A stretch of 64,000 bases of DNA, from NCBI GenBank assembly GCA_029010715.1, contig JAQXKZ010000015.1, positions 62,001-126,000 on the forward strand, read 5' to 3'. Below, piece after piece: positions 1-64,000 of this stretch. The notes under the pieces were generated by a model, which was not told where the DNA came from, searched no databases, and saw nothing but the letters and a program-made list of their open reading frames with translations. Each line of letters opens with the position of its first letter. The stretch's first letter is position 1. The translations under genes were made by a program, and so were the position numbers. The stretch is from Clostridiales bacterium (GTDB lineage Bacteria; Bacillota; Clostridia; Oscillospirales; Oscillospiraceae).

Positions 1-362
1 GCCACCGGCGTGCCGAACTGGCGGGAAATGTCATCATGCGTGAGATTGGTGTCCTCTATGACGTCGTGCAGCAGAGCGGCAATGATGGAATCCTCGTCAA
101 GGCCCATGTCGGCGGTGATGTCCGCTGCGGCGACACAGTGAGTCACATAGGGCGAACCGTCACGGCGCTTCTGCCCGGAGTGAGCCACGCGGGCCATATC
201 GTAGGCGGCCCTTATGCGGCCGAGGTCCATCTGATGGCCGCTGTCGCTTATTTTCCGCTCGAGCTCGGCGAACATTCTGTCCGGATCGAGCGGCGCGGCG
301 TCCCCGGATATAGGCGGCGGAGTGCCGAGAGGAGTATCTTTTTTTATGTCCTGTTGTTCCAT
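1..362 (-). CDS. relA: Bifunctional (p)ppGpp synthetase/hydrolase RelA/SpoT, N-terminal part
   Basis: Partial: the gene enters from the left edge, and only about 120 N-terminal residues are here. They include the start of the HD hydrolase domain: GQKRRDGSPYVTH, then IIAALLHDVIEDT, which carries the HD metal pair typical of Rel enzymes. The family makes and breaks (p)ppGpp for the stringent response. I chose the ATG at 362 because GGAG lies 6 nt upstream; an ATG at 374 is in frame but has a poor ribosome site. It starts 17 nt after the recJ stop, so the two are probably co-transcribed; recJ next to relA is common in Firmicutes. The synthetase, TGS and ACT domains lie outside the window. Confidence 0.9.
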   Translation of the reverse strand, partial: MEQQDIKKDTPLGTPPPISGDAAPLDPDRMFAELERKISDSGHQMDLGRIRAAYDMARVAHSGQKRRDGSPYVTHCVAAADITADMGLDEDSIIAALLHDVIEDTNLTHDDISRQFGTPV

Positions 363-379
363 CTTTTTCTCCATATTTC

Positions 380-2389
380 TTATCTGAAGCTGCGCAGCGA
401 GCGTATGAGCCGTGTTGACTCCAGATCGGCCTTTCCGCTGATGCTGGCGCAGCGGGCGGAGTATATGCCGCCGTCGCCGCTTCTGAGCAGGCCGGTCTCC
501 CTAAGTACCATGAGACACAGACAGTATTTCTCCGGCGCCATGCCCGGCAGGCACTGACGGATGACCGCGCCGGTGTCCTGTCCGACGGCAAAGTCATTGT
601 CCATGGCGCGCCACACGCGCACAAAGTCCGAGCGGTCGGGACAGTACACCGAAGCTGCCCAGTTGACGTCATCGTCACCGGCAAGGATCGCCCGGCACAG
701 CTGCGTCGGGTCGTGCTTCCTGACTGCAGCGGCGACGAGCTGCACGGAGACATTATTGTGAAATTCATTTATCTGCGGCGTGAAGGCCATGTCTATGGTG
801 TCGCCGTCGCGTATGCCCAGCTGGGCGGCGGTATGGGAAAAGAAGATGCACTCGAAGCGCGAACCGCCGAGGCGGATGCGCATGCGCAGGTGCTTGCCGC
901 CGCCGACCTCCGAGGCGGAGTCGAGATGTACGCCGCACACGCACATGAGAGGCCTTGGATTGGCGTTGCCGTAGGGCTCGAGCATGTCGAGAGAACGGAC
1001 GTTTTCAATGCTGAGCAGCGACGGGTCCGTTATAAGCAGGTCACAGCGGACCTCCGGCTGAGGCACGGGGCAGTTTTTGCGGTAGTATTCAGAGAGCGCC
1101 TGACGGAACTTGCCGAGCATATCGCGGCGTATGTTCAGACCGGCGGCGAGCGCGTGGCCGCCGAAGCCGGTCAGATATTCGGAACAGGCGGAGAGCGCTT
1201 CGAAAAGGTTGAAGCCGCCGTAGCTGCGGCAGGAGCCTTTGCCGTTATCGCCGTTCAGGCAGATGATGACAGCCGGCAGGGAGTACTGCTCGGCGAGACG
1301 GGAGGCCGCGATGCCGATGACGCCCTGATGCCATTTTTCGCTGGCAAGGACGATGGGCCCCTGAGGGACGTTTTCCTTTATAATGGCGTTCGCCTCCTGC
1401 CAGATGTCGGTCTCGATACTCTGTCGGCGGCGGTTGAGCTCGCACAGCTCGTGCGCGAGGGCAGCGGCGGTTTCAATGTCACGGCTCATCAGAAGGCGGG
1501 CCGCGATGCTTGCCTGACCGAGCCGGCCGGCGGCATTGAGCCGCGGGGCGATGGCAAAGCCTATCGTGGATGAACTGAGCTTTTTGTTGTCTATGCCGGA
1601 TTCCTTCAGTATGGCGTCGATGCCGGGGCGCGGAGCCACGGACATGCGTTCAAGACCGAAACGAACGAGAAAGCGGTTTTCACCGGTGAGCGGCATGACG
1701 TCGGCCACGGTTCCTACGGCCGCGAGATCCGCATACTTTTCGAGCATTGCCGTAGTGTCGCCCTCACAGGCGCAGACCAGCTTGAGCGCGACGCCGACAC
1801 CCGCAAGATCCTTGTTCGGGTAGGTGTCACCCTCACGCTTGCAGTCGATAAGGGCCTCCACATCCGGCAGCGCATCCGGCCGACATTCGTGGTGGTCGGT
1901 AATGACCATGTCGATGCCGAGAGAGCGGGCATAGGCGGCCTCGTCCACGGCGGTGATGCCGCAGTCGACAGTCACGATGAGACTTACGCCGCGGGACTTC
2001 AGAAAGTCGATGGCGCCGCAGTTGAGCCCGTAGCCCTCCTCGTTCCGATCGGGGATGTACGGCAGACAGTTCAGCCCCTTCGAGCGCAGATAGTCGGTCA
2101 GCAGACAGGTGGAGGTAATTCCGTCCACGTCATAGTCGCCGTAGACGGATACGGTCTCCCCGCCGTCGATCGCACGCAGGATTCGCGCCTTCGCCTTATC
2201 CATATCCAGCATCAGCATGGGATCGCCGAGAAGCTCCATGCCGCCGAGCAGGAGAGCCTCCGCCTCCTCCGAGGTTTTTATGCCGCGCAGCGACAGCACC
2301 AGCGAAAGCAGCGGAGAGAAGCCTGCGGATACAAGACTGTCTGGAACGGCCGGACGGGTATATGGAATTGTCCAGTCCTTAGTTTTCAT
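380..2389 (-). CDS. recJ: Single-stranded-DNA-specific 5'-3' exonuclease RecJ
   Basis: Processive 5'-3' ssDNA exonuclease used in recombinational and mismatch repair. The DHH phosphoesterase motifs are visible: VYGDYDVDGI (motif I), VTVDCGI and ITDHHE (DHH). The DHHA1 motif GFGGHALAAG comes later, followed by an OB-like C-terminal part. The start is the ATG at 2389 (MKTKDW), about 669 residues. A TTG at 2434 would add 15 residues but falls upstream of the likely transcription start, so I rejected it. The ribosome site is weak (AATAAAG). The gene is followed at once by relA and preceded by its own promoter and an insulating terminator. Confidence 0.93.
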   Translation of the reverse strand: MKTKDWTIPYTRPAVPDSLVSAGFSPLLSLVLSLRGIKTSEEAEALLLGGMELLGDPMLMLDMDKAKARILRAIDGGETVSVYGDYDVDGITSTCLLTDYLRSKGLNCLPYIPDRNEEGYGLNCGAIDFLKSRGVSLIVTVDCGITAVDEAAYARSLGIDMVITDHHECRPDALPDVEALIDCKREGDTYPNKDLAGVGVALKLVCACEGDTTAMLEKYADLAAVGTVADVMPLTGENRFLVRFGLERMSVAPRPGIDAILKESGIDNKKLSSSTIGFAIAPRLNAAGRLGQASIAARLLMSRDIETAAALAHELCELNRRRQSIETDIWQEANAIIKENVPQGPIVLASEKWHQGVIGIAASRLAEQYSLPAVIICLNGDNGKGSCRSYGGFNLFEALSACSEYLTGFGGHALAAGLNIRRDMLGKFRQALSEYYRKNCPVPQPEVRCDLLITDPSLLSIENVRSLDMLEPYGNANPRPLMCVCGVHLDSASEVGGGKHLRMRIRLGGSRFECIFFSHTAAQLGIRDGDTIDMAFTPQINEFHNNVSVQLVAAAVRKHDPTQLCRAILAGDDDVNWAASVYCPDRSDFVRVWRAMDNDFAVGQDTGAVIRQCLPGMAPEKYCLCLMVLRETGLLRSGDGGIYSARCASISGKADLESTRLIRSLRSFR

Positions 2390-2424
2390 CTTTATTTCAG
2401 CTTTACTATATTTTTTAATAATTA

Positions 2425-2453
2425 ATAATAACAAAATAATTGCTTCAGTTCAA
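2425..2453 (-). promoter_or_regulatory. Promoter of recJ-relA
   Basis: On the minus strand TTGAAC (2453-2448) and TATTAT (2430-2425) are separated by 17 nt. This predicts a transcript start about 30 nt before the recJ ATG. Confidence 0.6.
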
Positions 2454-2461
2454 TAGAGACA

Positions 2462-2499
2462 ATAAAAAATCCGGGCAATTTCTTTGAAACTGCCCGGAT
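2462..2499 (-). terminator. Intrinsic terminator upstream of the recJ promoter
   Basis: Perfect 9-bp stem (ATCCGGGCA / TGCCCGGAT, 2469-2477 and 2491-2499). On the minus strand it is followed by a T run. No minus-strand gene lies directly upstream, so it either shields recJ from antisense transcription or ends an unrecognised short RNA. Confidence 0.7.
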
Positions 2500-2687
2500 A
2501 TGGAGCATATTTGCCGCAGAGGACCGGGTATCTGTACGGGAACCGCGCACAGGTTCGGACTTTTGGGGCGCATCCTGCGGCATAGCGGCACGTACGCTCA
2601 CGCGCCGTACCGGGCTGCGGCGGGCGTAAAACTGAGCGGCGCGGCCCGGAGCGGGGAGCGGGACTGGGAAGATACAGGAGATAGACC
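2500..2687. other. Non-coding stretch between recJ and the exporter gene
   Basis: GC-rich with no convincing ORF. It lies between the minus-strand terminator and the plus-strand promoter. I looked for a yybP-ykoY manganese riboswitch because of the neighbouring exporter and did not recognise one. A minus-strand transcript could end at the terminator, but I see no firm promoter for it. Confidence 0.35.
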
Positions 2688-2717
2688 TTGACAAACCGGG
2701 GCCGAAACAGGTAGTAT
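2688..2717 (+). promoter_or_regulatory. Promoter of the putative metal exporter
   Basis: TTGACA (2688-2693) and TAGTAT (2712-2717) with an 18-nt spacer, about 85 nt before the start codon. Confidence 0.55.
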
Positions 2718-2799
2718 ACGGGAGACTGTTATTTTTTACCCCGGCCGTCGGGAGCATACATCCGCAACACGGCCGCTGCTGATACGGGAGAATACTGAA

Positions 2800-3675
2800 T
2801 TGACTGATTTTCTGCTTGACTGCGCGCTTGACGCGCTGAAGGACGGCGCGCTGAGCATTCCGATACTGTTTCTGGCGTATCTGCTGATGGAGATGCTGGA
2901 GAACAGCAAAAAGCTTGACGAGAGTATACTCAACAGCTATTCGCGCAAGGCCGGACCGCTGCTCGGCGGCCTGATGGGCGCGGTGCCGCAGTGCGGCATA
3001 TCGGGCGCGGCGGCGACGCTGTTCTCCACCGGTTCGATAAGCGCCGGGACGATGCTTGCAGTGTTTTTCGCGACCTCCGACGAGATGCTTCCCGTGATGC
3101 TGTCGTCACTCACGGACGGAAGGGGAGGACCGGGCATCGGGGAGATAGCCGCAATAGTGGGAGCAAAGGCCCTGATCGGCATCGCACTCGGCTATCTGGT
3201 CGACCTGTTCGGGGACAGGCTCTTTGCGCGCGGGAAGAATATACACAGCTTCTGTGAACGCGAGCACTGTGAATGCGAGGATGAAGAGGGGAGCGTATGG
3301 CTGTCCGCGCTCAAGCATACGCTGAAGATCGCGGTAATGCTCATCGCAGTGAATTTTGTGCTTAACATCGCGCTGCACTCAGTCGGAACGGAACGTCTCG
3401 GCACGGGTATTTTCAAAATGCCGGTAGTGAGCGAGCTGATACTGGCACTGTTCGGACTGATACCGAACTGCTCGGTGTCGGTCGTGATAACGGAGGCCTA
3501 CATGAGCGGTATAATCGGCCTTGGCGGCCTATTCGCGGGCCTGCTGTCAAACGCCGGGATAGGCCTGCTGGTACTGTTTCGCAGCAACAGAAACGTAAAG
3601 GAGAACCTGACTGTCACGGCGCTGCTGTTCATACTCGGGGCGCTGGCCGGAATGCTCATAAACCTTGCCGTATAA
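2800..3675 (+). CDS. Putative manganese/heavy-metal exporter (ArsP_2/DUF2899-like permease)
   Basis: A 291-residue polytopic membrane protein. Each half carries a repeated permease motif: LLGGLMGAVPQCGISGAAAT near residue 50, and ALFGLIPNCSVSVV near residue 215. This Pro-x-Cys arrangement is typical of the ArsP-like 10-TM family, often annotated as 'putative manganese transporter'. The loop between the halves is rich in His and Cys (HSFCEREHCECED), a plausible metal-binding site. The start is TTG with GGGAG 9 nt upstream. It is a single gene between its own promoter and a bidirectional terminator. The metal specificity is inferred from the family only. Confidence 0.72.
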   Translation: MTDFLLDCALDALKDGALSIPILFLAYLLMEMLENSKKLDESILNSYSRKAGPLLGGLMGAVPQCGISGAAATLFSTGSISAGTMLAVFFATSDEMLPVMLSSLTDGRGGPGIGEIAAIVGAKALIGIALGYLVDLFGDRLFARGKNIHSFCEREHCECEDEEGSVWLSALKHTLKIAVMLIAVNFVLNIALHSVGTERLGTGIFKMPVVSELILALFGLIPNCSVSVVITEAYMSGIIGLGGLFAGLLSNAGIGLLVLFRSNRNVKENLTVTALLFILGALAGMLINLAV

Positions 3676-3707
3676 GCGCCGGACGCTGAATGCAAATTAA
3701 AAGCTAC

Positions 3708-3740
3708 AAAGACGGGTACCGTTTTACGGTACCCGTCTTT
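3708..3740. terminator. Bidirectional terminator between the exporter gene and galE
   Basis: Perfect 14-bp stem (AAAGACGGGTACCG and its complement) with a TTTTA loop between two convergent genes. The stem ends in A/T runs on both strands. Confidence 0.8.
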
Positions 3741-3894
3741 GCGGTATCGAATCAGACAAGCCGCGCACGGGCTTTCAGGCCGGAGCCCAGACTGCCAGAG
3801 AAGCGCTGCCGAGCGGCGCGGCAGGCTGAAGAGCTTCATAAGGAGCTTTTTGCACCGCCTCAGGCGCTTCAGGTTCTGCGCGGGACATAAGGGC

Positions 3895-3955
3895 GCGCTC
3901 CGCGCGGCTTCGGGGCGCGGAGCGTCACATAAGCGGTTAGGGGGGCTGACCGCTT
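3895..3955 (-). other. Two hairpins in the galE 3' region
   Basis: Just after the galE stop there is a 7-bp hairpin (AAGCGGT/ACCGCTT, 3931-3955) and a 10-bp GC hairpin (CGCTCCGCGC at 3896-3905 with its complement at 3915-3924). Neither has a T run; they may protect the mRNA end. Confidence 0.4.
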
Positions 3956-4972
3956 TCAAGTGTCATAGCCCATAGGATTTTTGGTCTGCCAGGCCCAGGT
4001 GTCCCGGCACATATCGTCGAGGCTGTACTGCGCCTTCCAGCCGAGGAGCTCCGCGCTCTTGTCGGGACAGGAATAAACGGTCGCAAGATCGCCGGGGCGG
4101 CGGGCCGTGATCTCGTAGGGAATGCTTACGCCGGTGACGCGCTCAAAGGCGTGGACCATGTCAAGCACGCTGTAGCCGACGCCGGTGCCGAGATTGAACA
4201 CGCTCTCTCCGCGGTGCCTGCGCATGTATTCTATCGCGCAGACATGGCCGCGGGCCAGATCGACTACATGGATATAGTCGCGCACGCCGGTGCCGTCGTG
4301 TGTGTCATAGTCGTTGCCGTAAACGCTCAGATGATCGCGGCGGCCGATGGCGACCTGCGAGATATAGGGCATAAGGTTGTTGGGAACGCCGCGGGGGTCC
4401 TCGCCGATAAGGCCGCTGCTGTGCGCGCCGATGGGGTTGAAGTAGCGCAGCAGGGCGACAGACCAGTCGGGCACGGCTTTGGCGGTGTCGCGCAGGATCT
4501 GCTCGGACATGTATTTGGTCCAGCCGTAGGGGTTGGTGCACATGCCGGTACGCGATGTCTCACGCAGGGGCATCTCTTCGCCGCCGGAGTAGACCGTGGC
4601 TGATGAGGAAAAGACAATGTCCTTCACGCCGTGGTCCTTCATCGCGCGGCAGAGCGTGATGGTGGAGTTGAGATTGTTGTCATAATACTCCAGAGGCATC
4701 GAAACGGATTCACCGACGGCCTTTAGACCGGCAAAGTGGATGGCACAGCCGATGTCGTGCTTTTCGAAGATGTTATCGAGCGCCGCACGGTCACGGACGT
4801 CGGCCTCGTAAAAGCTAAGAGGCTTGCCGGTGATCTGCTGTACGCGCTCGAGCGCCCTGGGGTTTGAATTGACGAGGTTATCAATGACGACAACGCCGTA
4901 GCCGCTGTTCAGAAGCTCGACGCAGGTGTGACTGCCGATATACCCGGCGCCGCCGGTAACAAGAACGTCCAT
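3956..4972 (-). CDS. galE: UDP-glucose 4-epimerase GalE
   Basis: Interconverts UDP-glucose and UDP-galactose using tightly bound NAD; an extended short-chain dehydrogenase. The N-terminal Rossmann motif VTGGAGYIGSHT is intact. The catalytic YxxxK appears as YGWTK, and the FSSSATVY strand supplies the catalytic Ser/Thr region. At 338 residues it is standard length. GGAGAGG precedes the ATG. It starts 11 nt after the nucleotidyltransferase gene, so the two form an operon for sugar-nucleotide supply, probably for cell-surface glycans. Confidence 0.94.
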   Translation of the reverse strand: MDVLVTGGAGYIGSHTCVELLNSGYGVVVIDNLVNSNPRALERVQQITGKPLSFYEADVRDRAALDNIFEKHDIGCAIHFAGLKAVGESVSMPLEYYDNNLNSTITLCRAMKDHGVKDIVFSSSATVYSGGEEMPLRETSRTGMCTNPYGWTKYMSEQILRDTAKAVPDWSVALLRYFNPIGAHSSGLIGEDPRGVPNNLMPYISQVAIGRRDHLSVYGNDYDTHDGTGVRDYIHVVDLARGHVCAIEYMRRHRGESVFNLGTGVGYSVLDMVHAFERVTGVSIPYEITARRPGDLATVYSCPDKSAELLGWKAQYSLDDMCRDTWAWQTKNPMGYDT

Positions 4973-4983
4973 AGCCTCTCCTT

Positions 4984-5892
4984 TCAGTCAAGTAGTTTTT
5001 CCGGATAGATCCCGTCGCAGCGCAGCTTCCTGATCGAGGAAGTGACGCTCTGCATATCCTCTTTATATGTCATACCGTACCACTTCTCGCGGCAATTGAG
5101 GACACAGACACTGCCCTCGCCGTTCTTTATGACGGCGTTTGCAACGGAGGGCAGGAAGTATTCGCATTTCAGTGGATTATCCGCCAGGTTCTTCTCCAGC
5201 CATGCGGGAAAGCGCCTGTACAGCTCGTCCAGCATGGACCTGCCGAATGCCCAGCAGTTCATTGATACCAGTGTGTCGCCGGGCAGGGAAATGTAATTCG
5301 TACCGTCCTCGGTATAGGCGGCGTCTGTTCCGCGCTTTTCTATATGTGTGCGCTCAACAACATCGGTCAGGAATCCGTCTTCAACCTGACACACGCCGCG
5401 GGCTACGTAGCCGTTTTCGGTGACGGTATTTCGCAGCAGGTAGGCGACCATGGCGTGCTCGTTATCCGGCCTGTCCTGAGCCAGAAAATCATAAAGAGCA
5501 CGGTAGGCCGAGGGACCGTAGAAGTCGTCGGCATTGATGACGGCAAAGGGCCCGTCGACGACGCCGCGGCAGCACAGCACCGCGTGGCCGGTGCCCCAGG
5601 GCTTGACGCGGCCTTCGGGGACCCGGCAGCCGTCGGGGAGCACGTCGAGCTGCTGGTAGACATACTTCACGTCGAAATACTTCTCCATGCGGCGGCCGAC
5701 GGCGGCCTTGAAGTCTTCCTCGATCTCATGCTTGATAATAAAGGCGACCTTGCGGAAGCCGGCCCTGTATGCGTCATAAAGCGAAAAATCAATAATCGCA
5801 TGACCGGAATCATCCACAGCCATGATCTGCTTGAGCCCGCCGAAGCGGCTGCCCATGCCGGCGGCAAGGACGATGAGCGTGGGTTGCTGCAT
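4984..5892 (-). CDS. Sugar nucleotidyltransferase family protein
   Basis: A 302-residue NTP_transferase-fold protein. The N-terminal LAAGMGSRFGGLKQ matches the nucleotide-binding GxGxR loop. The later INADDFYG matches the metal-binding Asp region, and WGTGHAV the substrate loop. Such enzymes activate a sugar phosphate with NTP. The substrate cannot be told from sequence, but its place before galE suggests hexose-1-phosphate. The start is the ATG at 5892 with GGAGG 7 nt upstream. It is longer than a bare core domain, with a C-terminal region resembling other galE-linked nucleotidyltransferases. Confidence 0.8.
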   Translation of the reverse strand: MQQPTLIVLAAGMGSRFGGLKQIMAVDDSGHAIIDFSLYDAYRAGFRKVAFIIKHEIEEDFKAAVGRRMEKYFDVKYVYQQLDVLPDGCRVPEGRVKPWGTGHAVLCCRGVVDGPFAVINADDFYGPSAYRALYDFLAQDRPDNEHAMVAYLLRNTVTENGYVARGVCQVEDGFLTDVVERTHIEKRGTDAAYTEDGTNYISLPGDTLVSMNCWAFGRSMLDELYRRFPAWLEKNLADNPLKCEYFLPSVANAVIKNGEGSVCVLNCREKWYGMTYKEDMQSVTSSIRKLRCDGIYPEKLLD

Positions 5893-5945
5893 ATAAACAC
5901 CTCCGTGCGCGTACCGCGTACAGGCGGTCAGCGCAATGTGAGATC

Positions 5946-5974
5946 ATTATAACAGCATTTTGCCGGTTTGTACA
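5946..5974 (-). promoter_or_regulatory. Promoter of the nucleotidyltransferase-galE operon
   Basis: Minus strand TGTACA (5974-5969), 17-nt spacer, perfect TATAAT (5951-5946). It lies just outside the IS target duplication, so the insertion left it intact. Confidence 0.65.
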
Positions 5975-5988
5975 TACAAAAGCGGTAT

Positions 5989-6014
5989 GCGCCGCAAAAG
6001 GCGGGTTGACTGTA
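5989..6014. repeat. Left copy of 26-bp target-site duplication
   Basis: Identical over 26 bp to 7062-7087, directly abutting the left IS end. It starts GCGCCGCAAAAGG and ends TTGACTGTA, and contains a short CGCC/GGCG inverted repeat. Confidence 0.9.
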
Positions 6015-7061
6015 TGTAGGTTTGTCAAACATATTGGACAGTGAACTCGTCAGGAGATAACCAGCCGAGTGGTCTCATGGGAAAGTTGTTTGAACGGCGG
6101 TTATGGACAGCAAGCTGCTTTTCAAAGTCCGCAAGGGAATAAAAGCTGCGGCAGGAATAAAACCTCTTTTGGTCCTCCCGGTGGCTGCGCTCCACCTTGC
6201 CGTTGTGCCTGGGGGTATAGGGCCGGATAAGCTTATGGCGGATGCCCAGTTCCTGTGCCGTCATTTCAAACAGAGTGGAAAGATCTCGTTTGCTGTTGGA
6301 GAAGCGGTTGGTGAACTCAAAACCGTTGTCCGTCTGGACGCACTCCACCCGGATACCCCGTCTGGCATACCACTTTACCAGCTTTTTCAGGAAATCAGCG
6401 GAGGAATACGTGGACTGCTCCGGATAAGCAGCCAGAAAACGCAGGCGAGTAAACTCGTCAATGGCAGTGTACTGAAACAGGCGAAGCTCCGGGTCCGTGA
6501 TACAGCGTCGAGGAACCACTTTCACGTCCACCTGGACTCGCTGTCCGGGATAGGTCATTTGCTCGTAAGACTTGGGCTTGTAAGCATTCTTTGCTTTCTC
6601 TGTAGGAAACATCCCCAGCTTTCGCATAACCCGGTACAGACTTTCCGGGCGGCGGGTATAGCCCCGCTGCCTCAACCGGTGCCACAGTTCCACCAAGCCC
6701 AGCATCGGATTCCGACGGCGCATGTCCCGGATCAGCGTCAGCTCCGCTTCCGTATGTTGGTTGGGATGGTTGTGAGGCCGCCGGGATCGGCAGGTGAGGG
6801 ATTCCACACTTCCGTCCCATCGGCTCTGCCAGAAGTAGATGTACGACCGGCTTTTGTTGTATTTGCGGCTGGCCCGGCTGACACCGTACTTTTCTGCGTA
6901 CTTCATTAGGGATTGCCGGTACCGCATGTCTTGTGTTATACTGCTCATGAAGGATATGGCCTCCTTTCGGCAAGTTGGTGTGTGGTAACTCAACTTTACC
7001 TCATGAGGCTCTATCCTTCATCCTTTTTATTCAACTGTCCAACATGTATTGTAATCCTACA
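6015..7061 (-). mobile_element. Insertion sequence, IS1202/IS481-like, 1047 bp
   Basis: The ends are imperfect terminal inverted repeats starting TGTAGG. The left end reads TGTAGGTTTGTCAAACATAT and the right end, reversed, TGTAGGATTACAATACATGT; both continue into TTGGACAGT. One transposase gene nearly fills the element. It is bounded by an exact 26-bp direct repeat. Duplications this long are a known trait of the IS1202 subgroup of IS481-related elements (24-29 bp), whereas classic IS481 elements make short ones. It sits between divergent promoters and looks intact and recent. Confidence 0.88.
6025..6948 (-). CDS. DDE transposase of the IS1202/IS481-like element
   Basis: About 307 residues, with a helix-turn-helix region (EKYGVSRASRKYNKSRSYIY) and then an rve-type DDE integrase core. 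Catalytic acids are likely in VQVDVK, VQTDNGFEF and HNGKVERSHREDQKRF, the last supplying the Glu. The start is the ATG at 6948, with AGGAGG 11 nt upstream; an in-frame ATG at 6993 lacks a site. No frameshift or early stop is seen, so it may be active. The coding end reaches to within 10 bp of the IS end. Family assignment is from motif order and the long target duplication. Confidence 0.88.
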   Translation of the reverse strand: MSSITQDMRYRQSLMKYAEKYGVSRASRKYNKSRSYIYFWQSRWDGSVESLTCRSRRPHNHPNQHTEAELTLIRDMRRRNPMLGLVELWHRLRQRGYTRRPESLYRVMRKLGMFPTEKAKNAYKPKSYEQMTYPGQRVQVDVKVVPRRCITDPELRLFQYTAIDEFTRLRFLAAYPEQSTYSSADFLKKLVKWYARRGIRVECVQTDNGFEFTNRFSNSKRDLSTLFEMTAQELGIRHKLIRPYTPRHNGKVERSHREDQKRFYSCRSFYSLADFEKQLAVHNRRSNNFPMRPLGWLSPDEFTVQYV

Positions 7062-7087
7062 GCGCCGCAAAAGGCGGGTTGACTGTA
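7062..7087. repeat. Right copy of 26-bp target-site duplication
   Basis: Exact copy of 5989-6014, directly following the right IS end at 7061. Confidence 0.9.
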
Positions 7088-7091
7088 CGGC

Positions 7092-7120
7092 TTGCGCACA
7101 GATGTGATATGTGATATACT
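7092..7120 (+). promoter_or_regulatory. Promoter of the repeat-tail/LRR operon
   Basis: TTGCGC (7092-7097), 17-nt spacer, TATACT (7115-7120). It begins 5 nt after the target duplication, so the insertion probably changed only the sequence upstream of -35. Confidence 0.6.
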
Positions 7121-7190
7121 AATCTTTAACTTCGGGGGGCGGACTGTATCCGCAGGCCCGAACAGATACTCTCAAAAGGAGAGACTGCAT

Positions 7191-8093
7191 ATGAATCCTG
7201 AAGCAAACGAAAACGTGAGAGTAAAATACTATATAGACCGGAAGAGCTTCTGGGCGCAGGCCGCAGTCACCCTGATGCTCATCTCGGCGGTATTCAGAAT
7301 CATAGGCTGCTGGGGAATGTGGAAAGACCCGGCTTTCGCGTGGACGCAGATAGTGCTGCCAATAAGCTGTAATGTGCTGTTTGCGCTCTGCGTTGTGCTG
7401 CTCGGCGGGAAGGGCTTTTTCCTGTCGGCGCTGCCGGTGCTGCTGGGCGTGGTGTTCTTCATAATCAAGTCGTTCGGCTTTGCCAGCAAGATACATATGG
7501 TGCTGTGTATCCTCCTGTACCTCATCGTGGCTGTGCTTTACACCGGCACCGTGACCGGGAGCATACGTACAAAGTGGCTGCTTCCGCCGCTTTTCGGCCT
7601 GCCTTTCCTGTACCATATCTTTGTGGAGGACCTCCCGGCTATCTCCAACGAAGCCGTACAGGTGACGTTCTCGGCGGGGATGCAGGAGATATCGGTCCTG
7701 TGTGTCATGGCGGCGCTGTTCTGCACCGGTATGGGCCTGAAAAAGAGAAAAGCCGAGACAATGCCTGAATTGCCTAAGATAGCGGACCCGATAGTTGTCG
7801 TCCCGGAGAAGAGCGCCGTGCCGGAGCAGTGTGACGCCCCGGAGAATAGCGTCGTGCCGGAGCAGTGTGACGTCCCGGAGAAGAGCGCCGGGCCGGAGCA
7901 GTGTGTCGTCCCGGAGAAGAGCGCCGGGCCGGAGCAGTGTGACGCCCCGGAGAAGAGTGCCGAACCGGAGAATCCGGCGGCAGAACAGACTGCGGAGGCT
8001 CCGGAGCAGGACACCGGTACAAACGCCGCGGCCGGAACCGCGGACAATGAAAACGCAGAAGCTGTCCCTCAGGAGAAACCCGATGAAAGCTGA
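7191..8093 (+). CDS. Six-helix membrane protein with tandem 12-residue repeat tail
   Basis: 300 residues. The ATG at 7191 follows AAGGAGAG. About six hydrophobic helices span residues 20-182 with very short loops. A roughly 115-residue hydrophilic tail follows. Residues 204-260 hold four full copies and a partial copy of a 12-residue unit of the type VPEKSAGPEQCD, itself two six-residue halves (VPEKSA / VPEQCD). The last part is acidic and Ala/Glu-rich. Each unit carries one Cys. I do not recognise a family. It overlaps the next gene by 11 nt, so the two are surely co-expressed. The tail could be a spacer or a partner-binding segment; its side of the membrane is unknown. Confidence 0.75.
   Translation: MNPEANENVRVKYYIDRKSFWAQAAVTLMLISAVFRIIGCWGMWKDPAFAWTQIVLPISCNVLFALCVVLLGGKGFFLSALPVLLGVVFFIIKSFGFASKIHMVLCILLYLIVAVLYTGTVTGSIRTKWLLPPLFGLPFLYHIFVEDLPAISNEAVQVTFSAGMQEISVLCVMAALFCTGMGLKKRKAETMPELPKIADPIVVVPEKSAVPEQCDAPENSVVPEQCDVPEKSAGPEQCVVPEKSAGPEQCDAPEKSAEPENPAAEQTAEAPEQDTGTNAAAGTADNENAEAVPQEKPDES
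7800..7970 (+). repeat. 36-bp in-frame tandem repeat, about 4.7 copies
   Basis: Units begin at 7800, 7836, 7872, 7908 and 7944 (partial), each 12 codons. The nucleotide copies are nearly identical, so the array probably expanded recently and may vary in copy number. Confidence 0.9.
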
Positions 8094-9891
8094 CAGAAAA
8101 GCAGACCGCGGCCGGGCGGAGCGCAGGCGCGCCGGCGCGGACTCTCCGCCGCGGCCGGTAAGGAAAAGGCGGGACAAGCGCACGATATATATTGTATGCG
8201 CGGTCCTTGCGGCGGTGTTCATTATATCGGTGGCCGTCGTTCTGAGAGGCGTGTCTGACAAGCGCGTATATAACAACTATATGCAGCAGGCGCAGCAGAG
8301 CTATTCTCAAAACGATTTTGACAGCGCGCTGGCCGCGCTGCGCAAGGCGGCTGCCGTGGATGAGACTGACGAGTGCCTGATGCTTATGGCAGACTGCTAT
8401 GAGACTCAGGAAAACTACACCAAGGCGCTGGAGATACTCAGAACGATGAATGTCCAGAACCCGACGGTCTCCTCCCGTATAGCCGCCATAGAGAAGCGCC
8501 GGCAGACGCTGAGCGAGGCCGAAAAGGTTACGATAGCCGGACGCCAGTACCCGCTGACCACGACCAGCCTTGTGCTTGACAATATGGGGATTACCGACGC
8601 CGCGCTTGACGACGTGCTGCAGCTGTATGCGCTCGACAGCCTCTCACTGGCCGGTAACTCGCTGTATGATATCTCAAAGCTGACGAGCCTGGGCGGACTT
8701 GTTTCGCTGAATCTGAGCGGGAACAACATCAGCAGCCTTGCGCCGCTCACCTCTCTGACCGGCCTGCGCACGCTGTATCTGGACAATAACCCCGTTACCG
8801 ATCTCACGCCGCTCTACAGCCTGACGAACCTGACAAGCCTCAGTATAAAGGGCATAAGCATTACCGAGAGCCAGTTGGAGGCGCTGTCAAAGGCGCTGCC
8901 GAACTGCGCCATACACAGCGAGGCAGCTCAGGAGGAGGTACAGGACATAAGCTTCGGCGGCGCCACCTTCAAGTCGGACGTTACGGAGCTTGACCTGAGC
9001 GGAATGGGCCTGCGCGATATATCGGCGCTTGCTAACTGCGAGAACCTGATCTCGCTCAACCTAAGCAACAACAGTATCAGCGACCTGAGTCCGCTGATGA
9101 ACATACCGACGCTGCAGTGGCTGGACGTGTCCTACAACCAGCTGAGCGATCTCAGGCCGCTCATGGGCATAAGCAGCCTGCGCTTCCTGAACGCCTCGGG
9201 CAACAGCATCACAAGCACCGCACCTCTGAGCATGATGGACGGGCTCACGGAGCTGTATCTCGACGGCAATCCGCTGAAGAGTTTTTCCAGCCTGAAGAAG
9301 CTGAAAAATCTGACCTCGCTCGGTCTGAGCGGCACAGGACTGGACGACGAGGGAATGCGCTGCCTGAACTCCCTGGTCCTGCTGCGCACACTCAATGTCG
9401 AGGATAATCCGGACATAACCGGAGAGGCGGTGGATGAGCTGCGATCAAAGCTCGGCAACTGTACGATCAGTCATTCCGAGCTGGCATATTCAGTGGACAT
9501 AGACGGAAACACAATAACGACCATAGCGACGGAGCTGTCTATGCCGAACCGCGGGATAATAGACCTCAGCAGCTTGTCGCAGCTGGGCTGCCTTCAGACC
9601 GTGGATCTCAGCGGCAACTGCATAAGCAACGTATACCCCTTTCAGTACTCGGACAGCCGTTTTACCATAATCTCGCTCAATCTCAGCAGCAACAGGCTGG
9701 AGGACGCGACCCCTCTGTCTACGCTGCAGAACATCGAGACGCTTGACCTGTCAAACAATTACATCAGCTCGGAGCTGCCGTTTATGGCCATGTTCAGCCT
9801 GCGCACGCTGGTGCTCACCGACAATCCGCTGACAGAAGAGCAGGTCGAAAGCATAAGGAACGCCCTGCCGAACTGCGATGTTATTTTCTGA
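8083..9891 (+). CDS. Membrane-anchored leucine-rich repeat protein
   Basis: 602 residues, starting at the ATG at 8083 with AGGAGAAACCCG just before. The short Arg/Lys-rich N-terminus precedes one transmembrane helix (about residues 31-53), giving a type II topology. A TPR-like helical stretch follows (YMQQAQQSYSQNDFDSALAA and on). Three blocks of internalin-like repeats of about 22 residues come next (LTSLGGLVSLNLSGNNIS type), separated by linkers. There is no LPXTG signal or transglutaminase domain. It is probably an envelope adhesion or scaffold protein working with the repeat-tail membrane protein upstream. The function is inferred from architecture only. Confidence 0.8.
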   Translation: MKADRKADRGRAERRRAGADSPPRPVRKRRDKRTIYIVCAVLAAVFIISVAVVLRGVSDKRVYNNYMQQAQQSYSQNDFDSALAALRKAAAVDETDECLMLMADCYETQENYTKALEILRTMNVQNPTVSSRIAAIEKRRQTLSEAEKVTIAGRQYPLTTTSLVLDNMGITDAALDDVLQLYALDSLSLAGNSLYDISKLTSLGGLVSLNLSGNNISSLAPLTSLTGLRTLYLDNNPVTDLTPLYSLTNLTSLSIKGISITESQLEALSKALPNCAIHSEAAQEEVQDISFGGATFKSDVTELDLSGMGLRDISALANCENLISLNLSNNSISDLSPLMNIPTLQWLDVSYNQLSDLRPLMGISSLRFLNASGNSITSTAPLSMMDGLTELYLDGNPLKSFSSLKKLKNLTSLGLSGTGLDDEGMRCLNSLVLLRTLNVEDNPDITGEAVDELRSKLGNCTISHSELAYSVDIDGNTITTIATELSMPNRGIIDLSSLSQLGCLQTVDLSGNCISNVYPFQYSDSRFTIISLNLSSNRLEDATPLSTLQNIETLDLSNNYISSELPFMAMFSLRTLVLTDNPLTEEQVESIRNALPNCDVIF

Positions 9892-10090
9892 TACCGTACA
9901 CTGACAGAACTGCCGGACAAGTCGGGCTGTGCCAGCGGCGCAGGGATAACGCATCGCGGGACAGCTGCCTGTACGCGCATGTAACAGATTTGGAAATATT
10001 TTGTAGACATGTACAAAAAACGCAATGAAAGTCAGTGATATGTGACGATTGTTGCAGTATTCACAAAAAATACTTCTTTTCCGGCGGGGA

Positions 10091-10102
10091 TTGTGCTATA
10101 AT
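10091..10102 (+). promoter_or_regulatory. Extended -10 promoter of hpf
   Basis: TTGTGCTATAAT: a perfect -10 at 10097-10102 with TG one base upstream (extended -10). There is no good -35. The leader to the ATG is about 55 nt. Confidence 0.6.
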
Positions 10103-10165
10103 ATAGACAAGAAGAGGCGGAGCGTGCCGCTTCTCTACTGGCACAAACGAAAGGAGTTGTCACAT

Positions 10166-10714
10166 ATGAAGTTCACTTTCACCGAGAAAAGGATGGATTC
10201 CTCCGAGGAGCTCAGGGCCTATGCGATGCGTAAAATCGGTAAGCTCGACAGGCTCTTCAGGACAGAGGCGGAGGCCTACGTGACCTTCAGCATCGAGAGG
10301 GGCAGATTCCTGGCAGAGATCACCATCCACAACAACGGTATGTTCTACCGTGCAAGCGAACTTACAAACGACATGTATGCTTCTGTTGACTCCGGCGTTG
10401 CCGCCATCGAACGCCAGATCCGCAGAAACAAGACCCGTCTGGAAAAAAAGCTCAGAGAGGGTGTGCTTGACCGGGACATTGCTCCCGCTTATGCAGCCGC
10501 GCAGGACGAACCCGACGAGGAATTCAAAATTGTCCGCGAGAAGCGCTTCTCCATCAAGCCAATGTCGGCAGAGGAAGCCATACTGCAGATGAACCTGCTG
10601 GGACATGAGTTCTTCGTTTTCAAGAACATGGATTCCGACGACGCGGTATCCGTGGTCTACAAGCGCAGACAGGGTGGCTACGGGCTTATCTGCGACGACG
10701 GCCTGGATGACTGA
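10166..10714 (+). CDS. hpf: Ribosome hibernation-promoting factor, long form
   Basis: 182 residues, the long HPF type of most Gram-positives. The N-terminal S30AE domain (about residues 1-100) binds the 30S decoding region. The C-terminal domain (about 125-182, with EEAILQMNLLGHEFFVFKN) dimerises 70S ribosomes into 100S particles. The domains are joined by an acidic linker. The ATG at 10166 follows AAAGGAG; an earlier in-frame ATG at 10049 lies upstream of the promoter. It is monocistronic, with its own extended -10 promoter and terminator, as expected for a stress or stationary-phase gene. Confidence 0.93.
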   Translation: MKFTFTEKRMDSSEELRAYAMRKIGKLDRLFRTEAEAYVTFSIERGRFLAEITIHNNGMFYRASELTNDMYASVDSGVAAIERQIRRNKTRLEKKLREGVLDRDIAPAYAAAQDEPDEEFKIVREKRFSIKPMSAEEAILQMNLLGHEFFVFKNMDSDDAVSVVYKRRQGGYGLICDDGLDD

Positions 10715-10731
10715 TTCGTGAAATTTTACAG

Positions 10732-10761
10732 ATCACCGGGGTACTCTCCGGTGATTTTTTT
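10732..10761 (+). terminator. Terminator of hpf
   Basis: 8-bp stem ATCACCGG/CCGGTGAT followed by seven T. Confidence 0.9.
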
Positions 10762-10825
10762 AGGACGACATGTGGGGAAACTTCGACAGGGAAAATGAAA
10801 AGTTGATGAAATTTGCGCAAATCTC

Positions 10826-10852
10826 TTGCATATTCCCCGTGTCGGGTATAAT
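10826..10852 (+). promoter_or_regulatory. Promoter of the zinc-ribbon gene
   Basis: Perfect TATAAT at 10847-10852. The best -35 is TTGCAT at 10826 with a short 15-nt spacer. Confidence 0.45.
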
Positions 10853-10895
10853 ATGTACAGAGAACTCGGCGGAAATACTTAAGGAGGTATGAGTT

Positions 10896-11141
10896 ATGAA
10901 ATGTCCCCGCTGCGGAAGTGAAATGACGGTCGATAACCATCGCAAGTATCCGATTGAGATGTGCTACAACTGCGGATATATGGAAGGTCGCAACTTCGGA
11001 GAGAATCCTCAGGGAGTGAGCAATTTCCAGCACCTGAAGGGACTCAACTTCAATGAACTGGTTGCATTTATGGTCGAGGGAATCGGTGTCGATGAGGATA
11101 AGCTGTCCGACTGGCTGACCGATATCTACAAAGAGAACTGA
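10896..11141 (+). CDS. Small zinc-ribbon protein, function unknown
   Basis: 81 residues. The N-terminal two CxxC knuckles (MKCPRCGSE and CYNCGYMEG) form a zinc ribbon. A mostly alpha-helical acidic C-terminal half follows (NELVAFMVEGIGVDEDKLSDW). A very strong site (AAGGAGGT) precedes the ATG. It has its own promoter and strong terminator. Small zinc ribbons like this often bind nucleic acid or serve as accessory subunits; nothing in the sequence points to a specific role. Confidence 0.8.
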   Translation: MKCPRCGSEMTVDNHRKYPIEMCYNCGYMEGRNFGENPQGVSNFQHLKGLNFNELVAFMVEGIGVDEDKLSDWLTDIYKEN

Positions 11142-11154
11142 AATCCCGCGTTTT

Positions 11155-11201
11155 AAAGACAGACGGGGGGGAGCGCTGGCTTCCCCCGTCTGTCTTTTTT
11201 T
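11155..11201 (+). terminator. Strong terminator after the zinc-ribbon gene
   Basis: 15-bp stem AAAGACAGACGGGGG and its complement, ending in seven T. Confidence 0.92.
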
Positions 11202-11204
11202 GCA

Positions 11205-11233
11205 TTGCCATTATTGGGCCGCTGGGTTATAAT
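11205..11233 (+). promoter_or_regulatory. Promoter of rsmI
   Basis: TTGCCA (11205-11210), 17-nt spacer, perfect TATAAT (11228-11233), directly after the preceding terminator. Confidence 0.72.
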
Positions 11234-11345
11234 TACCGGGGCGGACTCATGCCGGAATCCTGTAAAAAGCAGGCACGGCCCGGTATTCAGTAAAGAATAT
11301 CCAGTCCGGATTGAAGAACAATATCAGACAGGACGCGGTACGGCT

Positions 11346-12278
11346 ATGGATGAAATAAAAGAAAACGAAATAATCGAAGAACCGGAAGAAATAAACGAGA
11401 GCAATATAAAGGGGAACGGGAAGCTGTATATAGTGGCGACACCGATAGGCAATTCCCGCGATATGTCGCCGCGGGGCAGGCAGATACTCGCCGAGGTGGA
11501 CATCATCGCCGCCGAGGATACGCGCCGTTCCATGGTGCTGCTGGGCAAGCTCGGGATTCGCAACAGACTGGTGTCAAACCACAAATTCAACGAGTACGGC
11601 AAGGCCAAGTATTTCATAAACGAAATGCTCGGCGGCAAGAGCGTCGCGGTCATCAGCGACGCCGGCACGCCGTGCATATCCGACCCGGGGAACGAGCTTA
11701 TAAAGGCGGCAATAGAGGCCGGCATACAGGTCACAGGCGTGCCCGGCTGCTGCGCGGCCGTGACGGCGCTGTCAGTGTCGGGCTTTGACCTGTCAAGCTT
11801 TATGTTTCTGGGCTTTTTCCCGCGGGAGAACGCCGATAGGAAGAAGATGCTGGAAAAGATGCGCCGCGGCGATACGCGCACTTATGCGCTCTATGAGTCG
11901 CCGAAGCGGATAATGGAGCTGGTAGACTTCTTTATCCGGAGCGGTGCGCGCTGCCGCATGTGCCTGTGCAACGATCTGACAAAGCTGCATGAGATGAGCT
12001 TTCGCGGTACGCCGGACGAGGTCAGGGAGCAGCTGCTCGCAAAGGGCAATTACGACAAGGGTGAATACGCGGTAATAGTCGAGATAGACGAGGACTATAT
12101 ATTCAACAAGGTCGAGCACACGGTAAGCGCCGAGGCCATGCTGGTCGATGCAATGGTCGCGGGCTCACTGTCGGCAAAAGACGCCGTTGCGGCGGTGATT
12201 GCCGACGAAAACAACTCCTACAGCAAAAACGAGCTGAAAGCTGCCGCGCTGAACCTCAAGCGGATGTTTGGTGGCTGA
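11346..12278 (+). CDS. rsmI: 16S rRNA (cytidine1402-2'-O)-methyltransferase RsmI
   Basis: Methylates the ribose of C1402 in the 16S rRNA decoding centre with SAM. Tetrapyrrole-methylase fold: LYIVATPIGNSRDMSPR (the usual GNL-x-D is GNSRD here), AEDTRRSMVLLG, SDAGTPCISDPG, and a C-terminal RsmI-specific helical region. The start is the ATG at 11346 (MDEIKENE). It adds about 25 acidic residues before the domain, a little longer than usual, and the ribosome site is weak. The next gene starts 1 nt after its stop. Confidence 0.92.
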   Translation: MDEIKENEIIEEPEEINESNIKGNGKLYIVATPIGNSRDMSPRGRQILAEVDIIAAEDTRRSMVLLGKLGIRNRLVSNHKFNEYGKAKYFINEMLGGKSVAVISDAGTPCISDPGNELIKAAIEAGIQVTGVPGCCAAVTALSVSGFDLSSFMFLGFFPRENADRKKMLEKMRRGDTRTYALYESPKRIMELVDFFIRSGARCRMCLCNDLTKLHEMSFRGTPDEVREQLLAKGNYDKGEYAVIVEIDEDYIFNKVEHTVSAEAMLVDAMVAGSLSAKDAVAAVIADENNSYSKNELKAAALNLKRMFGG

Positions 12279-12279
12279 T

Positions 12280-13434
12280 ATGGGCAGACTTACACAGGAG
12301 CTTGAAAGAGCGCTGCCGGGGCTGGTGAAGGCCGTATTCTCTCAGCCGGTGGATAAGCTGGGGGAGAGCAAGGTCACACTGCGTCCGATACGGCTGAAGT
12401 CGGGACTGTGCTATCAGGCCGAGCTGTTCAGGGACAACAAGGCATATCACCGGAATCTTGACGCCGGGGCGCTGAGCGCATATGCGGAAAACGAGCTTGA
12501 AGGGCGCTACCGCCAGGTGCTGATAGTGTCGTCGGAGGGCGGCGGACAGTACTGCCTGAAGGCAAACGGAGAGTATAAAAAGACCGCCTCAACGGCCGCT
12601 GTGCCGCGCCCGGGCGCGGCCGCGGCGCATAACCGCGAAAAGGAGTACATACTCAGAGAGGGCGAGAACATTCCCGCGCTTGTGGATCTCGGCGTTTTCA
12701 CGCGGGATTTCCGGGTGGTGCGCTCAAAATACGGCAAGTACAGGCAGATAAACCGCTTCGTCGAACTCGTGGACCAGGCCTTTGCCGGGGACGGTAAGAA
12801 GGAGATAAGCATACTTGACTTCGGCTGCGGCAAGTCGTATCTGACCTTCATACTGTATTATTACTTTTCGGTGAAAAAGGGAATGCGCACGAACATTACG
12901 GGCTATGACCTGAAGGCCGACGTGGTGGAGCGCTGCAACGCTCTGGCAGCCGAATACGGCTATGAGGGACTGCGCTTCGAGGTCGCGGATGTAACGAGGG
13001 ATGCGCTGGCTGACAGGCACATAGACATGGTTGTCACGCTGCACGCCTGCGACGTGGCCACGGACTACGCGCTGGCCTATGCGGTAAACAGGAGAGTGGA
13101 ACGCATATTCTCCGTGCCCTGCTGCCAGCATGAGGTGAACGCATCTGCGCACAAGGGCGGAGACCTGGACCTGCTGCTGGAATACGGCATAATCAGGGAG
13201 CGCGCCTGCGCGCTGCTGACCGATTCCATACGCGCAGCGGTACTTGAGGACGCGGGCTACGAGGTCGACATGATAGAATTTGTGGACTTTGAGCACTCGC
13301 CAAAAAACCTGATGATCCGGGCAAAGCGTACCGGCCGCTGCCGCGGCGCTGGCCGCTGCGAAGCGGAACGGCTCAGGGATAAATACGGCTTCAGGCAGAC
13401 GCTGCTGGAGCTTATACCGGACAGAGGCTCATGA
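12280..13434 (+). CDS. Class I SAM-dependent methyltransferase (Methyltransf_32-like)
   Basis: 384 residues. The central Rossmann methyltransferase has SILDFGCGKSYLTF (SAM-binding motif I), the acidic ITGYDLKAD (motif II) and VVTLHACDVATDYALA. The N-terminal 140 residues form a separate region. CCQHEVN follows the catalytic core, as seen in GSTCD/Methyltransf_32 proteins. The substrate is unknown; the tie to rsmI suggests RNA or the translation apparatus, but that is inference. The start is the ATG at 12280, 1 nt after the rsmI stop, with GGTGG as a weak site. Confidence 0.8.
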   Translation: MGRLTQELERALPGLVKAVFSQPVDKLGESKVTLRPIRLKSGLCYQAELFRDNKAYHRNLDAGALSAYAENELEGRYRQVLIVSSEGGGQYCLKANGEYKKTASTAAVPRPGAAAAHNREKEYILREGENIPALVDLGVFTRDFRVVRSKYGKYRQINRFVELVDQAFAGDGKKEISILDFGCGKSYLTFILYYYFSVKKGMRTNITGYDLKADVVERCNALAAEYGYEGLRFEVADVTRDALADRHIDMVVTLHACDVATDYALAYAVNRRVERIFSVPCCQHEVNASAHKGGDLDLLLEYGIIRERACALLTDSIRAAVLEDAGYEVDMIEFVDFEHSPKNLMIRAKRTGRCRGAGRCEAERLRDKYGFRQTLLELIPDRGS

Positions 13435-13478
13435 AAGGCTTCATCCGCTTTCAGGTATCAGGGCAGGTTAATAACCGT

Positions 13479-13513
13479 ACCGGCATTGCTGCGCGCGATG
13501 CCGGTGCTTTTTT
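13479..13513 (+). terminator. Terminator of the rsmI operon
   Basis: 8-bp stem ACCGGCAT/ATGCCGGT followed by GC and six T. Confidence 0.85.
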
Positions 13514-13559
13514 GCGCTGCCTGACAAGGGCGCACTGCGGTGCGGAACAGAGAAACCGA

Positions 13560-13588
13560 TTGAATTACCGCGGAATATGTGCTATAAA
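13560..13588 (+). promoter_or_regulatory. Promoter of the glycosyltransferase-like cluster
   Basis: TTGAAT (13560-13565), 17-nt spacer, TATAAA (13583-13588). The leader to the GTG start is about 175 nt, in which I see no recognised riboswitch. Confidence 0.6.
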
Positions 13589-13769
13589 TATAAGCAGAAA
13601 ATGGCTTTTATCCGGAATCCGATGAAAAGCATACACAGGCTGATTTTACAGCGCGGATTCTGCATGTTGCGCGACGGAGCGTCCGCCGGATCCGACAGCA
13701 AAATGCGGTGCTTTGAATTCGCGGACCGTATCGCCGGCCATTTATAAACAGCTATTACGGAGGCAGCAG

Positions 13770-15317
13770 GTGAAGGGCAGACGACTGAACGGATGCGCGC
13801 TGGGACTGGAAAAGTTCGCGGCGGCTGTTATCATTATCCTCTCGCTTTTGTTTATAACATATCTGACCGGCGCTGCTTTCCTGGAGACGACGGATATAAG
13901 CACGAATAACGCCGCCGGCGAATGCGCGGATATTTTTTCTGACAATGTATTCCTGAATATAATACTGACTGCGATTTTTCTTGCCGGACTGTATCTGTTT
14001 TACAGGCACAGCTTTGAGATCAGCATAAGGAAGCTTGAACGGGTGCTGCTGTTATGGACATTCGCGCTTGGCATGGCTTTTATAGCAAGTACGAAGCTCC
14101 GGGCGCCGTGGTACAGCGATTCCTACCTCGTCGTATATGCCGCTCAGCGCGCTGCGGTGGGGGAGTTCTCCGCAATGGACAACTATTTTGTGCGTTTTCC
14201 GTTTCAGTTCGGCTATGTTATGTATGCCGAGATCTTCTTCCGTATTGTCAAAACCGTGATGCACGGACTGCCGGAAGGCTACTACTGTATCGCGCTGCAG
14301 GCAGTGAACCTGCTGTGGCTGCTGCTGGGCTATCATGCGCTGATACGCATGTCGATGTTTATTTTCTCCAGCAAACGCATACAGAAGCTGACGGCGCTGC
14401 TGCTGTTCTTCTGCCTGCCGCCGGTATTCAGCTGCACTTTCCTGTACGGAAATATGCCGGCTTTCGGCTGCGGAACGGCGGCGCTGTGGATGTTCCTCGC
14501 ATTTCTGAACCGCGGGCGGCTCAGATACGGACTAGCCTGCGCGGTGTTTCTGACGGCGGCGGTCATATTGAAGCTGAACCTGCTTATATTCTGTGTCGCT
14601 GTGGCAATAGTATGGGTAATGGAGCTGCTCAAAAAGTTCTCTTTCAGGTCCCTTGTGTGCTTCATACTCGCGGCGGTATGTGTGCTTACGGTGAAGCAGC
14701 TGCCTCAGAGGCTTTATGAGCAGCGCAGCGGTAAGGATTTCGGCTCGGGAATACCGATGATCGCATGGATGGCGATGGGCTTCAACGAGGGCCATGCCGG
14801 TCCCGGATGGTACAGCGAGGACTGTACGGTAAAGGCGTTCGCAGCCAATGGGAATGACCCGGAGGCCACCGCAGAGTACGCGAAGAAGGTGCTTGCCAGG
14901 CGCATGGAAGAGTTCAGGGAGCGGCCGGGAAAGGCGCTGAGCTTTTTCTCCGAAAAGCTGCGCACGCAGTGGAACGAACCGAGCTACGGGAGCCTGTGGC
15001 TAAATCAGGTGCAGCCGAGCTACAGTGAAAAGACCGGGATATACAGGCTCCTGTGCGAAAGCGGCGAGCCGGTGACCAAGGTGCTGATGAACCAGTTTCA
15101 GCAGCTGGTGTTCTTCGGAATGCTGCTGAGCCTGTTTGAGCTGTGGCGGCAGCGCGATATGCGAAACTGCCTGCTGCCGCTGATCGTGTTGGGAGGGCTG
15201 CTGTACCATCTGCTTTTCGAGGCCAAGAGCCTGTACGCGCAGCCGTACTTTATGCTGATGATACCGATGGCGGCCTTTGGTTTCGGCTGGTTTTTCTACA
15301 GAATAGAGAACCGGTGA
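13770..15317 (+). CDS. Polytopic membrane protein, GT-C glycosyltransferase-like
   Basis: 515 residues from a GTG start with GGAGG 6 nt upstream; a TTG at 13713 is in frame but has no ribosome site. About 11-12 hydrophobic helices are present. The first large loop (about residues 110-150, RAPWYSDSYLVVYAAQRAA) has the position and acidic residue expected of the first extracytoplasmic loop of GT-C enzymes that use polyprenyl-phosphate sugars. A soluble segment follows in the second half (FNEGHAGPGWYSEDC). It is probably involved in decorating wall polymers or lipids. It sits directly before a GtrII-like gene; both probably belong to one surface-glycan operon. Confidence 0.65.
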   Translation: MKGRRLNGCALGLEKFAAAVIIILSLLFITYLTGAAFLETTDISTNNAAGECADIFSDNVFLNIILTAIFLAGLYLFYRHSFEISIRKLERVLLLWTFALGMAFIASTKLRAPWYSDSYLVVYAAQRAAVGEFSAMDNYFVRFPFQFGYVMYAEIFFRIVKTVMHGLPEGYYCIALQAVNLLWLLLGYHALIRMSMFIFSSKRIQKLTALLLFFCLPPVFSCTFLYGNMPAFGCGTAALWMFLAFLNRGRLRYGLACAVFLTAAVILKLNLLIFCVAVAIVWVMELLKKFSFRSLVCFILAAVCVLTVKQLPQRLYEQRSGKDFGSGIPMIAWMAMGFNEGHAGPGWYSEDCTVKAFAANGNDPEATAEYAKKVLARRMEEFRERPGKALSFFSEKLRTQWNEPSYGSLWLNQVQPSYSEKTGIYRLLCESGEPVTKVLMNQFQQLVFFGMLLSLFELWRQRDMRNCLLPLIVLGGLLYHLLFEAKSLYAQPYFMLMIPMAAFGFGWFFYRIENR

Positions 15318-15352
15318 CGCCGCAATCTCATCTACCCGGGAGGATAATGACT

Positions 15353-16870
15353 ATGGCTAAGCGAAGCGCGTCGCTCACCGACAGGTCGTGGCGCTGGCTG
15401 TGCCGAGCGTACAGGGAGAATAAAACGCCGTTTCTGGCGTCGCTGACAGCGGGCTTTGCCGCGCACGGCTTCGCCTTTACAAACAAATTACTCAACCACG
15501 ATGAAATAGAGTCCCTTTTCGGCAAGGGGGCTACCGTTACTTCGGGACGCTGGGGGCTGGAGCTTGTTAAGCTGCTGTTTCCGGACTGGTCCATGCCGTG
15601 GATATACGGAATATTAAGCGTGCTGCTCCTGTCCGCGGCGGTCTGCCTCGCGGTGCGGATACTGAATATCCGCTCAAAGCCGCTGCAGGCGCTGCTGGGG
15701 GCGCTGGTGCTGTCCTTCCCGTCGCTGACAGGTACCTTCTGCTTTATGTTTACAAGTTCATCGTATGCGCTGGCGTTTCTGATGTCGGTGCTGTCGGTGT
15801 ATGAATATCAGCGAGGCGGAAAGCTGCGTGTTCCGCTGAGTATACTGTTCCTCGTGCTCGGGGTGAGTATATATCAGGCGTATATTTCCGTTGCGGCCTG
15901 CCTGTACATCCTGCTGATGATAGAGGATGCGCTGGAACCGGACAGCTCGCCGCTGCAGATAGTGCTGTTCGGACTGAAGGCGCTGCTGCTGATGGCGGTC
16001 TCTGTGGCGGTGTATTACGCCATAACTCAGTTGGTGTTCGCCGCGACGGGGGCGCAGTTTAACGACTATGTCACTGAAAATGTCAACGGCAGTGTGAGCC
16101 TGATTAGGCGGATACGGATTGCCTATGATTCGTTCCTGTATACCTTCTCGTTCAGAAATTTCTACCTTATCAGTACCGAGGCCTCCCGCTATATACACAT
16201 CGCGCTGGGAGCGCTGATGCTGATGTGCCTCGGGGCGCTGTCGGTCAGGAACCGGAAGCCCATGCACGCGGCGCTGCTGCTGGTGCTGACGGCGCTGCTG
16301 CCGCTCGGCATAGAGTGCATGTATCTGATAATGTCGCCCGAGTCGATACACACGCTGGTCGTATACAGCTTCGTGTCGGTATACCTGCTCGCAGCGATCA
16401 TAACAGAGCGGATGCGCACTCTGACCGGGAGGTCAGCGGGCGACCTTATGGCGCTGCTGCTTGCGGCGGTGACGCTGATAAACGTGTATTTTGCGAACAT
16501 GTGCTATCTGAAGCTCGAATTGCAATACAGGAACGCGGACGCATTTTACACCTCCCTCTGCGCGCAGATAAAAAACACAGAGGGCTTCGACAAAGACACC
16601 AAGCTGGCCATAATCGGCTATCAGGACAATTTGATGTTCATACCGGAGGAGCTGGACACGGAACTGCTGATGGGACCGGCGCACGACCTTGTAAATGTTT
16701 ATTCACGCGAAAACTTTTTCCGCTATTATCTAAGCTTTGATATTCCGTTTGCCGGCGGGGATGAACTTGAACGCCTCAGTGCCGACGAGCGTGTCCGGGA
16801 TATGAGTGAGTACCCGTATTACGGTTCCGTCCGGAAAATAGATGATTATATCGTCGTAAAGCTTGGCTGA
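15353..16870 (+). CDS. Glucosyltransferase GtrII-like membrane protein
   Basis: 505 residues, about 11 TM helices. The N-terminal NKLLNHDEIESLFGKGATVT and the following GRWGLELV match the Glucos_trans_II (GtrII) family. That family transfers glucosyl units from a polyprenyl-phosphate carrier to surface polysaccharide. I chose the ATG at 15353, 9 nt after GGGAGG; the in-frame ATG at 15347 is too close to that site. The C-terminal 100 residues are soluble and probably outside the cell. It follows the GT-C-like gene by 35 nt and precedes a lipoprotein gene by 18 nt. Confidence 0.75.
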   Translation: MAKRSASLTDRSWRWLCRAYRENKTPFLASLTAGFAAHGFAFTNKLLNHDEIESLFGKGATVTSGRWGLELVKLLFPDWSMPWIYGILSVLLLSAAVCLAVRILNIRSKPLQALLGALVLSFPSLTGTFCFMFTSSSYALAFLMSVLSVYEYQRGGKLRVPLSILFLVLGVSIYQAYISVAACLYILLMIEDALEPDSSPLQIVLFGLKALLLMAVSVAVYYAITQLVFAATGAQFNDYVTENVNGSVSLIRRIRIAYDSFLYTFSFRNFYLISTEASRYIHIALGALMLMCLGALSVRNRKPMHAALLLVLTALLPLGIECMYLIMSPESIHTLVVYSFVSVYLLAAIITERMRTLTGRSAGDLMALLLAAVTLINVYFANMCYLKLELQYRNADAFYTSLCAQIKNTEGFDKDTKLAIIGYQDNLMFIPEELDTELLMGPAHDLVNVYSRENFFRYYLSFDIPFAGGDELERLSADERVRDMSEYPYYGSVRKIDDYIVVKLG

Positions 16871-16888
16871 TAATGGGAGGGGTTTGGC

Positions 16889-17575
16889 ATGACCTGTACG
16901 GATAAGAGAGCGGGAGTGAAGGCCGCGGTGACGGCTTTGCTTGCGCTGCTCCTGCTGTGCATGACAGGCTGTGCCGGCAGAACGAAGGCGAGAACCGTCG
17001 TGCCGGGCGAACGCGGGGACGCTCTGGCCGACGTAACGGAAACAGAGAGCGGTAAACCTTGCCGGACCGAAAGCGACGGCGGAGGGAAAAGCGAAACGCT
17101 GTACGGGGACTGGTATGGCTGGTGGCGGATGTATGATACCAGCGGCGACTGGGCCCATATGTACGGATATTGGTGGGACTGCTGTGCCGAGATCGGAGAG
17201 GACGGTACCATGCTCATCTGGGACGAGGATATGCCGAAAGACTACTTCCTCGCCGAGGCGGAGCTGCGGATAAACGGAAGAAGCCTGAGCTGCTTCGGCG
17301 GAACTATCCTCGACAGGGAGCTGACCTCGAAGAGCTGGGACATGACTCTGACCGAGGACGACTGCGGCACGATGCTGACGATATCCGGCAGATATAAGGC
17401 CGTCGGCAGCGGCGGATTCAGCTATGAGATGTACCTGAGACCCTGGGGCAGCCTGTGGCCGGATGAGGAGGACAGGCTTCCGTATTACTACGAGGACTGG
17501 TACCTGCCGCTGATCGAGTCCGGCGAGGAAATGCCGGACGTGCTCGGCCCGGAGAATGCCGATACCGGGGAATGA
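16889..17575 (+). CDS. Putative lipoprotein, unknown function
   Basis: 228 residues with an N-terminal hydrophobic signal (AVTALLALLLLCMTGC). The Cys near residue 28 in MTGC is a plausible lipobox. The mature part is rich in Trp, Tyr and Asp (DWYGWWRMYDTSGDW) and probably forms a beta-rich domain. A low-complexity linker of about 40 residues follows the Cys. GGGAGGGG precedes the ATG. I do not recognise a family. It may be part of the preceding surface-glycan operon. Confidence 0.7.
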   Translation: MTCTDKRAGVKAAVTALLALLLLCMTGCAGRTKARTVVPGERGDALADVTETESGKPCRTESDGGGKSETLYGDWYGWWRMYDTSGDWAHMYGYWWDCCAEIGEDGTMLIWDEDMPKDYFLAEAELRINGRSLSCFGGTILDRELTSKSWDMTLTEDDCGTMLTISGRYKAVGSGGFSYEMYLRPWGSLWPDEEDRLPYYYEDWYLPLIESGEEMPDVLGPENADTGE

Positions 17576-17648
17576 CTGCTATCGCAGGCGCATAAAAAGC
17601 ATTAGGCGGTTCTCACTGTCATTTTTCAGGTACGTGAGGTAAAGAAGC

Positions 17649-18617
17649 TTGAACAAAATGAATATTACCGACATGCACTGCGACACCCTGCTGGAGATGC
17701 ATACAAAAGGCAGGGGCCTGCGGGAGCTGGACGGACATATAAATCTCGACAAGCTGCGCTGCGGCGGTTCCCTGCTGCAGTGCTTTGCCGTTTATACGCC
17801 GACACACGGCGAAGCGGAAAGCTGCAGGATAACGAGCGGACCCTGGGAATATTTCAACGCCGCCGCGGACATATTTGAACGCGAGATGGAGGCAAACAGG
17901 GAGTATATACGCCCTGTGCGCTCAATGGCTGAAATACGTGCAAACGCCGGGGCGGGGATCATCTCCGCCATGCTCACGCTGGAGGACGGCGTGTGTATCG
18001 ACGGCAGGCATGAGCGGGTGCAGCGGCTTTACGACCGCGGTGTGCGCATGATCGCGCTGACATGGAACTACGAAAACTCCATAGGCTATCCGAACTCCTT
18101 CGACACGGAGGCGCACGCAATGGGGCTGAAGCCCTTCGGCGCGGAGACTGTGGAGCAGATGAAGCGGCTCGGCATGATCGTCGACGTGTCGCATCTGTCG
18201 GAGGGCGGCTTCCGCGACGTGGCGGACATCCTGAAAGGGCCTTTTGTGGCGTCGCATTCCTGTGCACGCGCGCTCTGCGATCACAGCCGCAATCTGACCG
18301 ATGAGCAGCTGCGCACTCTGGGCGACTGCGGCGGAGTATGCGGCGTGAACTTCTTATCCCGCTTTCTCGTGAGGGACGCGGCATACACCCGCATTGACGA
18401 CATACTGCGCCACATGGAGCACATTGCAGACAAGGCGGGAACAGAGGCCGTCGCGCTCGGCTCGGATTTCGACGGCATTGACTGCGGGCTGGAGCTCGGG
18501 GATTTCGCGGGAATGACCAGACTGACCGAGGAGATCGCGGCCCGCTTCGGCAGTGACAGGGCCGATAAAATATGCCACGGCAACGCCCTGCGAGTCATGG
18601 GTGAGGTTATCGGCTGA
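17649..18617 (+). CDS. Membrane dipeptidase family M19
   Basis: 322 residues, a dinuclear zinc amidohydrolase-fold dipeptidase. Metal and active-site motifs in order: DMHCDTL (HxD), LTLEDG (bridging Glu), VDVSHLSE, SHSCARAL, and LGSDFDGID near the C-terminus. The family hydrolyses dipeptides, often with a D-amino acid at the C-terminus. There is no signal peptide, so this one is cytosolic. The start is TTG at 17649 with GAGGT 8 nt upstream; the ATG three codons later is too far from the site. It begins a run with a DegT-like gene and a ProX gene. Confidence 0.88.
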   Translation: MNKMNITDMHCDTLLEMHTKGRGLRELDGHINLDKLRCGGSLLQCFAVYTPTHGEAESCRITSGPWEYFNAAADIFEREMEANREYIRPVRSMAEIRANAGAGIISAMLTLEDGVCIDGRHERVQRLYDRGVRMIALTWNYENSIGYPNSFDTEAHAMGLKPFGAETVEQMKRLGMIVDVSHLSEGGFRDVADILKGPFVASHSCARALCDHSRNLTDEQLRTLGDCGGVCGVNFLSRFLVRDAAYTRIDDILRHMEHIADKAGTEAVALGSDFDGIDCGLELGDFAGMTRLTEEIAARFGSDRADKICHGNALRVMGEVIG

Positions 18618-18649
18618 CTTGAGACCGCATTGAGTACGGGAGCTTAACT

Positions 18650-19708
18650 ATGGAATACGGCAGTGAATTTGACTGGCTGGCAAACAGCCCGTATATAAAC
18701 GGACCTGCGTCTGGACGCTTCGTGCGTGACGAATGGGAGCTTTACCGCAGCGGACGCGACGCGCTGAAGGCTCTGGCGCGCATAGCAGGCAGACCGGGCA
18801 CAAGAGTGCTGCTGCCGGCGCTCTGCTGTGAGTCGATGATACTTCCGTTCACGCTCAACGGCTGCAGCGTCGGGTTTTATAAGCTGAAGCCGGATCTGAG
18901 AGGCGATGAGCGGGACGTGCTCTCAAAGCTCGGCAGCGCTGCGATACTGGTCTATATACGCTACTTCGGCGTGCGTCCGTTTACGGACGCTTTTCTGAAC
19001 GAAATAAGGTGCGGCGGCAGAGACGTCACCATAGTCGAGGACCGGACGCACGACATCATCGTACCGCGTGCAGCGGAAGGCTTCGAGCCTGACGCCGTGC
19101 TCGCAAGTCTGCGCAAATGGGCGGCCCTGCCGGAAGGCGGTATGCTCAGTACCGGCCTCGGAAGCTGCAGGGAAGCCCCTGATTCGCGCTTCGGAGATAT
19201 GCGGCGGGAAGCGATGCGGATGAAGGTCAGATACCTGAAAAACCCCGAGCCGGAAGTGAAGAGGGACTTTCTTGACGTGCTGCACCGCGCCGAGGATCTC
19301 CTCGACGAGAGCGGTGAGCCTGCCGGCATCATGCCGGAGTATGAAGCACTGCTGCGGAGCATTGACTTTGAAAGTCTGTACGCCGGCCGCCGCGCCAACG
19401 TCCTGCGCCTGAAGGAACGGCTGGAGCCGCTCAGAACAGCGGGAAAGCTGCGCTTTCTTTCGGAGCAGCCGGAGAACAGCACCCTGTATTTCCCGCTGCT
19501 GCTGGAACAGCGCGGCGAGGTTCAGCGCGCCATGGCGCAGAGGAATATATACTGCCCGGTGATCTGGCCGGAGCCGGAGGCGGCCGCCGGCGTGTGCCCG
19601 GTGAGCCATTATGTCACGGAGCACATGCTCGGTCTGCCCTGCGACCAGCGCTACAGTCTGCAGGACATGGACTTCATCGCGGACATGCTGACGGAAGTAC
19701 TCGGCTGA
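18650..19708 (+). CDS. DegT/DnrJ/EryC1-like PLP-dependent enzyme
   Basis: 352 residues with the fold-type I aminotransferase pattern of the sugar aminotransferase (DegT) family. It has TRVLLPALCCESMILPF, an acidic VEDRTHD where the family holds the pyridoxal ring, and SLRKWAALPEGG, whose Lys is the likely Schiff-base residue. The C-terminal HMLGLPCDQRYSLQDMDFI is the classic DegT ending. The sequence is divergent in the middle, so the substrate is unclear. GGGAG precedes the ATG. It sits 32 nt after the dipeptidase gene and may act on surface sugars or amino acids. Confidence 0.72.
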   Translation: MEYGSEFDWLANSPYINGPASGRFVRDEWELYRSGRDALKALARIAGRPGTRVLLPALCCESMILPFTLNGCSVGFYKLKPDLRGDERDVLSKLGSAAILVYIRYFGVRPFTDAFLNEIRCGGRDVTIVEDRTHDIIVPRAAEGFEPDAVLASLRKWAALPEGGMLSTGLGSCREAPDSRFGDMRREAMRMKVRYLKNPEPEVKRDFLDVLHRAEDLLDESGEPAGIMPEYEALLRSIDFESLYAGRRANVLRLKERLEPLRTAGKLRFLSEQPENSTLYFPLLLEQRGEVQRAMAQRNIYCPVIWPEPEAAAGVCPVSHYVTEHMLGLPCDQRYSLQDMDFIADMLTEVLG

Positions 19709-19772
19709 GGCAGGCAACGCAAACAGAAACAAAAGCGGCCCCGTCGCAGCGGGGATATATGAGAGGGAGACA

Positions 19773-20333
19773 ATGAAAACAGATCCTGTACTGTATAAAG
19801 GCCGTCCCGGAGACAGGCGTATTGACAAAGAGGAGCGCTGCTACGCGCTGCTCGACTCGCTGGGTATCGAATATTACCGCGCAGACCATGAGCACGCCGG
19901 CACGATAGAGGACTGTCACGATGTGGAAAAGCTGCTCGGCGCGGAGATATGCAAGAACCTGCTGCTGACGAACAGGCAGATGACAGAGGTGTACCTGCTG
20001 CTGATGCCGGGAGACAAGCCCTTCAGGACCAGACTGCTGTCAAAGCAGATCGGCACGGCGCGGCTCTCCTTTGCAAGCGGGGAGCAGATGCTGGAATACC
20101 TGGACATAACCCCGGGCTCGGTCAGCGTGCTGGGGCTCATGAACGACAGGGAGAGAAAAGTCCACCTGCTGATCGACCGCGATCTTCTCAAGGCGGAGTA
20201 CTTTGCCTGCCATCCCTGTATCAACACCTCGACTCTGCGTCTCAGGACGGAGGACGTGATCAACAAACTGATACCGGCGATGGGACATGAGGCGGTATAT
20301 GTCGAGCTGCCGTGGGAGGTAAATGAAGCATAG
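19773..20333 (+). CDS. proX: Prolyl-tRNA editing protein ProX (YbaK/EbsC fold)
   Basis: 186 residues. A stand-alone trans-editing deacylase that hydrolyses Ala-tRNA(Pro), related to the INS domain of ProRS. The conserved KNLLLTNRQ segment contains the catalytic Lys. PGSVSVLGLMND is the GSV(S/T)PxG-like substrate loop, and FHPCINTSTL-type residues (CHPCINTSTLRL) are near the end. The length matches Clostridial ProX. GGGAGACA precedes the ATG. It is the last gene before a bidirectional terminator. Confidence 0.85.
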   Translation: MKTDPVLYKGRPGDRRIDKEERCYALLDSLGIEYYRADHEHAGTIEDCHDVEKLLGAEICKNLLLTNRQMTEVYLLLMPGDKPFRTRLLSKQIGTARLSFASGEQMLEYLDITPGSVSVLGLMNDRERKVHLLIDRDLLKAEYFACHPCINTSTLRLRTEDVINKLIPAMGHEAVYVELPWEVNEA

Positions 20334-20375
20334 TTTACGTAACCAGGTTTACATAATTGAACGAGCGCGACAATA

Positions 20376-20414
20376 AAATTCCGGCGGGTTTTCTGTTGAA
20401 ATCCGCCGGAATTT
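20376..20414. terminator. Bidirectional terminator between proX and the EEP gene
   Basis: Perfect 12-bp stem AAATTCCGGCGG / CCGCCGGAATTT with a 15-nt loop between convergent genes. Confidence 0.88.
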
Positions 20415-20429
20415 AAAGCATATACGTGA

Positions 20430-21482
20430 TTATTTCAGCCTGACAGTTATCGTGACAGGGTTATGGTCGGAATTCTCAAAGCCGAGGTCGATAGTTTTGA
20501 CCTGCGTAAGCTCGACATTCGGAGAGACGATCATGCCGTCAATGACATAGTGCTGGGTATTGGCGTCGTCGCTGCGGTCATAGGGCTGGTTGAGCAGGCG
20601 GCAGGTCGGACTGCCCGGATCGCAGGCCAGAGTCCATCCGTCGGGGAGCATACTCTCATCCAGAACGCCCGGGGTCCAAAGCTCGGTATGCTTATTCGGG
20701 TATACGTCAAGGCTGCCGGGGAACACCTGATTGAAGTCGCCGCCGGCGATGACGTAGTTGCCCTTTTCGTACTCGCTGCATATGAAGTCGCGCAGCTGAT
20801 TTGTCTGGGCTATCTTGCCCTCGCCATCGTCATAGGCCTCCAGATGGAGATTGACGAGCACAAGCTGCTTGTCACTGCCCTCGATGGGCAGGTAGCTGAC
20901 CAGCAGGCAGCGCTTGAGGTTGGCGGTACTGACCGGCCATGAGAATGGGCATGGAAGAGCAATGCGCTCGGCATGCTCTATCTTGTAGTCGGCGGTCGTG
21001 AACAGGCCGCTGTGCACGCTGCCGATAGGCGGCAGGGGATACGGCACAAAGCTGCAGGAATAGTTGAGCGCGTGGACGCTCTGCGCACGCGCCAGCCCGG
21101 CGCTCTCGTCGATGTGATAGCTGCGCGAAGAGTCGACGTCGACCTCCTGAAGCATTATGAGATCGGGAGCCATATCCTCAATGGCGGCATCAATGCCGGC
21201 GAGATACTCCGTGACCTGAGCTTTGCTTGCCGCTTTGACCTCGGTGCCGCCGTCCATGAAGAAGTCGGAGTATTTGCCGAGACCGGCGTAGCCGATGTTC
21301 CAGCTCAGTACGCTCAGTTCCCTGTCGCCGGGCAGAGCGCCGGAGTCCGCCGTGCCGTTTACGCTGAGCTGCTCGACGGCCGCGGGGCGGTATTCGGTTA
21401 TTGTGAGCCATGCCAACAGCAGCACAACGGCCGCCACGATGACGATGAGCACGGCGAGAAGTATTTTCCAGATTTTTTTCAT
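20430..21482 (-). CDS. Membrane-anchored endonuclease/exonuclease/phosphatase (EEP) family protein
   Basis: 350 residues. One N-terminal TM helix (residues 5-27) without a lipobox is followed by an EEP (DNase I-like) metallophosphoesterase domain. Motifs: LSVLSWNIGYAG (Asn), LIMLQEVD (metal Glu), VLVNLHLEA, IAGGDFNQV (Asp/Asn) and FENSDHNPV (catalytic Asp-His). The domain is probably outside the membrane. Substrates of the family range from nucleic acid to phospholipid, and the sequence does not decide. GGAGG lies 9 nt before the ATG at 21482. It is monocistronic. Confidence 0.85.
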   Translation of the reverse strand: MKKIWKILLAVLIVIVAAVVLLLAWLTITEYRPAAVEQLSVNGTADSGALPGDRELSVLSWNIGYAGLGKYSDFFMDGGTEVKAASKAQVTEYLAGIDAAIEDMAPDLIMLQEVDVDSSRSYHIDESAGLARAQSVHALNYSCSFVPYPLPPIGSVHSGLFTTADYKIEHAERIALPCPFSWPVSTANLKRCLLVSYLPIEGSDKQLVLVNLHLEAYDDGEGKIAQTNQLRDFICSEYEKGNYVIAGGDFNQVFPGSLDVYPNKHTELWTPGVLDESMLPDGWTLACDPGSPTCRLLNQPYDRSDDANTQHYVIDGMIVSPNVELTQVKTIDLGFENSDHNPVTITVRLK

Positions 21483-21519
21483 GCGGAAAACCTCCGTATA
21501 TACATAAACAGTATTATTT

Positions 21520-21548
21520 ATTTTAACATGCGTTCAATGCATATTCAA
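21520..21548 (-). promoter_or_regulatory. Promoter of the EEP gene
   Basis: Minus strand TTGAAT (21548-21543), 17-nt spacer, TAAAAT (21525-21520). Confidence 0.65.
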
Positions 21549-21624
21549 GGGATGATGCAGCAGCTGTGTCTGCTTTTGCAAAAACCCGGCGATTACGGCG
21601 GATGTTTATTGGAATATTTATGGC

Positions 21625-21653
21625 TTGTCAGGGAGACCGTACTGATGTAAAAT
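21625..21653 (+). promoter_or_regulatory. Promoter of glyA
   Basis: TTGTCA (21625-21630), 17-nt spacer, TAAAAT (21648-21653). The leader is about 78 nt, with no recognised riboswitch. Confidence 0.6.
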
Positions 21654-21737
21654 TAAAAAACACAGCATAACCCGGCAGCCGCCGAAAGCGTGCCACACGG
21701 TATTGCCTTAACTGAAACATAAAACGGAGGTACAGCC

Positions 21738-22982
21738 ATGAGCTACGAAATCATTAAAAAGCAGGACGAGGAGGTCTATGCCGCGATGATGCGGGAGCTT
21801 GAACGCCAGAGGGATCATATAGAGCTTATCGCGTCGGAGAACTTCGTCTCACCTGCGGTGATGGAGGCCATGGGAAGTCACCTCACCAACAAATATGCCG
21901 AGGGATATCCCGGAGCACGCTATTACGGAGGCTGCGAGTATGTAGACGAGATAGAGACGCTAGCAATTGAGCGCGCGTGCCGTCTCTTCGGCGCGGAGCA
22001 CGCCAACGTCCAGCCGCATTCCGGCTCTCAGGCCAACGTGGCGGTGTATCTTGCGCTGCTCAAACCGGGAGACACCATTCTCGGTATGGACCTCAGCCAC
22101 GGCGGCCATCTGACCCACGGCTCGAAGGCGTCGATCTCCGGAAAGTACTTCAACGCGTGCTTCTACGGCGTGGAGCCGGAGACCGAGACGATAGACTATG
22201 ACAAGGTGCAGCGGCGCGCCGAGGAATGCAGACCCAGGCTCATTATCGCCGGGGCCAGCGCCTACCCGCGCTTCATAGATTTCAGGCGTATGCGTGAGAT
22301 CGCCGATTCCGTCGGGGCCTATCTGATGGTCGACATGGCGCACATCGCGGGCCTCGTCGCCGCGGGGGAGCATCCGAGCCCGGTGCCCTATGCGCATGTT
22401 GTGACGACCACGACTCACAAGACCCTGCGCGGGCCGCGCGGTGCGCTGATACTCTGCAAGGACGAGCTTAAAAAGAAGATAGACAGCGGCGTGTTCCCCG
22501 GAACCCAGGGCGGCCCGCTGATGCATATAATTGCGGCCAAGGCGGTCTGCTTCGGCGAGGCGCTGCAGCCGGAGTTCAAGGCATATCAGCATCAGACCGT
22601 GCTCAACGCCGCCGCGCTTGCAGATGAGCTCAAAGCACGCGGCCTGCGTATAGTTTCCGGCGGGACTGACAACCACATGATGCTCGCCGACGTCATGAGC
22701 CGCGGCAAGACCGGCAAAGAGGTGCAGGAGCTGCTCGACATGGCCAACATCACGGCCAACAAGAACACGATACCCTTTGACACCCAGTCGGTCAAGACGA
22801 CCAGCGGTATGCGCTTCGGCTCTCCCGCGGTCACGACCCGCGGCATGAAGGAAGCCGAAATGCGCGAGATCGGCTGCATGATCGCAAAGCTCATAGACGA
22901 GGGCGAGGCGGCGGTACCGCAGGTGAAAGAGCAGGCGATCGGGCTCTGCCGTGCCTTCCCGCTGTATCCGGGGATAAAGTGA
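21738..22982 (+). CDS. glyA: Serine hydroxymethyltransferase GlyA
   Basis: 414 residues, PLP enzyme converting serine and tetrahydrofolate to glycine and 5,10-methylene-THF. Motifs: [41 protein letters not shown], and the PLP-lysine in [14 protein letters not shown]. Nothing is missing. The strong site CGGAGG precedes the ATG. It is monocistronic with its own promoter and terminator. The methylene-THF it makes would also feed TrmFO, encoded further along. Confidence 0.97.
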
Positions 22983-22992
22983 ACAGACAGCG

Positions 22993-23028
22993 ATACGGGC
23001 GCACAGTGAAACGGTGCGCCCGTATTTT
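22993..23028 (+). terminator. Terminator of glyA
   Basis: 12-bp perfect stem ATACGGGCGCAC and its complement, 9-nt loop, then a short T run. Confidence 0.88.
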
Positions 23029-23199
23029 ACGGCAGTATAAGCAAAGCGCCGGGCCGGACACGGTGCAACTGCGATAACGATGGCAAGCATTTTAATGCCT
23101 GTCAGCATGACATTTTTCATTGCAGGCTGATCTCCTGAAGTTTTGCATACCGCAGCAGGCGTGTAATTCTATACGGCAGCTGTCAGGAAGAAAAATTTT

Positions 23200-23229
23200 T
23201 TGACAGGCGCGAAACGGTTCCTTTATAAA
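23200..23229 (+). promoter_or_regulatory. SigA-type promoter of the ECF sigma operon
   Basis: Consensus TTGACA (23200-23205) with TATAAA (23224-23229, 18 nt) or TTATAA (17 nt). I see no AAC/CGTC-type ECF box here. The rest of the 300-nt gap from 23029 holds nothing I can name. Confidence 0.7.
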
Positions 23230-23333
23230 AGGTTACTTAATGTATGAGAGCTCTTACAAAAGAGCCGGGGCACGGCAGCTGGGGCGCGCGGGAAAAGACG
23301 CGGAGCGTATAAGCCCCGGCGTGAGGAGGAAGC

Positions 23334-23891
23334 ATGGACGACAGAAAGATAATCGAGCTGTACTGGCAGCGCGATGAAAGCGCCATAGAGCAGACCGATC
23401 TTAAATACGGCAGACTGTGCCGGGGAGTTGCCTACGGCATACTCGGCAGCCGGGAGGACGGCGACGAGTGCGTAAACGATACATATATGGCGGCATGGGA
23501 AAGCCTGCCGCCGCAGCGCCCGGTGCATTTCCCGGCGTGGCTGTGCAGCGTGACGAGGAATTTCAGCCTCAACAGGATACGCGCGAGCCTGACTCAAAAG
23601 CGGGGCGGCGGCGCCGCGATGCTGGTATATGACGAACTGGAGCAATGCCTGATATCTCCGGAGTCGGTAGAGAAGGAATACGAGACGAAGGAGCTGAAGG
23701 CGGCTGTGGAAACCTTTCTGCGGACACTTCCGAAAGCGGACAGGAAGATGTTTATGTATCGCTACTGGCTGATGATGACGGTGCCGGAGATCGCGCGGCG
23801 TATGGACTGCAGGGAGAGCCGGGTCACAAGCTCCCTGTACAGGAGCCGGCAGAAGCTGCGTGGATTTCTGAGCAGGGAGGAGCTCATATGA
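23334..23891 (+). CDS. ECF-family RNA polymerase sigma factor
   Basis: 185 residues. Region 2 (about residues 5-75) includes DGDECVNDTYMAAWESLP, the DDxxQ-like core-binding helix. Region 4 (about 120-180) has an HTH (MTVPEIARRMDCRESRVTSSLYRSRQKLR) for -35 recognition. The site GGAGGAAG precedes the ATG. The stop overlaps the next gene's ATG (ATGA), the usual coupling of an ECF sigma to its anti-sigma. Expression from a SigA promoter suggests activity is set mainly by the partner protein. Confidence 0.88.
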   Translation: MDDRKIIELYWQRDESAIEQTDLKYGRLCRGVAYGILGSREDGDECVNDTYMAAWESLPPQRPVHFPAWLCSVTRNFSLNRIRASLTQKRGGGAAMLVYDELEQCLISPESVEKEYETKELKAAVETFLRTLPKADRKMFMYRYWLMMTVPEIARRMDCRESRVTSSLYRSRQKLRGFLSREELI

Positions 23892-24685
23892 AAACGATGG
23901 ATCTGATGGAAGCGATCGGCCAGGTCGGCGACGATATGAAAATGGAGGTCGTTTCGGAAATGATGTATGAAATCAACGGAAAGAGCCGTAAAAGAGGGAA
24001 GCTCGGACGCACGCTGCTGATCGCGGCGGTAATAACGACGCTGCTCGGTGCGACGGCATACGCTATCGCGGCGAATATCATGAATCTGCGCAATGTGAAA
24101 GATGAGAAAATATCCGGACGGTGGGGCGAACAGTTTATAACCGTCAACAACGCAAATCTCGAGCTCAGCTTCGATGTGGGGCTTGACAGCTGCCCGGCGG
24201 CTGTGTTCAGACCGGACTGGCTGCCGGCCGAGCCTGAGAGACCGGTACAGTTCAACCGGTATGAGGAGGAGAGCGGCGAGGGCTGGTATACAATGTACGC
24301 CGACGACGGGGCAGATCCCGGCGGCGAGGTGCCGTACAACATACAAATCAGCTCGGCAGCCAATCTCAAGGGTATGAAGCTCTACTTCAGCGGAGACATG
24401 GAGATAGTAAAGCAGGACGAATGGAAGGGCTGGCAGCGCACCGAGATACACGGAGACTACCGGAGGACCAGTCCGGAGGGGGTAGAGTGCATGCTGGACA
24501 GGTACTATATCCTGCTGTTCAACGAGGAAAACTGCGTGTATGTCTATCTCGCAACGACTGAGTATGACCTTGAGACTCTGGAGAAAATCGCCGAAAATCT
24601 GGAGATAAGGGTTCTCGACTGCTTTATTGAAACCTCGTCCGACAAGGAGGGGCATGTCGGATATATAGATCTCGGAAGAGGATGA
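23888..24685 (+). CDS. Putative membrane-bound anti-sigma factor
   Basis: 265 residues. A cytoplasmic N-terminus of about 40 residues (MKTMDLMEAIGQVGDDMKM) is followed by one TM helix (about 44-64, TLLIAAVITTLLGATAYAIA). A roughly 200-residue domain outside the cell is rich in acidic and aromatic residues (DUF4367-like in overall pattern). This layout and its overlap with the sigma gene fit an anti-sigma or sensor. I see no zinc-binding HxxxCxxC, so it is not a classic ZAS domain. The ligand or signal is unknown. Confidence 0.72.
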   Translation: MKTMDLMEAIGQVGDDMKMEVVSEMMYEINGKSRKRGKLGRTLLIAAVITTLLGATAYAIAANIMNLRNVKDEKISGRWGEQFITVNNANLELSFDVGLDSCPAAVFRPDWLPAEPERPVQFNRYEEESGEGWYTMYADDGADPGGEVPYNIQISSAANLKGMKLYFSGDMEIVKQDEWKGWQRTEIHGDYRRTSPEGVECMLDRYYILLFNEENCVYVYLATTEYDLETLEKIAENLEIRVLDCFIETSSDKEGHVGYIDLGRG

Positions 24686-24702
24686 GAGGCACGTTGAGAC
24701 AA

Positions 24703-24737
24703 TATAAAAATCCCGGACAGTGTCCGGGATTTTTATA
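24703..24737. terminator. Terminator of the sigma/anti-sigma operon
   Basis: Near-perfect 17-bp palindrome built on AAAAATCCCGGACA / TGTCCGGGATTTTT. T runs on both strands let it act in either direction. Confidence 0.9.
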
Positions 24738-25030
24738 TTCGGCTTGTCAAAAAGCCCGCTGGGAGTGCTTTGGTTATTGCCAAAGGCCCTGAAGAGGCAT
24801 GAGCGTGCTTCTGCCCGTCAAACCCCTGTGCGCCTTTGTCAGCCGACAGCAATCAATTATTGAGCGTAGACAGGCCGGTCTTACAGCGCCGGGGAGTGCC
24901 GGATTATGTATGAGATGCGCCGGGGGACGGGGCGCAGAGGTTTTGATTGTTCCGGATTAAAGAACGGCATCCGGTCAATGCCGCATAATCAGGCGGGAGC
25001 GGGTAGCGAAAGCAGACTGCGGGCACCGAC
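24738..25030. other. Non-coding gap, no recognised feature
   Basis: About 290 nt downstream of two convergent genes. I see no ORF with a ribosome site, tRNA or strong hairpin. Confidence 0.4.
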
Positions 25031-26245
25031 TCAGATATTGTCGTCCTCAACCTGATAGCCGTGGTTTCTGAGTTCATCCAGGACGGACTGACCGTGTGCC
25101 TTGCCACCGACCTCGCAGGCGATGTGGACATTGGTCTCGTTCGGGTTGAGGCCCTGGCTGAGCTTGTCGTGCTGCACGGTGAGAACGTTTGCGCCGGCGT
25201 TGGCGAGGATGGTCAGCATCTGCACCAGACTGCCCGGGCGGTCAAGCAGCTTGACGATGAATTTGAGGCGGCGGTTCCTCGCAACGAGGCCCTGCTCGAT
25301 TATACTCTGGATGAAGCTCACGTCGATGTTGCCGCCGGAGAGCACGCAGACGACTTTTTTATCCTTTACGTCTATTTTACCGCCGAGGACGGCCGCGACC
25401 GGAGTCGCGCCGGCCGGCTCGACCACCATCTTGCAGCGCTCCAGAAGCAGCAGTATGGCGCTGGAGATCTCGGAGTCTGAGACCGTGACCACGCCGTCGG
25501 CGTAGCGGTTGATGATATCGACGGAGATATCGCCGGGGGATTTGACGGCAATACCGTCGGCAATGGTAGAGACACTGTCGGTAGTGACGAGCTTTTTCTC
25601 ACGGAAGCTGCGGGCGATGGCGTTGGCGCCCTCGGCCTGTACGCCGTAGACCCTGACGCGCGGATTGACCTGCTTTATCGCGGCCGCGACGCCGGCGAGC
25701 AGACCGCCGCCTCCGGCGGGGACGATGACTATATCCGTCCCGGGCAGATCGCCGAGGATCTCAAGACCGAGCGTGCCCTGACCGGCAATGACCTCGGGGT
25801 CATTGTACGGATGCAGGAAAGTCGCGCCCTCCTGCGCGCAGATCTCGCAGGCTTTGGCATAGGCCTCGTCGTAACAGCTGCCGGAGAGGACTACCTTGGC
25901 GCCGTAGCCCTCGGTTGCCTGAATCTTGGCGATGGGAGCAGCCTCGGGCATGACTATCGCGGCGGGGATGCCGAAGCTGCTCGCGGCATAGGCGACGCCC
26001 TGAGCATGGTTGCCGGCGGAGGAGGCGACAACGGAGCTGACGCCGCCGCGCTCGACCAGCGCGGCGATCTTGTTCGTGGCGCCGCGGATCTTGAAGGAAC
26101 CGGTTTTCTGACGGTTCTCACATTTGAGGTAGATGCTGCCGCCGGTCATCTTTGAAAAGGTGGCCGAGAGGTCAAGCTCCGTATGATGGAGTATCGGTTT
26201 CAGGCGTTCGCCCGCACGTTCTATATCGCTGAGCTCTATGTTCAT
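25031..26245 (-). CDS. ilvA: Threonine dehydratase (threonine ammonia-lyase) with ACT domain
   Basis: 404 residues. PLP enzyme deaminating threonine to 2-oxobutyrate, for isoleucine synthesis or threonine catabolism. Motifs: KCENRQKTGSFKIRGA (PLP Lys in SFKIRGA), SSAGNHAQGVAYA, and VPAGGGGLLAGVA for the phosphate. A single C-terminal ACT domain (about 325-404, FIVKLLDRPGSLVQML) suggests feedback control. The length matches the short ilvA/tdcB type common in Clostridia, so biosynthetic or catabolic use is uncertain. The ATG at 26245 has GGAGG 8 nt upstream. It is monocistronic with its own promoter. Confidence 0.92.
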   Translation of the reverse strand: MNIELSDIERAGERLKPILHHTELDLSATFSKMTGGSIYLKCENRQKTGSFKIRGATNKIAALVERGGVSSVVASSAGNHAQGVAYAASSFGIPAAIVMPEAAPIAKIQATEGYGAKVVLSGSCYDEAYAKACEICAQEGATFLHPYNDPEVIAGQGTLGLEILGDLPGTDIVIVPAGGGGLLAGVAAAIKQVNPRVRVYGVQAEGANAIARSFREKKLVTTDSVSTIADGIAVKSPGDISVDIINRYADGVVTVSDSEISSAILLLLERCKMVVEPAGATPVAAVLGGKIDVKDKKVVCVLSGGNIDVSFIQSIIEQGLVARNRRLKFIVKLLDRPGSLVQMLTILANAGANVLTVQHDKLSQGLNPNETNVHIACEVGGKAHGQSVLDELRNHGYQVEDDNI

Positions 26246-26282
26246 ATATCCTGTCCTCCAAGGCTGTGTTTTCTGTACCAAA

Positions 26283-26311
26283 ATTTTACCGCATTGCCAT
26301 GTTAAATTCAA
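26283..26311 (-). promoter_or_regulatory. Promoter of threonine dehydratase
   Basis: Minus strand TTGAAT (26311-26306), 17-nt spacer, TAAAAT (26288-26283). The leader is only about 30 nt, so there is no room for a T-box. Confidence 0.7.
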
Positions 26312-26624
26312 TAGAAAACTTTGATACATGCAGCCGGCGTTTACGGCGCCGCATACGGACGGATATGAAAATCCGGTTCGCCGTAATAAATAAATATGGA
26401 AATTTCCGGAGGAACATGCTATTATCTTATACCGTAATTCGCCGGAAACGGACAAAGTCTGCTTCTTACAGCGCCGCAGGCGCGCTGAAGTCTTGTCAAG
26501 AGACGGCGGCCTGCAAAGCGCGCCGGTTCCCGTTAAATTGCCGCGTTTCAATTTTGAAACGGTATTACGGTTTTTATCGGGGCCGCAGCAGGCGAGCATT
26601 TCAGCTTGAACGGAGAATGAAGCC
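26312..26624. other. Divergent intergenic region
   Basis: About 310 nt before the SLC13 gene. It holds a short basic ORF behind a GGAGG-like site (26416 onward), whose composition does not look coding. I see no clear plus-strand promoter. Confidence 0.35.
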
Positions 26625-27944
26625 TTGATACCTGCAATCGTAGTTTTTCTCATCACCTATGCCCTGATGCTGTCTTTTCAGGAGTACCGTCCGTGGATAG
26701 CGCTTGGCTCCGTGGCCGTCATGCTGCTGCTCAGCACCTTCGGGGCCTTTGATTTGAGCCTCGTCGACGCTTTGCGTGCAGTCGACTACAACGTGCTGCT
26801 TATGATCGCGTCGACCATGGGCACGGTTGCGTTGTTTATAGACAGCCGTATGCCCGCGCGTCTGGCGGAGCAGATAATGACCATAGTGCCGAACGTGAAA
26901 TGGGCGGTCGCCGCGCTTTCGCTTTTTGCCGGGATCATAAGCGCTTTCGTGGACAACGTCGCTACGGTACTGATGGTTGCCCCGGTCGGACTGGCCATAT
27001 CACGAAGGCTGAAGATATCTCCGGTGCCGGTGCTGATAGCGATAGCGGTTTCATCCAATCTGCAGGGCGCGGCCACACTGGTCGGCGACACGACGAGCAT
27101 ACTTCTCGGCGGCTTTGCGGACATGAACTTCATGGACTTCTTCTGGATGCACGGGAAGCCCGGCATATTCTGGGGAGTTGAGCTCGGTGCGGTCGCCTCG
27201 CTTTTTGTACTGTTCGTACTGTTCAGAAGGGAAAAGGAAAAAGTCGACGTCGAGATCGAAACCGAGGTCGAGGATTACTTCCCGAGCTGGATGATGATAG
27301 CTACGGTCGTGCTGCTGATAATCGTTTCTTTCCTACCCAGACCCGATGGCGGCGTACTGCTGACGGTGTACGAGATGCGCAGCGGCCTGTCATGTATGCT
27401 GCTGTGCATAATCGGAACGGTGCGCTCCTGTGTGCGTGCGCGCTCCGCTGCGCCGTTCAGACTGGTGCTTAAAGAAATGGACAAGGAGACGCTGCTGCTG
27501 CTGTTCGGCCTGTTTATCGTGATAGAGGGCATAAAGGCCGCCGGGGTGATCGACGCGGCGGCGAAGCTGTTCTACAGGCTTGCCGGCAGCAATGAGTTCA
27601 TGCTCTACACGCTGATCGTCGTCGTGTCCGTCATACTCTCGGCGTTCATAGACAACATACCGTATGTGGCGACTATGCTGCCCGTGGTGCAGAGCATTGC
27701 GGGTCTTATGAACGGCGGCGCGGGCTGTGAGCCGTATGTGTTCTACTTCGGCCTGCTGACCGGGGCAACGCTGGGAGGCAACCTTACGCCGATAGGCGCT
27801 TCCGCGAATATTTCGGCCATAGGTATACTCCGTAAGAACGGAGAAAAAGTCACGACCGGGGACTTCATGCGCATCGGCGTGCCGTTCACTCTTGTCGCTG
27901 TCCTCTCGGGATATATATTCATCTGGCTCGTGTGGGGAATGTGA
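26625..27944 (+). CDS. SLC13/ArsB-type ion transporter superfamily permease
   Basis: 439 residues, about 11-12 TM helices. Two inverted repeats each carry a conserved loop: SAFVDNVATVLMVAPV (near 105) and SAFIDNIPYVATMLPVV (near 340). Each is followed by a Gly-rich segment (SNLQGAATLVGDTTSI; GATLGGNLTPIGASANI). This is the pattern of the IT superfamily (CitMHS, ArsB, NhaD, DASS). The substrate could be a dicarboxylate, sulfate, arsenite or Na+/H+. The TTG start has GGAG 9 nt upstream. It is divergent from threonine dehydratase. Confidence 0.82.
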   Translation: MIPAIVVFLITYALMLSFQEYRPWIALGSVAVMLLLSTFGAFDLSLVDALRAVDYNVLLMIASTMGTVALFIDSRMPARLAEQIMTIVPNVKWAVAALSLFAGIISAFVDNVATVLMVAPVGLAISRRLKISPVPVLIAIAVSSNLQGAATLVGDTTSILLGGFADMNFMDFFWMHGKPGIFWGVELGAVASLFVLFVLFRREKEKVDVEIETEVEDYFPSWMMIATVVLLIIVSFLPRPDGGVLLTVYEMRSGLSCMLLCIIGTVRSCVRARSAAPFRLVLKEMDKETLLLLFGLFIVIEGIKAAGVIDAAAKLFYRLAGSNEFMLYTLIVVVSVILSAFIDNIPYVATMLPVVQSIAGLMNGGAGCEPYVFYFGLLTGATLGGNLTPIGASANISAIGILRKNGEKVTTGDFMRIGVPFTLVAVLSGYIFIWLVWGM

Positions 27945-28011
27945 TGCCGTGAAAGCCTCAAAAGCTATTACGGCGTCCGGGACCGCTTAAAGCTTCTGAT
28001 CGGTTTTTATA

Positions 28012-28168
28012 CTGAAGCGCAATCAAAACAGGACAATCTTAACGGTCATGATCGCGGCATGCATCGTTGGAATACTTTAGCATATATCTCAATTATGCCC
28101 TGCGCCTTTCGTCCCGCCAGACACGATTCTGACACGTAAATCCTTGTCTGCTTTCTATTGCGCTTCAG
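28012..28168 (+). other. Candidate structured RNA element closed by a 12-bp inverted repeat
   Basis: CTGAAGCGCAAT (28012-28023) is the exact reverse complement of 28157-28168, 133 nt apart. An intrinsic terminator follows 17 nt later. TATACT lies directly before it (28009-28014, partly overlapping). The interior has no ORF. This could be a small RNA with a closing stem, or a small non-autonomous element. I recognise no Rfam family. Confidence 0.35.
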
Positions 28169-28185
28169 CATCAGTATGAATTAAG

Positions 28186-28222
28186 AAACGTCCGCTGGCT
28201 TTTCGTCTGCGGACGTTTTATT
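28186..28222 (+). terminator. Intrinsic terminator in the SLC13-trmH gap
   Basis: 10-bp stem AAACGTCCGC / GCGGACGTTT followed by TATT. It may end the SLC13 transcript 240 nt downstream of its stop, or the candidate RNA just before it. Confidence 0.75.
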
Positions 28223-28267
28223 CCGCGCGCCGCGTGACCGTTCATGCATTATATTTCCGCTCCGCTC

Positions 28268-28296
28268 TTGCTTAATTAAATAACCTGTATTAATAT
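28268..28296 (+). promoter_or_regulatory. Promoter of the TrmH-type methyltransferase gene
   Basis: TTGCTT (28268-28273), 17-nt spacer, TAATAT (28291-28296) in a locally AT-rich stretch. Confidence 0.55.
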
Positions 28297-28361
28297 ATAT
28301 TTTAGGCAATTATACAAATTCATCCGGCGCCTGCCGGGGATGTCGGACGGTAACATTGAAC

Positions 28362-29114
28362 ATGGAATACATCAGCTCCAGAAAGAACAAATTTATAGTT
28401 CACCTGCGCAGCCTCGCCGCCGACGGGGACTACCGCCGACAGAACCGGGAATATCTCTGCGACGGGCTCAAACTGCTTATGGAGGCGCTCGACAAGGGCG
28501 CCGGGCTGCGCAGCATTCTGTGGAAGAACAGCGCGCAGGAGCTGCCGGGACTCGACGGAGTGAAACAGTACACCGCTCCGGCGGAGCTTTTCGACTATGC
28601 TTCGCCGATGAAGAACAGCCCCGGCCCGGTGTTCACGCTGACCATGCCGGAGGAGCGGACGGGAGATATCCGGCGCGCGGTCCTGCTGGAGAACGTACAG
28701 GACCCGGGAAATGTCGGTACGGTCATCCGTACTGCCGCCGCGCTCGGCGTCGACACGGTCATACTGTGCGGCGCCTGCGCCGACGTATACAGTCCGAAGG
28801 CCGCGCGCGCGACCATGGGCGCGATATTCCGGGAGAGGATCATACATCTTGACATTGACTCCGCGGCTGAGCTGCTGCACGGCTGCGGTATGAGCCTGTA
28901 CGGAGCGGCGCTGTCGGAGCGCGCAGCGGATATACGCACGACAGATCTGAAAAACGCCGCCGTCGCGATAGGCAGCGAGGGCAGGGGCCTGAGCCGGGAG
29001 CTGCTTGCGCTGTGCGACGGAGAGCTGATAATCCCGATGACCCGGGGCAGCGAATCGCTGAATGCCGCGGCGGCGGCGTCAGTGGTGATGTGGGAAATGG
29101 TAAGGAACGCTTAA
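28362..29114 (+). CDS. TrmH/SpoU-family RNA 2'-O-methyltransferase
   Basis: 250 residues, SPOUT (alpha/beta knot) fold. Motif 1 is LLENVQDPGNVGTVIRTAAA, motif 2 AVAIGSEGRGLS, motif 3 IPMTRGSESLNAAAAASVV. The N-terminal 100 residues (NREYLCDGLKLLMEAL) form the L30e-like substrate-binding domain. The family modifies rRNA or tRNA ribose; the target is not evident. Start ATG at 28362; a TTG two codons upstream is possible, and the ribosome site is weak. It stands alone, 186 nt before dprA. Confidence 0.88.
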   Translation: MEYISSRKNKFIVHLRSLAADGDYRRQNREYLCDGLKLLMEALDKGAGLRSILWKNSAQELPGLDGVKQYTAPAELFDYASPMKNSPGPVFTLTMPEERTGDIRRAVLLENVQDPGNVGTVIRTAAALGVDTVILCGACADVYSPKAARATMGAIFRERIIHLDIDSAAELLHGCGMSLYGAALSERAADIRTTDLKNAAVAIGSEGRGLSRELLALCDGELIIPMTRGSESLNAAAAASVVMWEMVRNA

Positions 29115-29300
29115 GGCAGCGGCGCGATCGGGTTCCGTTCTCCGCCGGACGGCTTGAGGGCGGGACCTGTCACTTTTTCACGAAATATCCCGGATGTTCC
29201 GGCGAAGGTGCCGACGTCAGAGCGCGGCCCCTGCCGGTGTTGAATTCATAAAATTGCGGTGTTGCCTTAAAAATAGGAGACGTATCGGAAAAGAAGGCGG

Positions 29301-30530
29301 GTGAGTCAGGTGTCGGCAATCAAATACTGGCTGTGGCTTTCGAGCCAGACGAATGTCAGCCTGCGCTCCAGAGCCGAGCTGATAAGACATTACGGCGACG
29401 CCGAGCGCGTCTGGTATGCTCCGGACGGAGAGTACGCCGGCATACCGGGAGTGAGCGCGTCTGACGCGGCAATACTCGAACGCCGCGACCTGCGCGGCTG
29501 TGACCGCATCCTTTCAGACTGCGACAGGATGGGAATAGACATAGTCACGATGCAGGACGCGCGCTATCCGCGCTGCCTGAGCGGTATTTATGCGCCGCCT
29601 CCCGTACTGTACGTGCGCGGAAAGCTTCCGGCTGTGGACGACACTCCGTCAATCGCGATCGTCGGCACACGCAAGGCCAGTCCCTACGGACTGAAAATGG
29701 GGCGAAACCTCGCCTTTGAGATATCAAAATGCGGCGGAATCATCGTCTCGGGACTCACCGAGGGCATTGACCGCGCCGCGGCCATGGGCTGCCTCATGGC
29801 AGACGGAAGGTGCATAGGCGTACTCGGCACGGCTCACACGGCGGAGACACGGCTTCAGAGAGATATAGCGGCCCGCGGCGCTCTGGTGAGCGAGTACCCG
29901 CCCGGGACAGTCACTCAGAAGCGCTTTTTCAGGGAGCGCAACAGAATAAGCGCGGGGCTGTCGCAGGGCGTCGTGGTCGTGGAGGCGCCGGAACAGAGCG
30001 GGAGTCTGCTGTTTGCCGCCGAGGCACTTGAGCAGGGACGCGAGATATTCGCGGTGCCCGGAAATGCCGACTCAGAAAACAGCGCCGGTACGATAAAGCT
30101 CCTGAAGCAGGGGGCAAAGCCGGTCACCTGCGGCTGGGACGTGATGTGTGAGTTCGGCAAGCTTTTCGGGGAAAAGATACAAAGACCTTCCGGCGGCTTC
30201 AAAATACCGGAAGATACCGGATTTGGCACGGATGAATATGCCAAAACGGCCACCGAGGCCCAAAAAGCCGGAGTTTCGGCAAAAAAAGAGATTGACAAGG
30301 AGAAATCCAGAGGATATATTGACTTGTCAGAACAGCTCGCCCTGCTCAGCGAAGAGCAGCTGAAAATCATTTCAGCCATAGACGGGGGCGGGACGCATAT
30401 CGACGACATAATCGAGCGGACCGGACTGAGCACGGCAAAGGTGCTGTCCCAGCTGACGGTGCTCGAAATAAAGGGCTATGTCCGGCGCTCGGCCGGCAGG
30501 CGCATAAGTTTAAATACAGCGACGAAGTGA
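29301..30530 (+). CDS. dprA: DNA-processing protein DprA (DprA/Smf)
   Basis: 409 residues. Protects incoming single-stranded DNA and loads RecA during natural transformation. The Rossmann-like DprA fold has IAIVGTRKASPYG, IVSGLTEGID, FRERNRISAGLSQGVVVVEA and SLLFAAEALEQGREIFAVPGN. The C-terminal winged helix (about 350-409, AIDGGGTHIDDIIERTGLS) is kept. A linker of about 60 residues before it is longer than usual. The start is a GTG at 29301 or possibly at 29310. DprA-topA-trmFO is the standard Firmicutes order. DprA alone does not show competence. Confidence 0.93.
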   Translation: MSQVSAIKYWLWLSSQTNVSLRSRAELIRHYGDAERVWYAPDGEYAGIPGVSASDAAILERRDLRGCDRILSDCDRMGIDIVTMQDARYPRCLSGIYAPPPVLYVRGKLPAVDDTPSIAIVGTRKASPYGLKMGRNLAFEISKCGGIIVSGLTEGIDRAAAMGCLMADGRCIGVLGTAHTAETRLQRDIAARGALVSEYPPGTVTQKRFFRERNRISAGLSQGVVVVEAPEQSGSLLFAAEALEQGREIFAVPGNADSENSAGTIKLLKQGAKPVTCGWDVMCEFGKLFGEKIQRPSGGFKIPEDTGFGTDEYAKTATEAQKAGVSAKKEIDKEKSRGYIDLSEQLALLSEEQLKIISAIDGGGTHIDDIIERTGLSTAKVLSQLTVLEIKGYVRRSAGRRISLNTATK

Positions 30531-30539
30531 GGATGGATA

Positions 30540-32888
30540 ATGGCAAAAGCGAAGGATCTGGTTATAGTCGAGTCACCGGCCAAGGCCAAGACCATTGAAA
30601 AATACCTGGGCAGCGGCTATAAGGTCACTGCGTCCATGGGACATCTGAGAGATCTGCCCAAGAGCAAGATGGGCGTTGACATAGAGCATGGGTTCGAGCC
30701 GCAGTACATCCCGGTGCGGGACAAAAAGGAGCTTATCAGCGAGCTGAAGAAGGAGTCCAAGGCGGCGCGTATAGTGTATCTCGCGACCGACCCGGACCGA
30801 GAGGGCGAGGCCATATCATGGCATCTGAAGGAGCTGCTCGGGCTGGACGACGATAAGGCCAAGCGCGTGACCTTTAACGAGATAACAAAAAAGGTCGTTA
30901 CCGAGAGCATACAGCATCCGCGCCAGATCGACCAGAATCTGGTCGACGCGCAGCAGGCGCGGCGCATACTTGACCGCATAGTCGGCTACGAGCTGTCTCC
31001 GCTGCTCTGGCGCAAGATAAAGAAGGGACTGTCGGCGGGACGCGTGCAGTCGGTTGCGACGCGTATGGTCGTGGACCGCGAGGAGGAGATCGAGGCTTTC
31101 CGCAGTCAGGAGTACTGGCTGCTCGACGCTCGTCTCAACTGCGGCGCGGAGGATGCGGTATTCACCGCGCGTTTCCACGGAAAGGGCGACAAGAAACAGG
31201 AACTGAAATCAAAGGAAGAGGTGGACGGAGTTGTTGCCGCCGTGCAGGGTCAGCCCTTCACGGTCAGCGGTGTAAAGCGCGGCGAGAAGCAGAAGTCGCC
31301 GGCGCCTCCGTTCATAACCTCAACGTTGCAGCAGGAGGCTTCGCGCCGCCTGAGTATGACGCCGAGACGCACGATGTCCATTGCCCAGCAGCTTTACGAG
31401 GGCGTGGAGATCAGCGGGCACGGCAGCATTGGTCTTATAACCTATATGCGTACAGACTCGCTGCGCCTGTCCGAGGAGGCGCTTGCGGCGGCGAAGGATT
31501 TCATCGTCGGACACTACGGAGCGGAGTACTACCCCGGCTCGCCGCGGCACTTCAAAACCAAGGCCGGGGCGCAGGACGCGCATGAGGCCATACGTCCGAC
31601 CGACGTCAACCTCACGCCGGAGCTGGTGCGCAAGGATCTGACACAGGAGCAGTACAGGCTCTACCGTCTGATATGGGGCCGTTTCACGGCCTGCCAGATG
31701 GCAAACGCAAGATATGACAACGTCGCCGTCGAGGTGACGTCTGCCGGGTACAGCTTCCGCGCGACTTACTCGGAGCTGAAATTCAAGGGCTTCACCGCCG
31801 TGTACGAGGAGGCGAAGGATGAGGAGAGCAGCGAGCTTGCCAATCCTCTGCCGACTCTCAGCGAGGGCCAGACACTGGCGCTGGAGAAGCTGCTGCCGGA
31901 GCAGCAGTTCACGCAGCCGCCGGCCCGCTTTACCGAGGCCACGCTCATACGCGCAATGGAGGAAAAGGGCATAGGCCGTCCGTCGACCTACGCGCCGACA
32001 ATATCCACGATAACCGCTCACGACTACGTTATAAAGGAAGGCAAGTACCTCAAGCCCACTCCGCTCGGCAGAGTCGTGACCGGACTCATGAAGGAGCACT
32101 TTGCAGATATCGTCGACCTGAAGTTCACCAACCACATGGAGGAGGAGCTTGACGAGATCGAGAACGGTAAGGTCCAGTGGCGCAGCGTACTTGCGGAGTT
32201 CTACGGCGACTTCAGCGCTGAGATGGAAAAAGCGGAGAATGCCATGGACGGAGTCAGGATCAAGGTGCCGGACGTCCTGAGCGACGAGTACTGCGACGTG
32301 TGCGGGCGCCAGATGGTGGTCAAAAAGGGCCGCTTCGGACACTTTCTTGCCTGTCCGGGCTTCCCGGAGTGCACTTTCACAAAGCCGATAGTCGTCGAGA
32401 TGCCCGGCAAGTGCCCCAAGTGCGGCGGACGTATACTCAAGCGCACTTCAAAGAAGGGCTATGTGTTTTACGCCTGCGAGCGCGGCACGGACTGCGGCTT
32501 CATTACCTGGGATGTGCCGACAAAGGACTTCTGTCCCGCCTGCGGCAAGACCATGTTCAAGCACAGCGGCAGAGGACCGCTCAAGTCCTTCTGCATAAAT
32601 GAGCAGTGCCCGAATTTCGTGCCGGAGGACAAGCGCGTTTTCAAGAAAAAGACGCCGGAGGAGAAAGCGCAGGCCGCGGCGGAGAAGGCGGCAAAGGCGG
32701 CAGCCCGGGAGGCGGAAGCCGGGGCAGCGGAAAAGCCGGCAAAAAGATCCGCGGCAAAAAAGAGCACGGCAAAGCCCGCGGCGGAGAAAACCGCAGCGAA
32801 AAAAACCGCGGCCGGGGACGGAACCGTAAAGAAGCCCGCAGCAAAAAAGACGGCGGCTAAAAAGAGTGAAGAGACAGAGGAACCATAA
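30540..32888 (+). CDS. topA: DNA topoisomerase I with Lys/Ala-rich C-terminal tail
   Basis: 782 residues. Type IA topoisomerase relaxing negative supercoils. The TOPRIM domain has VIVESPAKAKTIEKYLG and DPDREGEAISWHL. The catalytic Tyr is in LITYMRTDS near residue 300. Three C-terminal four-Cys zinc ribbons begin at CDVCGRQM, CPKCGGRI and CPACGKTM (about 580-695). The last 80 residues are a tail of AAKK/PAEK-type repeats, like histone H1 and like actinobacterial TopA tails that increase processivity; Firmicutes TopA usually ends after the zinc ribbons. It starts 9 nt after dprA. Confidence 0.95.
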   Translation: MAKAKDLVIVESPAKAKTIEKYLGSGYKVTASMGHLRDLPKSKMGVDIEHGFEPQYIPVRDKKELISELKKESKAARIVYLATDPDREGEAISWHLKELLGLDDDKAKRVTFNEITKKVVTESIQHPRQIDQNLVDAQQARRILDRIVGYELSPLLWRKIKKGLSAGRVQSVATRMVVDREEEIEAFRSQEYWLLDARLNCGAEDAVFTARFHGKGDKKQELKSKEEVDGVVAAVQGQPFTVSGVKRGEKQKSPAPPFITSTLQQEASRRLSMTPRRTMSIAQQLYEGVEISGHGSIGLITYMRTDSLRLSEEALAAAKDFIVGHYGAEYYPGSPRHFKTKAGAQDAHEAIRPTDVNLTPELVRKDLTQEQYRLYRLIWGRFTACQMANARYDNVAVEVTSAGYSFRATYSELKFKGFTAVYEEAKDEESSELANPLPTLSEGQTLALEKLLPEQQFTQPPARFTEATLIRAMEEKGIGRPSTYAPTISTITAHDYVIKEGKYLKPTPLGRVVTGLMKEHFADIVDLKFTNHMEEELDEIENGKVQWRSVLAEFYGDFSAEMEKAENAMDGVRIKVPDVLSDEYCDVCGRQMVVKKGRFGHFLACPGFPECTFTKPIVVEMPGKCPKCGGRILKRTSKKGYVFYACERGTDCGFITWDVPTKDFCPACGKTMFKHSGRGPLKSFCINEQCPNFVPEDKRVFKKKTPEEKAQAAAEKAAKAAAREAEAGAAEKPAKRSAAKKSTAKPAAEKTAAKKTAAGDGTVKKPAAKKTAAKKSEETEEP

Positions 32889-34214
32889 ATGGACAAGCTG
32901 ACAGTACTGGGCGCGGGACTCGCGGGAAGCGAGTGCGCGTGGCAGCTGGCAAAGCGTGGAATACATGTGAAGCTCATCGAGATGAAGCCGGGGAAGATGA
33001 CCCCGGCCCACCGCTCGCCGAGCTTCGCGGAGCTGGTATGCTCCAACTCCCTGAGGAGCGATGAGCTGACGAACGCGGTCGGCCTGCTGAAGGCCGAGAT
33101 GCGCGCGATGGACTCGCTTATCATGGCCAGCGCGGACGCCAACAAGGTCGCCGCGGGAGGCGCGCTGGCGGTGGACCGCGAGGGCTTTTCAAAGTACATC
33201 ACGGATAAGCTCATAAGCCACAAAAACATCGAATACGTCAGCGCCGAGGCGACCGAAATACCCGACGGCGAGGTCGTAATCGCGACAGGCCCGCTGTCGA
33301 GCGATAAGATCGCGGATAAGATCGCGGAGCTATGCCCGGACAGCGACCTGCATTTCTATGACGCCGTCGCGCCGATCGTGACGCTTGAGAGCGTGGATAT
33401 GGATTCCGCGTTCTTTGCCTCACGCTACGGCAAGGGTACCGCGGACTATGTGAACTGCCCGATGGACAAGGATGAGTACCTGGCCTTTGTACAAGAACTT
33501 GCGCACGCCAGGGAGGCGCAGGTGCACGGCTTCGATGACGGCGGAGTATTCGAGGGCTGTATGCCGGTCGAGGTAATGGCCCGCCGCGGGACGGATACCC
33601 TGCGCTACGGCCCGCTGAAGCCGGTCGGGCTAGTTGACCCGCGTACGGGGCGCGAAAACTACGCGGTGGTTCAGCTCAGGCGCGATAACGCCGACGGGAC
33701 CATATACAACATGGTCGGCTTCCAGACTCACCTGACCTGGGGCGAGCAGAAGCGGGTATTCTCGATGATACCGGCGCTGAGGAACGCAGAGTTCGTCCGC
33801 TACGGCGTGATGCACCGCAATACATATCTCAACAGCCCGCGGCTGCTTGACCGCTACTACAGACTGAGATCGGATCCGCGCATAAGCTTTGCCGGCCAGA
33901 TGACGGGCGTCGAGGGCTATGTCGAGTCGGCGGCCTCGGGTATGCTGGTGGGCATCGAGACGGCAGCGAGAGTGCTCGGCATGGAACCGGTTGATTTCCC
34001 GCAGGAGACAGCGACAGGCGCACTGAGCCTCTATGTCTCCGGCGGCAGCGTCGGAGATTTCCAGCCGATGAACATAAACTTCGGAATAATCAGCCCCCTT
34101 GGCTACAGGGTAAAGGGAAAGAGAAACAAGAACGCAGAGATATCGAGGCGTTCCCTTGAAATAATAGAGAGCCTGAAGAAAAAGGAGGTCTTTCACTGTG
34201 AAGATAATAATTGA
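32889..34214 (+). CDS. trmFO: Methylenetetrahydrofolate-tRNA-(uracil-5-)-methyltransferase TrmFO
   Basis: 441 residues. Folate- and FAD-dependent enzyme making m5U54 in the tRNA T-loop. The N-terminal FAD site is GAGLAGSECAWQLA. The motif CSNSLRSDELTNAVGLLK contains one conserved Cys; GYVESAASGMLVGIETA is the second FAD-contact region. Length is typical. It follows topA directly and its last 17 nt overlap plsX, so the ribosome site of plsX lies inside trmFO. Confidence 0.95.
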   Translation: MDKLTVLGAGLAGSECAWQLAKRGIHVKLIEMKPGKMTPAHRSPSFAELVCSNSLRSDELTNAVGLLKAEMRAMDSLIMASADANKVAAGGALAVDREGFSKYITDKLISHKNIEYVSAEATEIPDGEVVIATGPLSSDKIADKIAELCPDSDLHFYDAVAPIVTLESVDMDSAFFASRYGKGTADYVNCPMDKDEYLAFVQELAHAREAQVHGFDDGGVFEGCMPVEVMARRGTDTLRYGPLKPVGLVDPRTGRENYAVVQLRRDNADGTIYNMVGFQTHLTWGEQKRVFSMIPALRNAEFVRYGVMHRNTYLNSPRLLDRYYRLRSDPRISFAGQMTGVEGYVESAASGMLVGIETAARVLGMEPVDFPQETATGALSLYVSGGSVGDFQPMNINFGIISPLGYRVKGKRNKNAEISRRSLEIIESLKKKEVFHCEDNN

Positions 34215-35211
34215 CGCAATGGGCGGCGACAACGCACCGGGCGAGATCGTCAGGGGCGCAGTCAGAGCAAAGCGTGAGCTTGGCGTGGACGTATGCCTTG
34301 TCGGGCGTATGGAGGATGTGAAGGCCTGTCTTGAAAAAGAAGGCTGCGATGATATCGAGACGGTTGACGCGCGTGAGATCGTAACCATGGAGGACGACCC
34401 GAGCACGGCGACACGCCGCAAGAAGGATTCATCGATGACGGTCGCGCTGAACATGCTGCGCGACGGCCGGGGTGATGCGGTGGTGTCTGCGGGCAGCACC
34501 GGCGCGCTTCTGACCGGCGCGACGCTCATCGTCAAGCGCATCAAGGGAATACGCAGGGCCGCGATGGCGCCCGTGCTGCCCGCAGGCGAGCAGGGCGTGA
34601 TGCTTATCGACTGCGGCGCGAACGTTGAGTGCACGGCGGAGTACCTGCTGCAGTTTGCGTACATGGGCAGCTTCTACGCAAAGAAGATGATGGGCTGCGA
34701 TAACCCGCGCGTCGGTCTGCTGAACGTCGGCACCGAGGACACAAAGGGCGGCGAGCTGCAGCATCAGACCTTTGCGCTGCTGAAGAAGGCCGGAGAGGAA
34801 GGCAGGATAAACTTCGTAGGGAACATCGAGGGTACCGGTGTGTTTGACGGCTCTGTCGACGTCGTGGTTGCCGACGGCTTTACCGGCAACGTGCTGCTCA
34901 AGGGCACCGAGGGCGTAATCAAATACATGATGAAGTCACTCAAGGGCGTGTTCTATAAGAATACGGCCAACAAGCTTGCCGCGGCGGTTCTGAAGAAGGA
35001 CCTCGGCGAGATGAAGAAATCCATGGACGTCAATGAAGTCGGCGGCACGGCTCTGGTCGGTATTTCCAAACCGGTCATCAAGGCGCACGGCTCCTCCAAC
35101 GACGCCTGCATATTCTCCGCGGTGCGCCAGGCGATGGCATTTGTCGATTCCGGCATCATCGGAGATATCGAGGAAAACATAGAATACATGAAGCTGAAGG
35201 CAGAACAGTAA
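34198..35211 (+). CDS. plsX: Phosphate acyltransferase PlsX
   Basis: 337 residues. Converts acyl-ACP and phosphate to acyl-phosphate for PlsY in phospholipid synthesis. Motifs: IIIDAMGGDNAPGEIVRGA, SAGSTGALLTGATLIVKRIKG, GNIEGTGVF and VVVADGFTGNV. The start is GTG at 34198 with AAGGAGGT 8 nt upstream. The stop overlaps rnc by 1 nt (TAATG). In many Firmicutes fab genes and acpP sit between plsX and rnc; here they are absent. Confidence 0.95.
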   Translation: MKIIIDAMGGDNAPGEIVRGAVRAKRELGVDVCLVGRMEDVKACLEKEGCDDIETVDAREIVTMEDDPSTATRRKKDSSMTVALNMLRDGRGDAVVSAGSTGALLTGATLIVKRIKGIRRAAMAPVLPAGEQGVMLIDCGANVECTAEYLLQFAYMGSFYAKKMMGCDNPRVGLLNVGTEDTKGGELQHQTFALLKKAGEEGRINFVGNIEGTGVFDGSVDVVVADGFTGNVLLKGTEGVIKYMMKSLKGVFYKNTANKLAAAVLKKDLGEMKKSMDVNEVGGTALVGISKPVIKAHGSSNDACIFSAVRQAMAFVDSGIIGDIEENIEYMKLKAEQ

Positions 35212-35888
35212 TGGAGCGGCTTGAAGAAAAAACAGGATACAGGTTTAAGAACAGACAGCTGCTGGCAACCGCACTGACGCACAGCTCATACGCCAACGAA
35301 AGGCACGCCGATGGCTGCCAGAGCTATGAGCGTCTGGAATTTCTGGGCGATTCGATACTCAGTATGGTAACGGCGGAATTCCTCTACGCGCATGAGCCGG
35401 TACTGCCGGAGGGACGGATGACAAGGCTGCGCGCGGAACTCGTATGCGAGGCAAGCCTGCATAAGGTCGCGCTCGGTCTCGGACTCGGGAAATACATGAG
35501 GCTTGGCAAGGGCGAGGAGCACACCGGCGGACGTGAACGCCCGTCGATACTCGCGGACATGGTCGAGGCGATCATCGCCGCGATGTATCTTGACTCCGGC
35601 ATGGACGAGGCGAGGCGCTTTATCATGGAGAAGATACTTGACGGCGCGGAGATCAGCGATACCCACCGCAGCGCCGACTACAAGACCGAACTGCAGGAAC
35701 TCGTACAGCGTAAGAGCAACCAGCATATAAGCTATGAGCTGACAGGGGAATCCGGACCGGACCACAACAAGCTGTTCACCTTCCGCGTTCTCATAAACGG
35801 CGAGCCCTCGGGAGAGGGCAGCGGCCGGACAAAGAAGGAGGCCGAGCAGATGGCCGCCTGCAAGGCTCTGGAGGTGCTGAAGGGTTGA
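35211..35888 (+). CDS. rnc: Ribonuclease III
   Basis: 225 residues. Double-strand-specific RNase for rRNA and mRNA processing. The signature ERLEFLGDSILSMV carries the catalytic acids; DMVEAIIAAMYLDSG supplies the second metal site. The C-terminal dsRBD is about residues 155-225 (DYKTELQELVQ... GEGSGRTKKEAEQMAACKAL). Its stop overlaps the TTG start of the next gene by 4 nt. Confidence 0.96.
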   Translation: MERLEEKTGYRFKNRQLLATALTHSSYANERHADGCQSYERLEFLGDSILSMVTAEFLYAHEPVLPEGRMTRLRAELVCEASLHKVALGLGLGKYMRLGKGEEHTGGRERPSILADMVEAIIAAMYLDSGMDEARRFIMEKILDGAEISDTHRSADYKTELQELVQRKSNQHISYELTGESGPDHNKLFTFRVLINGEPSGEGSGRTKKEAEQMAACKALEVLKG

Positions 35889-36916
35889 GCGCCAGAGAGA
35901 GTATAATACCGGTATTTGTGCCGCACCTCGGCTGCCCGCACAACTGTGTGTTCTGCAACCAGAACCGCATTTCGGGCGAGACCGAGCCGGCGACACCGGA
36001 GACGGTCATAAGAGAGACAGAGAATGCAGCCGCCTTTCTCCCAAAGGGAGGAAAGCGGCAACTGGCGTTTTATGGGGGCAGTTTCACGGCCATTCCCGCG
36101 GACGAGCAGGAGGCGCTGCTGGGCACGGCAAAGACTTTTCTCGACTGCGGAGAGATAGACGCGATACGTCTCTCAACAAGGCCGGACGCCATAGACGCTA
36201 CGGTGCTGGAGCGTCTGAAGCGCTTCGGAGTGGAGACGGTTGAGTTGGGCGCACAGTCGATGGACGACGGAGTGCTGCGCCGCTCGGGTAGAGGGCACAG
36301 CGCCGCGGACGTGGAGAATGCGTCACGCCTGATAAAGGCGGCGGGCTTCAGACTCATACTGCAGATGATGACGGGACTGCCCGGAGACACGCCGGAGAAG
36401 GATATTGAGACGGCGCGCAGGATAATTGCGCTGGAACCGGACGGAGTACGCGTTTATCCGACGGTCATTGTCAGGGATACGGCACTTTATGATATGTGGA
36501 AGGCCGGACGCTATGCGGAGCACACGGTCGGGGACGCGGTCGAGGTCTGCGCGAGACTGGTACCGATGTTCGAGAATGCCGGAATACCCATAATTCGCCT
36601 GGGACTAAACCCGACGGACGACCTGTCCGGAGGCGCAGCGGCCGGCGGAGCGTATCATCCGGCGCTCGGAGAACTGGTACGCAGCCGCATAATGCTCGGA
36701 CGCGCGCGGGAGCTGCTGTGCGGCGTGCAGCCCGGAAGCACTGTTACGCTCTCCGTCGCTGCCGGCAGGGCTTCCCAGATGGCAGGACAGCACCGCTGCA
36801 ACACTCAGGCTCTGTGCGCCGAATTCGCGATAAAAAGGTTAAAGATAACAGAGAATGTGGAGCTCAGCGGCGAGGAAATCAGGATTCTTGACATTGAAAT
36901 GCCAGGAAAAATGTAA
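35885..36916 (+). CDS. Radical SAM protein, Elp3-like (YhcC/Radical_SAM_C type)
   Basis: 343 residues. The CxxxCxxC cluster motif is at Cys17, Cys21 and Cys24 (CPHNCVFC), followed by the SAM-binding FYGGSFT. The C-terminal part matches the Radical_SAM_C domain found in YhcC-like proteins; there is no acetyltransferase domain, so it is not a full Elp3. The gene often lies between rnc and smc in Clostridia. The substrate is unknown; RNA modification is a reasonable guess. The TTG start overlaps the rnc stop. Confidence 0.82.
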   Translation: MSARESIIPVFVPHLGCPHNCVFCNQNRISGETEPATPETVIRETENAAAFLPKGGKRQLAFYGGSFTAIPADEQEALLGTAKTFLDCGEIDAIRLSTRPDAIDATVLERLKRFGVETVELGAQSMDDGVLRRSGRGHSAADVENASRLIKAAGFRLILQMMTGLPGDTPEKDIETARRIIALEPDGVRVYPTVIVRDTALYDMWKAGRYAEHTVGDAVEVCARLVPMFENAGIPIIRLGLNPTDDLSGGAAAGGAYHPALGELVRSRIMLGRARELLCGVQPGSTVTLSVAAGRASQMAGQHRCNTQALCAEFAIKRLKITENVELSGEEIRILDIEMPGKM

Positions 36917-36963
36917 TATAATAATACGAATTGCTATTTTGAAGAGTTAACGAGGTCATAGGT

Positions 36964-39900
36964 TTGTATTTAAAAGCACTGGAGATTCAGGGGTTCAAGT
37001 CCTTCGCAGACAAAACGCGCCTGACCTTTGAAAAAAACATAACCGCGATCGTCGGTCCGAACGGCTCCGGAAAGTCCAATATATCAGACGCCATACTGTG
37101 GGTCATGGGCGAGCAGCGCTCCAAGGCCCTGCGCGGCAGCAAGATGGAGGACGTCATATTCGGCGGCACCGAGAAGCGCAGCTCGATGGGCTATGCGCAG
37201 GTATCGCTTATTATCGACAATTCTGCCCATATCTTCGATTCGGACAGCAGCGAGATCATGCTGACCCGCCGTTACTACCGCAGCGGCGAGAGCGAGTATT
37301 ATATTAACCGCGAGGCCGTGCGTCTGAAGGACATCAACAGCCTGCTGATGGACACCGGCCTTGGACGCGACGGCTATTCTATCATCGGTCAGGGCAGAAT
37401 AGCAGATATAGTGTCCAGCAAGTCCACCGACCGGCGCGAGGTCTTTGAGGAGGCCGCAGGCATCTCCCGTTTCCGCTACAGGAAGGAGGAGGCCGAGCGC
37501 AAGCTTGAAAAGACAGAGGAAAACCTGCTGCGTATAAACGACAAGATCGAGGAACTCGAGCTGCAGGTAGGCCCGTTGAAGAAGCAGGCTGAGCTTGCAA
37601 GACAGTATATGAAGCTGCGCGACGAGATACGTGTTCAGGAGGTATCCGCCTGGATGGCAACGCTCGATAAGCTGCACGAACAGGCCGCCGCGGTCAGCGC
37701 CGAATATGAGCAGACGGTGAGAAGCCTGGAGCAGGCGAGGGCGGACCTTGAGGCTCTGTATGCCTCGTCCGGCAACATCAGCGAACGCATGCACCAGAAG
37801 GACGTAGAGACCGAGCGCGCCAGAGAACGTCTCGCCGCGGCCGAGAATCAGGCGGCCCAGTGCGAGAGCATGGCCGCGGTACTCAGGGCGGACGTGAAAA
37901 GCAGCCGCGAGAGCATGGAGCGTATGCTCGGCGACATCGCGGAGCAGGAAAACCGCGTGCGCGGCATCCAGAAAAACATAGACGACAACGCGGGTCGGCT
38001 GGCCGAACTTGACGGCGAGCTGATACGGCTGCGCGAAGAGAACAGCAGCATCACGAACATGATAGAGGGCTGCCGCATGAAGCTGGCGAGCCGCGAGAAC
38101 GCCGTCGGCCAGCTCAGCGACAGGGCGAACAGGATCTCCGTCGAAGCCCGCTCGATGGAGTCAAGAATAAACATGCTCTCCGAGATGGAGAAGGACTACG
38201 AGGGTTATTCGAAGGCGGTAAAGACCGTCATGCGCGAAGCCGGACGCGGCAACCTGAAGGGCATACACGCGCCGGTGGCAAACCTCGTAAAGACGGACGA
38301 CGAATTCGCACTTGCGATAGAGACTGCGCTCGGCGCCGCGGGACAGAACATCGTTGTCGACACGCAGAACGACGGCCGCCGCGCTATTGAACTTCTGAAA
38401 AAGCAGGATGCCGGGCGCGCAACCTTCCTGCCTGTGGACACGATACGCGGCACGGTCATGCGCGACGCGCCGGTCAGGGATCCGGGTTTCGTCGGAATCG
38501 CTTCGGAGCTGGTGCGGTTTGACGAAAAATACGGCGAGATATTCGGCAATCTCCTAGGACGCACGGTAGTGGCTGAGGCCATGCCGGACGCGATAAGGAT
38601 ATCCAAAAACAACGGCAACAGGCTGCGCATAGTGACGCTGGACGGGCAGCTGATAAACGCCGGCGGCTCCATGACCGGCGGCAGCAACGCCAGGGGCACG
38701 GGGATAATCTCGCGCGCAAATGAACTGGAAAAGCTGAAAAAACAGCGTGAAAAGCTCGTGGAAAGCGAAAAGAGCTGCGCACAGCAGCTCGAGCGGGCGA
38801 AAGCGGATTACGCGTCCGTGCGCTATCAGCTGGACATGCAGCTGGAGGAGCAGTCGGAGCTGAAAAGCAGGATCTCCTCCCGCGAGGCGGAGAAGCGCGC
38901 TGTAGAGAGCTCGACGGCTCAGCTGAAGCTCCTGCTGGAGAGCCTCACCGGGGACAGTCAGGCGCGCCGGGATGCGGTCGACGCCTTCCGGAGAAAGATC
39001 GACGGCTTCAACGGGAAGCTCGCGGAGAAGGAAGCGGAGCTCGCTGGGATAAACAGCAGAGCGGAGGCCATACGCGCGGAGATAGCCGAGATCAGCAAGG
39101 GAAAGCTCGAGCTTGAAGGCAGGCGCACGAGGGCCGACAGAGAAGCCCAGGAGCGCAACAGGGATATTCTTGATCTGGAGCGCAGGTCGGCGAAGATAGA
39201 ACAGAAAAAGCTCGCGGCCGATATGGAGGAGCAGCAGATCATGGACAAGCTCTGGGACAACTACGAGCTGAGCCACAGCGCGGCCCAGGCTATGCGCCGG
39301 CCTGTCGAGAACCTGCAGAGGGCGAACAGAGCCATTGCAGAGCTGCGCCGTCAGATCAGCGCTCTCGGCACGCCGAACCTCGGCGCGATCGACGAGTACG
39401 CCAGAGTCAGCGAGAGATATGACTTCCTGACCGGCCAGCGCGACGACGTGACAAAGGCGAAGGGTGAGCTGAACGATATCATCAGGGACATCACTGGGCA
39501 GATGGAGCAGCTGTTCACCGCCCGCTTCAGTGAAATAGACCGCTGCTTCCGCCAGACCTTCCTCGAGCTCTTCGGCGGCGGCAAGGCCTCGCTCAGGCTG
39601 GAGGATGAAAACGACGTGCTCAACTGCGGCATAGAGATAAAGGTGCAGCCGCCGGGTAAGGCGCTGACGAATCTGAGTCTGCTGTCAGGCGGAGAAATGG
39701 CTTTCGTGGCGATAGCCCTGTACTTTGCGATACTTAAGGTCAGGCCGACGCCCTTCTGCGTCATGGACGAGATAGAGGCGGCGCTTGACGAGACAAACGT
39801 CACACGATATGCCGAGTACATGCGCCGCATGTCCGACAGGACGCAGTTTCTGGTCATCACACACCGCCGCGGCACAATGGAAGAGGCGGATATGCTCTAC

Positions 39901-39981
39901 GGCGTGACCATGCAGGAGAAGGGCGTATCGACGGTCATAGAGCTTGACCTCGAAAACGCGCAGAAGTCGATAGCGCAGTAA
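36964..39981 (+). CDS. smc: Chromosome segregation ATPase SMC, short-armed
   Basis: 1005 residues, against about 1180 for typical bacterial SMC. Walker A GPNGSGKS is at residues 31-38. The hinge runs from about 408 to 575 (GNLKGIHAPVANLV ... GGSMTGGS). The signature LSGGEMAF is near 905, and Walker B FCVMDEIEAALDE near 930. Both coiled-coil arms (about 170-405 and 580-830) look shortened by a similar amount, which keeps them in register. All ATPase motifs are intact. The start is TTG at 36964 with GAGGT upstream. ScpA/ScpB are not in the window. Confidence 0.93.
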   Translation: MYLKALEIQGFKSFADKTRLTFEKNITAIVGPNGSGKSNISDAILWVMGEQRSKALRGSKMEDVIFGGTEKRSSMGYAQVSLIIDNSAHIFDSDSSEIMLTRRYYRSGESEYYINREAVRLKDINSLLMDTGLGRDGYSIIGQGRIADIVSSKSTDRREVFEEAAGISRFRYRKEEAERKLEKTEENLLRINDKIEELELQVGPLKKQAELARQYMKLRDEIRVQEVSAWMATLDKLHEQAAAVSAEYEQTVRSLEQARADLEALYASSGNISERMHQKDVETERARERLAAAENQAAQCESMAAVLRADVKSSRESMERMLGDIAEQENRVRGIQKNIDDNAGRLAELDGELIRLREENSSITNMIEGCRMKLASRENAVGQLSDRANRISVEARSMESRINMLSEMEKDYEGYSKAVKTVMREAGRGNLKGIHAPVANLVKTDDEFALAIETALGAAGQNIVVDTQNDGRRAIELLKKQDAGRATFLPVDTIRGTVMRDAPVRDPGFVGIASELVRFDEKYGEIFGNLLGRTVVAEAMPDAIRISKNNGNRLRIVTLDGQLINAGGSMTGGSNARGTGIISRANELEKLKKQREKLVESEKSCAQQLERAKADYASVRYQLDMQLEEQSELKSRISSREAEKRAVESSTAQLKLLLESLTGDSQARRDAVDAFRRKIDGFNGKLAEKEAELAGINSRAEAIRAEIAEISKGKLELEGRRTRADREAQERNRDILDLERRSAKIEQKKLAADMEEQQIMDKLWDNYELSHSAAQAMRRPVENLQRANRAIAELRRQISALGTPNLGAIDEYARVSERYDFLTGQRDDVTKAKGELNDIIRDITGQMEQLFTARFSEIDRCFRQTFLELFGGGKASLRLEDENDVLNCGIEIKVQPPGKALTNLSLLSGGEMAFVAIALYFAILKVRPTPFCVMDEIEAALDETNVTRYAEYMRRMSDRTQFLVITHRRGTMEEADMLYGVTMQEKGVSTVIELDLENAQKSIAQ

Positions 39982-40005
39982 ATCAGGATTGACGGAGAAC
40001 GGAAT

Positions 40006-40911
40006 ATGGGATTTTTTGACAAGATATTCTCGGGCCTGACAAAGACCCGCACGAACATGGAGGAGCTTGAGGAGCTGTTCAGGAACTACAAGTATCTGGG
40101 TGACGAGTTCTTCGAGGATCTTGAGGACATGCTGGTCATGTCCGATGTAGGCGCGGCGACTACCGCCAAGATAATCGACTCCATGCGCTACAGATGCTAT
40201 GAGACCAACGCGAAGAGGGGAGACCAGGCAAGAACCTGCCTGATCGAGGTCATGTCAAAGTATCTCGAAGCGGGAGATACGTCTTTGAAGCTCACGACCA
40301 GGCCCTCCGTTATTCTGATGGTCGGAGTAAACGGCGTGGGCAAGACCACGACGATAGGTAAGCTTGCAGCTCAGCTCATTTCCGGGGGCAAGAAGGTCCT
40401 GCTCTGCGCGGGCGACACCTTCCGCGCGGCGGCAGCCGAGCAGCTCGGCATCTGGGCCGAACGCACCGGCGCGGATATAGTACGCCATGAGGAGGGCAGC
40501 GACCCCGCGGCCGTCGTATATGACAGCATCTGCGCCGGCAAGGCCCGCGGCTCTGACGTGATAATAATCGACACGGCCGGCCGGCTTCACAACAAACAGA
40601 ACCTGATGAACGAGCTGTCGAAGATCAGACGCATAATCGACCGCGAGCTGCCGGAGGCGGACGTCGAGACGCTGATGGTGCTTGACGCGACGACAGGCCA
40701 GAACGGCCTGATACAGGCAAAGCAGTTCCTCGAAACGGCCGGGCTCACCGGCATAGTGCTTACCAAGCTGGACGGTACGGCCAAGGGCGGCATCGTCTTT
40801 GCGATAGCCAATGAGCTGAAGCTGCCTGTCAAATATGTCGGCGTCGGCGAGGGTGTGGACGATCTGATACCCTTCGAGGCCGGAAACTTTGTGGAGGCCA
40901 TGTTTGAATGA
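40006..40911 (+). CDS. ftsY: Signal recognition particle receptor FtsY
   Basis: 301 residues, an NG-domain SRP GTPase that docks ribosome-nascent chain complexes at the membrane. G motifs: GVNGVGKTTTIGKL (P loop), AGDTFRAAAAEQL, IDTAGRLHN, TKLDGTAKGG and GVGEGVDDL. The acidic A domain is nearly absent, as in many Gram-positives. It follows smc by 24 nt. Its stop overlaps rdgB (ATGA). Confidence 0.96.
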   Translation: MGFFDKIFSGLTKTRTNMEELEELFRNYKYLGDEFFEDLEDMLVMSDVGAATTAKIIDSMRYRCYETNAKRGDQARTCLIEVMSKYLEAGDTSLKLTTRPSVILMVGVNGVGKTTTIGKLAAQLISGGKKVLLCAGDTFRAAAAEQLGIWAERTGADIVRHEEGSDPAAVVYDSICAGKARGSDVIIIDTAGRLHNKQNLMNELSKIRRIIDRELPEADVETLMVLDATTGQNGLIQAKQFLETAGLTGIVLTKLDGTAKGGIVFAIANELKLPVKYVGVGEGVDDLIPFEAGNFVEAMFE

Positions 40912-41510
40912 GACTGATACTTGCAAGCAACAATAAAAACAAACTGCGCGAGTTCAGACAGCTTGTAGAGGGAATGGACATAGAGCTGCTCAGCCAGAGC
41001 GAGGCAGGACTGAACCTCGACGTTGAGGAGACCGGCGCGACCTTTGAGGAAAACGCGTACCTGAAGGCAAAGGCTGTCACCGATGCGCTCGGCTGCGCGG
41101 CTGTAGCGGACGATTCAGGGCTTGAAGTCGACGCGCTGGACGGTGAACCGGGCGTGTATTCGGCCCGCTACGGTCCCGGGCATGACGCGAGCGACAGGGA
41201 CAGGTATACCTATCTTCTGAATAAGCTCGGCGACGAGAAAAACCGCAGCGCGCGCTTTGTCTGCTGTATCTGCTGTACGATGCCGGACGGCACCGTGCTC
41301 GGCACGCGCGGCGAGTGCGAGGGGGAGATAATGTACGCCCCAAAGGGTGAAAACGGCTTCGGCTACGATCCCGTGTTCAAGCCGCTTGCGGCGGACAGGG
41401 GTATGGCGGAGCTCACGCCGGACGAAAAGAACGCGATATCACACAGAGGCATGGCGCTAAGAGAATTTGCGGAAGAACTCAAGAGGTATAAAAATGGCAC
41501 TGACAAGTAA
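40908..41510 (+). CDS. rdgB: XTP/dITP diphosphatase RdgB/HAM1
   Basis: 200 residues. Cleanses the nucleotide pool of dITP and XTP. Motifs: LILASNNKNKLREF at the N-terminus, EETGATFEENAYLKA, ADDSGLEVDAL and GENGFGYDPVF, all in the family order. It overlaps ftsY by 4 nt and yhbY by 17 nt. Confidence 0.95.
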   Translation: MRLILASNNKNKLREFRQLVEGMDIELLSQSEAGLNLDVEETGATFEENAYLKAKAVTDALGCAAVADDSGLEVDALDGEPGVYSARYGPGHDASDRDRYTYLLNKLGDEKNRSARFVCCICCTMPDGTVLGTRGECEGEIMYAPKGENGFGYDPVFKPLAADRGMAELTPDEKNAISHRGMALREFAEELKRYKNGTDK

Positions 41511-41802
41511 ACAGAGAGCCCAGCTCAGGGGAATGGCGATGAGTCTGGACACAATAATACAGGTCGGCAAGGGCGGCGTGACCGAAAACGTGATCGAGTC
41601 CGTGTCTGCGGCGCTCAGGGCCAGAGAGCTTGTAAAAGGCAAGGTCCTTGAAAACTCGATGCTCACGGCGCGTGAAGCCTGCGACGTTCTGTGCGAGAGG
41701 TGCAAAGCAGAGGGCGTACAGGTGATAGGCACAAAGTTCGTGCTGTATAAGCGCAATGAGAAGGAGCCGAAAATAGTCCTTGTAAAGGACAAAAAGAAAT
41801 GA
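41494..41802 (+). CDS. yhbY: YhbY/CRM-domain RNA-binding protein
   Basis: 102 residues, a single CRM domain. The signature is TSKQRAQLRGMAMSLDTIIQ followed by GKGGVTENVI (the GxxG loop that contacts RNA). The family associates with pre-50S particles. I chose the ATG at 41494, which puts GAGG 7 nt upstream and overlaps rdgB. It overlaps the nadD fusion by 4 nt. The cluster yhbY-nadD-yqeK-rsfS is conserved in Firmicutes. Confidence 0.92.
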   Translation: MALTSKQRAQLRGMAMSLDTIIQVGKGGVTENVIESVSAALRARELVKGKVLENSMLTAREACDVLCERCKAEGVQVIGTKFVLYKRNEKEPKIVLVKDKKK

Positions 41803-42980
41803 GAATAGCCATTTACGGAGGTACCTTCAATCCGCCGCATCTGGGACATATCTCCGTGGCCCGCTCAATATACGGGCAGCTCAGACCGGACGCATTTCTG
41901 ATAATCCCGACGAATATTCCGCCGCACAAGGCGGAGGCTGCGGGGAGTCCGGGCGCTGAGGAGAGACTCGGGATGTGCCGGCTGGCTTTCGCGGATATCC
42001 CGGGGGCGGAGGTGTCTCCGATGGAGCTCCGGCGCAGCGGCAAGAGCTATACGTCCGATACCATTTCGCAGCTCAGGGAAGAGCACCCGGACGACGAGCT
42101 GTATCTGGTGGTCGGGACAGATATGTTTCTCAGCTTCCGCGAATGGAACAGATACCGGTATCTGCTGGATAACTGCATACTGACGGTGCTGTCCAGAGAA
42201 ACGGACGACAGGGCGGATATACTCGCCTTCAAGGCTCAGCTTGAGAAAGAGAACGGGGCGCGGGTAGAGCTCGTAAAGCACGAGCCGCTGCCAATGAGCT
42301 CGGAGGAGATACGCAGGAAACTGAAGCTCAGACAGGGAGCCGATATGCTGTGCGACAGCGTGTACTCGCTTATAATACAAAAGCGCTGGTACGGCGCACA
42401 GCCGGAGCTCGGCTGGCTCAGGGACAAGGTAAGACCCTATCTGACGGAGAAGCGCAGAGCGCATGTGGCAGGCTGCGAAAAGCAGGCGGTACTGATGGCG
42501 GAGCGCTGGGGCGAGGATATAGGAAGGGCTGCAGAAGCCGCCATACTGCACGACATCACGAAAAAGCCCGACGACGATGAACAGTTGCGAATGTGCGGCA
42601 GATATGGTATTATTCTGGACGCCGCGGAGAGAGAAAGTCCGAAGATACTCCACGCACGTACCGGGGCTGCTTTTGCACGTGAGCTTTTCGGCATTCCGGA
42701 CGATATATACGGCGCCATACGCTGGCACACAACAGGTAAGCCGGATATGAGCCTTCTGGAGAAAATCATTTATCTGGCCGACTTTACGGAACCGACACGC
42801 GATTTCGAGGGCGTGGAAAGGCTGCGGGCGCGCTGCTTCGAGGATATAGACGAGGCAATGGCGCTCGGGCTTGAGATGAGCCTTGAAGATATAAGATCGT
42901 ACAACGCCGTTCCTTTCAGGGATACGGTCGATGCATACAATTGGTACATGAAGAAAACAGGAGGAAATACTGAATGCTGA
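41799..42980 (+). CDS. nadD: NadD-YqeK fusion: nicotinate-nucleotide adenylyltransferase plus HD-domain Ap4A hydrolase
   Basis: 393 residues with two enzymes in one chain. Residues 1-200 are NadD: IAIYGGTFNPPHLGH (HxGH as HLGH) and PMSSEEIRRKLK near the domain end, where the family has ISSTxIR. It makes deamido-NAD from nicotinate mononucleotide. Residues 205-393 are YqeK, a symmetrical Ap4A hydrolase: HVAGCEKQAVLMAERWGED and AILHDITK supply the HD metal residues. In Bacillus these are two adjacent genes. I see no internal stop or frameshift. It overlaps rsfS by 7 nt. Confidence 0.92.
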   Translation: MRIAIYGGTFNPPHLGHISVARSIYGQLRPDAFLIIPTNIPPHKAEAAGSPGAEERLGMCRLAFADIPGAEVSPMELRRSGKSYTSDTISQLREEHPDDELYLVVGTDMFLSFREWNRYRYLLDNCILTVLSRETDDRADILAFKAQLEKENGARVELVKHEPLPMSSEEIRRKLKLRQGADMLCDSVYSLIIQKRWYGAQPELGWLRDKVRPYLTEKRRAHVAGCEKQAVLMAERWGEDIGRAAEAAILHDITKKPDDDEQLRMCGRYGIILDAAERESPKILHARTGAAFARELFGIPDDIYGAIRWHTTGKPDMSLLEKIIYLADFTEPTRDFEGVERLRARCFEDIDEAMALGLEMSLEDIRSYNAVPFRDTVDAYNWYMKKTGGNTEC

Positions 42981-43333
42981 CTGCCGAACAGATCGCCGCC
43001 ATCGCTGCAAAGGCCCTGGATGACAAGAAGGCGAGAGACGTAAAAATACTGAGGACCACCGAGCAGACCGTGCTGGCCGACTATTTCGTGATCTGCAACG
43101 GTACCTCCTCCACGCATATAAAGGCGCTGGTCGACGAGGTCGACAAGCAGCTGTCCGAGGCGGGCGAGCCGCCGGTGCGCCGCGAGGGCCTGCGCTCGGA
43201 TATCTGGGTGCTGATGGACTTCGGCTGTGTTATAGTGCACGTATTTACCGACGAGGCGCGCAAGTTCTACAATCTGGAGCGTCTCTGGAGCGATGCAGAG
43301 GTGGTGGATCCCTCATCCCTTCCGCGCCCCTGA
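42974..43333 (+). CDS. rsfS: Ribosomal silencing factor RsfS
   Basis: 119 residues. Binds L14 (uL14) on the 50S subunit and blocks 30S joining when nutrients are low. Motifs: ARDVKILRTTEQTVLADYFVICNGTSSTH, here seen as separate parts, and DIWVLMDFGCVIVHVFTDEARKFYNLERLW. Overlaps the nadD fusion. A 7-bp hairpin (GCCCCTG/CAGGGGC, 43326-43343) lies on the stop codon, with a TTTTTT run a little further on. Confidence 0.94.
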   Translation: MLTAEQIAAIAAKALDDKKARDVKILRTTEQTVLADYFVICNGTSSTHIKALVDEVDKQLSEAGEPPVRREGLRSDIWVLMDFGCVIVHVFTDEARKFYNLERLWSDAEVVDPSSLPRP

Positions 43334-43579
43334 CTACAGGGGCATCATGTCGTCGGAGAGGTTTTTTAAACTTCAACGACCGGAACGATTGCGCAGAGAA
43401 CCGCGTCCGGCACCGTCCGGCACGCTCTCCGCGAAGAGTGCTTTCGCGGGATAAGTGCTCACGCGCAGCAGCTGAGATGCGCTCACTGCCGGGCTTTGGT
43501 TTTGCGGAGCCGCAGGGATGCGTGAAGCGCAGGCTGTACAGAAAAAGAATTATTTTATTTTCGGGAGAGTTGATCCGTC
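43334..43579 (+). other. leuS upstream region, no T-box recognised
   Basis: 246 nt. It holds a tandem 10-bp repeat (GTCCGGCACC-like, near 43405-43424) and a hairpin (CCGCGAA at 43429-43435 with its complement at 43443-43449). I looked for a T-box (GGTGG-ACCGCG element and antiterminator) and found only a partial GAACCGCG. I saw no clear promoter, so leuS may be read from the upstream operon. Confidence 0.4.
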
Positions 43580-46084
43580 ATGAAATACGATTTTGCTGCA
43601 ATAGAAAAGAAATGGCAGGAGCGCTGGGAAGAGACAAAGCCCTATGCCGCGGTTACCGGAAGCGATAAGCCGAAGTTTTACGGACTGATAGAGTTCCCGT
43701 ATCCCTCGGCCGCGGGCCTGCACGTGGGACATCCACGGCCGTTTACCGCCATGGATATCATCACCCGCAAGAAGAGAATGGAGGGCTACAATGTCCTTTT
43801 CCCGATCGGCTTCGACGCCTTCGGCCTGCCGACCGAGAACTTTGCAATAAAGAATCATATCCATCCCTCCATAATCACCAGGCAGAACATCGAGAACTTT
43901 ACCCGTCAGCTCAAGATGCTCGGCTACGGCTTCGACTGGGACCGCGTTGTCGATACCACCGACCCCATGTACTATAAGTGGACCCAGTGGATATTCCTGC
44001 AGCTGTTCAAGAAAGGTCTCGCATACAAGGCCACCATGCCTGTCAACTGGTGCACCAGCTGCAAGTGCGTGCTGGCAAACGAGGAGGTCGTTGAGGGCGT
44101 CTGCGAGCGCTGCGGCGCGCCTGTTGTACGTAAGGAGAAGAGCCAGTGGATGCTCGGTATCACGAAGTACGCCGACCGCCTGATTGACGATCTGGACGAT
44201 CTTGATTTCATCGAGCGCGTAAAGATCCAGCAGAAAAACTGGATCGGTCGCTCTATCGGCACCGAGGTCACCTTCAAGACCAACACCGGCGACGATGTCA
44301 CCGTATTCACCACCCGTGCCGACACGCTGTTCGGTGTGAGCTACATGGTCATTTCCCCTGAACATCCACTGCTCAACAAGTGGAAGGACCGCATAGGCAA
44401 CTGGGCCGATGTGGAGGCGTACAAGGAGGCCGCTGCGCGTAAGTCAGACTTTGAACGCGGCGAGCTCAACAAGGACAAGACGGGCGTACGTCTCGAGGGT
44501 ATAGAGGCTGTCAACCCGGCGAACGGCGCAAAGGTCCCGATGTTTGTTTCCGACTATGTCCTTATGGGCTACGGTACCGGCATCGTTATGGGCGTTCCCG
44601 GCCATGACCAGCGCGACTGGGACTTCGCAACCAAATTCGGCCTGCCGATAGTTGAAGTCGTCAAAGGCGGTGACGTCACAAAGGAGGCGTTTATTGCCAA
44701 GGATGACAAGGCTGTTATGGTCAATTCCGGCTTCCTCAACGGCATGACCGTAAAGGAAGCTATCCCCGCGATGCGCCAGTATGCCATAGAGCACGGCTGG
44801 GGCAGAGAGAAAGTAAACTACAAGCTGCGCGACTGGGTGTTCTCACGCCAGCGCTACTGGGGAGAGCCTATCCCGCTTGTAAACTGCCCGAAGTGCGGCT
44901 GGGTGCCGCTGCCGGAGAGCGAGCTTCCGCTCGTGCTGCCCAAGGTCGACTCCTATGAACCCACCGATGACGGTGAGTCTCCGCTGAGCAAGATGACCGA
45001 TTGGGTCAATACGACCTGCCCCTTCTGCGGCGGTCCGGCAAAGCGTGAGACCGACACAATGCCTCAGTGGGCCGGTTCAAGCTGGTATTTCCTGCGCTAT
45101 ATGGATCCCCATAACGACAATGAACTTGTAAGTAAGGAAGCTGAGGAGTACTGGGGTCCTGTTGACTGGTACAACGGCGGCATGGAGCACACTACGCTGC
45201 ACCTCCTTTACAGCCGCTTCTGGCATAAGTTTCTTTACGATATCGGCGTTGTGCACACCAGGGAGCCGTACGCCAAACGTACATCCCACGGAATGATACT
45301 CGGCAAGAACCCGCACTACATCGGGAACGCCGGGACCGAGGAGGAGAAAAAGGCCCTGCTTGAAAAGTACGGTGCGCAGGCTACCCGTCCCGCGGTCAAA
45401 ATGTCCAAGTCTCTCGGCAATGTCGTCAATCCGGATGACGTTGTGAAGGCCTATGGCGCGGATACTATGCGCCTGTATATAATGTTCATCGGAGACTTTG
45501 AAAAGACGGCTACCTGGTCCGACGACGCAGTCAAGGGCTCAAAGCGCTTCCTTGACCGCTGCTGGAACCTGATGGACCTTGCCACCGACGGGAAAATCTC
45601 CGGAAAGAACGAAGCCATCATCCATAAGACCATTAAGAAGGTCACGGAGGACATCGACACGCTGAAGATGAACACGGCTATTGCCGCACTCATGACCATG
45701 GTCAATGAGTTCTATTCCAACGGTCTGACCAAGGGCGATCTTGAGATGCTGATACTGATGCTTTCCCCATTCGCCCCGCACATGGCCGAGGAGATGTGGG
45801 AGCTGACCGGATTTGCGGCAAAGTACGGGAAGATGGCAATGCAGATGGATTGGCCCAGATATGACGCGTCCAAGACTGTTGACGCCGAGAAGCAGATGGC
45901 GGTACAGGTCAACGGCAAGCTGCGCAGCACTGTTGTTGTGCCGACTGATTCCAGCGACGAGGACGTCATTGCGGCGGCCTGCGCCGATGATAAGATCAAA
46001 CGCCAGATGGAGGGCATGACTCTTGTCAAAACCATTGTGGTGAAGAACAAGCTTGTTAACCTCATACTTAAGCCGGTTAAATGA
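43580..46084 (+). CDS. leuS: Leucyl-tRNA synthetase
   Basis: 834 residues, class I synthetase. The HIGH motif appears as HVGHP in AGLHVGHPRPFTAMD, and KMSKS in AVKMSKSLGNVVNPDDV. The CP1 editing domain (about 215-410) includes the threonine-rich FTTRADTLFGVSY. A zinc-binding region has CPKCG and CPFCG. GGGAGAG lies 11 nt before the ATG. Codon use is more biased toward common codons than most neighbours, as expected of a well-expressed gene. Confidence 0.97.
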   Translation: MKYDFAAIEKKWQERWEETKPYAAVTGSDKPKFYGLIEFPYPSAAGLHVGHPRPFTAMDIITRKKRMEGYNVLFPIGFDAFGLPTENFAIKNHIHPSIITRQNIENFTRQLKMLGYGFDWDRVVDTTDPMYYKWTQWIFLQLFKKGLAYKATMPVNWCTSCKCVLANEEVVEGVCERCGAPVVRKEKSQWMLGITKYADRLIDDLDDLDFIERVKIQQKNWIGRSIGTEVTFKTNTGDDVTVFTTRADTLFGVSYMVISPEHPLLNKWKDRIGNWADVEAYKEAAARKSDFERGELNKDKTGVRLEGIEAVNPANGAKVPMFVSDYVLMGYGTGIVMGVPGHDQRDWDFATKFGLPIVEVVKGGDVTKEAFIAKDDKAVMVNSGFLNGMTVKEAIPAMRQYAIEHGWGREKVNYKLRDWVFSRQRYWGEPIPLVNCPKCGWVPLPESELPLVLPKVDSYEPTDDGESPLSKMTDWVNTTCPFCGGPAKRETDTMPQWAGSSWYFLRYMDPHNDNELVSKEAEEYWGPVDWYNGGMEHTTLHLLYSRFWHKFLYDIGVVHTREPYAKRTSHGMILGKNPHYIGNAGTEEEKKALLEKYGAQATRPAVKMSKSLGNVVNPDDVVKAYGADTMRLYIMFIGDFEKTATWSDDAVKGSKRFLDRCWNLMDLATDGKISGKNEAIIHKTIKKVTEDIDTLKMNTAIAALMTMVNEFYSNGLTKGDLEMLILMLSPFAPHMAEEMWELTGFAAKYGKMAMQMDWPRYDASKTVDAEKQMAVQVNGKLRSTVVVPTDSSDEDVIAAACADDKIKRQMEGMTLVKTIVVKNKLVNLILKPVK

Positions 46085-46119
46085 CACTGCATAAAAGCAG
46101 ATTATGGAGTATAAAATTG

Positions 46120-46148
46120 TTGACAACCGACGCTTAAGCCGTTATAAT
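46120..46148 (+). promoter_or_regulatory. Perfect-consensus promoter of rpsU
   Basis: TTGACA (46120-46125), 17-nt spacer, TATAAT (46143-46148), 35 nt after the leuS stop. Confidence 0.9.
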
Positions 46149-46215
46149 ATCAATGTTAAAGCCAATCACTTGGCCCTTGAAGCGCCGCAAGGCGTATTTG
46201 GAGGGAGGGAAATAA

Positions 46216-46401
46216 ATGTCTGAAATCTACGTCAAGGAAAATGAGTCTCTGGACAATGCTCTGAAGAGATTCAAGCGCAGCTGTGCAAAGTCCGGCGTTC
46301 TGGCCGATCTTAGAAAGAAAGAGTACTACCAGAGCCCCAGCGTTAAGCGCCGCAAGAAGTCCGAGGCCGCCCGCAAGAACAAGAACAAGCGTTACTATTA
46401 A
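46216..46401 (+). CDS. rpsU: 30S ribosomal protein S21 (bS21)
   Basis: 61 residues, highly basic. The start [20 protein letters not shown] is the bS21 signature, and the C-terminus is Lys/Arg-rich. In the 30S subunit it lies near the anti-Shine-Dalgarno end of 16S rRNA. A very strong site (GGAGGGAGG) precedes the ATG. It is monocistronic with a perfect promoter and terminator. Confidence 0.97.
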
Positions 46402-46418
46402 TTAATATGTGATGCAGC

Positions 46419-46446
46419 AAAAGCAGCACCGACAGGTGCTGCTTTT
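46419..46446 (+). terminator. Terminator of rpsU
   Basis: Perfect 12-bp stem AAAAGCAGCACC / GGTGCTGCTTTT with a GACA loop. Confidence 0.92.
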
Positions 46447-46447
46447 G

Positions 46448-46769
46448 ATCGTCGAATGGACTGTTTGCGCTGTATGGGCAGCGGATGCCGGGCGTCATGC
46501 ACTTGACTCCCTCCGGGCCGGTCTTACGGCAGTACCCTTGTATCTCGGCTTCCGGCCCTTCAGTTCGTCCTGCTTTACTATCTCCATGTATCCGCTGAAA
46601 TAGAGCTTCATACCATTGAGATTTGAAGGTATTCTGAATGCTGCATGTCCGGAAAGGCCTGATATATCATGCCTTTCTGCGGCGCTTTATCCAATTTCAG
46701 GCGCTCGGCGCCGGCCTTCCACGCCGCTCGCTCGCCACGCTGCCAGGCGCCGTTTCTCTGACAGCACGA
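46448..46769. other. Non-coding gap with a 26-bp near-palindrome
   Basis: About 320 nt between convergent genes with no supported ORF. GAAAGGC (46652-46658) and GCCTTTC (46671-46677) flank TGATATATCA, itself a palindrome. No T run follows. It could be a protein-binding site or a relic hairpin. Confidence 0.4.
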
Positions 46770-46810
46770 AATAACTCCGGCAGAGCATTGTTTGCTCTGC
46801 CGGAGTTATT
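46770..46810. terminator. Terminator of the sortase gene
   Basis: 18-bp perfect stem built on AATAACTCCGGCAGAGCA and its complement, between convergent transcription units. Confidence 0.88.
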
Positions 46811-46825
46811 ATATATGCCGTACGA

Positions 46826-47608
46826 TCAGTGAATCTGCACAAGCTTGCCGACAACAACATAGCGGCCGTCGTTGATCTCATATGTGCATGTGGAGAGCGT
46901 CACGACCTTGTCGTCGGGACCGACCTCAACATCGGACTTGAAGGTGGACATGGATTTGATAGTTTCTATATAGTGCATGAACTGCTCACTTTCGTCGAAG
47001 GTGTTGGCGTAGGCAAAGGAGGTCGGTTCGGTAACGAAGCCGGCAATAAGGTCAAGACGGTAGTTGACCTTGGGGGTGCTTATGTAAATGACCGGGTGCT
47101 CGGGGTAGTAGCTCTCGTCGCGGTAATTGCGGAGACTGGCAAACATTGAACCGTCGTTCATGTTATGGCCGTAGACAAGGGTATTCTTGTCAGAGAAGTC
47201 GGAAGCACACTTGCAGTCAATGAATATGGTACCGTTGGCGTTATACTCCTCACCGAGGATATGATCCAGATAGTAGAAGTTATTATCTGTATACGCGATG
47301 GGATAGTTGATGGGTGTGTCAGGAGAGTAGATCCAGCCTACGGCGTCGGTACTCTGAGCACGCAGCGCTTCGAAGTCGACACTGATAGGGGAGACTTCGG
47401 GATCAATACCGTCGCCGACTTCACCGGACGGTACCGGGGTGGGAGTAACGGTGGAGGTGGAAACAAACTGCTGAGACATGTTGTTGTACGCTTTTTCGGC
47501 CTGCTTGTAGCCGTTGAGCGTGGAGATTATTTTATAGGCGCTGAAGCTGAATACGCCGAGGAATACGACGCACAGAAGGATGAGAACAATTCTAACGGGC
47601 TTTTTCAA
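46826..47608 (-). CDS. Class B sortase
   Basis: 260 residues, a membrane transpeptidase anchoring surface proteins to the wall. One N-terminal TM helix (about residues 5-27) is followed by a Ser/Thr/Pro linker. The sortase domain has VGWIYSPDTPINYPI, the catalytic His in YGHNMNDGSMFASL, the catalytic Cys in LSTCTYE, and Arg in RYVVVGK. The start is TTG at 47608, 8 nt after GGAGG; the ATG at 47689 would lie inside the upstream terminator hairpin. No substrate with a class B sorting signal is encoded in the window. Confidence 0.9.
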   Translation of the reverse strand: MKKPVRIVLILLCVVFLGVFSFSAYKIISTLNGYKQAEKAYNNMSQQFVSTSTVTPTPVPSGEVGDGIDPEVSPISVDFEALRAQSTDAVGWIYSPDTPINYPIAYTDNNFYYLDHILGEEYNANGTIFIDCKCASDFSDKNTLVYGHNMNDGSMFASLRNYRDESYYPEHPVIYISTPKVNYRLDLIAGFVTEPTSFAYANTFDESEQFMHYIETIKSMSTFKSDVEVGPDDKVVTLSTCTYEINDGRYVVVGKLVQIH

Positions 47609-47662
47609 GAAAACGCCCTCCTTTATCTGAATAATATTGATAACATTATACTTCATATTCCG

Positions 47663-47702
47663 AAAAAAATAAAGCCCCCATTTATTCATAAATGGGGGCT
47701 TT
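47663..47702 (-). terminator. Terminator of metNIQ
   Basis: 15-bp perfect stem AAAGCCCCCATTTAT and its complement (47671-47685, 47688-47702). On the minus strand it is followed by a long T run. Confidence 0.92.
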
Positions 47703-47751
47703 AGGCGTTAAGGATTATTAAGATTTATGATTCTGATCTGAAAGGTGAGAA

Positions 47752-48630
47752 TCAGAAGAGGGCAACGACGGAACCGTCATAGGTGTCGGTGATGAACTGC
47801 CTGACTGCGTCGCTCTGGAGAGCCTTTACGAGGGCCTGAATCTTCTCGCTGTTCTCATCACCGGCGCGGCAGGCGATCACGTTTGCATAGGTCTGGGCGG
47901 CCTGGCTGTCGGTATTCTCAACGGCGAGAGCGTCTTTCGCAACACTGTAGCCGGCCTGGAGAGCGTAGTTGCCGTTAATGACGGCGATGGTGCCTTCGTC
48001 GCTGTTCTTCAGCTGTGCGGGAACGGTGTCGGCCTGGACAGCCTGGACGTTGTAGCCGTGGTCATCGACGATATCGAGGGTAGTAACACCCGTTTCGAGG
48101 GAAGCGTCGGCGGGGAGTTCAATCAGACCCTCCTGCTGGAGCAGGAGCAGGGCGCGGGTGCCGTTGCTGTCGTCAGCGGGGATGAGGATGGTTGCGCCGT
48201 CGGGGACGTCAGCAATGCTGGAAACGCCGTTGCCGTAAATGCCGAAGGGCTCGTAGTGGATGAGCGCGGCGGAGACGAGGTCAGTACCGTTGGAGGCATT
48301 GTAGCTCTCGAGGTAGGGGCGGTGCTGGAAGTAGTTGGCGTCAAGGGTGCCTTCGGCGAGGGCCTGATTGGGCAGAACATAATCGTCATATACAACGATA
48401 TTGAGCTTGTAGCCGGCCTCTTCCAGAGGAGCCTTCACCTGCTCGAGAATCTCTGCGTGGGGAACGGATGTCGCACCGACAATGATTTCAGTAAGCTCGG
48501 TGGTGGCAGCAGGAGCCTCGGTGGTATCTGCAGCGGGAGCGGTGGTGGCAGCAGGGGCACTGGTGGAGCCGCAGGCAGCAAAGCTGAAAACAGCGGCGAG
48601 GGTCAGGATAAGAGTAATGATCTTTTTCAT
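47752..48630 (-). CDS. metQ: Methionine ABC transporter substrate-binding lipoprotein MetQ (NlpA family)
   Basis: 292 residues. Signal peptide with lipobox SFAAC (lipid-anchored Cys near residue 20), then an Ala/Thr-rich linker. The NlpA domain has the family features VGATSVPHAEILE, ANYFQHRPYLESYN, IPADDSNGTRALLLLQ and GNYALQAG. It captures D/L-methionine outside the membrane for MetNI. The site AAGGAGAT precedes the ATG. A gap of 147 nt, containing a hairpin and a tiny ORF, separates it from metI. Confidence 0.94.
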   Translation of the reverse strand: MKKIITLILTLAAVFSFAACGSTSAPAATTAPAADTTEAPAATTELTEIIVGATSVPHAEILEQVKAPLEEAGYKLNIVVYDDYVLPNQALAEGTLDANYFQHRPYLESYNASNGTDLVSAALIHYEPFGIYGNGVSSIADVPDGATILIPADDSNGTRALLLLQQEGLIELPADASLETGVTTLDIVDDHGYNVQAVQADTVPAQLKNSDEGTIAVINGNYALQAGYSVAKDALAVENTDSQAAQTYANVIACRAGDENSEKIQALVKALQSDAVRQFITDTYDGSVVALF

Positions 48631-48701
48631 TTTAATTATCTCCTTATAAATAATTTTGATATTGGTTGGTTTATGTGTCCAGTTTGCATTTCTGCGGTAT
48701 G

Positions 48702-48752
48702 TTATGCGGCGCGGCGCCGCATTCGCAGGACAAAGAGCTCAGGAAAGTTCAT
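48702..48752 (-). CDS. Possible 16-residue peptide between metI and metQ
   Basis: A 16-codon ORF (MNFPELFVLRMRRRAA) with a good site (GCGGAGG, 8 nt before the ATG), 25 nt after the metI stop. Its last codons form one arm of a GC-rich hairpin. It may be translated as a coupling or regulatory peptide, or may be chance; no family is recognised. Confidence 0.35.
   Translation of the reverse strand: MNFPELFVLRMRRRAA
48704..48722 (-). other. GC hairpin in the metI-metQ spacer
   Basis: Perfect 8-bp stem ATGCGGCG / CGCCGCAT with a 3-nt loop. No T run follows, so it is not a terminator. It could stabilise an mRNA end and raise MetQ relative to MetNI. Confidence 0.6.
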
Positions 48753-48777
48753 ACTTTTTACCTCCGCACCGGGCGCA

Positions 48778-49455
48778 TCATTTGATGCGCTTATCTGTTT
48801 TACGGGCTATATATGTTCCCACTATCTGGATTATCTGAACTATTACGACGGTCAGCAGCACGCATATCCAGGTTATATCGTCGTTGTTGCGCTGATGACC
48901 GTAGATGATGGCGATCTGACCGAGACCGGTACCGCCGATGGTGGCGGCCATTGCGGAGTAGCCAAGGATTGTGACCATGGAGATGACCGCGCCATGAATG
49001 AGCGAGGGCTTTGCTTCGGGGAGAAGTACACGTGATATGATCTGCATATTGGTACAGCCCATCGACTGGGCGGCCTCAATCACACCGAAGCTGACCTCCT
49101 TGACGGAGCTTTCAACCATGCGCGCCACATAAGGTGCGGCAGCAATGACAAGCATCACTATAACGGCTCCGTTGCCGAGACTTGTACCGATGATGAACTT
49201 TGCAACTGGGAGCATAGCGACCATAAGGATAATGAAGGGAATACTGCGGAAGAAATTGACGACGAATCCGAGCACACGGTTGAGCCACGGAGTCGGGCGT
49301 ATGCCGTTGGTGTCGGTGACGCAGAGGACAACGCCGAGGGGCAGCCCGATAAGATAGGCTATAAGAGAGGAGAGAAGGGTCATATAAATGGTCTCCCACA
49401 CGCCGAGCTGTATAAGGCCGTTATTCCAGAGCTTATAGAACATTTCGGAAAACAT
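48778..49455 (-). CDS. metI: Methionine ABC transporter permease MetI
   Basis: 225 residues, five TM helices of the binding-protein-dependent permease fold. The EAA loop is seen in EAAQSMGCTNMQIISRVLLPEA, and the N-terminal ETIYMTLLSSLIAYLIG is typical of MetI. The ATG overlaps the metN stop by 1 nt (TGATG), so translation is coupled. Confidence 0.95.
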   Translation of the reverse strand: MFSEMFYKLWNNGLIQLGVWETIYMTLLSSLIAYLIGLPLGVVLCVTDTNGIRPTPWLNRVLGFVVNFFRSIPFIILMVAMLPVAKFIIGTSLGNGAVIVMLVIAAAPYVARMVESSVKEVSFGVIEAAQSMGCTNMQIISRVLLPEAKPSLIHGAVISMVTILGYSAMAATIGGTGLGQIAIIYGHQRNNDDITWICVLLTVVIVQIIQIVGTYIARKTDKRIK

Positions 49456-50444
49456 CAGGCTTCCTCCTTCCAGGTCACAGGACTGTTTCTGAGCCAGGCG
49501 ATTACCTTGTCCGCCTGACGCTCGTCACTGGGCAGCTCAATTATCATGTGACCGTATATCGCACCGTCGAACTGGCGGGTATCGGCGAATATTATATTGA
49601 CCGGGGCCTGACATTCAAGCACAAGCTTGGAAATGATAGGTTCCTGAGAATACTGGCCGTTGAAGATGATACGCAGTTTCTTGCCGCCGGTAGTATCGAG
49701 TGCGGCGCGGTCCTGAGGAAGGATAAGCTGCTTGGCAATGTCCGACTGGGGATTGGTGAATACGTCGCTGACCCTGCCTTCCTCGGCGATGCGGCTGTGG
49801 TCAATGACGGCGACGCGGTCGCAGATCTGGTCGATGACCTTCATCTCATGGGTGATGACTATGATAGTGACGCCAAGCGTCTGATTAATGGTACGCAGCA
49901 GCTCAAGTATAGAACGGGTAGTGTTCGGGTCGAGAGCGCTTGTGGCCTCGTCGCAGAGCAGATAGCGGGGCTTGGTGGCGAGAGCGCGGGCGATCGCCAC
50001 ACGCTGTTTCTGGCCGCCGGAGAGCTGAGCCGGATAGGCATTGGCCTTATCCTCCAGCCCGACGATCTTCAGGAGCTCGACCGCGCGGGATTTTGCAGCG
50101 GGGCCCTTTACACCCGATATCTCAAGCGGAAAACACACGTTTCTCAGAACGCTGCGCTGTTCCAGCAGATTGAAACCCTGAAAGATCATCGAAATACTGC
50201 GGCGCATTTCGAGCAGTTCCCTGCGCGAAAGGCTGGTCATTTCCTTTCCGTCTATTATCACCTGACCCGAAGTGGGACGTTCAAGCAGATTGATGCACCG
50301 CACCAGAGTGCTTTTGCCGGCACCGGAAAGACCGATAATGCCGAATATCTCTCCGTCATTGATCTGCAGGTTTATATCCCTCAGTGCTTCTACAGTCCCG
50401 GAGGCAGAGGAGAAGGTCTTGCTCAGCTCGCGTATCTCTATCAT
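49455..50444 (-). CDS. metN: Methionine ABC transporter ATP-binding protein MetN with NIL domain
   Basis: 329 residues. Walker A GLSGAGKST, signature LSGGQKQRVAIARAL, Walker B YLLCDEATSALD and switch His in VITHEM are intact. The C-terminal 75 residues (KKLRIIFNGQYSQEPIISKL onward) are the NIL domain, which binds methionine and shuts the transporter by trans-inhibition. The start is the ATG at 50444 (MIEIREL) after AAGGAAG; an ATG 6 codons upstream is less likely. First gene of metNIQ, and preceded by the methionine-codon attenuator. Confidence 0.96.
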   Translation of the reverse strand: MIEIRELSKTFSSASGTVEALRDINLQINDGEIFGIIGLSGAGKSTLVRCINLLERPTSGQVIIDGKEMTSLSRRELLEMRRSISMIFQGFNLLEQRSVLRNVCFPLEISGVKGPAAKSRAVELLKIVGLEDKANAYPAQLSGGQKQRVAIARALATKPRYLLCDEATSALDPNTTRSILELLRTINQTLGVTIIVITHEMKVIDQICDRVAVIDHSRIAEEGRVSDVFTNPQSDIAKQLILPQDRAALDTTGGKKLRIIFNGQYSQEPIISKLVLECQAPVNIIFADTRQFDGAIYGHMIIELPSDERQADKVIAWLRNSPVTWKEEA

Positions 50445-50461
50445 TTGGCCGCTTCCTTTCA

Positions 50462-50507
50462 ATAAAAAAACGGGCCTGGAAAACTCACTTTGTTTTCCAA
50501 ACCCGTT
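50462..50507 (-). terminator. Attenuator terminator upstream of metN
   Basis: On the minus strand a continuous 16-bp stem (50507-50492 with 50484-50469, two G-U pairs) has a 7-nt loop and is followed by a T run. It lies 18 nt after the leader-peptide stop and 18 nt before metN, between the promoter and the operon it controls. Confidence 0.92.
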
Positions 50508-50525
50508 GTCAATTACAGTTCACAA

Positions 50526-50636
50526 TCAGCCGGATATGAAACAAGGCGAGTCATGTTTTTGAGCGCGCATCATCATGCACATGCCGAACATGTACATCAT
50601 ACCCATCATCATGCAGTTACCGGTGAGCTTACGCAT
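50526..50636 (-). CDS. Methionine-rich leader peptide of the metNIQ attenuator
   Basis: 36 codons. ATG at 50636 with AAGGAGA 8 nt upstream; stop TGA at 50528-50526. Codons 9-23 read MMMGMMYMFGMCMMM, so 10 of 15 are AUG; 11 of 36 residues are Met. The last codons contain CCTTGTTT (50546-50539) and TCCG (50534-50531), which can pair with AAACAAAG (50495-50488) and CGGG (50505-50502) in the 5' arm of the terminator, forming an antiterminator. A ribosome stalled on the Met codons would leave that segment free; one reaching the stop would cover it. This is the layout of trp/his-type attenuation, here with methionine. Confidence 0.88.
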   Translation of the reverse strand: MRKLTGNCMMMGMMYMFGMCMMMRAQKHDSPCFISG

Positions 50637-50667
50637 ATGACCCGTCTCCTTTTCTTAAGATGGCCTG

Positions 50668-50696
50668 ATTATATAACCGCCGCAAAAACTTGTCAA
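50668..50696 (-). promoter_or_regulatory. Perfect-consensus promoter of the metNIQ leader
   Basis: Minus strand TTGACA (50696-50691), 17-nt spacer, TATAAT (50673-50668). Predicted start near 50661, about 25 nt before the leader-peptide ATG. A strong constitutive promoter suits control by attenuation. Confidence 0.9.
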
Positions 50697-50809
50697 GAGA
50701 TAAAACAGAGTTTTTTTGATTTTATGTGTTAAAGAGAAAAACACAGGCGCGAGCCGCAGGGTTTTAGATAATACACATAAATTTTGACAGAAATCTGTAT
50801 AGGCAGTCC

Positions 50810-51811
50810 TTAGTGACTGCTTCTGGAGCGGTTGATGAGCTTTACAACAGCCAATACGGCCGCATACAGGACGCCGGCTATGGCCCAGATAAACCAGCTG
50901 TTTTTAGCCTGACCGTTGCCCATGGGTCCGAATGTGTAGAACAGGAAAAGTGCCGTGACAACGAGCCAGTATATGGTGCTGACGGTGCCCGTTATGCTGC
51001 CTGCGGCCTTGTTCTTACGGCTATAATCGCCCTCTTCAAGCAGGCGGTCCATGGCGCCGCCGTATACGCTGCCGTATACAAAGGCAATGCAGCCAAGCCC
51101 GACGAGCAGGAGCAGGAAGCAGACCGAGAGCACGTATATCAGATCGGCGGGGTCGATGCAGATAACGGCGAAAAGCGGGACGGCTGACAGAATACACAGC
51201 ACCGTGCCGATGATGTTCAGGCGTGTACGGGTATCCTGAAAGGCTTTTTTGCGTTCACGTACCATACCACTGACACCGTACTCAGTCTCAAATGGGGCCT
51301 TATCCAGAAATTCATAATCCTTTACGCGGGCCGAGCAGGATATGAAGATCGCGACGGCCACGGCAACCAGCACAAGCAGAACACAGAGTCCGATGCCGGC
51401 GGCCATGCCCTCGCTGATACCGAAGCGGGGGACTTCGCTCATGCCGGCGAGAAGGATAAGTACAACGGGGGAGATCACGCAGAGAAAGACGGCCAGAGCG
51501 AGCTTGGAAGAGTCAGCCCTGCGCAGCTCCAGATAGGACGAGGCCTCCTCCATGCTCACGCGGCGCAGCGGAGTGTCGTCGGTACCGGCACTGAATACGG
51601 GAACGGACTCCTCAAGTTCGTCCTTCAGCAGAAAGTCGGTAGTGACGCCGAATATACGGCTCATCTGCACTATCTTATCCATATCGGGAACGGACTGCGC
51701 GCCTTCCCACTTGGAAACGGACTGGCGGCTTACATTGAGCTGCTGCGCCAGCTCCTCCTGAGACCAGCCGGACTTTTTGCGCAGGGAAATTATCTTGTCT
51801 GCCAATATCAT
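50810..51811 (-). CDS. XRE-family regulator with multi-pass membrane domain
   Basis: 333 residues. The N-terminal HTH (residues 1-65, LRKKSGWSQEELAQQLNVSR and QSVSKWE) is a canonical cro/C1 domain. The C-terminal 220 residues contain about six TM helices. HTH-plus-membrane proteins of this kind are common in Clostridia, and their signals are mostly unknown. AGGAGGAA precedes the ATG. A 26-bp near-palindrome lies about 40 nt upstream. It is transcribed in the same direction as metNIQ, but that operon has its own promoter. Confidence 0.85.
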   Translation of the reverse strand: MILADKIISLRKKSGWSQEELAQQLNVSRQSVSKWEGAQSVPDMDKIVQMSRIFGVTTDFLLKDELEESVPVFSAGTDDTPLRRVSMEEASSYLELRRADSSKLALAVFLCVISPVVLILLAGMSEVPRFGISEGMAAGIGLCVLLVLVAVAVAIFISCSARVKDYEFLDKAPFETEYGVSGMVRERKKAFQDTRTRLNIIGTVLCILSAVPLFAVICIDPADLIYVLSVCFLLLLVGLGCIAFVYGSVYGGAMDRLLEEGDYSRKNKAAGSITGTVSTIYWLVVTALFLFYTFGPMGNGQAKNSWFIWAIAGVLYAAVLAVVKLINRSRSSH

Positions 51812-51849
51812 AATAACGGTTCCTCCTGTTTAAGGACGGCATTACGGCG

Positions 51850-51875
51850 CGTCAAACACGCAGGTGCGTTTGACG
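51850..51875. promoter_or_regulatory. Near-palindrome, candidate operator of the XRE regulator gene
   Basis: CGTCAAA (51850-51856) and TTTGACG (51869-51875) flank CGCA/TGCG with a 2-nt asymmetry. The place, just upstream of the regulator's start, suits autoregulation; it could also be a leader hairpin. Confidence 0.4.
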
Positions 51876-52261
51876 TTTCGCGGATGCTGATATATCCTTT
51901 TGATGCTGCAATAGTAGCAGTAAATCCGGTTGCATACCAGAAAGCGGAGCGGAAAATCTGTCAACCGCCGGTTGCACCGGGAACAAAATCGCTATCGGAA
52001 ACGCCTGCAACAGAGATTTTATAACAGGGAGAGGAAAAAAGCCACATAAAAATCAGTTTTTCTTCAAAGGAAAACATGGCATGCTTTCATTGAAAACGAC
52101 AGTTTCGGGATGAAGGCTCCGTGCCGTGAACACCGGTGCGTCTGCTGCAGTACCCATTGAAAATGGCCTCCGGATGCCTTTTAACGGATACCGGTATCAA
52201 AGCCTGTAGCAAGATTTCAAAAAGCCTTTAACCGGCCTCGCCATGGGAGCATGGCGCTGCA
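51876..52261. other. Non-coding gap, mostly featureless
   Basis: About 390 nt upstream of the XRE gene. On the minus strand TTGACA (51963-51958) stands 19 nt from TGGTAT, a possible but weak promoter for the regulator. I see no ORF or RNA gene. Confidence 0.35.
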
Positions 52262-52296
52262 ATAAAAACCCGGCAGAGCTTCAGCTCTGCCGGGTT
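52262..52296 (-). terminator. Terminator of the flavin oxidoreductase gene
   Basis: Perfect 13-bp stem AACCCGGCAGAGC / GCTCTGCCGGGTT, TTCA loop, then a T-rich run on the minus strand. Confidence 0.9.
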
Positions 52297-52353
52297 AGAA
52301 ACTATGCCTTGAGCATCTGATACTGACCTCCGAAAGAAAGCGCTTTCTGCCGG

Positions 52354-52434
52354 GAATACGATGCGCTCAGCACCGCGCCCTTGCGCTTAATGCATAAAGG
52401 CTGTCTCATGCAGAATACGACGCGTTCGGCACCG
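52354..52434. repeat. Degenerate direct repeat, 2 x 22 bp, 59-nt period
   Basis: 52354-52375 and 52413-52434 share the form GAATACGAxGCGxTCxGCACCG, 19 of 22 identical. They lie in the 3' untranslated region of the flavin oxidoreductase gene. Purpose unknown. Confidence 0.6.
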
Positions 52435-52474
52435 TCAGCCTGATTTTAACGGGAGTCCGGTATGACAGAAAATA

Positions 52475-54622
52475 TCAGATGAACTTGTCGATGATGTTCT
52501 CGATACCCTGGCTGTTGCCGTTGATGTACATGCAGACATCCCATGCGCGCCAGATAACGGTACGCAGGTTGCCGATAGCAACACAGTCACCGACTCTGAA
52601 GATGGTCTCCTTGCCCTTGACCTTCTTGGAGGCAGTCTTGCCGCCGACAGGAGTGGGAACGAAGCCGATGCCGTTTACGACGTTGTCGCACTCGACGAAG
52701 AACTTCTCGCCGGTCTTGACGTTCTTAACGGTGCAGCCCTTGTCGGTGATCTCGGTGACGGTGGACTGGAGGTAAACGGGGACCTTGTGGTACTCCATCG
52801 CATCACGCAGGTAGGAGGTGTTTGCAAGGCAGGTGACGTCGGACTTGACGAGGTCGTTTGCATACTCGACGATGATAGGGTGCTTGCCGAAGTTGCGGAG
52901 CAGGTCGTATGCAGCCTCGCAGGAGGACTGGCCGCCGCCCAGGAACAGGACCTTATCGCCAACCTCGTGCTTCTCCTTGAGCAGCTGAGTGAAGGTGAGA
53001 GCCTTTTCGAAGCCGGGGATCATGGGCATGGTTCTGGGAACAGAACCGCTGGCGACGATTATTGCGTCATAGCCGCCCAGAGTGTTGAGATCGGAAACCT
53101 CGGTGTTGAAGTGAATCTCAATACCGGCCTTCTCAATCTCTCTCTTGTACCAGCGGAGGAGCTGCTTGTCGTTCTCTTTGAAGGTCATCGCGGAAGCGGT
53201 GAGGAAGAGACCGCCGAGCTCATTGGTCTTTTCATAGATGACGGGGATATTGCCCTGCTGATGCAGAACCAGAGCGGACTCCATACCGCCGATGCCGCCG
53301 CCGATGATGGCAACGCGCTTCGGGCTCTTGGTGGGAGCAATGTAGTATCTCTTATGCTGCATGGTGGTGGGGTTCAGAGCGCAGCGGCCGAGATGCAGGG
53401 AGTCCATAAGGTTCTGGGTGTTGGAAGAGCCCTTGTACTTCGCAAAGTTGAAGCAGCCGTTGTGGCAGCGGATGCAGGGCTTGATCTCGTCTTCGCGGCC
53501 TTCCATGATCTTATGTACCCAATCATGGTCGACCAGGTTCTGACGTGCGATTGCAACAGCGTCGAGCCTGCCGGCGGCGATCTCCTCGGCGGCCTTGACA
53601 GGATCCATACGGCCTGCGCAGACAACGGGCTTGGTGGTGAACTTCTTGATGTGCTCAACATACTCGAGGTTGCAGTTGTCGGGCATGTACTGTGGCGGAT
53701 GTGCCCAGTACCATGCGTCGTAGGTGCCGTTATCGCAGTTGAACATATCGTAACCGGCGTCCTCAAGGTACTTGACGGCCTTCTCGGACTCCTCCATGTC
53801 ACGGCCCCACTCCTCAAAGTCAGTCTCATAAGGCATAGCACCCTTGCACCAGCCCTTGGTCTTGGAGACGACGGAGTAACGCAGAGATACGGGGAAGTCT
53901 TCGCCGGCATACTTCTTTATGCACTGTACGATCTCGACGGGGAAACGGAAACGGTTCTCGAAAGAGCCGCCGTACTGGTCGGTACGATAGTTCCAGTTGG
54001 CCATGGTGAACTGGTCGAGCAGGTAGCCTTCATGAACGGCGTGGATCTCAACGCCGTCGACACCGGCTTCTCTCAGTTTCTTGGCGGTCTTACCAAAGGC
54101 CTCGACCATCTCCTGAATCTCGGCGACGGTCATGGGACGGGATTTGACATCCTCAGCCCAGCGGTTCGGGGTAGCAGAAGCGGAAGCACAGGAGTACTGA
54201 ACGTCAACGATCGGGGAAGCAAGCTTGTTGAGGAAGTCGTTCTTTGCGAGAACGGTCATCCAGCCGTTGATGGCCATGGAGCGACCGAAGCCTGCCGCCA
54301 GCTGAATGAACAGCTTGCCGCCGGTCTTGTGGTACTCCTCCATGTAGGGCTTGAGCTGCTTGAACATCTTTTCATTCTGCCAGAGCCACTTGCGGCCGGG
54401 GATACCGAGAGTATCACGGACACACTGCATACCGGGCAGAACGAGACCGACACCGTCCTGAGCTCTGTTCAGCAGAAAATATGCGGCCTCCTTGTCGAAA
54501 TGGTTAGGCTCCAGCCAACCAAACAGCGAGGTACCGCCCATGGAGCACTGCACGATGCGGTTCTTAATCTCTACATTGCCGACCTTCCAGGGGGTAAAGA
54601 GGGCACTGTATTTCTCGTTCAT
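52475..54622 (-). CDS. Old-yellow-enzyme-type flavin/Fe-S oxidoreductase (enoate reductase/BaiCD/FadH-like)
   Basis: 715 residues in three parts. Residues 1-370 are an FMN TIM barrel of the OYE family (HAVHEGYLLDQF, YGGSFENRFRFPVEIV). A four-Cys cluster follows (CIRCHNGC, then LGRCALNP), for a [4Fe-4S] centre. The rest is a FAD/NAD(P) domain with IIGGGIGGMESALVL and FLGGGQSSCEAAYDLL. The family includes 2,4-dienoyl-CoA, 2-enoate, bile-acid (BaiCD/BaiH) and trimethylamine enzymes; the substrate cannot be told. The ATG at 54622 is 9 nt after AAAGG. Sampled Ile codons are ATC, unlike ATA-rich neighbours, suggesting high expression. Confidence 0.9.
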   Translation of the reverse strand: MNEKYSALFTPWKVGNVEIKNRIVQCSMGGTSLFGWLEPNHFDKEAAYFLLNRAQDGVGLVLPGMQCVRDTLGIPGRKWLWQNEKMFKQLKPYMEEYHKTGGKLFIQLAAGFGRSMAINGWMTVLAKNDFLNKLASPIVDVQYSCASASATPNRWAEDVKSRPMTVAEIQEMVEAFGKTAKKLREAGVDGVEIHAVHEGYLLDQFTMANWNYRTDQYGGSFENRFRFPVEIVQCIKKYAGEDFPVSLRYSVVSKTKGWCKGAMPYETDFEEWGRDMEESEKAVKYLEDAGYDMFNCDNGTYDAWYWAHPPQYMPDNCNLEYVEHIKKFTTKPVVCAGRMDPVKAAEEIAAGRLDAVAIARQNLVDHDWVHKIMEGREDEIKPCIRCHNGCFNFAKYKGSSNTQNLMDSLHLGRCALNPTTMQHKRYYIAPTKSPKRVAIIGGGIGGMESALVLHQQGNIPVIYEKTNELGGLFLTASAMTFKENDKQLLRWYKREIEKAGIEIHFNTEVSDLNTLGGYDAIIVASGSVPRTMPMIPGFEKALTFTQLLKEKHEVGDKVLFLGGGQSSCEAAYDLLRNFGKHPIIVEYANDLVKSDVTCLANTSYLRDAMEYHKVPVYLQSTVTEITDKGCTVKNVKTGEKFFVECDNVVNGIGFVPTPVGGKTASKKVKGKETIFRVGDCVAIGNLRTVIWRAWDVCMYINGNSQGIENIIDKFI

Positions 54623-54751
54623 GTAATACATCCTTTCCTTTTATTTTATTTTACGGGGATGGGTAAACGAAACCGCATGTCCATCCACCGTTTTTCCGGA
54701 TACTTACATGCCACAGCCTACCATCACGGCCGGGCCCACAATTCTGTCGCA

Positions 54752-54780
54752 ATTATATCATACTTTTTCACAATAATCAA
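54752..54780 (-). promoter_or_regulatory. Promoter of the flavin oxidoreductase gene
   Basis: Minus strand TTGATT (54780-54775), 17-nt spacer, TATAAT (54757-54752). The leader is about 120 nt, with no recognised riboswitch. Confidence 0.7.
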
Positions 54781-54880
54781 TTAGGAAAAGCTGTAATATC
54801 CGTCACTTTTAATATACAATTAGAGTAAGTTTGTATGGACATTAACAAACGACCGGGTTCCGGCACGCTGCACGGGCCGT

Positions 54881-55891
54881 CTACATCCTGCCGCTGCTGA
54901 GCCTGTGCTGGACGGCAATGAAAACAGGAAGACTGAGAAGAAACGGGAAAAAGTATGTCGCAATGCGGTAGAGCAGCATAGCTCCGGAGGCGGCAATGTT
55001 GCCGGCAACCGTGGAATAGAAGAACACAAAGGCAAACTCCAGAGGCCCGATACCGTTGACGTGCGGCAGGACGCCGGAGATCAGCAGCATCATTGACGAG
55101 AGAACAAGCGAATGCCAGACATCGGGGGCGTTCCGGCCCATGGCAAGCAGCGCAGCCGACGGGATCAGATATAGCACCGTGAATTTGAGAAGGTTGAGGA
55201 GCATGACCTTTACGCTTACGTCTCTGCGTGCTTTCAGGTGTCCGGCTTCGGTGTACATGAGGTCGAGCTGACTGAGCCATTTCGTCTTACGCTCCGGCCA
55301 CTTGCCCCTGTCCGGCAGTTTACCTGTCAGCTTTTCTGCCAGTGAGCGTACCGGAGCCCAGGTACACAGCAGCACAAGCGCGGCAATAATCAGCAGACAG
55401 ACTAACACGCCGGGCAGAACATAGAATCTTGCTTTCGGGAGGAATGTGTCGAGCCAGCGCAGGCCGGGGATAAGCATGACGAGTGCGTATAGCAGCATTG
55501 CGGACTTGTGGTAGACAAATTTAAGTATAAGCAGGCCGACGCTGTGGCCTACGTCGAGGCCACAGCGTTTGAGATAGAAGCTCTGCATGGGTATGGTTAT
55601 CGCGCCTCCGCTGCAGACAAGGCCGAACACGCCGAGAAAGGTCAGCTCAAATGCCTGACGGTAACTGAGCTCGGGGAGCCGGCTGCGCAGAAGGACCATG
55701 CACATGGCAGCGTCTATAAGCTGATATACAAAGCCCATTGCAAGCAGCACAAGCAGACCCGAAAGCGACACGGAGACAGCGCTTTCAATGATATCGGGCA
55801 GCTTGTCCCGAAAAACGATATACAGCAGCGCGAGCACAAGAGCCAGCGCGGCGAGGCCGGAAACAACGGAACGGCGGTTTGATCTATCCAT
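54881..55891 (-). CDS. Flippase-like membrane protein (LPG_synthase_TM family)
   Basis: 336 residues, about eight TM helices. It matches the membrane half of MprF/lysylphosphatidylglycerol synthase (LELTFLGVFG-type helices, LPHVNGIGPLEFAFVFFY near the end) without the soluble aminoacyltransferase. Stand-alone versions are thought to move lipids or glycolipids. The ATG overlaps the TetR gene by 8 nt, so the pair is one operon and the regulator probably controls it. Confidence 0.8.
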   Translation of the reverse strand: MDRSNRRSVVSGLAALALVLALLYIVFRDKLPDIIESAVSVSLSGLLVLLAMGFVYQLIDAAMCMVLLRSRLPELSYRQAFELTFLGVFGLVCSGGAITIPMQSFYLKRCGLDVGHSVGLLILKFVYHKSAMLLYALVMLIPGLRWLDTFLPKARFYVLPGVLVCLLIIAALVLLCTWAPVRSLAEKLTGKLPDRGKWPERKTKWLSQLDLMYTEAGHLKARRDVSVKVMLLNLLKFTVLYLIPSAALLAMGRNAPDVWHSLVLSSMMLLISGVLPHVNGIGPLEFAFVFFYSTVAGNIAASGAMLLYRIATYFFPFLLSLPVFIAVQHRLSSGRM

Positions 55892-56438
55892 TTTTATTTA
55901 TCATCCCTTGGTAATCAGTCTGAGCGCTTTCCGGAGCGGACGGCACCTTGAGGCAAAGCAGGCACGCCTGGCGGAGCATGGATTCGGAGCTTTTCTTCAT
56001 GCCGGAGGCAAACCAGTCGCTGAGAAGGCCATAGCCTATGCTTTTACAGATATAGGCTGTAAAGCACCGGTCATCGTCGGAGACGTCGGAATGACGCAGC
56101 CGGCGGGAGACATAGGCGGTGGCCCAGTATTGGCAGGCGCTGTCCAGACAGCGGTCGAAGAGGGCGCGGTCAGCGGAGGTATACACGTGCATTATGGCGC
56201 GGCGGTTCTCCGAGGCGCGGTCGAGAGCTTTGCGCAGACAAAGTTCAGGAGCATCGTCGTTATAGTACCTGGTGAGAATGTCGTCAATATTACGCCTGAC
56301 TATCTCGTCAAGCAGCGACGGCATATCCCTGAAGTGATAGTAAAAGGTGTTGCGGTTGATATTGCAGTCTCTGACGATATCAAGCACGCTGATGTCCCTG
56401 TAGGGATTCCGGTCCAGCAGCTTAACAGCCGAGGCCAT
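55884..56438 (-). CDS. TetR/AcrR-family transcriptional regulator
   Basis: 184 residues from the ATG at 56438. The HTH is clear: DISVLDIVRDCNINRNTFYYHFRDMPSLL. The ligand-binding C-terminal domain resembles the TetR_C_7 group. From this ATG the first helix is cut short: the preceding in-frame codons read SGKKELI, just as in full-length relatives. They would be included if translation began at an ATT at 56462, 8 nt after GGAGG. The ATG has AAGAAGGA upstream, so both are possible. Overlaps the flippase gene, its likely target. Confidence 0.85.
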   Translation of the reverse strand: MASAVKLLDRNPYRDISVLDIVRDCNINRNTFYYHFRDMPSLLDEIVRRNIDDILTRYYNDDAPELCLRKALDRASENRRAIMHVYTSADRALFDRCLDSACQYWATAYVSRRLRHSDVSDDDRCFTAYICKSIGYGLLSDWFASGMKKSSESMLRQACLLCLKVPSAPESAQTDYQGMINKNG

Positions 56439-56610
56439 GATAAGTTCCTTCTTGCCGGAAATAAGTCATTCCTCCATTATACCGCCGCAGCGCCTGCGGG
56501 CAGACAGGCGGTACTGTTTTTATTTATGGAAAACTTATCTCAGGTTTCGGTAAACTGTAATTCAATACAAGCTCAACATCTGTTGAGTTTTGCACAGCTG
56601 CGCACCGTGC

Positions 56611-57933
56611 TCAGTAGCCTGTGATGCTGTTGACGCCGTAATAGAGAGCCATATACACGTTGGCCCAGTCGGAGCTGTCCACGGTGCTGAGGTAGTTGAG
56701 TCCCTCCAGCGCGCTGTATTTCGTCTGAGCATACGGGCGCGGAATCTGGAGGTCGGTCTCGCCGGCGGCGACGCACTCCCATATGAGCTGCTCATTATAT
56801 GAGAGCATTATATGCGTGCGTCGGATGTCTGCAATACCGACGCACTCAAAGTACGCCAGCGCAGCGAGACAAACGGCGCAGACGGCGGCCAGCAGTGCGC
56901 GGCACCGCGACCCGAAGAGCGGCGGGAAAAGCAGGGCTGCGGCGCAGAGGAGAAAAACAAGAGCTATAAAGGTGCTGCGGCCGGTACAGTACATCGCAAA
57001 GGTCAGCACAAAGTGGCCGGCGAGCGAGCCGAGAAACAGCACCAGCGACGCAACGCGCAGCCGCAGGTCAAGCCTGTCGCGCACGGCAAGGAAAAACAGC
57101 AGCGCATACGCGAGCAGCAGCGGCCAGAAGCGAAGATAATACGAGCCGGTCTCTGCAAGGTTTGATAACAGAACAGATACGGAGAACTCGGCCGATTTGT
57201 TCACGCTCTCAGCCGGAGCAAGCATCATATAGAGGAATCCGGCGAAAGCGGCAGCTATCGAAAGGTACATCCACGGCTTGATTTGCTGTTTGAAGTAAAA
57301 GCGGCAGAGAACGGTGCTGAGCACAGCCATGAAGATAACGGCGACAGAGGCGTTTTCCGAGTATGCGCCGACCATGAGAGAAAAAAGAAGGAACGGGAGC
57401 TGCATACGCTTCGGCATCTCACGGTCGTGCAGCAGCCTGTCAAGATACGGCAGCATGAACACAAGGCACAGCGGAGCGCACCAGAGGTAGTTCACGGCGC
57501 CGGTGAGCCAGAGAAAGACCTGCCCGAAGTCCGGCTGCAGCAGCCAGATGCAGCCGAAAATACTAAGGAACATCAGCGCGTTATGCGCTCCGCCCTGACG
57601 GCCGATACAGTAGATGAGCCAGAGGAGCGCAACGAACATGAGAGCGTTCAGAGCCTTGAAAACCACGGGCGGCAGAAGCAGAAACAGCTGCACGAGGAAA
57701 TGGGCCTCGACGCGGCCGTTCATACTGTAGCGGTGCGCGTCCATTGAAGGAAAAATGTCCGCGACGCGCCCGATGCGGCTGCCGTCCGCATAGCTGAAGA
57801 AGTAACGGTAATCGTCAGCAATGAGATCGGTCCACATGTTGCAGGCGAGCATGACGAGAAATACGGCAAGGCACAGCAGCGCGGCGGTCACGCGCGAGCG
57901 GTTTAGTTTACTGAGAAATCCGGTTTCATTCAT
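56611..57933 (-). CDS. DUF6056-family polytopic membrane protein
   Basis: 440 residues, about 11 TM helices. The first extracytoplasmic loop has ADDYRYFFSYADG and then MNGRVEAHFL, the layout of DUF6056 and other GT-C-like proteins where an acidic pair follows the first helix. It is probably a glycosyltransferase for surface polymers, by fold analogy only. It is the last gene of a minus-strand group after ydcF (120-nt gap). Confidence 0.75.
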   Translation of the reverse strand: MNETGFLSKLNRSRVTAALLCLAVFLVMLACNMWTDLIADDYRYFFSYADGSRIGRVADIFPSMDAHRYSMNGRVEAHFLVQLFLLLPPVVFKALNALMFVALLWLIYCIGRQGGAHNALMFLSIFGCIWLLQPDFGQVFLWLTGAVNYLWCAPLCLVFMLPYLDRLLHDREMPKRMQLPFLLFSLMVGAYSENASVAVIFMAVLSTVLCRFYFKQQIKPWMYLSIAAAFAGFLYMMLAPAESVNKSAEFSVSVLLSNLAETGSYYLRFWPLLLAYALLFFLAVRDRLDLRLRVASLVLFLGSLAGHFVLTFAMYCTGRSTFIALVFLLCAAALLFPPLFGSRCRALLAAVCAVCLAALAYFECVGIADIRRTHIMLSYNEQLIWECVAAGETDLQIPRPYAQTKYSALEGLNYLSTVDSSDWANVYMALYYGVNSITGY

Positions 57934-58053
57934 GGACAGCTCCTGAGAAGTGAGTTAACATAATTAAAGCAACATAACTAAAAGCAAGCGGGTGTGCAGC
58001 AAACGGAAAAGCTTCACGCCAATGAAGCGGATGCGCCGTGCAGAGTTTTTCTG

Positions 58054-58794
58054 TCAGTTCCCGAATACCCATAGGTGGGTCACGCCGAAGGCCTCGCGGA
58101 TGAAGCAATTGAGCGTATATATCGGGTAGCCGAGACTCCCTGAGACGCCGACGGCCTCGGCGCCGAGCAGCCTCGCCATGCATTTGGCGCGGTAAAGATG
58201 GTAGCAGCTGGAGACCAGAGCGATATTCCCGCTGGGAGTGTCGCCGCGGCTTTCAATGATGTCAAAGGAGTAGCGGAGATTCTCCATGGTGGAGGTCGCT
58301 TTGTCTTCAATAATAAGCCTGCCCGGGTCGACGCCGTGTTCGGTGAGCCAGCCGTACATACAGCTGGCCTCCGTAATATTCTCTCCCTTGCCTTTGCCGC
58401 CGGAGAGTATGGCGATGCTGTCGGGGTGGGCGTCCATGTATTTCATCGCGCCCTCCATACGGTGAATGAGCGCCAGCGAGGGCCGGTCGTCAAGCACGGC
58501 GGCGCCCAGAACGATCAGGTACTTTTTACCCTCGGGACTGTCATCCGTACGTGCGCTGCCGACGATGAGGAGCTCTACAACACAGAAGTACATGAGGCCC
58601 AGGCTCGTGAGGATAACGGCGGCTCGCCACAGCGCGTCGGAGGCGTAATGGTGCAGCGTGATGAGAAGCATGGCAAAGACCAGAGTATAGGCGATATAGT
58701 CGTAGCCGCGCATGGCAAATTTGAAGAAGGCGGCCAGTACAAGGATAATGATGTCGGCCAGCAGCCAATGCGGCAGGTGGCGGATAAAGCTCAT
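58054..58794 (-). CDS. YdcF/DUF218 (SanA-like) family protein
   Basis: 246 residues. Three N-terminal TM helices (residues 10-75) are followed by a DUF218 domain: YLIVLGAAVLDDRPSLALI, ILSGGKGKGENITEA, IIEDKATSTMENLRYS and ALVSSCYHLYRA. The family binds SAM in E. coli YdcF and is tied to envelope barrier function in SanA; the true role is unknown. The ATG overlaps the ABC-F stop by 4 nt (ATGA). Confidence 0.85.
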   Translation of the reverse strand: MSFIRHLPHWLLADIIILVLAAFFKFAMRGYDYIAYTLVFAMLLITLHHYASDALWRAAVILTSLGLMYFCVVELLIVGSARTDDSPEGKKYLIVLGAAVLDDRPSLALIHRMEGAMKYMDAHPDSIAILSGGKGKGENITEASCMYGWLTEHGVDPGRLIIEDKATSTMENLRYSFDIIESRGDTPSGNIALVSSCYHLYRAKCMARLLGAEAVGVSGSLGYPIYTLNCFIREAFGVTHLWVFGN

Positions 58795-60668
58795 GCGTTC
58801 AGCTCCTCCCAGCGCTCGTAAAGCTCCAGCAGCTGAGCGTCGAGCTCGTCTCTCTGCTGCTGGATGTTCATCAGCTTGTGGTAATCCGTGGCAAACTCCG
58901 CGGCCTGACGGTCCAGCCCGGCAGTCAGGGCCTCCAGCTTTGAGATCTCCTTTTCAAGCTTCGCAATGGTTTTTTCGTTGTTCTTCGGGCGCGGTGGACG
59001 GGACTTCTTCCCCTTTTCCTTTTCACGCTCGCGCTGCTTATCGTTCTGGGCAAAGACGGCCTGACGCTCGCGCCAGTCGCAGTACTCCTGATAGCTGCCG
59101 CGAAAGTCCGTTATCTGACCGTCTGCGAGAGCCCATATGCGGGTCGCAAATTTATCGATAAAGTAGCGGTCATGCGAAACAAAGAGCAGGGTCTGCTCAT
59201 AATCCGAGAGCGCGTCCTCCATCCATTCGCGGCTGGCGATGTCGAGATGGTTGGTAGGCTCGTCAAGAATGAGAAAGTTTATGTCGCTGCCCATGAGCAT
59301 ACACAGGCGCAGACGGCTCTTTTCACCGCCGGACAGCGCGCCGACGGGGGTCATTACGTCCTCGCCGCGAAAGCCGAAGGCGGCCAGACGGTCGCGGGCC
59401 TGCTGGGGCAGGCAGCGGCAGTCGTAGAGCATGGTATCGAGCGCGCTGCGGCTCTCGTCATTGAAGCTGACGATCTGGGGCAGATATGCCGTGCGTATCG
59501 CGGGACCGAGGAAGAGATAGCCGGAGTCCGGCTTCTCCTGATTCATTATGAGCTTGACGAGGGTGGATTTGCCGGTGCCGTTGTCGCCGATGAGCGCGAT
59601 ACGTTCGCCGCCGGTGACCATGAGCTCAAGGCCGGAGAACAGCTGCTTTTCGCCGTAGCTCTTGCTGATACTGTCCATGACGAGCACCTCGTCGCCCTCA
59701 AACTCGCGCTGCCTGAATCTGGCGCTAAGCTTCTTCTGCTCGGTCGGCCGCTCGCTGCGGCTGAGCTTTTCTATGCGCTTTTCCATGGAAAAGGCGCGCT
59801 TGTGCAGCTTGTCGCTGCCCATAAAGGCCCAGAGGTGCATCTGGGCGGCGGCGCGCTCGAGCTGCTCGATCTTGGCCTGGTCCTTCTCGTACTTCTTCAG
59901 CTTTTCCTCGAAGCGCCGCTGGCGCTCCTCAACGTAAAAGCTGTAGTTGCCGCTGTAAAATTCGGCCTTGCCGTCGACGATCTCGACAGAGCGCTGGACG
60001 ATACGGTCGAGAAAATAGCGGTCGTGGCTGATCGCGAGGACGGTGCCCTTAAAGCGGAGCAGATAGTCCTCAAGCCACTCGGTGGCGTGCAAATCGAGAT
60101 GGTTGGTAGGCTCGTCGAGCAGGAGAATGTCAGTGTCCTCCAGTATGAGACGCGCGAGGTTGACGCGGGTCTTTTCACCGCCTGAGAGCGAGGCAAAGGG
60201 CTGCGCGAGCATGGCGGGCGAAATGTCTAGGCCGTTGGCGACACGGCTGCGGTCGACATCCGTCTCATAGCCGCCGAGACGGCCGTAGTCGGCCTGCAGC
60301 ATGTCGTACTGCCTCAGCAGCCCGGGAGACTGGTCGTGCTCCATCTGCGCCTCGAGCGTCGACATGCGCCGTGCGATCTCGTAGATGTGCCGGTGCGCAT
60401 CCTTCAGTACCTGCTCAACGGTCCAGCCCTCCGGGTAGACCGGTATCTGCGAAATCAGGCCGAGACGCTTGGACGGCGCTATCGCGACCTCGCCCTCGTC
60501 GCAGGGTATCTCGCCGACGAGGATGCGGAAAAGCGTCGTTTTGCCGCAGCCGTTGTGGCCGAGGATGCCGACGCGCTCTCCGCTGTTGACCGTGAAAGAC
60601 AGACCGTCCAGTATGTTCTTTCCGAGCTCAAAGGATTTGACCAGTGAGCTCACAGAAATGTCTATCAT
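58791..60668 (-). CDS. ABC-F family ATPase (Uup/EttA-type ribosome-associated)
   Basis: 625 residues, two ATPase domains and no TM segment. Walker A GHNGCGKTT and GDNGTGKST; signatures LSGGEKTRVN and LSGGEKSRLR; Walker B LLLDEPTNHLD and LILDEPTNHLD. The linker between the domains (about 235-320) is the P-site-tRNA interaction motif. The C-terminal 80 residues form a Lys-rich coiled coil (NNEKTIAKLEKEISKLEAL) as in Uup and YfmR. ABC-F proteins act on stalled ribosomes and some protect against antibiotics; subgroup not decided. ATG at 60668 after GGGGA. Confidence 0.9.
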   Translation of the reverse strand: MIDISVSSLVKSFELGKNILDGLSFTVNSGERVGILGHNGCGKTTLFRILVGEIPCDEGEVAIAPSKRLGLISQIPVYPEGWTVEQVLKDAHRHIYEIARRMSTLEAQMEHDQSPGLLRQYDMLQADYGRLGGYETDVDRSRVANGLDISPAMLAQPFASLSGGEKTRVNLARLILEDTDILLLDEPTNHLDLHATEWLEDYLLRFKGTVLAISHDRYFLDRIVQRSVEIVDGKAEFYSGNYSFYVEERQRRFEEKLKKYEKDQAKIEQLERAAAQMHLWAFMGSDKLHKRAFSMEKRIEKLSRSERPTEQKKLSARFRQREFEGDEVLVMDSISKSYGEKQLFSGLELMVTGGERIALIGDNGTGKSTLVKLIMNQEKPDSGYLFLGPAIRTAYLPQIVSFNDESRSALDTMLYDCRCLPQQARDRLAAFGFRGEDVMTPVGALSGGEKSRLRLCMLMGSDINFLILDEPTNHLDIASREWMEDALSDYEQTLLFVSHDRYFIDKFATRIWALADGQITDFRGSYQEYCDWRERQAVFAQNDKQREREKEKGKKSRPPRPKNNEKTIAKLEKEISKLEALTAGLDRQAAEFATDYHKLMNIQQQRDELDAQLLELYERWEELNA

Positions 60669-60690
60669 TTTAAATGTTCCCCGGTTGGTT

Positions 60691-61137
60691 TTACTCAGCT
60701 CTGAGCTCCATGCCGGAGGCGATAAGAGCAGGGGCACCGGGGGCGGTTCCGGTCAGACGCCATGCCTCGTCGTCGCTGTACTCATCAGTGTCGAAAACGA
60801 CCCAGTAATCGCCGAGGTCGAGCCAGAGATCGTTCTTCTCGTTAACGGCGACGCGGATGATTTCCTTTCCGAAGAAGGCGGAGATATAGTTTTGAAATTC
60901 GGCGGCGGAGGCGTCATAGCCGAATACGCGCACGCGCTCTCCGGCCTCGAGCGCCTCATCGCGGGGGATGACGTCAAAGCTGCAGGTGACGTGCAGGGCG
61001 TAAGTGAAATCTTTACCGGCCGTTTCACCGAAGCCGAAGTCAAAGGACTCGTTGTCCGCGTTCTTTTCGGCGTAGGCCAGCTTCGTGCCGGTGAGGCGCT
61101 GGGCCATATTCTCCAGCTGTTCCTGAGTGTAGTTCAT
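60691..61137 (-). CDS. Hypothetical protein
   Basis: 148 residues, acidic, no signal or TM segment. The pattern alternates short beta-like segments (FTYALHVTCSFDVI, DLWLDLGDYWVVFD), suggesting a small alpha/beta domain. GGAGG precedes the ATG at 61137. It ends 22 nt before the ABC-F gene and is probably in the same operon. I do not recognise the family. Confidence 0.75.
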   Translation of the reverse strand: MNYTQEQLENMAQRLTGTKLAYAEKNADNESFDFGFGETAGKDFTYALHVTCSFDVIPRDEALEAGERVRVFGYDASAAEFQNYISAFFGKEIIRVAVNEKNDLWLDLGDYWVVFDTDEYSDDEAWRLTGTAPGAPALIASGMELRAE

Positions 61138-61263
61138 ATCCAGTCCTCCAAATAGTGTTTTTCTGGTAAATCAAATATATTACAGAAAAAGAGTTTACAT
61201 AATTTAAAATACATAACACGAAATCCGTCCGGATATCGCGTTACGTCTCCCGCAGGCGGGGGC

Positions 61264-62565
61264 TTATTCAAGGTTGGCGACGGCCCACTGCAGTATCTCA
61301 TTGCTGAGCGCGCCGGAGGTCGTGATGCCGTAGCCGCCGCGCTCGACAAGAGTAACAAAAGCGTAAGGATGCTCATCGTCCGCGAGAAAGCCTACAAACC
61401 ATGAGTGCGAGTCGCCGTCACCGAGCTCTGCAGTGCCGGTTTTGGCGCAGAGCCTGAGCCCCGGGAAGTTCTCCTCGCCCTGATAGTGGTCGACGACGTT
61501 GTAGTTCATCATCTGCGTCAGCTGCGCAGCCGTGGCCGGCTCAACGAGCGCAGTCGTGACAGGCTCCTCACCGGCTATCATGTGCGGCTCGACGAGCGTG
61601 CCGCCGTTGGCAATGGCGCAGAGGTAGCGCAGCATGGCATAGGGACAGACGAGGTCGGTCGACTGGCCGATGCCGGACCAGCCAAGCTCCGGGTCGCCGA
61701 CAAACTCGGTCGGGTAGCTGCCCGCGACGCAGTCGATCCCGTCGAGGCTGTGGGTGTCGAGAAAACCGTACTGCGTGACGTAGCTGACCATGGTGTCCTG
61801 CCCGAGCATGACGGCCATCTGGGCGAAGGCAATATTGCAGGAGTTTGAAAGCGCCTGCTCAAAGGTCTGCGTATAGTGTGCGGCCTTGCAGGTGACGGGT
61901 ACGCCGGCAATCTTATATTCGCCCTCGCAATAGAAGCTACGCTCGTTAATATCGGGGATGTTCTCAATGGCCGCGGCGGCGGTCACGAGCTTGAAGGTGG
62001 AGCCGGGAGTGTAGGACGCGGAGAGGCAGCGGTTGAGGTACGCGCCGTCCGGGATCTCGCCCTCGGTGTCGAGCGGGTCGACGGTCGGGGTAGAGACCAT
62101 GCCGAGCAGCTCGCCGGTCTTGTAGTTGCACACGAGTACGGCGGCCTTGCGGTCGCTGCCGAGGAGCTCGTATATCTTATTGTTGAGCCGTGCGTCGACG
62201 GTCAGGGTCAGGGTCGTGTTTTCAATATGCGTCGTGCCGGTCAGCAGGCTGAAGTCCTGGGTATCACGGCGGTAGCGGGAGAGTATGCCGGTGCCGGTAC
62301 GGCCCCAGTAGTCGCCGGTGACGTGGTAGTTCGCGGTACGGGTTTCGGCGTCGGGGGAGAAGAGCTCGTCTATGCCGCCGAAGGAGGCGAGGACTATGCC
62401 GCTGCGGTCCAGCAGCTGGCCGGTCGAGCCGGAGTTGGCACGCGAGAAGTAGAGCGCCCAGTCGTGGCCGTAGTCAATATAGTTGAGCACGTAAACCGTC
62501 ATGCCGAAGATCACGGCGGCGGCGAGAAGCAGCACGCAGAGCGCGCGGTTGGTTATTTTTCGCAT
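61264..62565 (-). CDS. Penicillin-binding protein, class B transpeptidase
   Basis: 433 residues. One N-terminal TM helix (about 8-30), a short dimerisation-like region, and a transpeptidase domain. Active-site motifs: SxxK as PGSTFKLV, SxN as LSNSCNIA, KTG as AKTGTAELGD. At this length it lacks the large PBP2 pedestal and PASTA domains, resembling the short PbpA type paired with RodA. The ATG at 62565 is 10 nt after GGAGG. It overlaps the FtsW/RodA gene by 13 nt, forming a glycosyltransferase-transpeptidase pair. Confidence 0.92.
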   Translation of the reverse strand: MRKITNRALCVLLLAAAVIFGMTVYVLNYIDYGHDWALYFSRANSGSTGQLLDRSGIVLASFGGIDELFSPDAETRTANYHVTGDYWGRTGTGILSRYRRDTQDFSLLTGTTHIENTTLTLTVDARLNNKIYELLGSDRKAAVLVCNYKTGELLGMVSTPTVDPLDTEGEIPDGAYLNRCLSASYTPGSTFKLVTAAAAIENIPDINERSFYCEGEYKIAGVPVTCKAAHYTQTFEQALSNSCNIAFAQMAVMLGQDTMVSYVTQYGFLDTHSLDGIDCVAGSYPTEFVGDPELGWSGIGQSTDLVCPYAMLRYLCAIANGGTLVEPHMIAGEEPVTTALVEPATAAQLTQMMNYNVVDHYQGEENFPGLRLCAKTGTAELGDGDSHSWFVGFLADDEHPYAFVTLVERGGYGITTSGALSNEILQWAVANLE

Positions 62566-64000
62566 GGCTGCCACACCTCCCAGTCCGAAGGATCGTCGCC
62601 GGGTTCAAAGCCCTCGGGGACTGTGCCGCTGCCGTCGTCATCCGCGCCGCCGTCATCGTCATCCACGGGCTTGTCAGGGCGCACGACGAAGCTTGCGTTT
62701 CGCCGTGTATCCGAGCCTTTGATGAAGGCCATGAGCATCCAGCAGGAGATAAGCGAGGTGCCGCCGCGGGAGACAAAGGGGAAGGTGACGCCGGTGAAGG
62801 GCAGAAGATCAAGAGAGCCGAACACATTGAGCGCGAGCTGCACGAGCAGCATGCTCATAGCCGCGCAGGCGGCAATGGAATAGTAGGCCGAGCGGCAGTG
62901 GCGCGCGCTGCGTACGGCGAAGAAAGCGAGAACGAGCACGGCAAGGACCATTATCAGGCCGATGATGAGTCCCTGCTCCTCGCAGATAACGGCAAAAACC
63001 ATATCGGTATTCGCGGCGAAAATGTCCTTGAGCCATCCCGCGCCGGCGCCCTTGCCGTAGAGACCGCCGGACGCGGCGGCAGACATGGCGCGCGTCTGCT
63101 GGAAGCCCTTGTCATACACGTCCTCCCATGCGTGGCCCCAGGTCGCGAAGCGCTGGGCAATATAGGGTTTGACGCTGACGGCGAGAAATCCCGCAAGGCC
63201 GGCGCCTGTAACGGCGAGCAGAACGGTCGCAATGGAGCCGGAGCGCAGGTAGGAAATGACGAGGAAGGTGGCAAAGAAGATAAGCGCAGTGCCGAAGTCG
63301 CCGATCAGGGCGAGGGCAATAACGCAGAAGGCAGAGAAGCCGATGAAGGCGTAGAGGTTATTTCTGCGGTACAGCCGGTCGAGCGTGGAGGCGCCGACAT
63401 AGATGTAGCCGACCTTCACAAGCTCGGATGGCTGAAAGGAGAAACCGCCGAACTCCAGCCAGTTCCTCGCGCCGAGCACGGCCTCGCTCAGAACAATATT
63501 GACGGCCATGAGGATTACGGCGAACACCGCGACAGGGATACGCGCGGCGGCGGTACGGCCGAGCCTGCGCAGCCACCAGCCGGTCAGAATGAACAGTACC
63601 ACGCCGGTGATGGTCAGGATGATCTGCTTATACATATCGTCAGGCGTGGAGGAGGCGGCGACGGACATGCCGAGAGTAGTGAGGAAGAAGGCGAGAGTCT
63701 CCACCTCGAAGCCGGAGCGGTTTATGACGCGCATGGCGTTATAGCAGCACCACTCCAGAGCGATGAGCGCGATGAAGGCAAGAGCGATGGAAAACAGCCG
63801 CTCCCCGTCAGAGGTGAGGCTGTGCTGCAGCAGCAGAAACAGCTGGAGGAGGGTCAGCTCAAAAAGAGTGACCGAGGGAGAGACTCCCTGTCCGGCGACG
63901 GTGCGGCCGGATTCGTAATCGAGCCTTGCGTCGTGGCTGAGCTCATAGAAGCGCAGAGACTCACCGGCGATATTTATCAGATCCCCGTGCACGACGGGCA
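62553..64000 (-). CDS. FtsW/RodA/SpoVE family peptidoglycan polymerase, probable N-terminal FHA domain (partial)
   Basis: Runs off the right edge; 482 residues are visible. SEDS features: ARNWLEFGGFSFQPSELVKV, IGDFGTALIFF with the catalytic Asp, EEQGLIIGL, and PFTGVTFPFVSRGGTSLI. About ten TM helices are present. The N-terminal soluble part ends PVVHGDLINIAGESLRFYEL, the pattern of the last strands of an FHA domain (HGDxIxIxxxxLRF), before the first TM helix at about residue 45. The acidic C-terminal tail (PVDDDDGGADDDG) is unusual. Co-transcribed with the short transpeptidase. It polymerises glycan from lipid II. Confidence 0.9.
   Translation of the reverse strand, partial: PVVHGDLINIAGESLRFYELSHDARLDYESGRTVAGQGVSPSVTLFELTLLQLFLLLQHSLTSDGERLFSIALAFIALIALEWCCYNAMRVINRSGFEVETLAFFLTTLGMSVAASSTPDDMYKQIILTITGVVLFILTGWWLRRLGRTAAARIPVAVFAVILMAVNIVLSEAVLGARNWLEFGGFSFQPSELVKVGYIYVGASTLDRLYRRNNLYAFIGFSAFCVIALALIGDFGTALIFFATFLVISYLRSGSIATVLLAVTGAGLAGFLAVSVKPYIAQRFATWGHAWEDVYDKGFQQTRAMSAAASGGLYGKGAGAGWLKDIFAANTDMVFAVICEEQGLIIGLIMVLAVLVLAFFAVRSARHCRSAYYSIAACAAMSMLLVQLALNVFGSLDLLPFTGVTFPFVSRGGTSLISCWMLMAFIKGSDTRRNASFVVRPDKPVDDDDGGADDDGSGTVPEGFEPGDDPSDWEVWQPCEK

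Follow-up and report, generated by a model that had tools for sequence, protein, structure and literature searches.

A probable transcription attenuator with methionine control codons upstream of metNIQ in Oscillospiraceae

Introduction

How is the metNIQ operon controlled in a 64-kb stretch of Oscillospiraceae DNA (the window, meaning the whole stretch analysed) in which a short open reading frame (ORF) crowded with AUG codons, followed by a terminator, stands ahead of the importer genes? Leader-peptide attenuation of the trp, his, leu and thr type is best known from Proteobacteria, and SAM riboswitches and T-boxes are the familiar controls of methionine genes in Firmicutes. Passages of PMC2965389 and PMC7058034 agree on this division. 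The original prediction for this locus was a transcription attenuator that uses methionine codons, of a class not known to have been described in Clostridia. The literature matches listed, whose scope leaves out most subscription papers, likewise contain no described class of methionine leader in Clostridia; a weak precedent does appear in a passage on Streptomyces lividans (PMC8079986).

Results

The leader carries the parts of an attenuator

All parts of the leader, as well as metNIQ, lie on the minus strand of the window:

50668..50696, minus strand: sigma-70-type promoter, TTGACA-17-TATAAT, matching the consensus at 12 of 12 positions
50651-50646, minus strand: ribosome site AAGGAG of the leader ORF, read from the sequence
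50636..50655, minus strand: segment A, the Shine-Dalgarno and start region of the leader ORF, which pairs with B (predicted duplex, own-partner test)
50526..50636, minus strand: leader ORF of 36 amino acids, MRKLTGNCMMMGMMYMFGMCMMMRAQKHDSPCFISG (translation; counterparts in relatives)
50568..50612, minus strand: methionine run, codons 9-23, AUG at 10 of 15 (codon count)
50577..50595, minus strand: possible, weakly supported hairpin in the methionine run, GUACAUG-UUCGG-CAUGUGC, perhaps a pause hairpin
50530..50555, minus strand: segment B, the last leader codons, predicted to pair with A (through 50555-50537) or with C and the loop (through 50550-50530)
50492..50507, minus strand: segment C, the 5' arm of the terminator, which together with the loop (to 50485) is also a partner of B
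50469..50507, minus strand: intrinsic terminator (C:D), 16 pairs including G-U, loop of 7, then a T tract
49455..50444, minus strand: metN, methionine-type ABC importer ATPase with NIL domain (TIGR02314 MetN is the best NCBIfam match)
48778..49455, minus strand: metI, permease (best match PRK10782 MetI, just below the cut-off)
47752..48630, minus strand: metQ, substrate-binding lipoprotein (best matches the MetQ/NlpA families, below the cut-off)

The AUG codons of the leader are numbers 9, 10, 11, 13, 14, 16, 19, 21, 22 and 23, and no other place in the six frames of the window has five or more methionines in 15 codons. Behind the ORF, a gap of 18 nt (50525-50508) leads to the terminator, in whose stem 7 of the 16 pairs are G-C. 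The original prediction had described a perfect promoter, a 36-codon ORF with this density of AUG, an 18-nt gap and a 16-bp terminator with a U tract followed by metN, and each survived recounting, the 16 pairs being reached when G-U is counted. The ORF thus combines, as leader-peptide attenuators do, a good ribosome site with many successive codons for the operon's own amino acid, the substrate being taken from matches below the curated cut-offs: MetN matches TIGR02314 with an E value of 8.5e-108 yet falls below the family cut-off, and because the matches of all three proteins do so, the substrate is assigned from family and operon.

MetN is the sole NIL match in its genome. No MetE or MetH domain (PF02574, PF01717) was found in that genome, which is 94.7% complete, and this suggests that the organism may be a methionine auxotroph; if it is, the switch ahead of metN would control its methionine supply.

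An Rfam scan of the window gave no match at or above a family cut-off. Neither a T-box (RF00230) nor a SAM riboswitch (RF00162) precedes metN in the window scan or in a lax scan of 50430-50720, where four matches at the leader are all far below their cut-offs. The claim that neither element is present therefore stands for the window, and the genome carries both elsewhere, namely one SAM riboswitch ahead of a metK-like gene and seven T-box matches, 2 of them above the Rfam cut-off, some followed by valS-, alaS-, tyrS- and pheT-like genes (gene names read from the sequence).

Methionine-dense leaders recur ahead of metN in relatives

Searching 60 relatives for MetN yielded 30 loci, of which 17 have a methionine-rich short ORF upstream of metN. 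A pattern of five spaced AUG codons matched 58 genomes among 102 species of the genus (46 leaders and 12 chance matches, by hand count), and five more leaders with another spacing were found (G002, G009, G015, G027 and G112), so that by hand count at least 51 of the 102 species have the leader. Of 71 Met-dense ORFs, a count that includes places met more than once, 67 have a met transporter gene no more than 1800 nt away; three of the other four are at contig ends and one is a chance ORF.

The pattern matched 60 of 394 genomes of the order, mostly by chance, with leaders before met transporter genes at L101, L102, L103 and L109 and a further leader, L100, that has no met gene within 1800 nt. 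Across the family, 67 of 120 genomes encode a NIL-domain protein, and 64 loci (including our own, and three without a readable MetN) yielded 17 clear and 3 weak leaders. The survey of the class covered 40 of 42 long-frame places, our own locus and one weak match being left out, and found one clear leader (L199), one weak leader (L193), SAM riboswitches at 10 loci and T-boxes above the cut-off at 2. A scan of named genomes gave 56 stretches (hand count): 48 come from records of uncultured Oscillospiraceae, Ruminococcaceae, Clostridiales, Clostridia, Eubacteriales or similar, several of which take their names from samples of animal gut; the other 8 belong to unrelated records of proteobacterial type. 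Outside the genus most pattern matches were rejected as chance or as a conserved exporter helix; those at L095-L099 (genus g50) fall in a conserved MSMMMMSMM stretch of a long exporter-like protein and are not leaders.

For comparative analysis we took Met-dense short ORFs (at least 6 Met in 15 codons) followed by a terminator, 78 leaders in all. Loci L001-L170 contain 130 such ORFs, of which 120 are followed by a terminator-like hairpin and represent 61 distinct leaders, 9 have no terminator (3 at contig ends, 6 judged outside a leader context) and 1 was dropped because of its start. From the later loci 17 of 20 leaders were kept; L230, L232 and L270, with 4-7 Met, were dropped as weak before testing. 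A promoter matching at least 10 of 12 consensus positions precedes 63 of the 76 leaders with enough upstream sequence, versus 1 of 76 shuffled stretches.

Several loci show variations of this arrangement. L070 (G077) has two met transporter operons in a row, with ORFs at 565 and 5027; each metNIQ copy has its own methionine leader of near-equal sequence, and the two MetN proteins are about 41% and 70% identical to that of the window. In L014 (G024), at about 266-390 with metN at 429, promoter, ribosome site and terminator are kept, little of the methionine run is left and the ORF extends into the terminator, so that this is either a decayed leader or an assembly collapse. A further short ORF with a shared CGAATGTG stands behind the terminator in L023 (after 355), L100 (after 624) and L142 (after 5596), positions being ORF ends on the reverse complement; by-eye translation has these ORFs end in NQRM-stop or NGRM-stop or continue NQRMCLC. 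This ORF is possibly a second leader, and in L023 and L142 it precedes metQ.

Methionine codons are kept while the rest of the peptide drifts

Start codons excluded, the 78 leaders contain 704 AUG triplets in frame and 39 out of frame. Selecting Met-dense frames favours such an excess, yet the runs recur at the same place across species. The first codon of the run is codon 8-10 in 64 of the 78 leaders and the last is codon 21-23 in 55. Among 43 pairs of similar leaders, 100 nonsynonymous and 24 synonymous changes precede the run and 67 and 24 follow it (raw counts, neutral ratio not included), which means that the methionine codons persist while most of the peptide changes.

This drift bears on whether the leader could encode an arrest peptide, in which the nascent Met-rich chain senses methionine or SAM and stalls the ribosome itself, a lack of Met-tRNA having no part in it. 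TnaC and SecM are arrest peptides with conserved nascent-peptide residues beyond their control codons. Here most residues outside the run change, the number and spacing of methionines vary as well, and in five leaders (L036, L079, L083, L084 and L092) a stop codon inside or just before B removes the peptide tail while B-like RNA continues behind it. The short-tailed leaders L023 and L109 have no clear B. A short motif, R/C-A-(Q)-(K/N), nonetheless follows the run in many leaders, including that of the window (50567-50556) and L199 from another family; its RNA is approximately GCGCNCAAAA, and the A-rich part is explained by neither of the two pairings described below. With this motif in its favour and the drift against it, we regard an arrest peptide as unlikely.

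The same counts address a structured RNA, either a ligand-binding riboswitch or a protein-binding site, of which the AUG repeats would be hairpin by-products. The hairpin in the run recurs in the predicted folds of many relatives (the window's own leader folds differently), and its partner letters show the A-C combination in 0 of the 54 leaders that share the common core. The run may therefore be constrained by RNA structure, although relatedness of the species makes this count weak evidence. Against this, the AUG triplets keep to one frame while other letters differ, and the Rfam scans found no family at cut-off; we consider a purely structural origin of the repeats very improbable.

Segment B follows its partners A and C through sequence change

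If the ORF is the sensor of an attenuator, a competing antiterminator should be kept as the sequence changes. In the window leader the predicted A:B duplex joins AGAAAAGGAGACGGGTCATA with CATGACTCGCCTTGTTTCA, and the predicted B:C duplex joins 50550-50530 with 50506-50485; the latter contains both stretches (50546-50539 and 50534-50531) that the original prediction had named as antiterminator pairs. For the relatives we defined A as running from 22 nt upstream of the ORF to 9 nt inside it, B as at most 52 nt behind the run and C as the 5' arm of the terminator plus its loop, and compared RNAduplex energies of own pairs with those of permuted pairs over 20,000 permutations. The B window was widened once, ahead of the test on representatives, and L009 was excluded for having too little upstream sequence.

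In 26 representatives below 70% identity, A:B energies were -20.1 for own and -15.0 for swapped partners (z -8.8, 0/20,000) and B:C energies -14.2 and -11.9 (z -4.7, 0/20,000). The pairings A:C, run:C and B:D were flat; because they share the same species relations, such flat pairings serve as controls. The pairing run:B, meant as a control, gave a signal (2/20,000). With definitions unchanged, 17 further leaders reproduced both results (A:B z -5.7, 0/20,000; B:C z -4.7, 1/20,000), with A:C, A:run and B:D flat and weak values for run:C (1095/20,000) and run:B (2100/20,000). Three of these 17 (L199, L193 and L101) had been inspected earlier and some are 70-77% like others; the 14 first inspected after the definitions were set gave 0/20,000 for A:B and 1/20,000 for B:C, and the 11 that remain when previously inspected leaders and near-copies are removed gave 0/20,000 and 7/20,000; in this repeat A:C, A:run and B:D were again flat and run:C and run:B weak. 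Tested singly, the distant L199, which belongs to a different family within the class, forms an A:B of 12 bp and a B:C of 9 bp, and in 7 of 15 leaders (L193, L101, L023, L109, L158, L025 and L145) neither pairing is clearly beyond shuffles.

The original prediction had called for the upstream regions of metN in relatives to be searched and their terminator and antiterminator checked for covariation. The search found AUG run and terminator kept and antiterminator pairing that follows sequence changes. On covariation the outcome is divided: the permutations over 26, 17 and 14 leaders speak for the antiterminator, and a column-wise count on a MAFFT alignment failed, with 54% of cells paired at the right register versus 32-54% when shifted, because the spacing between ribosome site and start varies. 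The predicted layout is also extended, in that the ribosome site of the leader itself makes up the 5' half of the switch and pairs with the segment behind the methionine run. The parts themselves, the in-frame AUG codons of relatives and the own-partner A:B and B:C pairing are shown at the level of sequence.

Modelled ribosome positions favour B:C when both the run and A are covered

To relate these pairings to translation, 60 leaders were folded with ribosome masks at the stage when C and the loop have been made and D has not, and the probability that C pairs upstream was taken. Its mean was 0.42 without a ribosome and 0.45 with a ribosome in the middle of the run and A free. With A masked as well, mean C-B pairing rose to 0.73, versus 0.15 for a ribosome at the stop codon; the stalled state exceeded the stop state in 59 of 60 leaders with A masked and in 51 of 60 with A free. 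The closeness of 0.45 to 0.42 means that the model separates stalled from untranslated leaders only if A is covered. We infer that, with one ribosome held in the latter half of the run, the start codon would be open to another, which would cover A. The A:B helix passes the own-partner test, and the protection it affords in the folding model is partial, as the value of 0.42 without a ribosome indicates.

When terminators were exchanged among the 26 representatives, foreign ones still reached 0.56, versus 0.71 for own ones, so part of the fit between B and C is generic. In most leaders B:C looks weaker than the complete terminator, and the switch would therefore have to be kinetic, as it is in classic attenuators. 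The stop codon lies 12-56 nt from the terminator stem in the 78 leaders (median 23), a distance at which, given the usual ribosome footprint, the terminator should stay accessible when a ribosome sits on the stop codon. Between ORF and first gene there is accordingly a terminator that should lie clear of such a ribosome.

T-boxes and SAM riboswitches stand at the same gene in other relatives

Rfam T-boxes precede metN at L013, L017, L018, L019 and L030, none of which showed a methionine leader, and all five carry GAACAUGG at the expected specifier position (an AUG specifier). A tree of 141 MetN proteins, from which L245 and L252 (repeats) and 10 loci (contig ends or no readable MetN) were left out, holds 54 with a leader, 18 with a T-box, 10 with a SAM riboswitch and 59 with none. 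With leaders labelled as at least 6 Met in 15 codons within 1320 nt, the label changes at least 18 times on the tree, 12 of these changes being forced by well supported branches. In an earlier MetN tree L013, with its T-box, stood beside L068, which has a leader, and L014 with its decayed one. Taken by themselves, the 98 family and class rows comprise 20 leaders, 12 T-boxes, 10 SAM riboswitches and 56 with none, the last count weighing against the attenuator reading. At L241 (305-564) and L244 (346-600), both on the minus strand, T-boxes lie behind metN, apparently before another gene of the locus.

That T-boxes occupy the equivalent place in relatives also bears on whether the leader might be conserved and yet unregulated, encoding a small Met-rich protein ahead of an ordinary terminator, with metNIQ using a start of its own. 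The terminator stands 100 nt or more before metN in some relatives (e.g. L006, L012 and L080), as such an arrangement would allow. A segment that follows both A and C, and a peptide that is not conserved outside its methionines, fit it poorly, and we give this explanation very little credence.

Discussion

The metN leader is very probably a ribosome-mediated transcription attenuator with methionine control codons, as the original prediction proposed; the AUG runs, terminators and own-partner pairing of relatives support that reading, and the response to methionine is predicted from them. By every part visible in its sequence it should work like a trp or his attenuator. The leader ORF would be translated while the RNA is made. 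With charged elongator Met-tRNA plentiful, the ribosome would reach the stop codon and cover B, C:D would form and metNIQ would be off; with charged elongator Met-tRNA scarce, it would stall in the AUG run and leave B bare, so that B:C pairs and metNIQ is transcribed. In an untranslated leader B would pair with the ribosome-binding site (A), favouring termination. What we infer in this scheme is that the ribosome stalls, which way the switch responds and what A:B does.

A more specific proposal, which we put forward tentatively and hold to be possible though doubtful, is that in a class of clostridial methionine attenuators B acts as a shuttling anti-Shine-Dalgarno segment, shared by the leader's ribosome site and the terminator arm, such that the switch reads occupancy at both ends and is interchangeable with a T-box. 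It would be on only with the start occupied and the end empty, that is, with ribosomes queued on the AUG run. Since translation also starts at AUG, complete absence of methionine would block initiation and shut the switch, which would then answer to elongator Met-tRNA shortage within a limited range. Leader and T-box would be able to replace each other as sensors at one gene, and the tRNA-Met species they read may differ.

The mechanism is known, and the novelty lies in the amino acid, in the clade and in a first strand supplied by the ribosome site of the leader itself. For trpL, pairing between the ribosome site and leader RNA downstream of it was reported earlier, so the ribosome-site geometry may not be wholly new. 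If the methionine leader holds up in at least half of the genus's species and in other families of the class, methionine would join the list of amino acids sensed by attenuation. It is a hard case, because the amino acid being sensed is also needed to start the leader.

The metN leader shares with the classic trp, his, leu and thr leaders a translated codon-rich ORF, alternative hairpins and a terminator, and differs from them in that its control codon, AUG, is also a start codon, its control codons sit within the loop closed by the 1:2 helix, in which the ribosome site forms the 5' strand, and its target is an importer. The same shared design appears, in passages of the respective papers, in the Leu-rich ilv attenuator of Staphylococcus aureus (PMC5794164) and in the His leaders that replace T-boxes in Bacilli (PMC2965389), a replacement like that seen among relatives of the metN leader. 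The closest positional counterpart is the metL leader proposed before metNIQ in S. lividans, likewise a short ORF with some methionine codons; unlike the metN leader it encodes 29 amino acids with two internal methionines (by the printed sequence) and is leaderless, its authors report that a typical Rho-independent terminator is missing, and the passages of PMC8079986 do not deal with its conservation. For Actinobacteria generally, a passage of PMC1262725 reports no conserved RNA structures before methionine operons.

The SAM (S-box) riboswitch, absent from the window leader, is common before metN elsewhere in the class. Methionine T-boxes, described at met operons of S. aureus (PMC3771891) and Lactococcus lactis (PMC7058034), resemble the metN leader in tying met genes to Met-tRNA charging through a terminator, and stand before metN in its relatives; unlike it, they act without translation, through direct binding of uncharged tRNA. 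For the S. aureus met T-box a preference for initiator tRNA is reported (PMC3771891), whereas AUG codons inside the metN leader ORF are read by elongator Met-tRNA. The exchange of leader and T-box at one gene among relatives offers a natural comparison of two sensors of tRNA charging.
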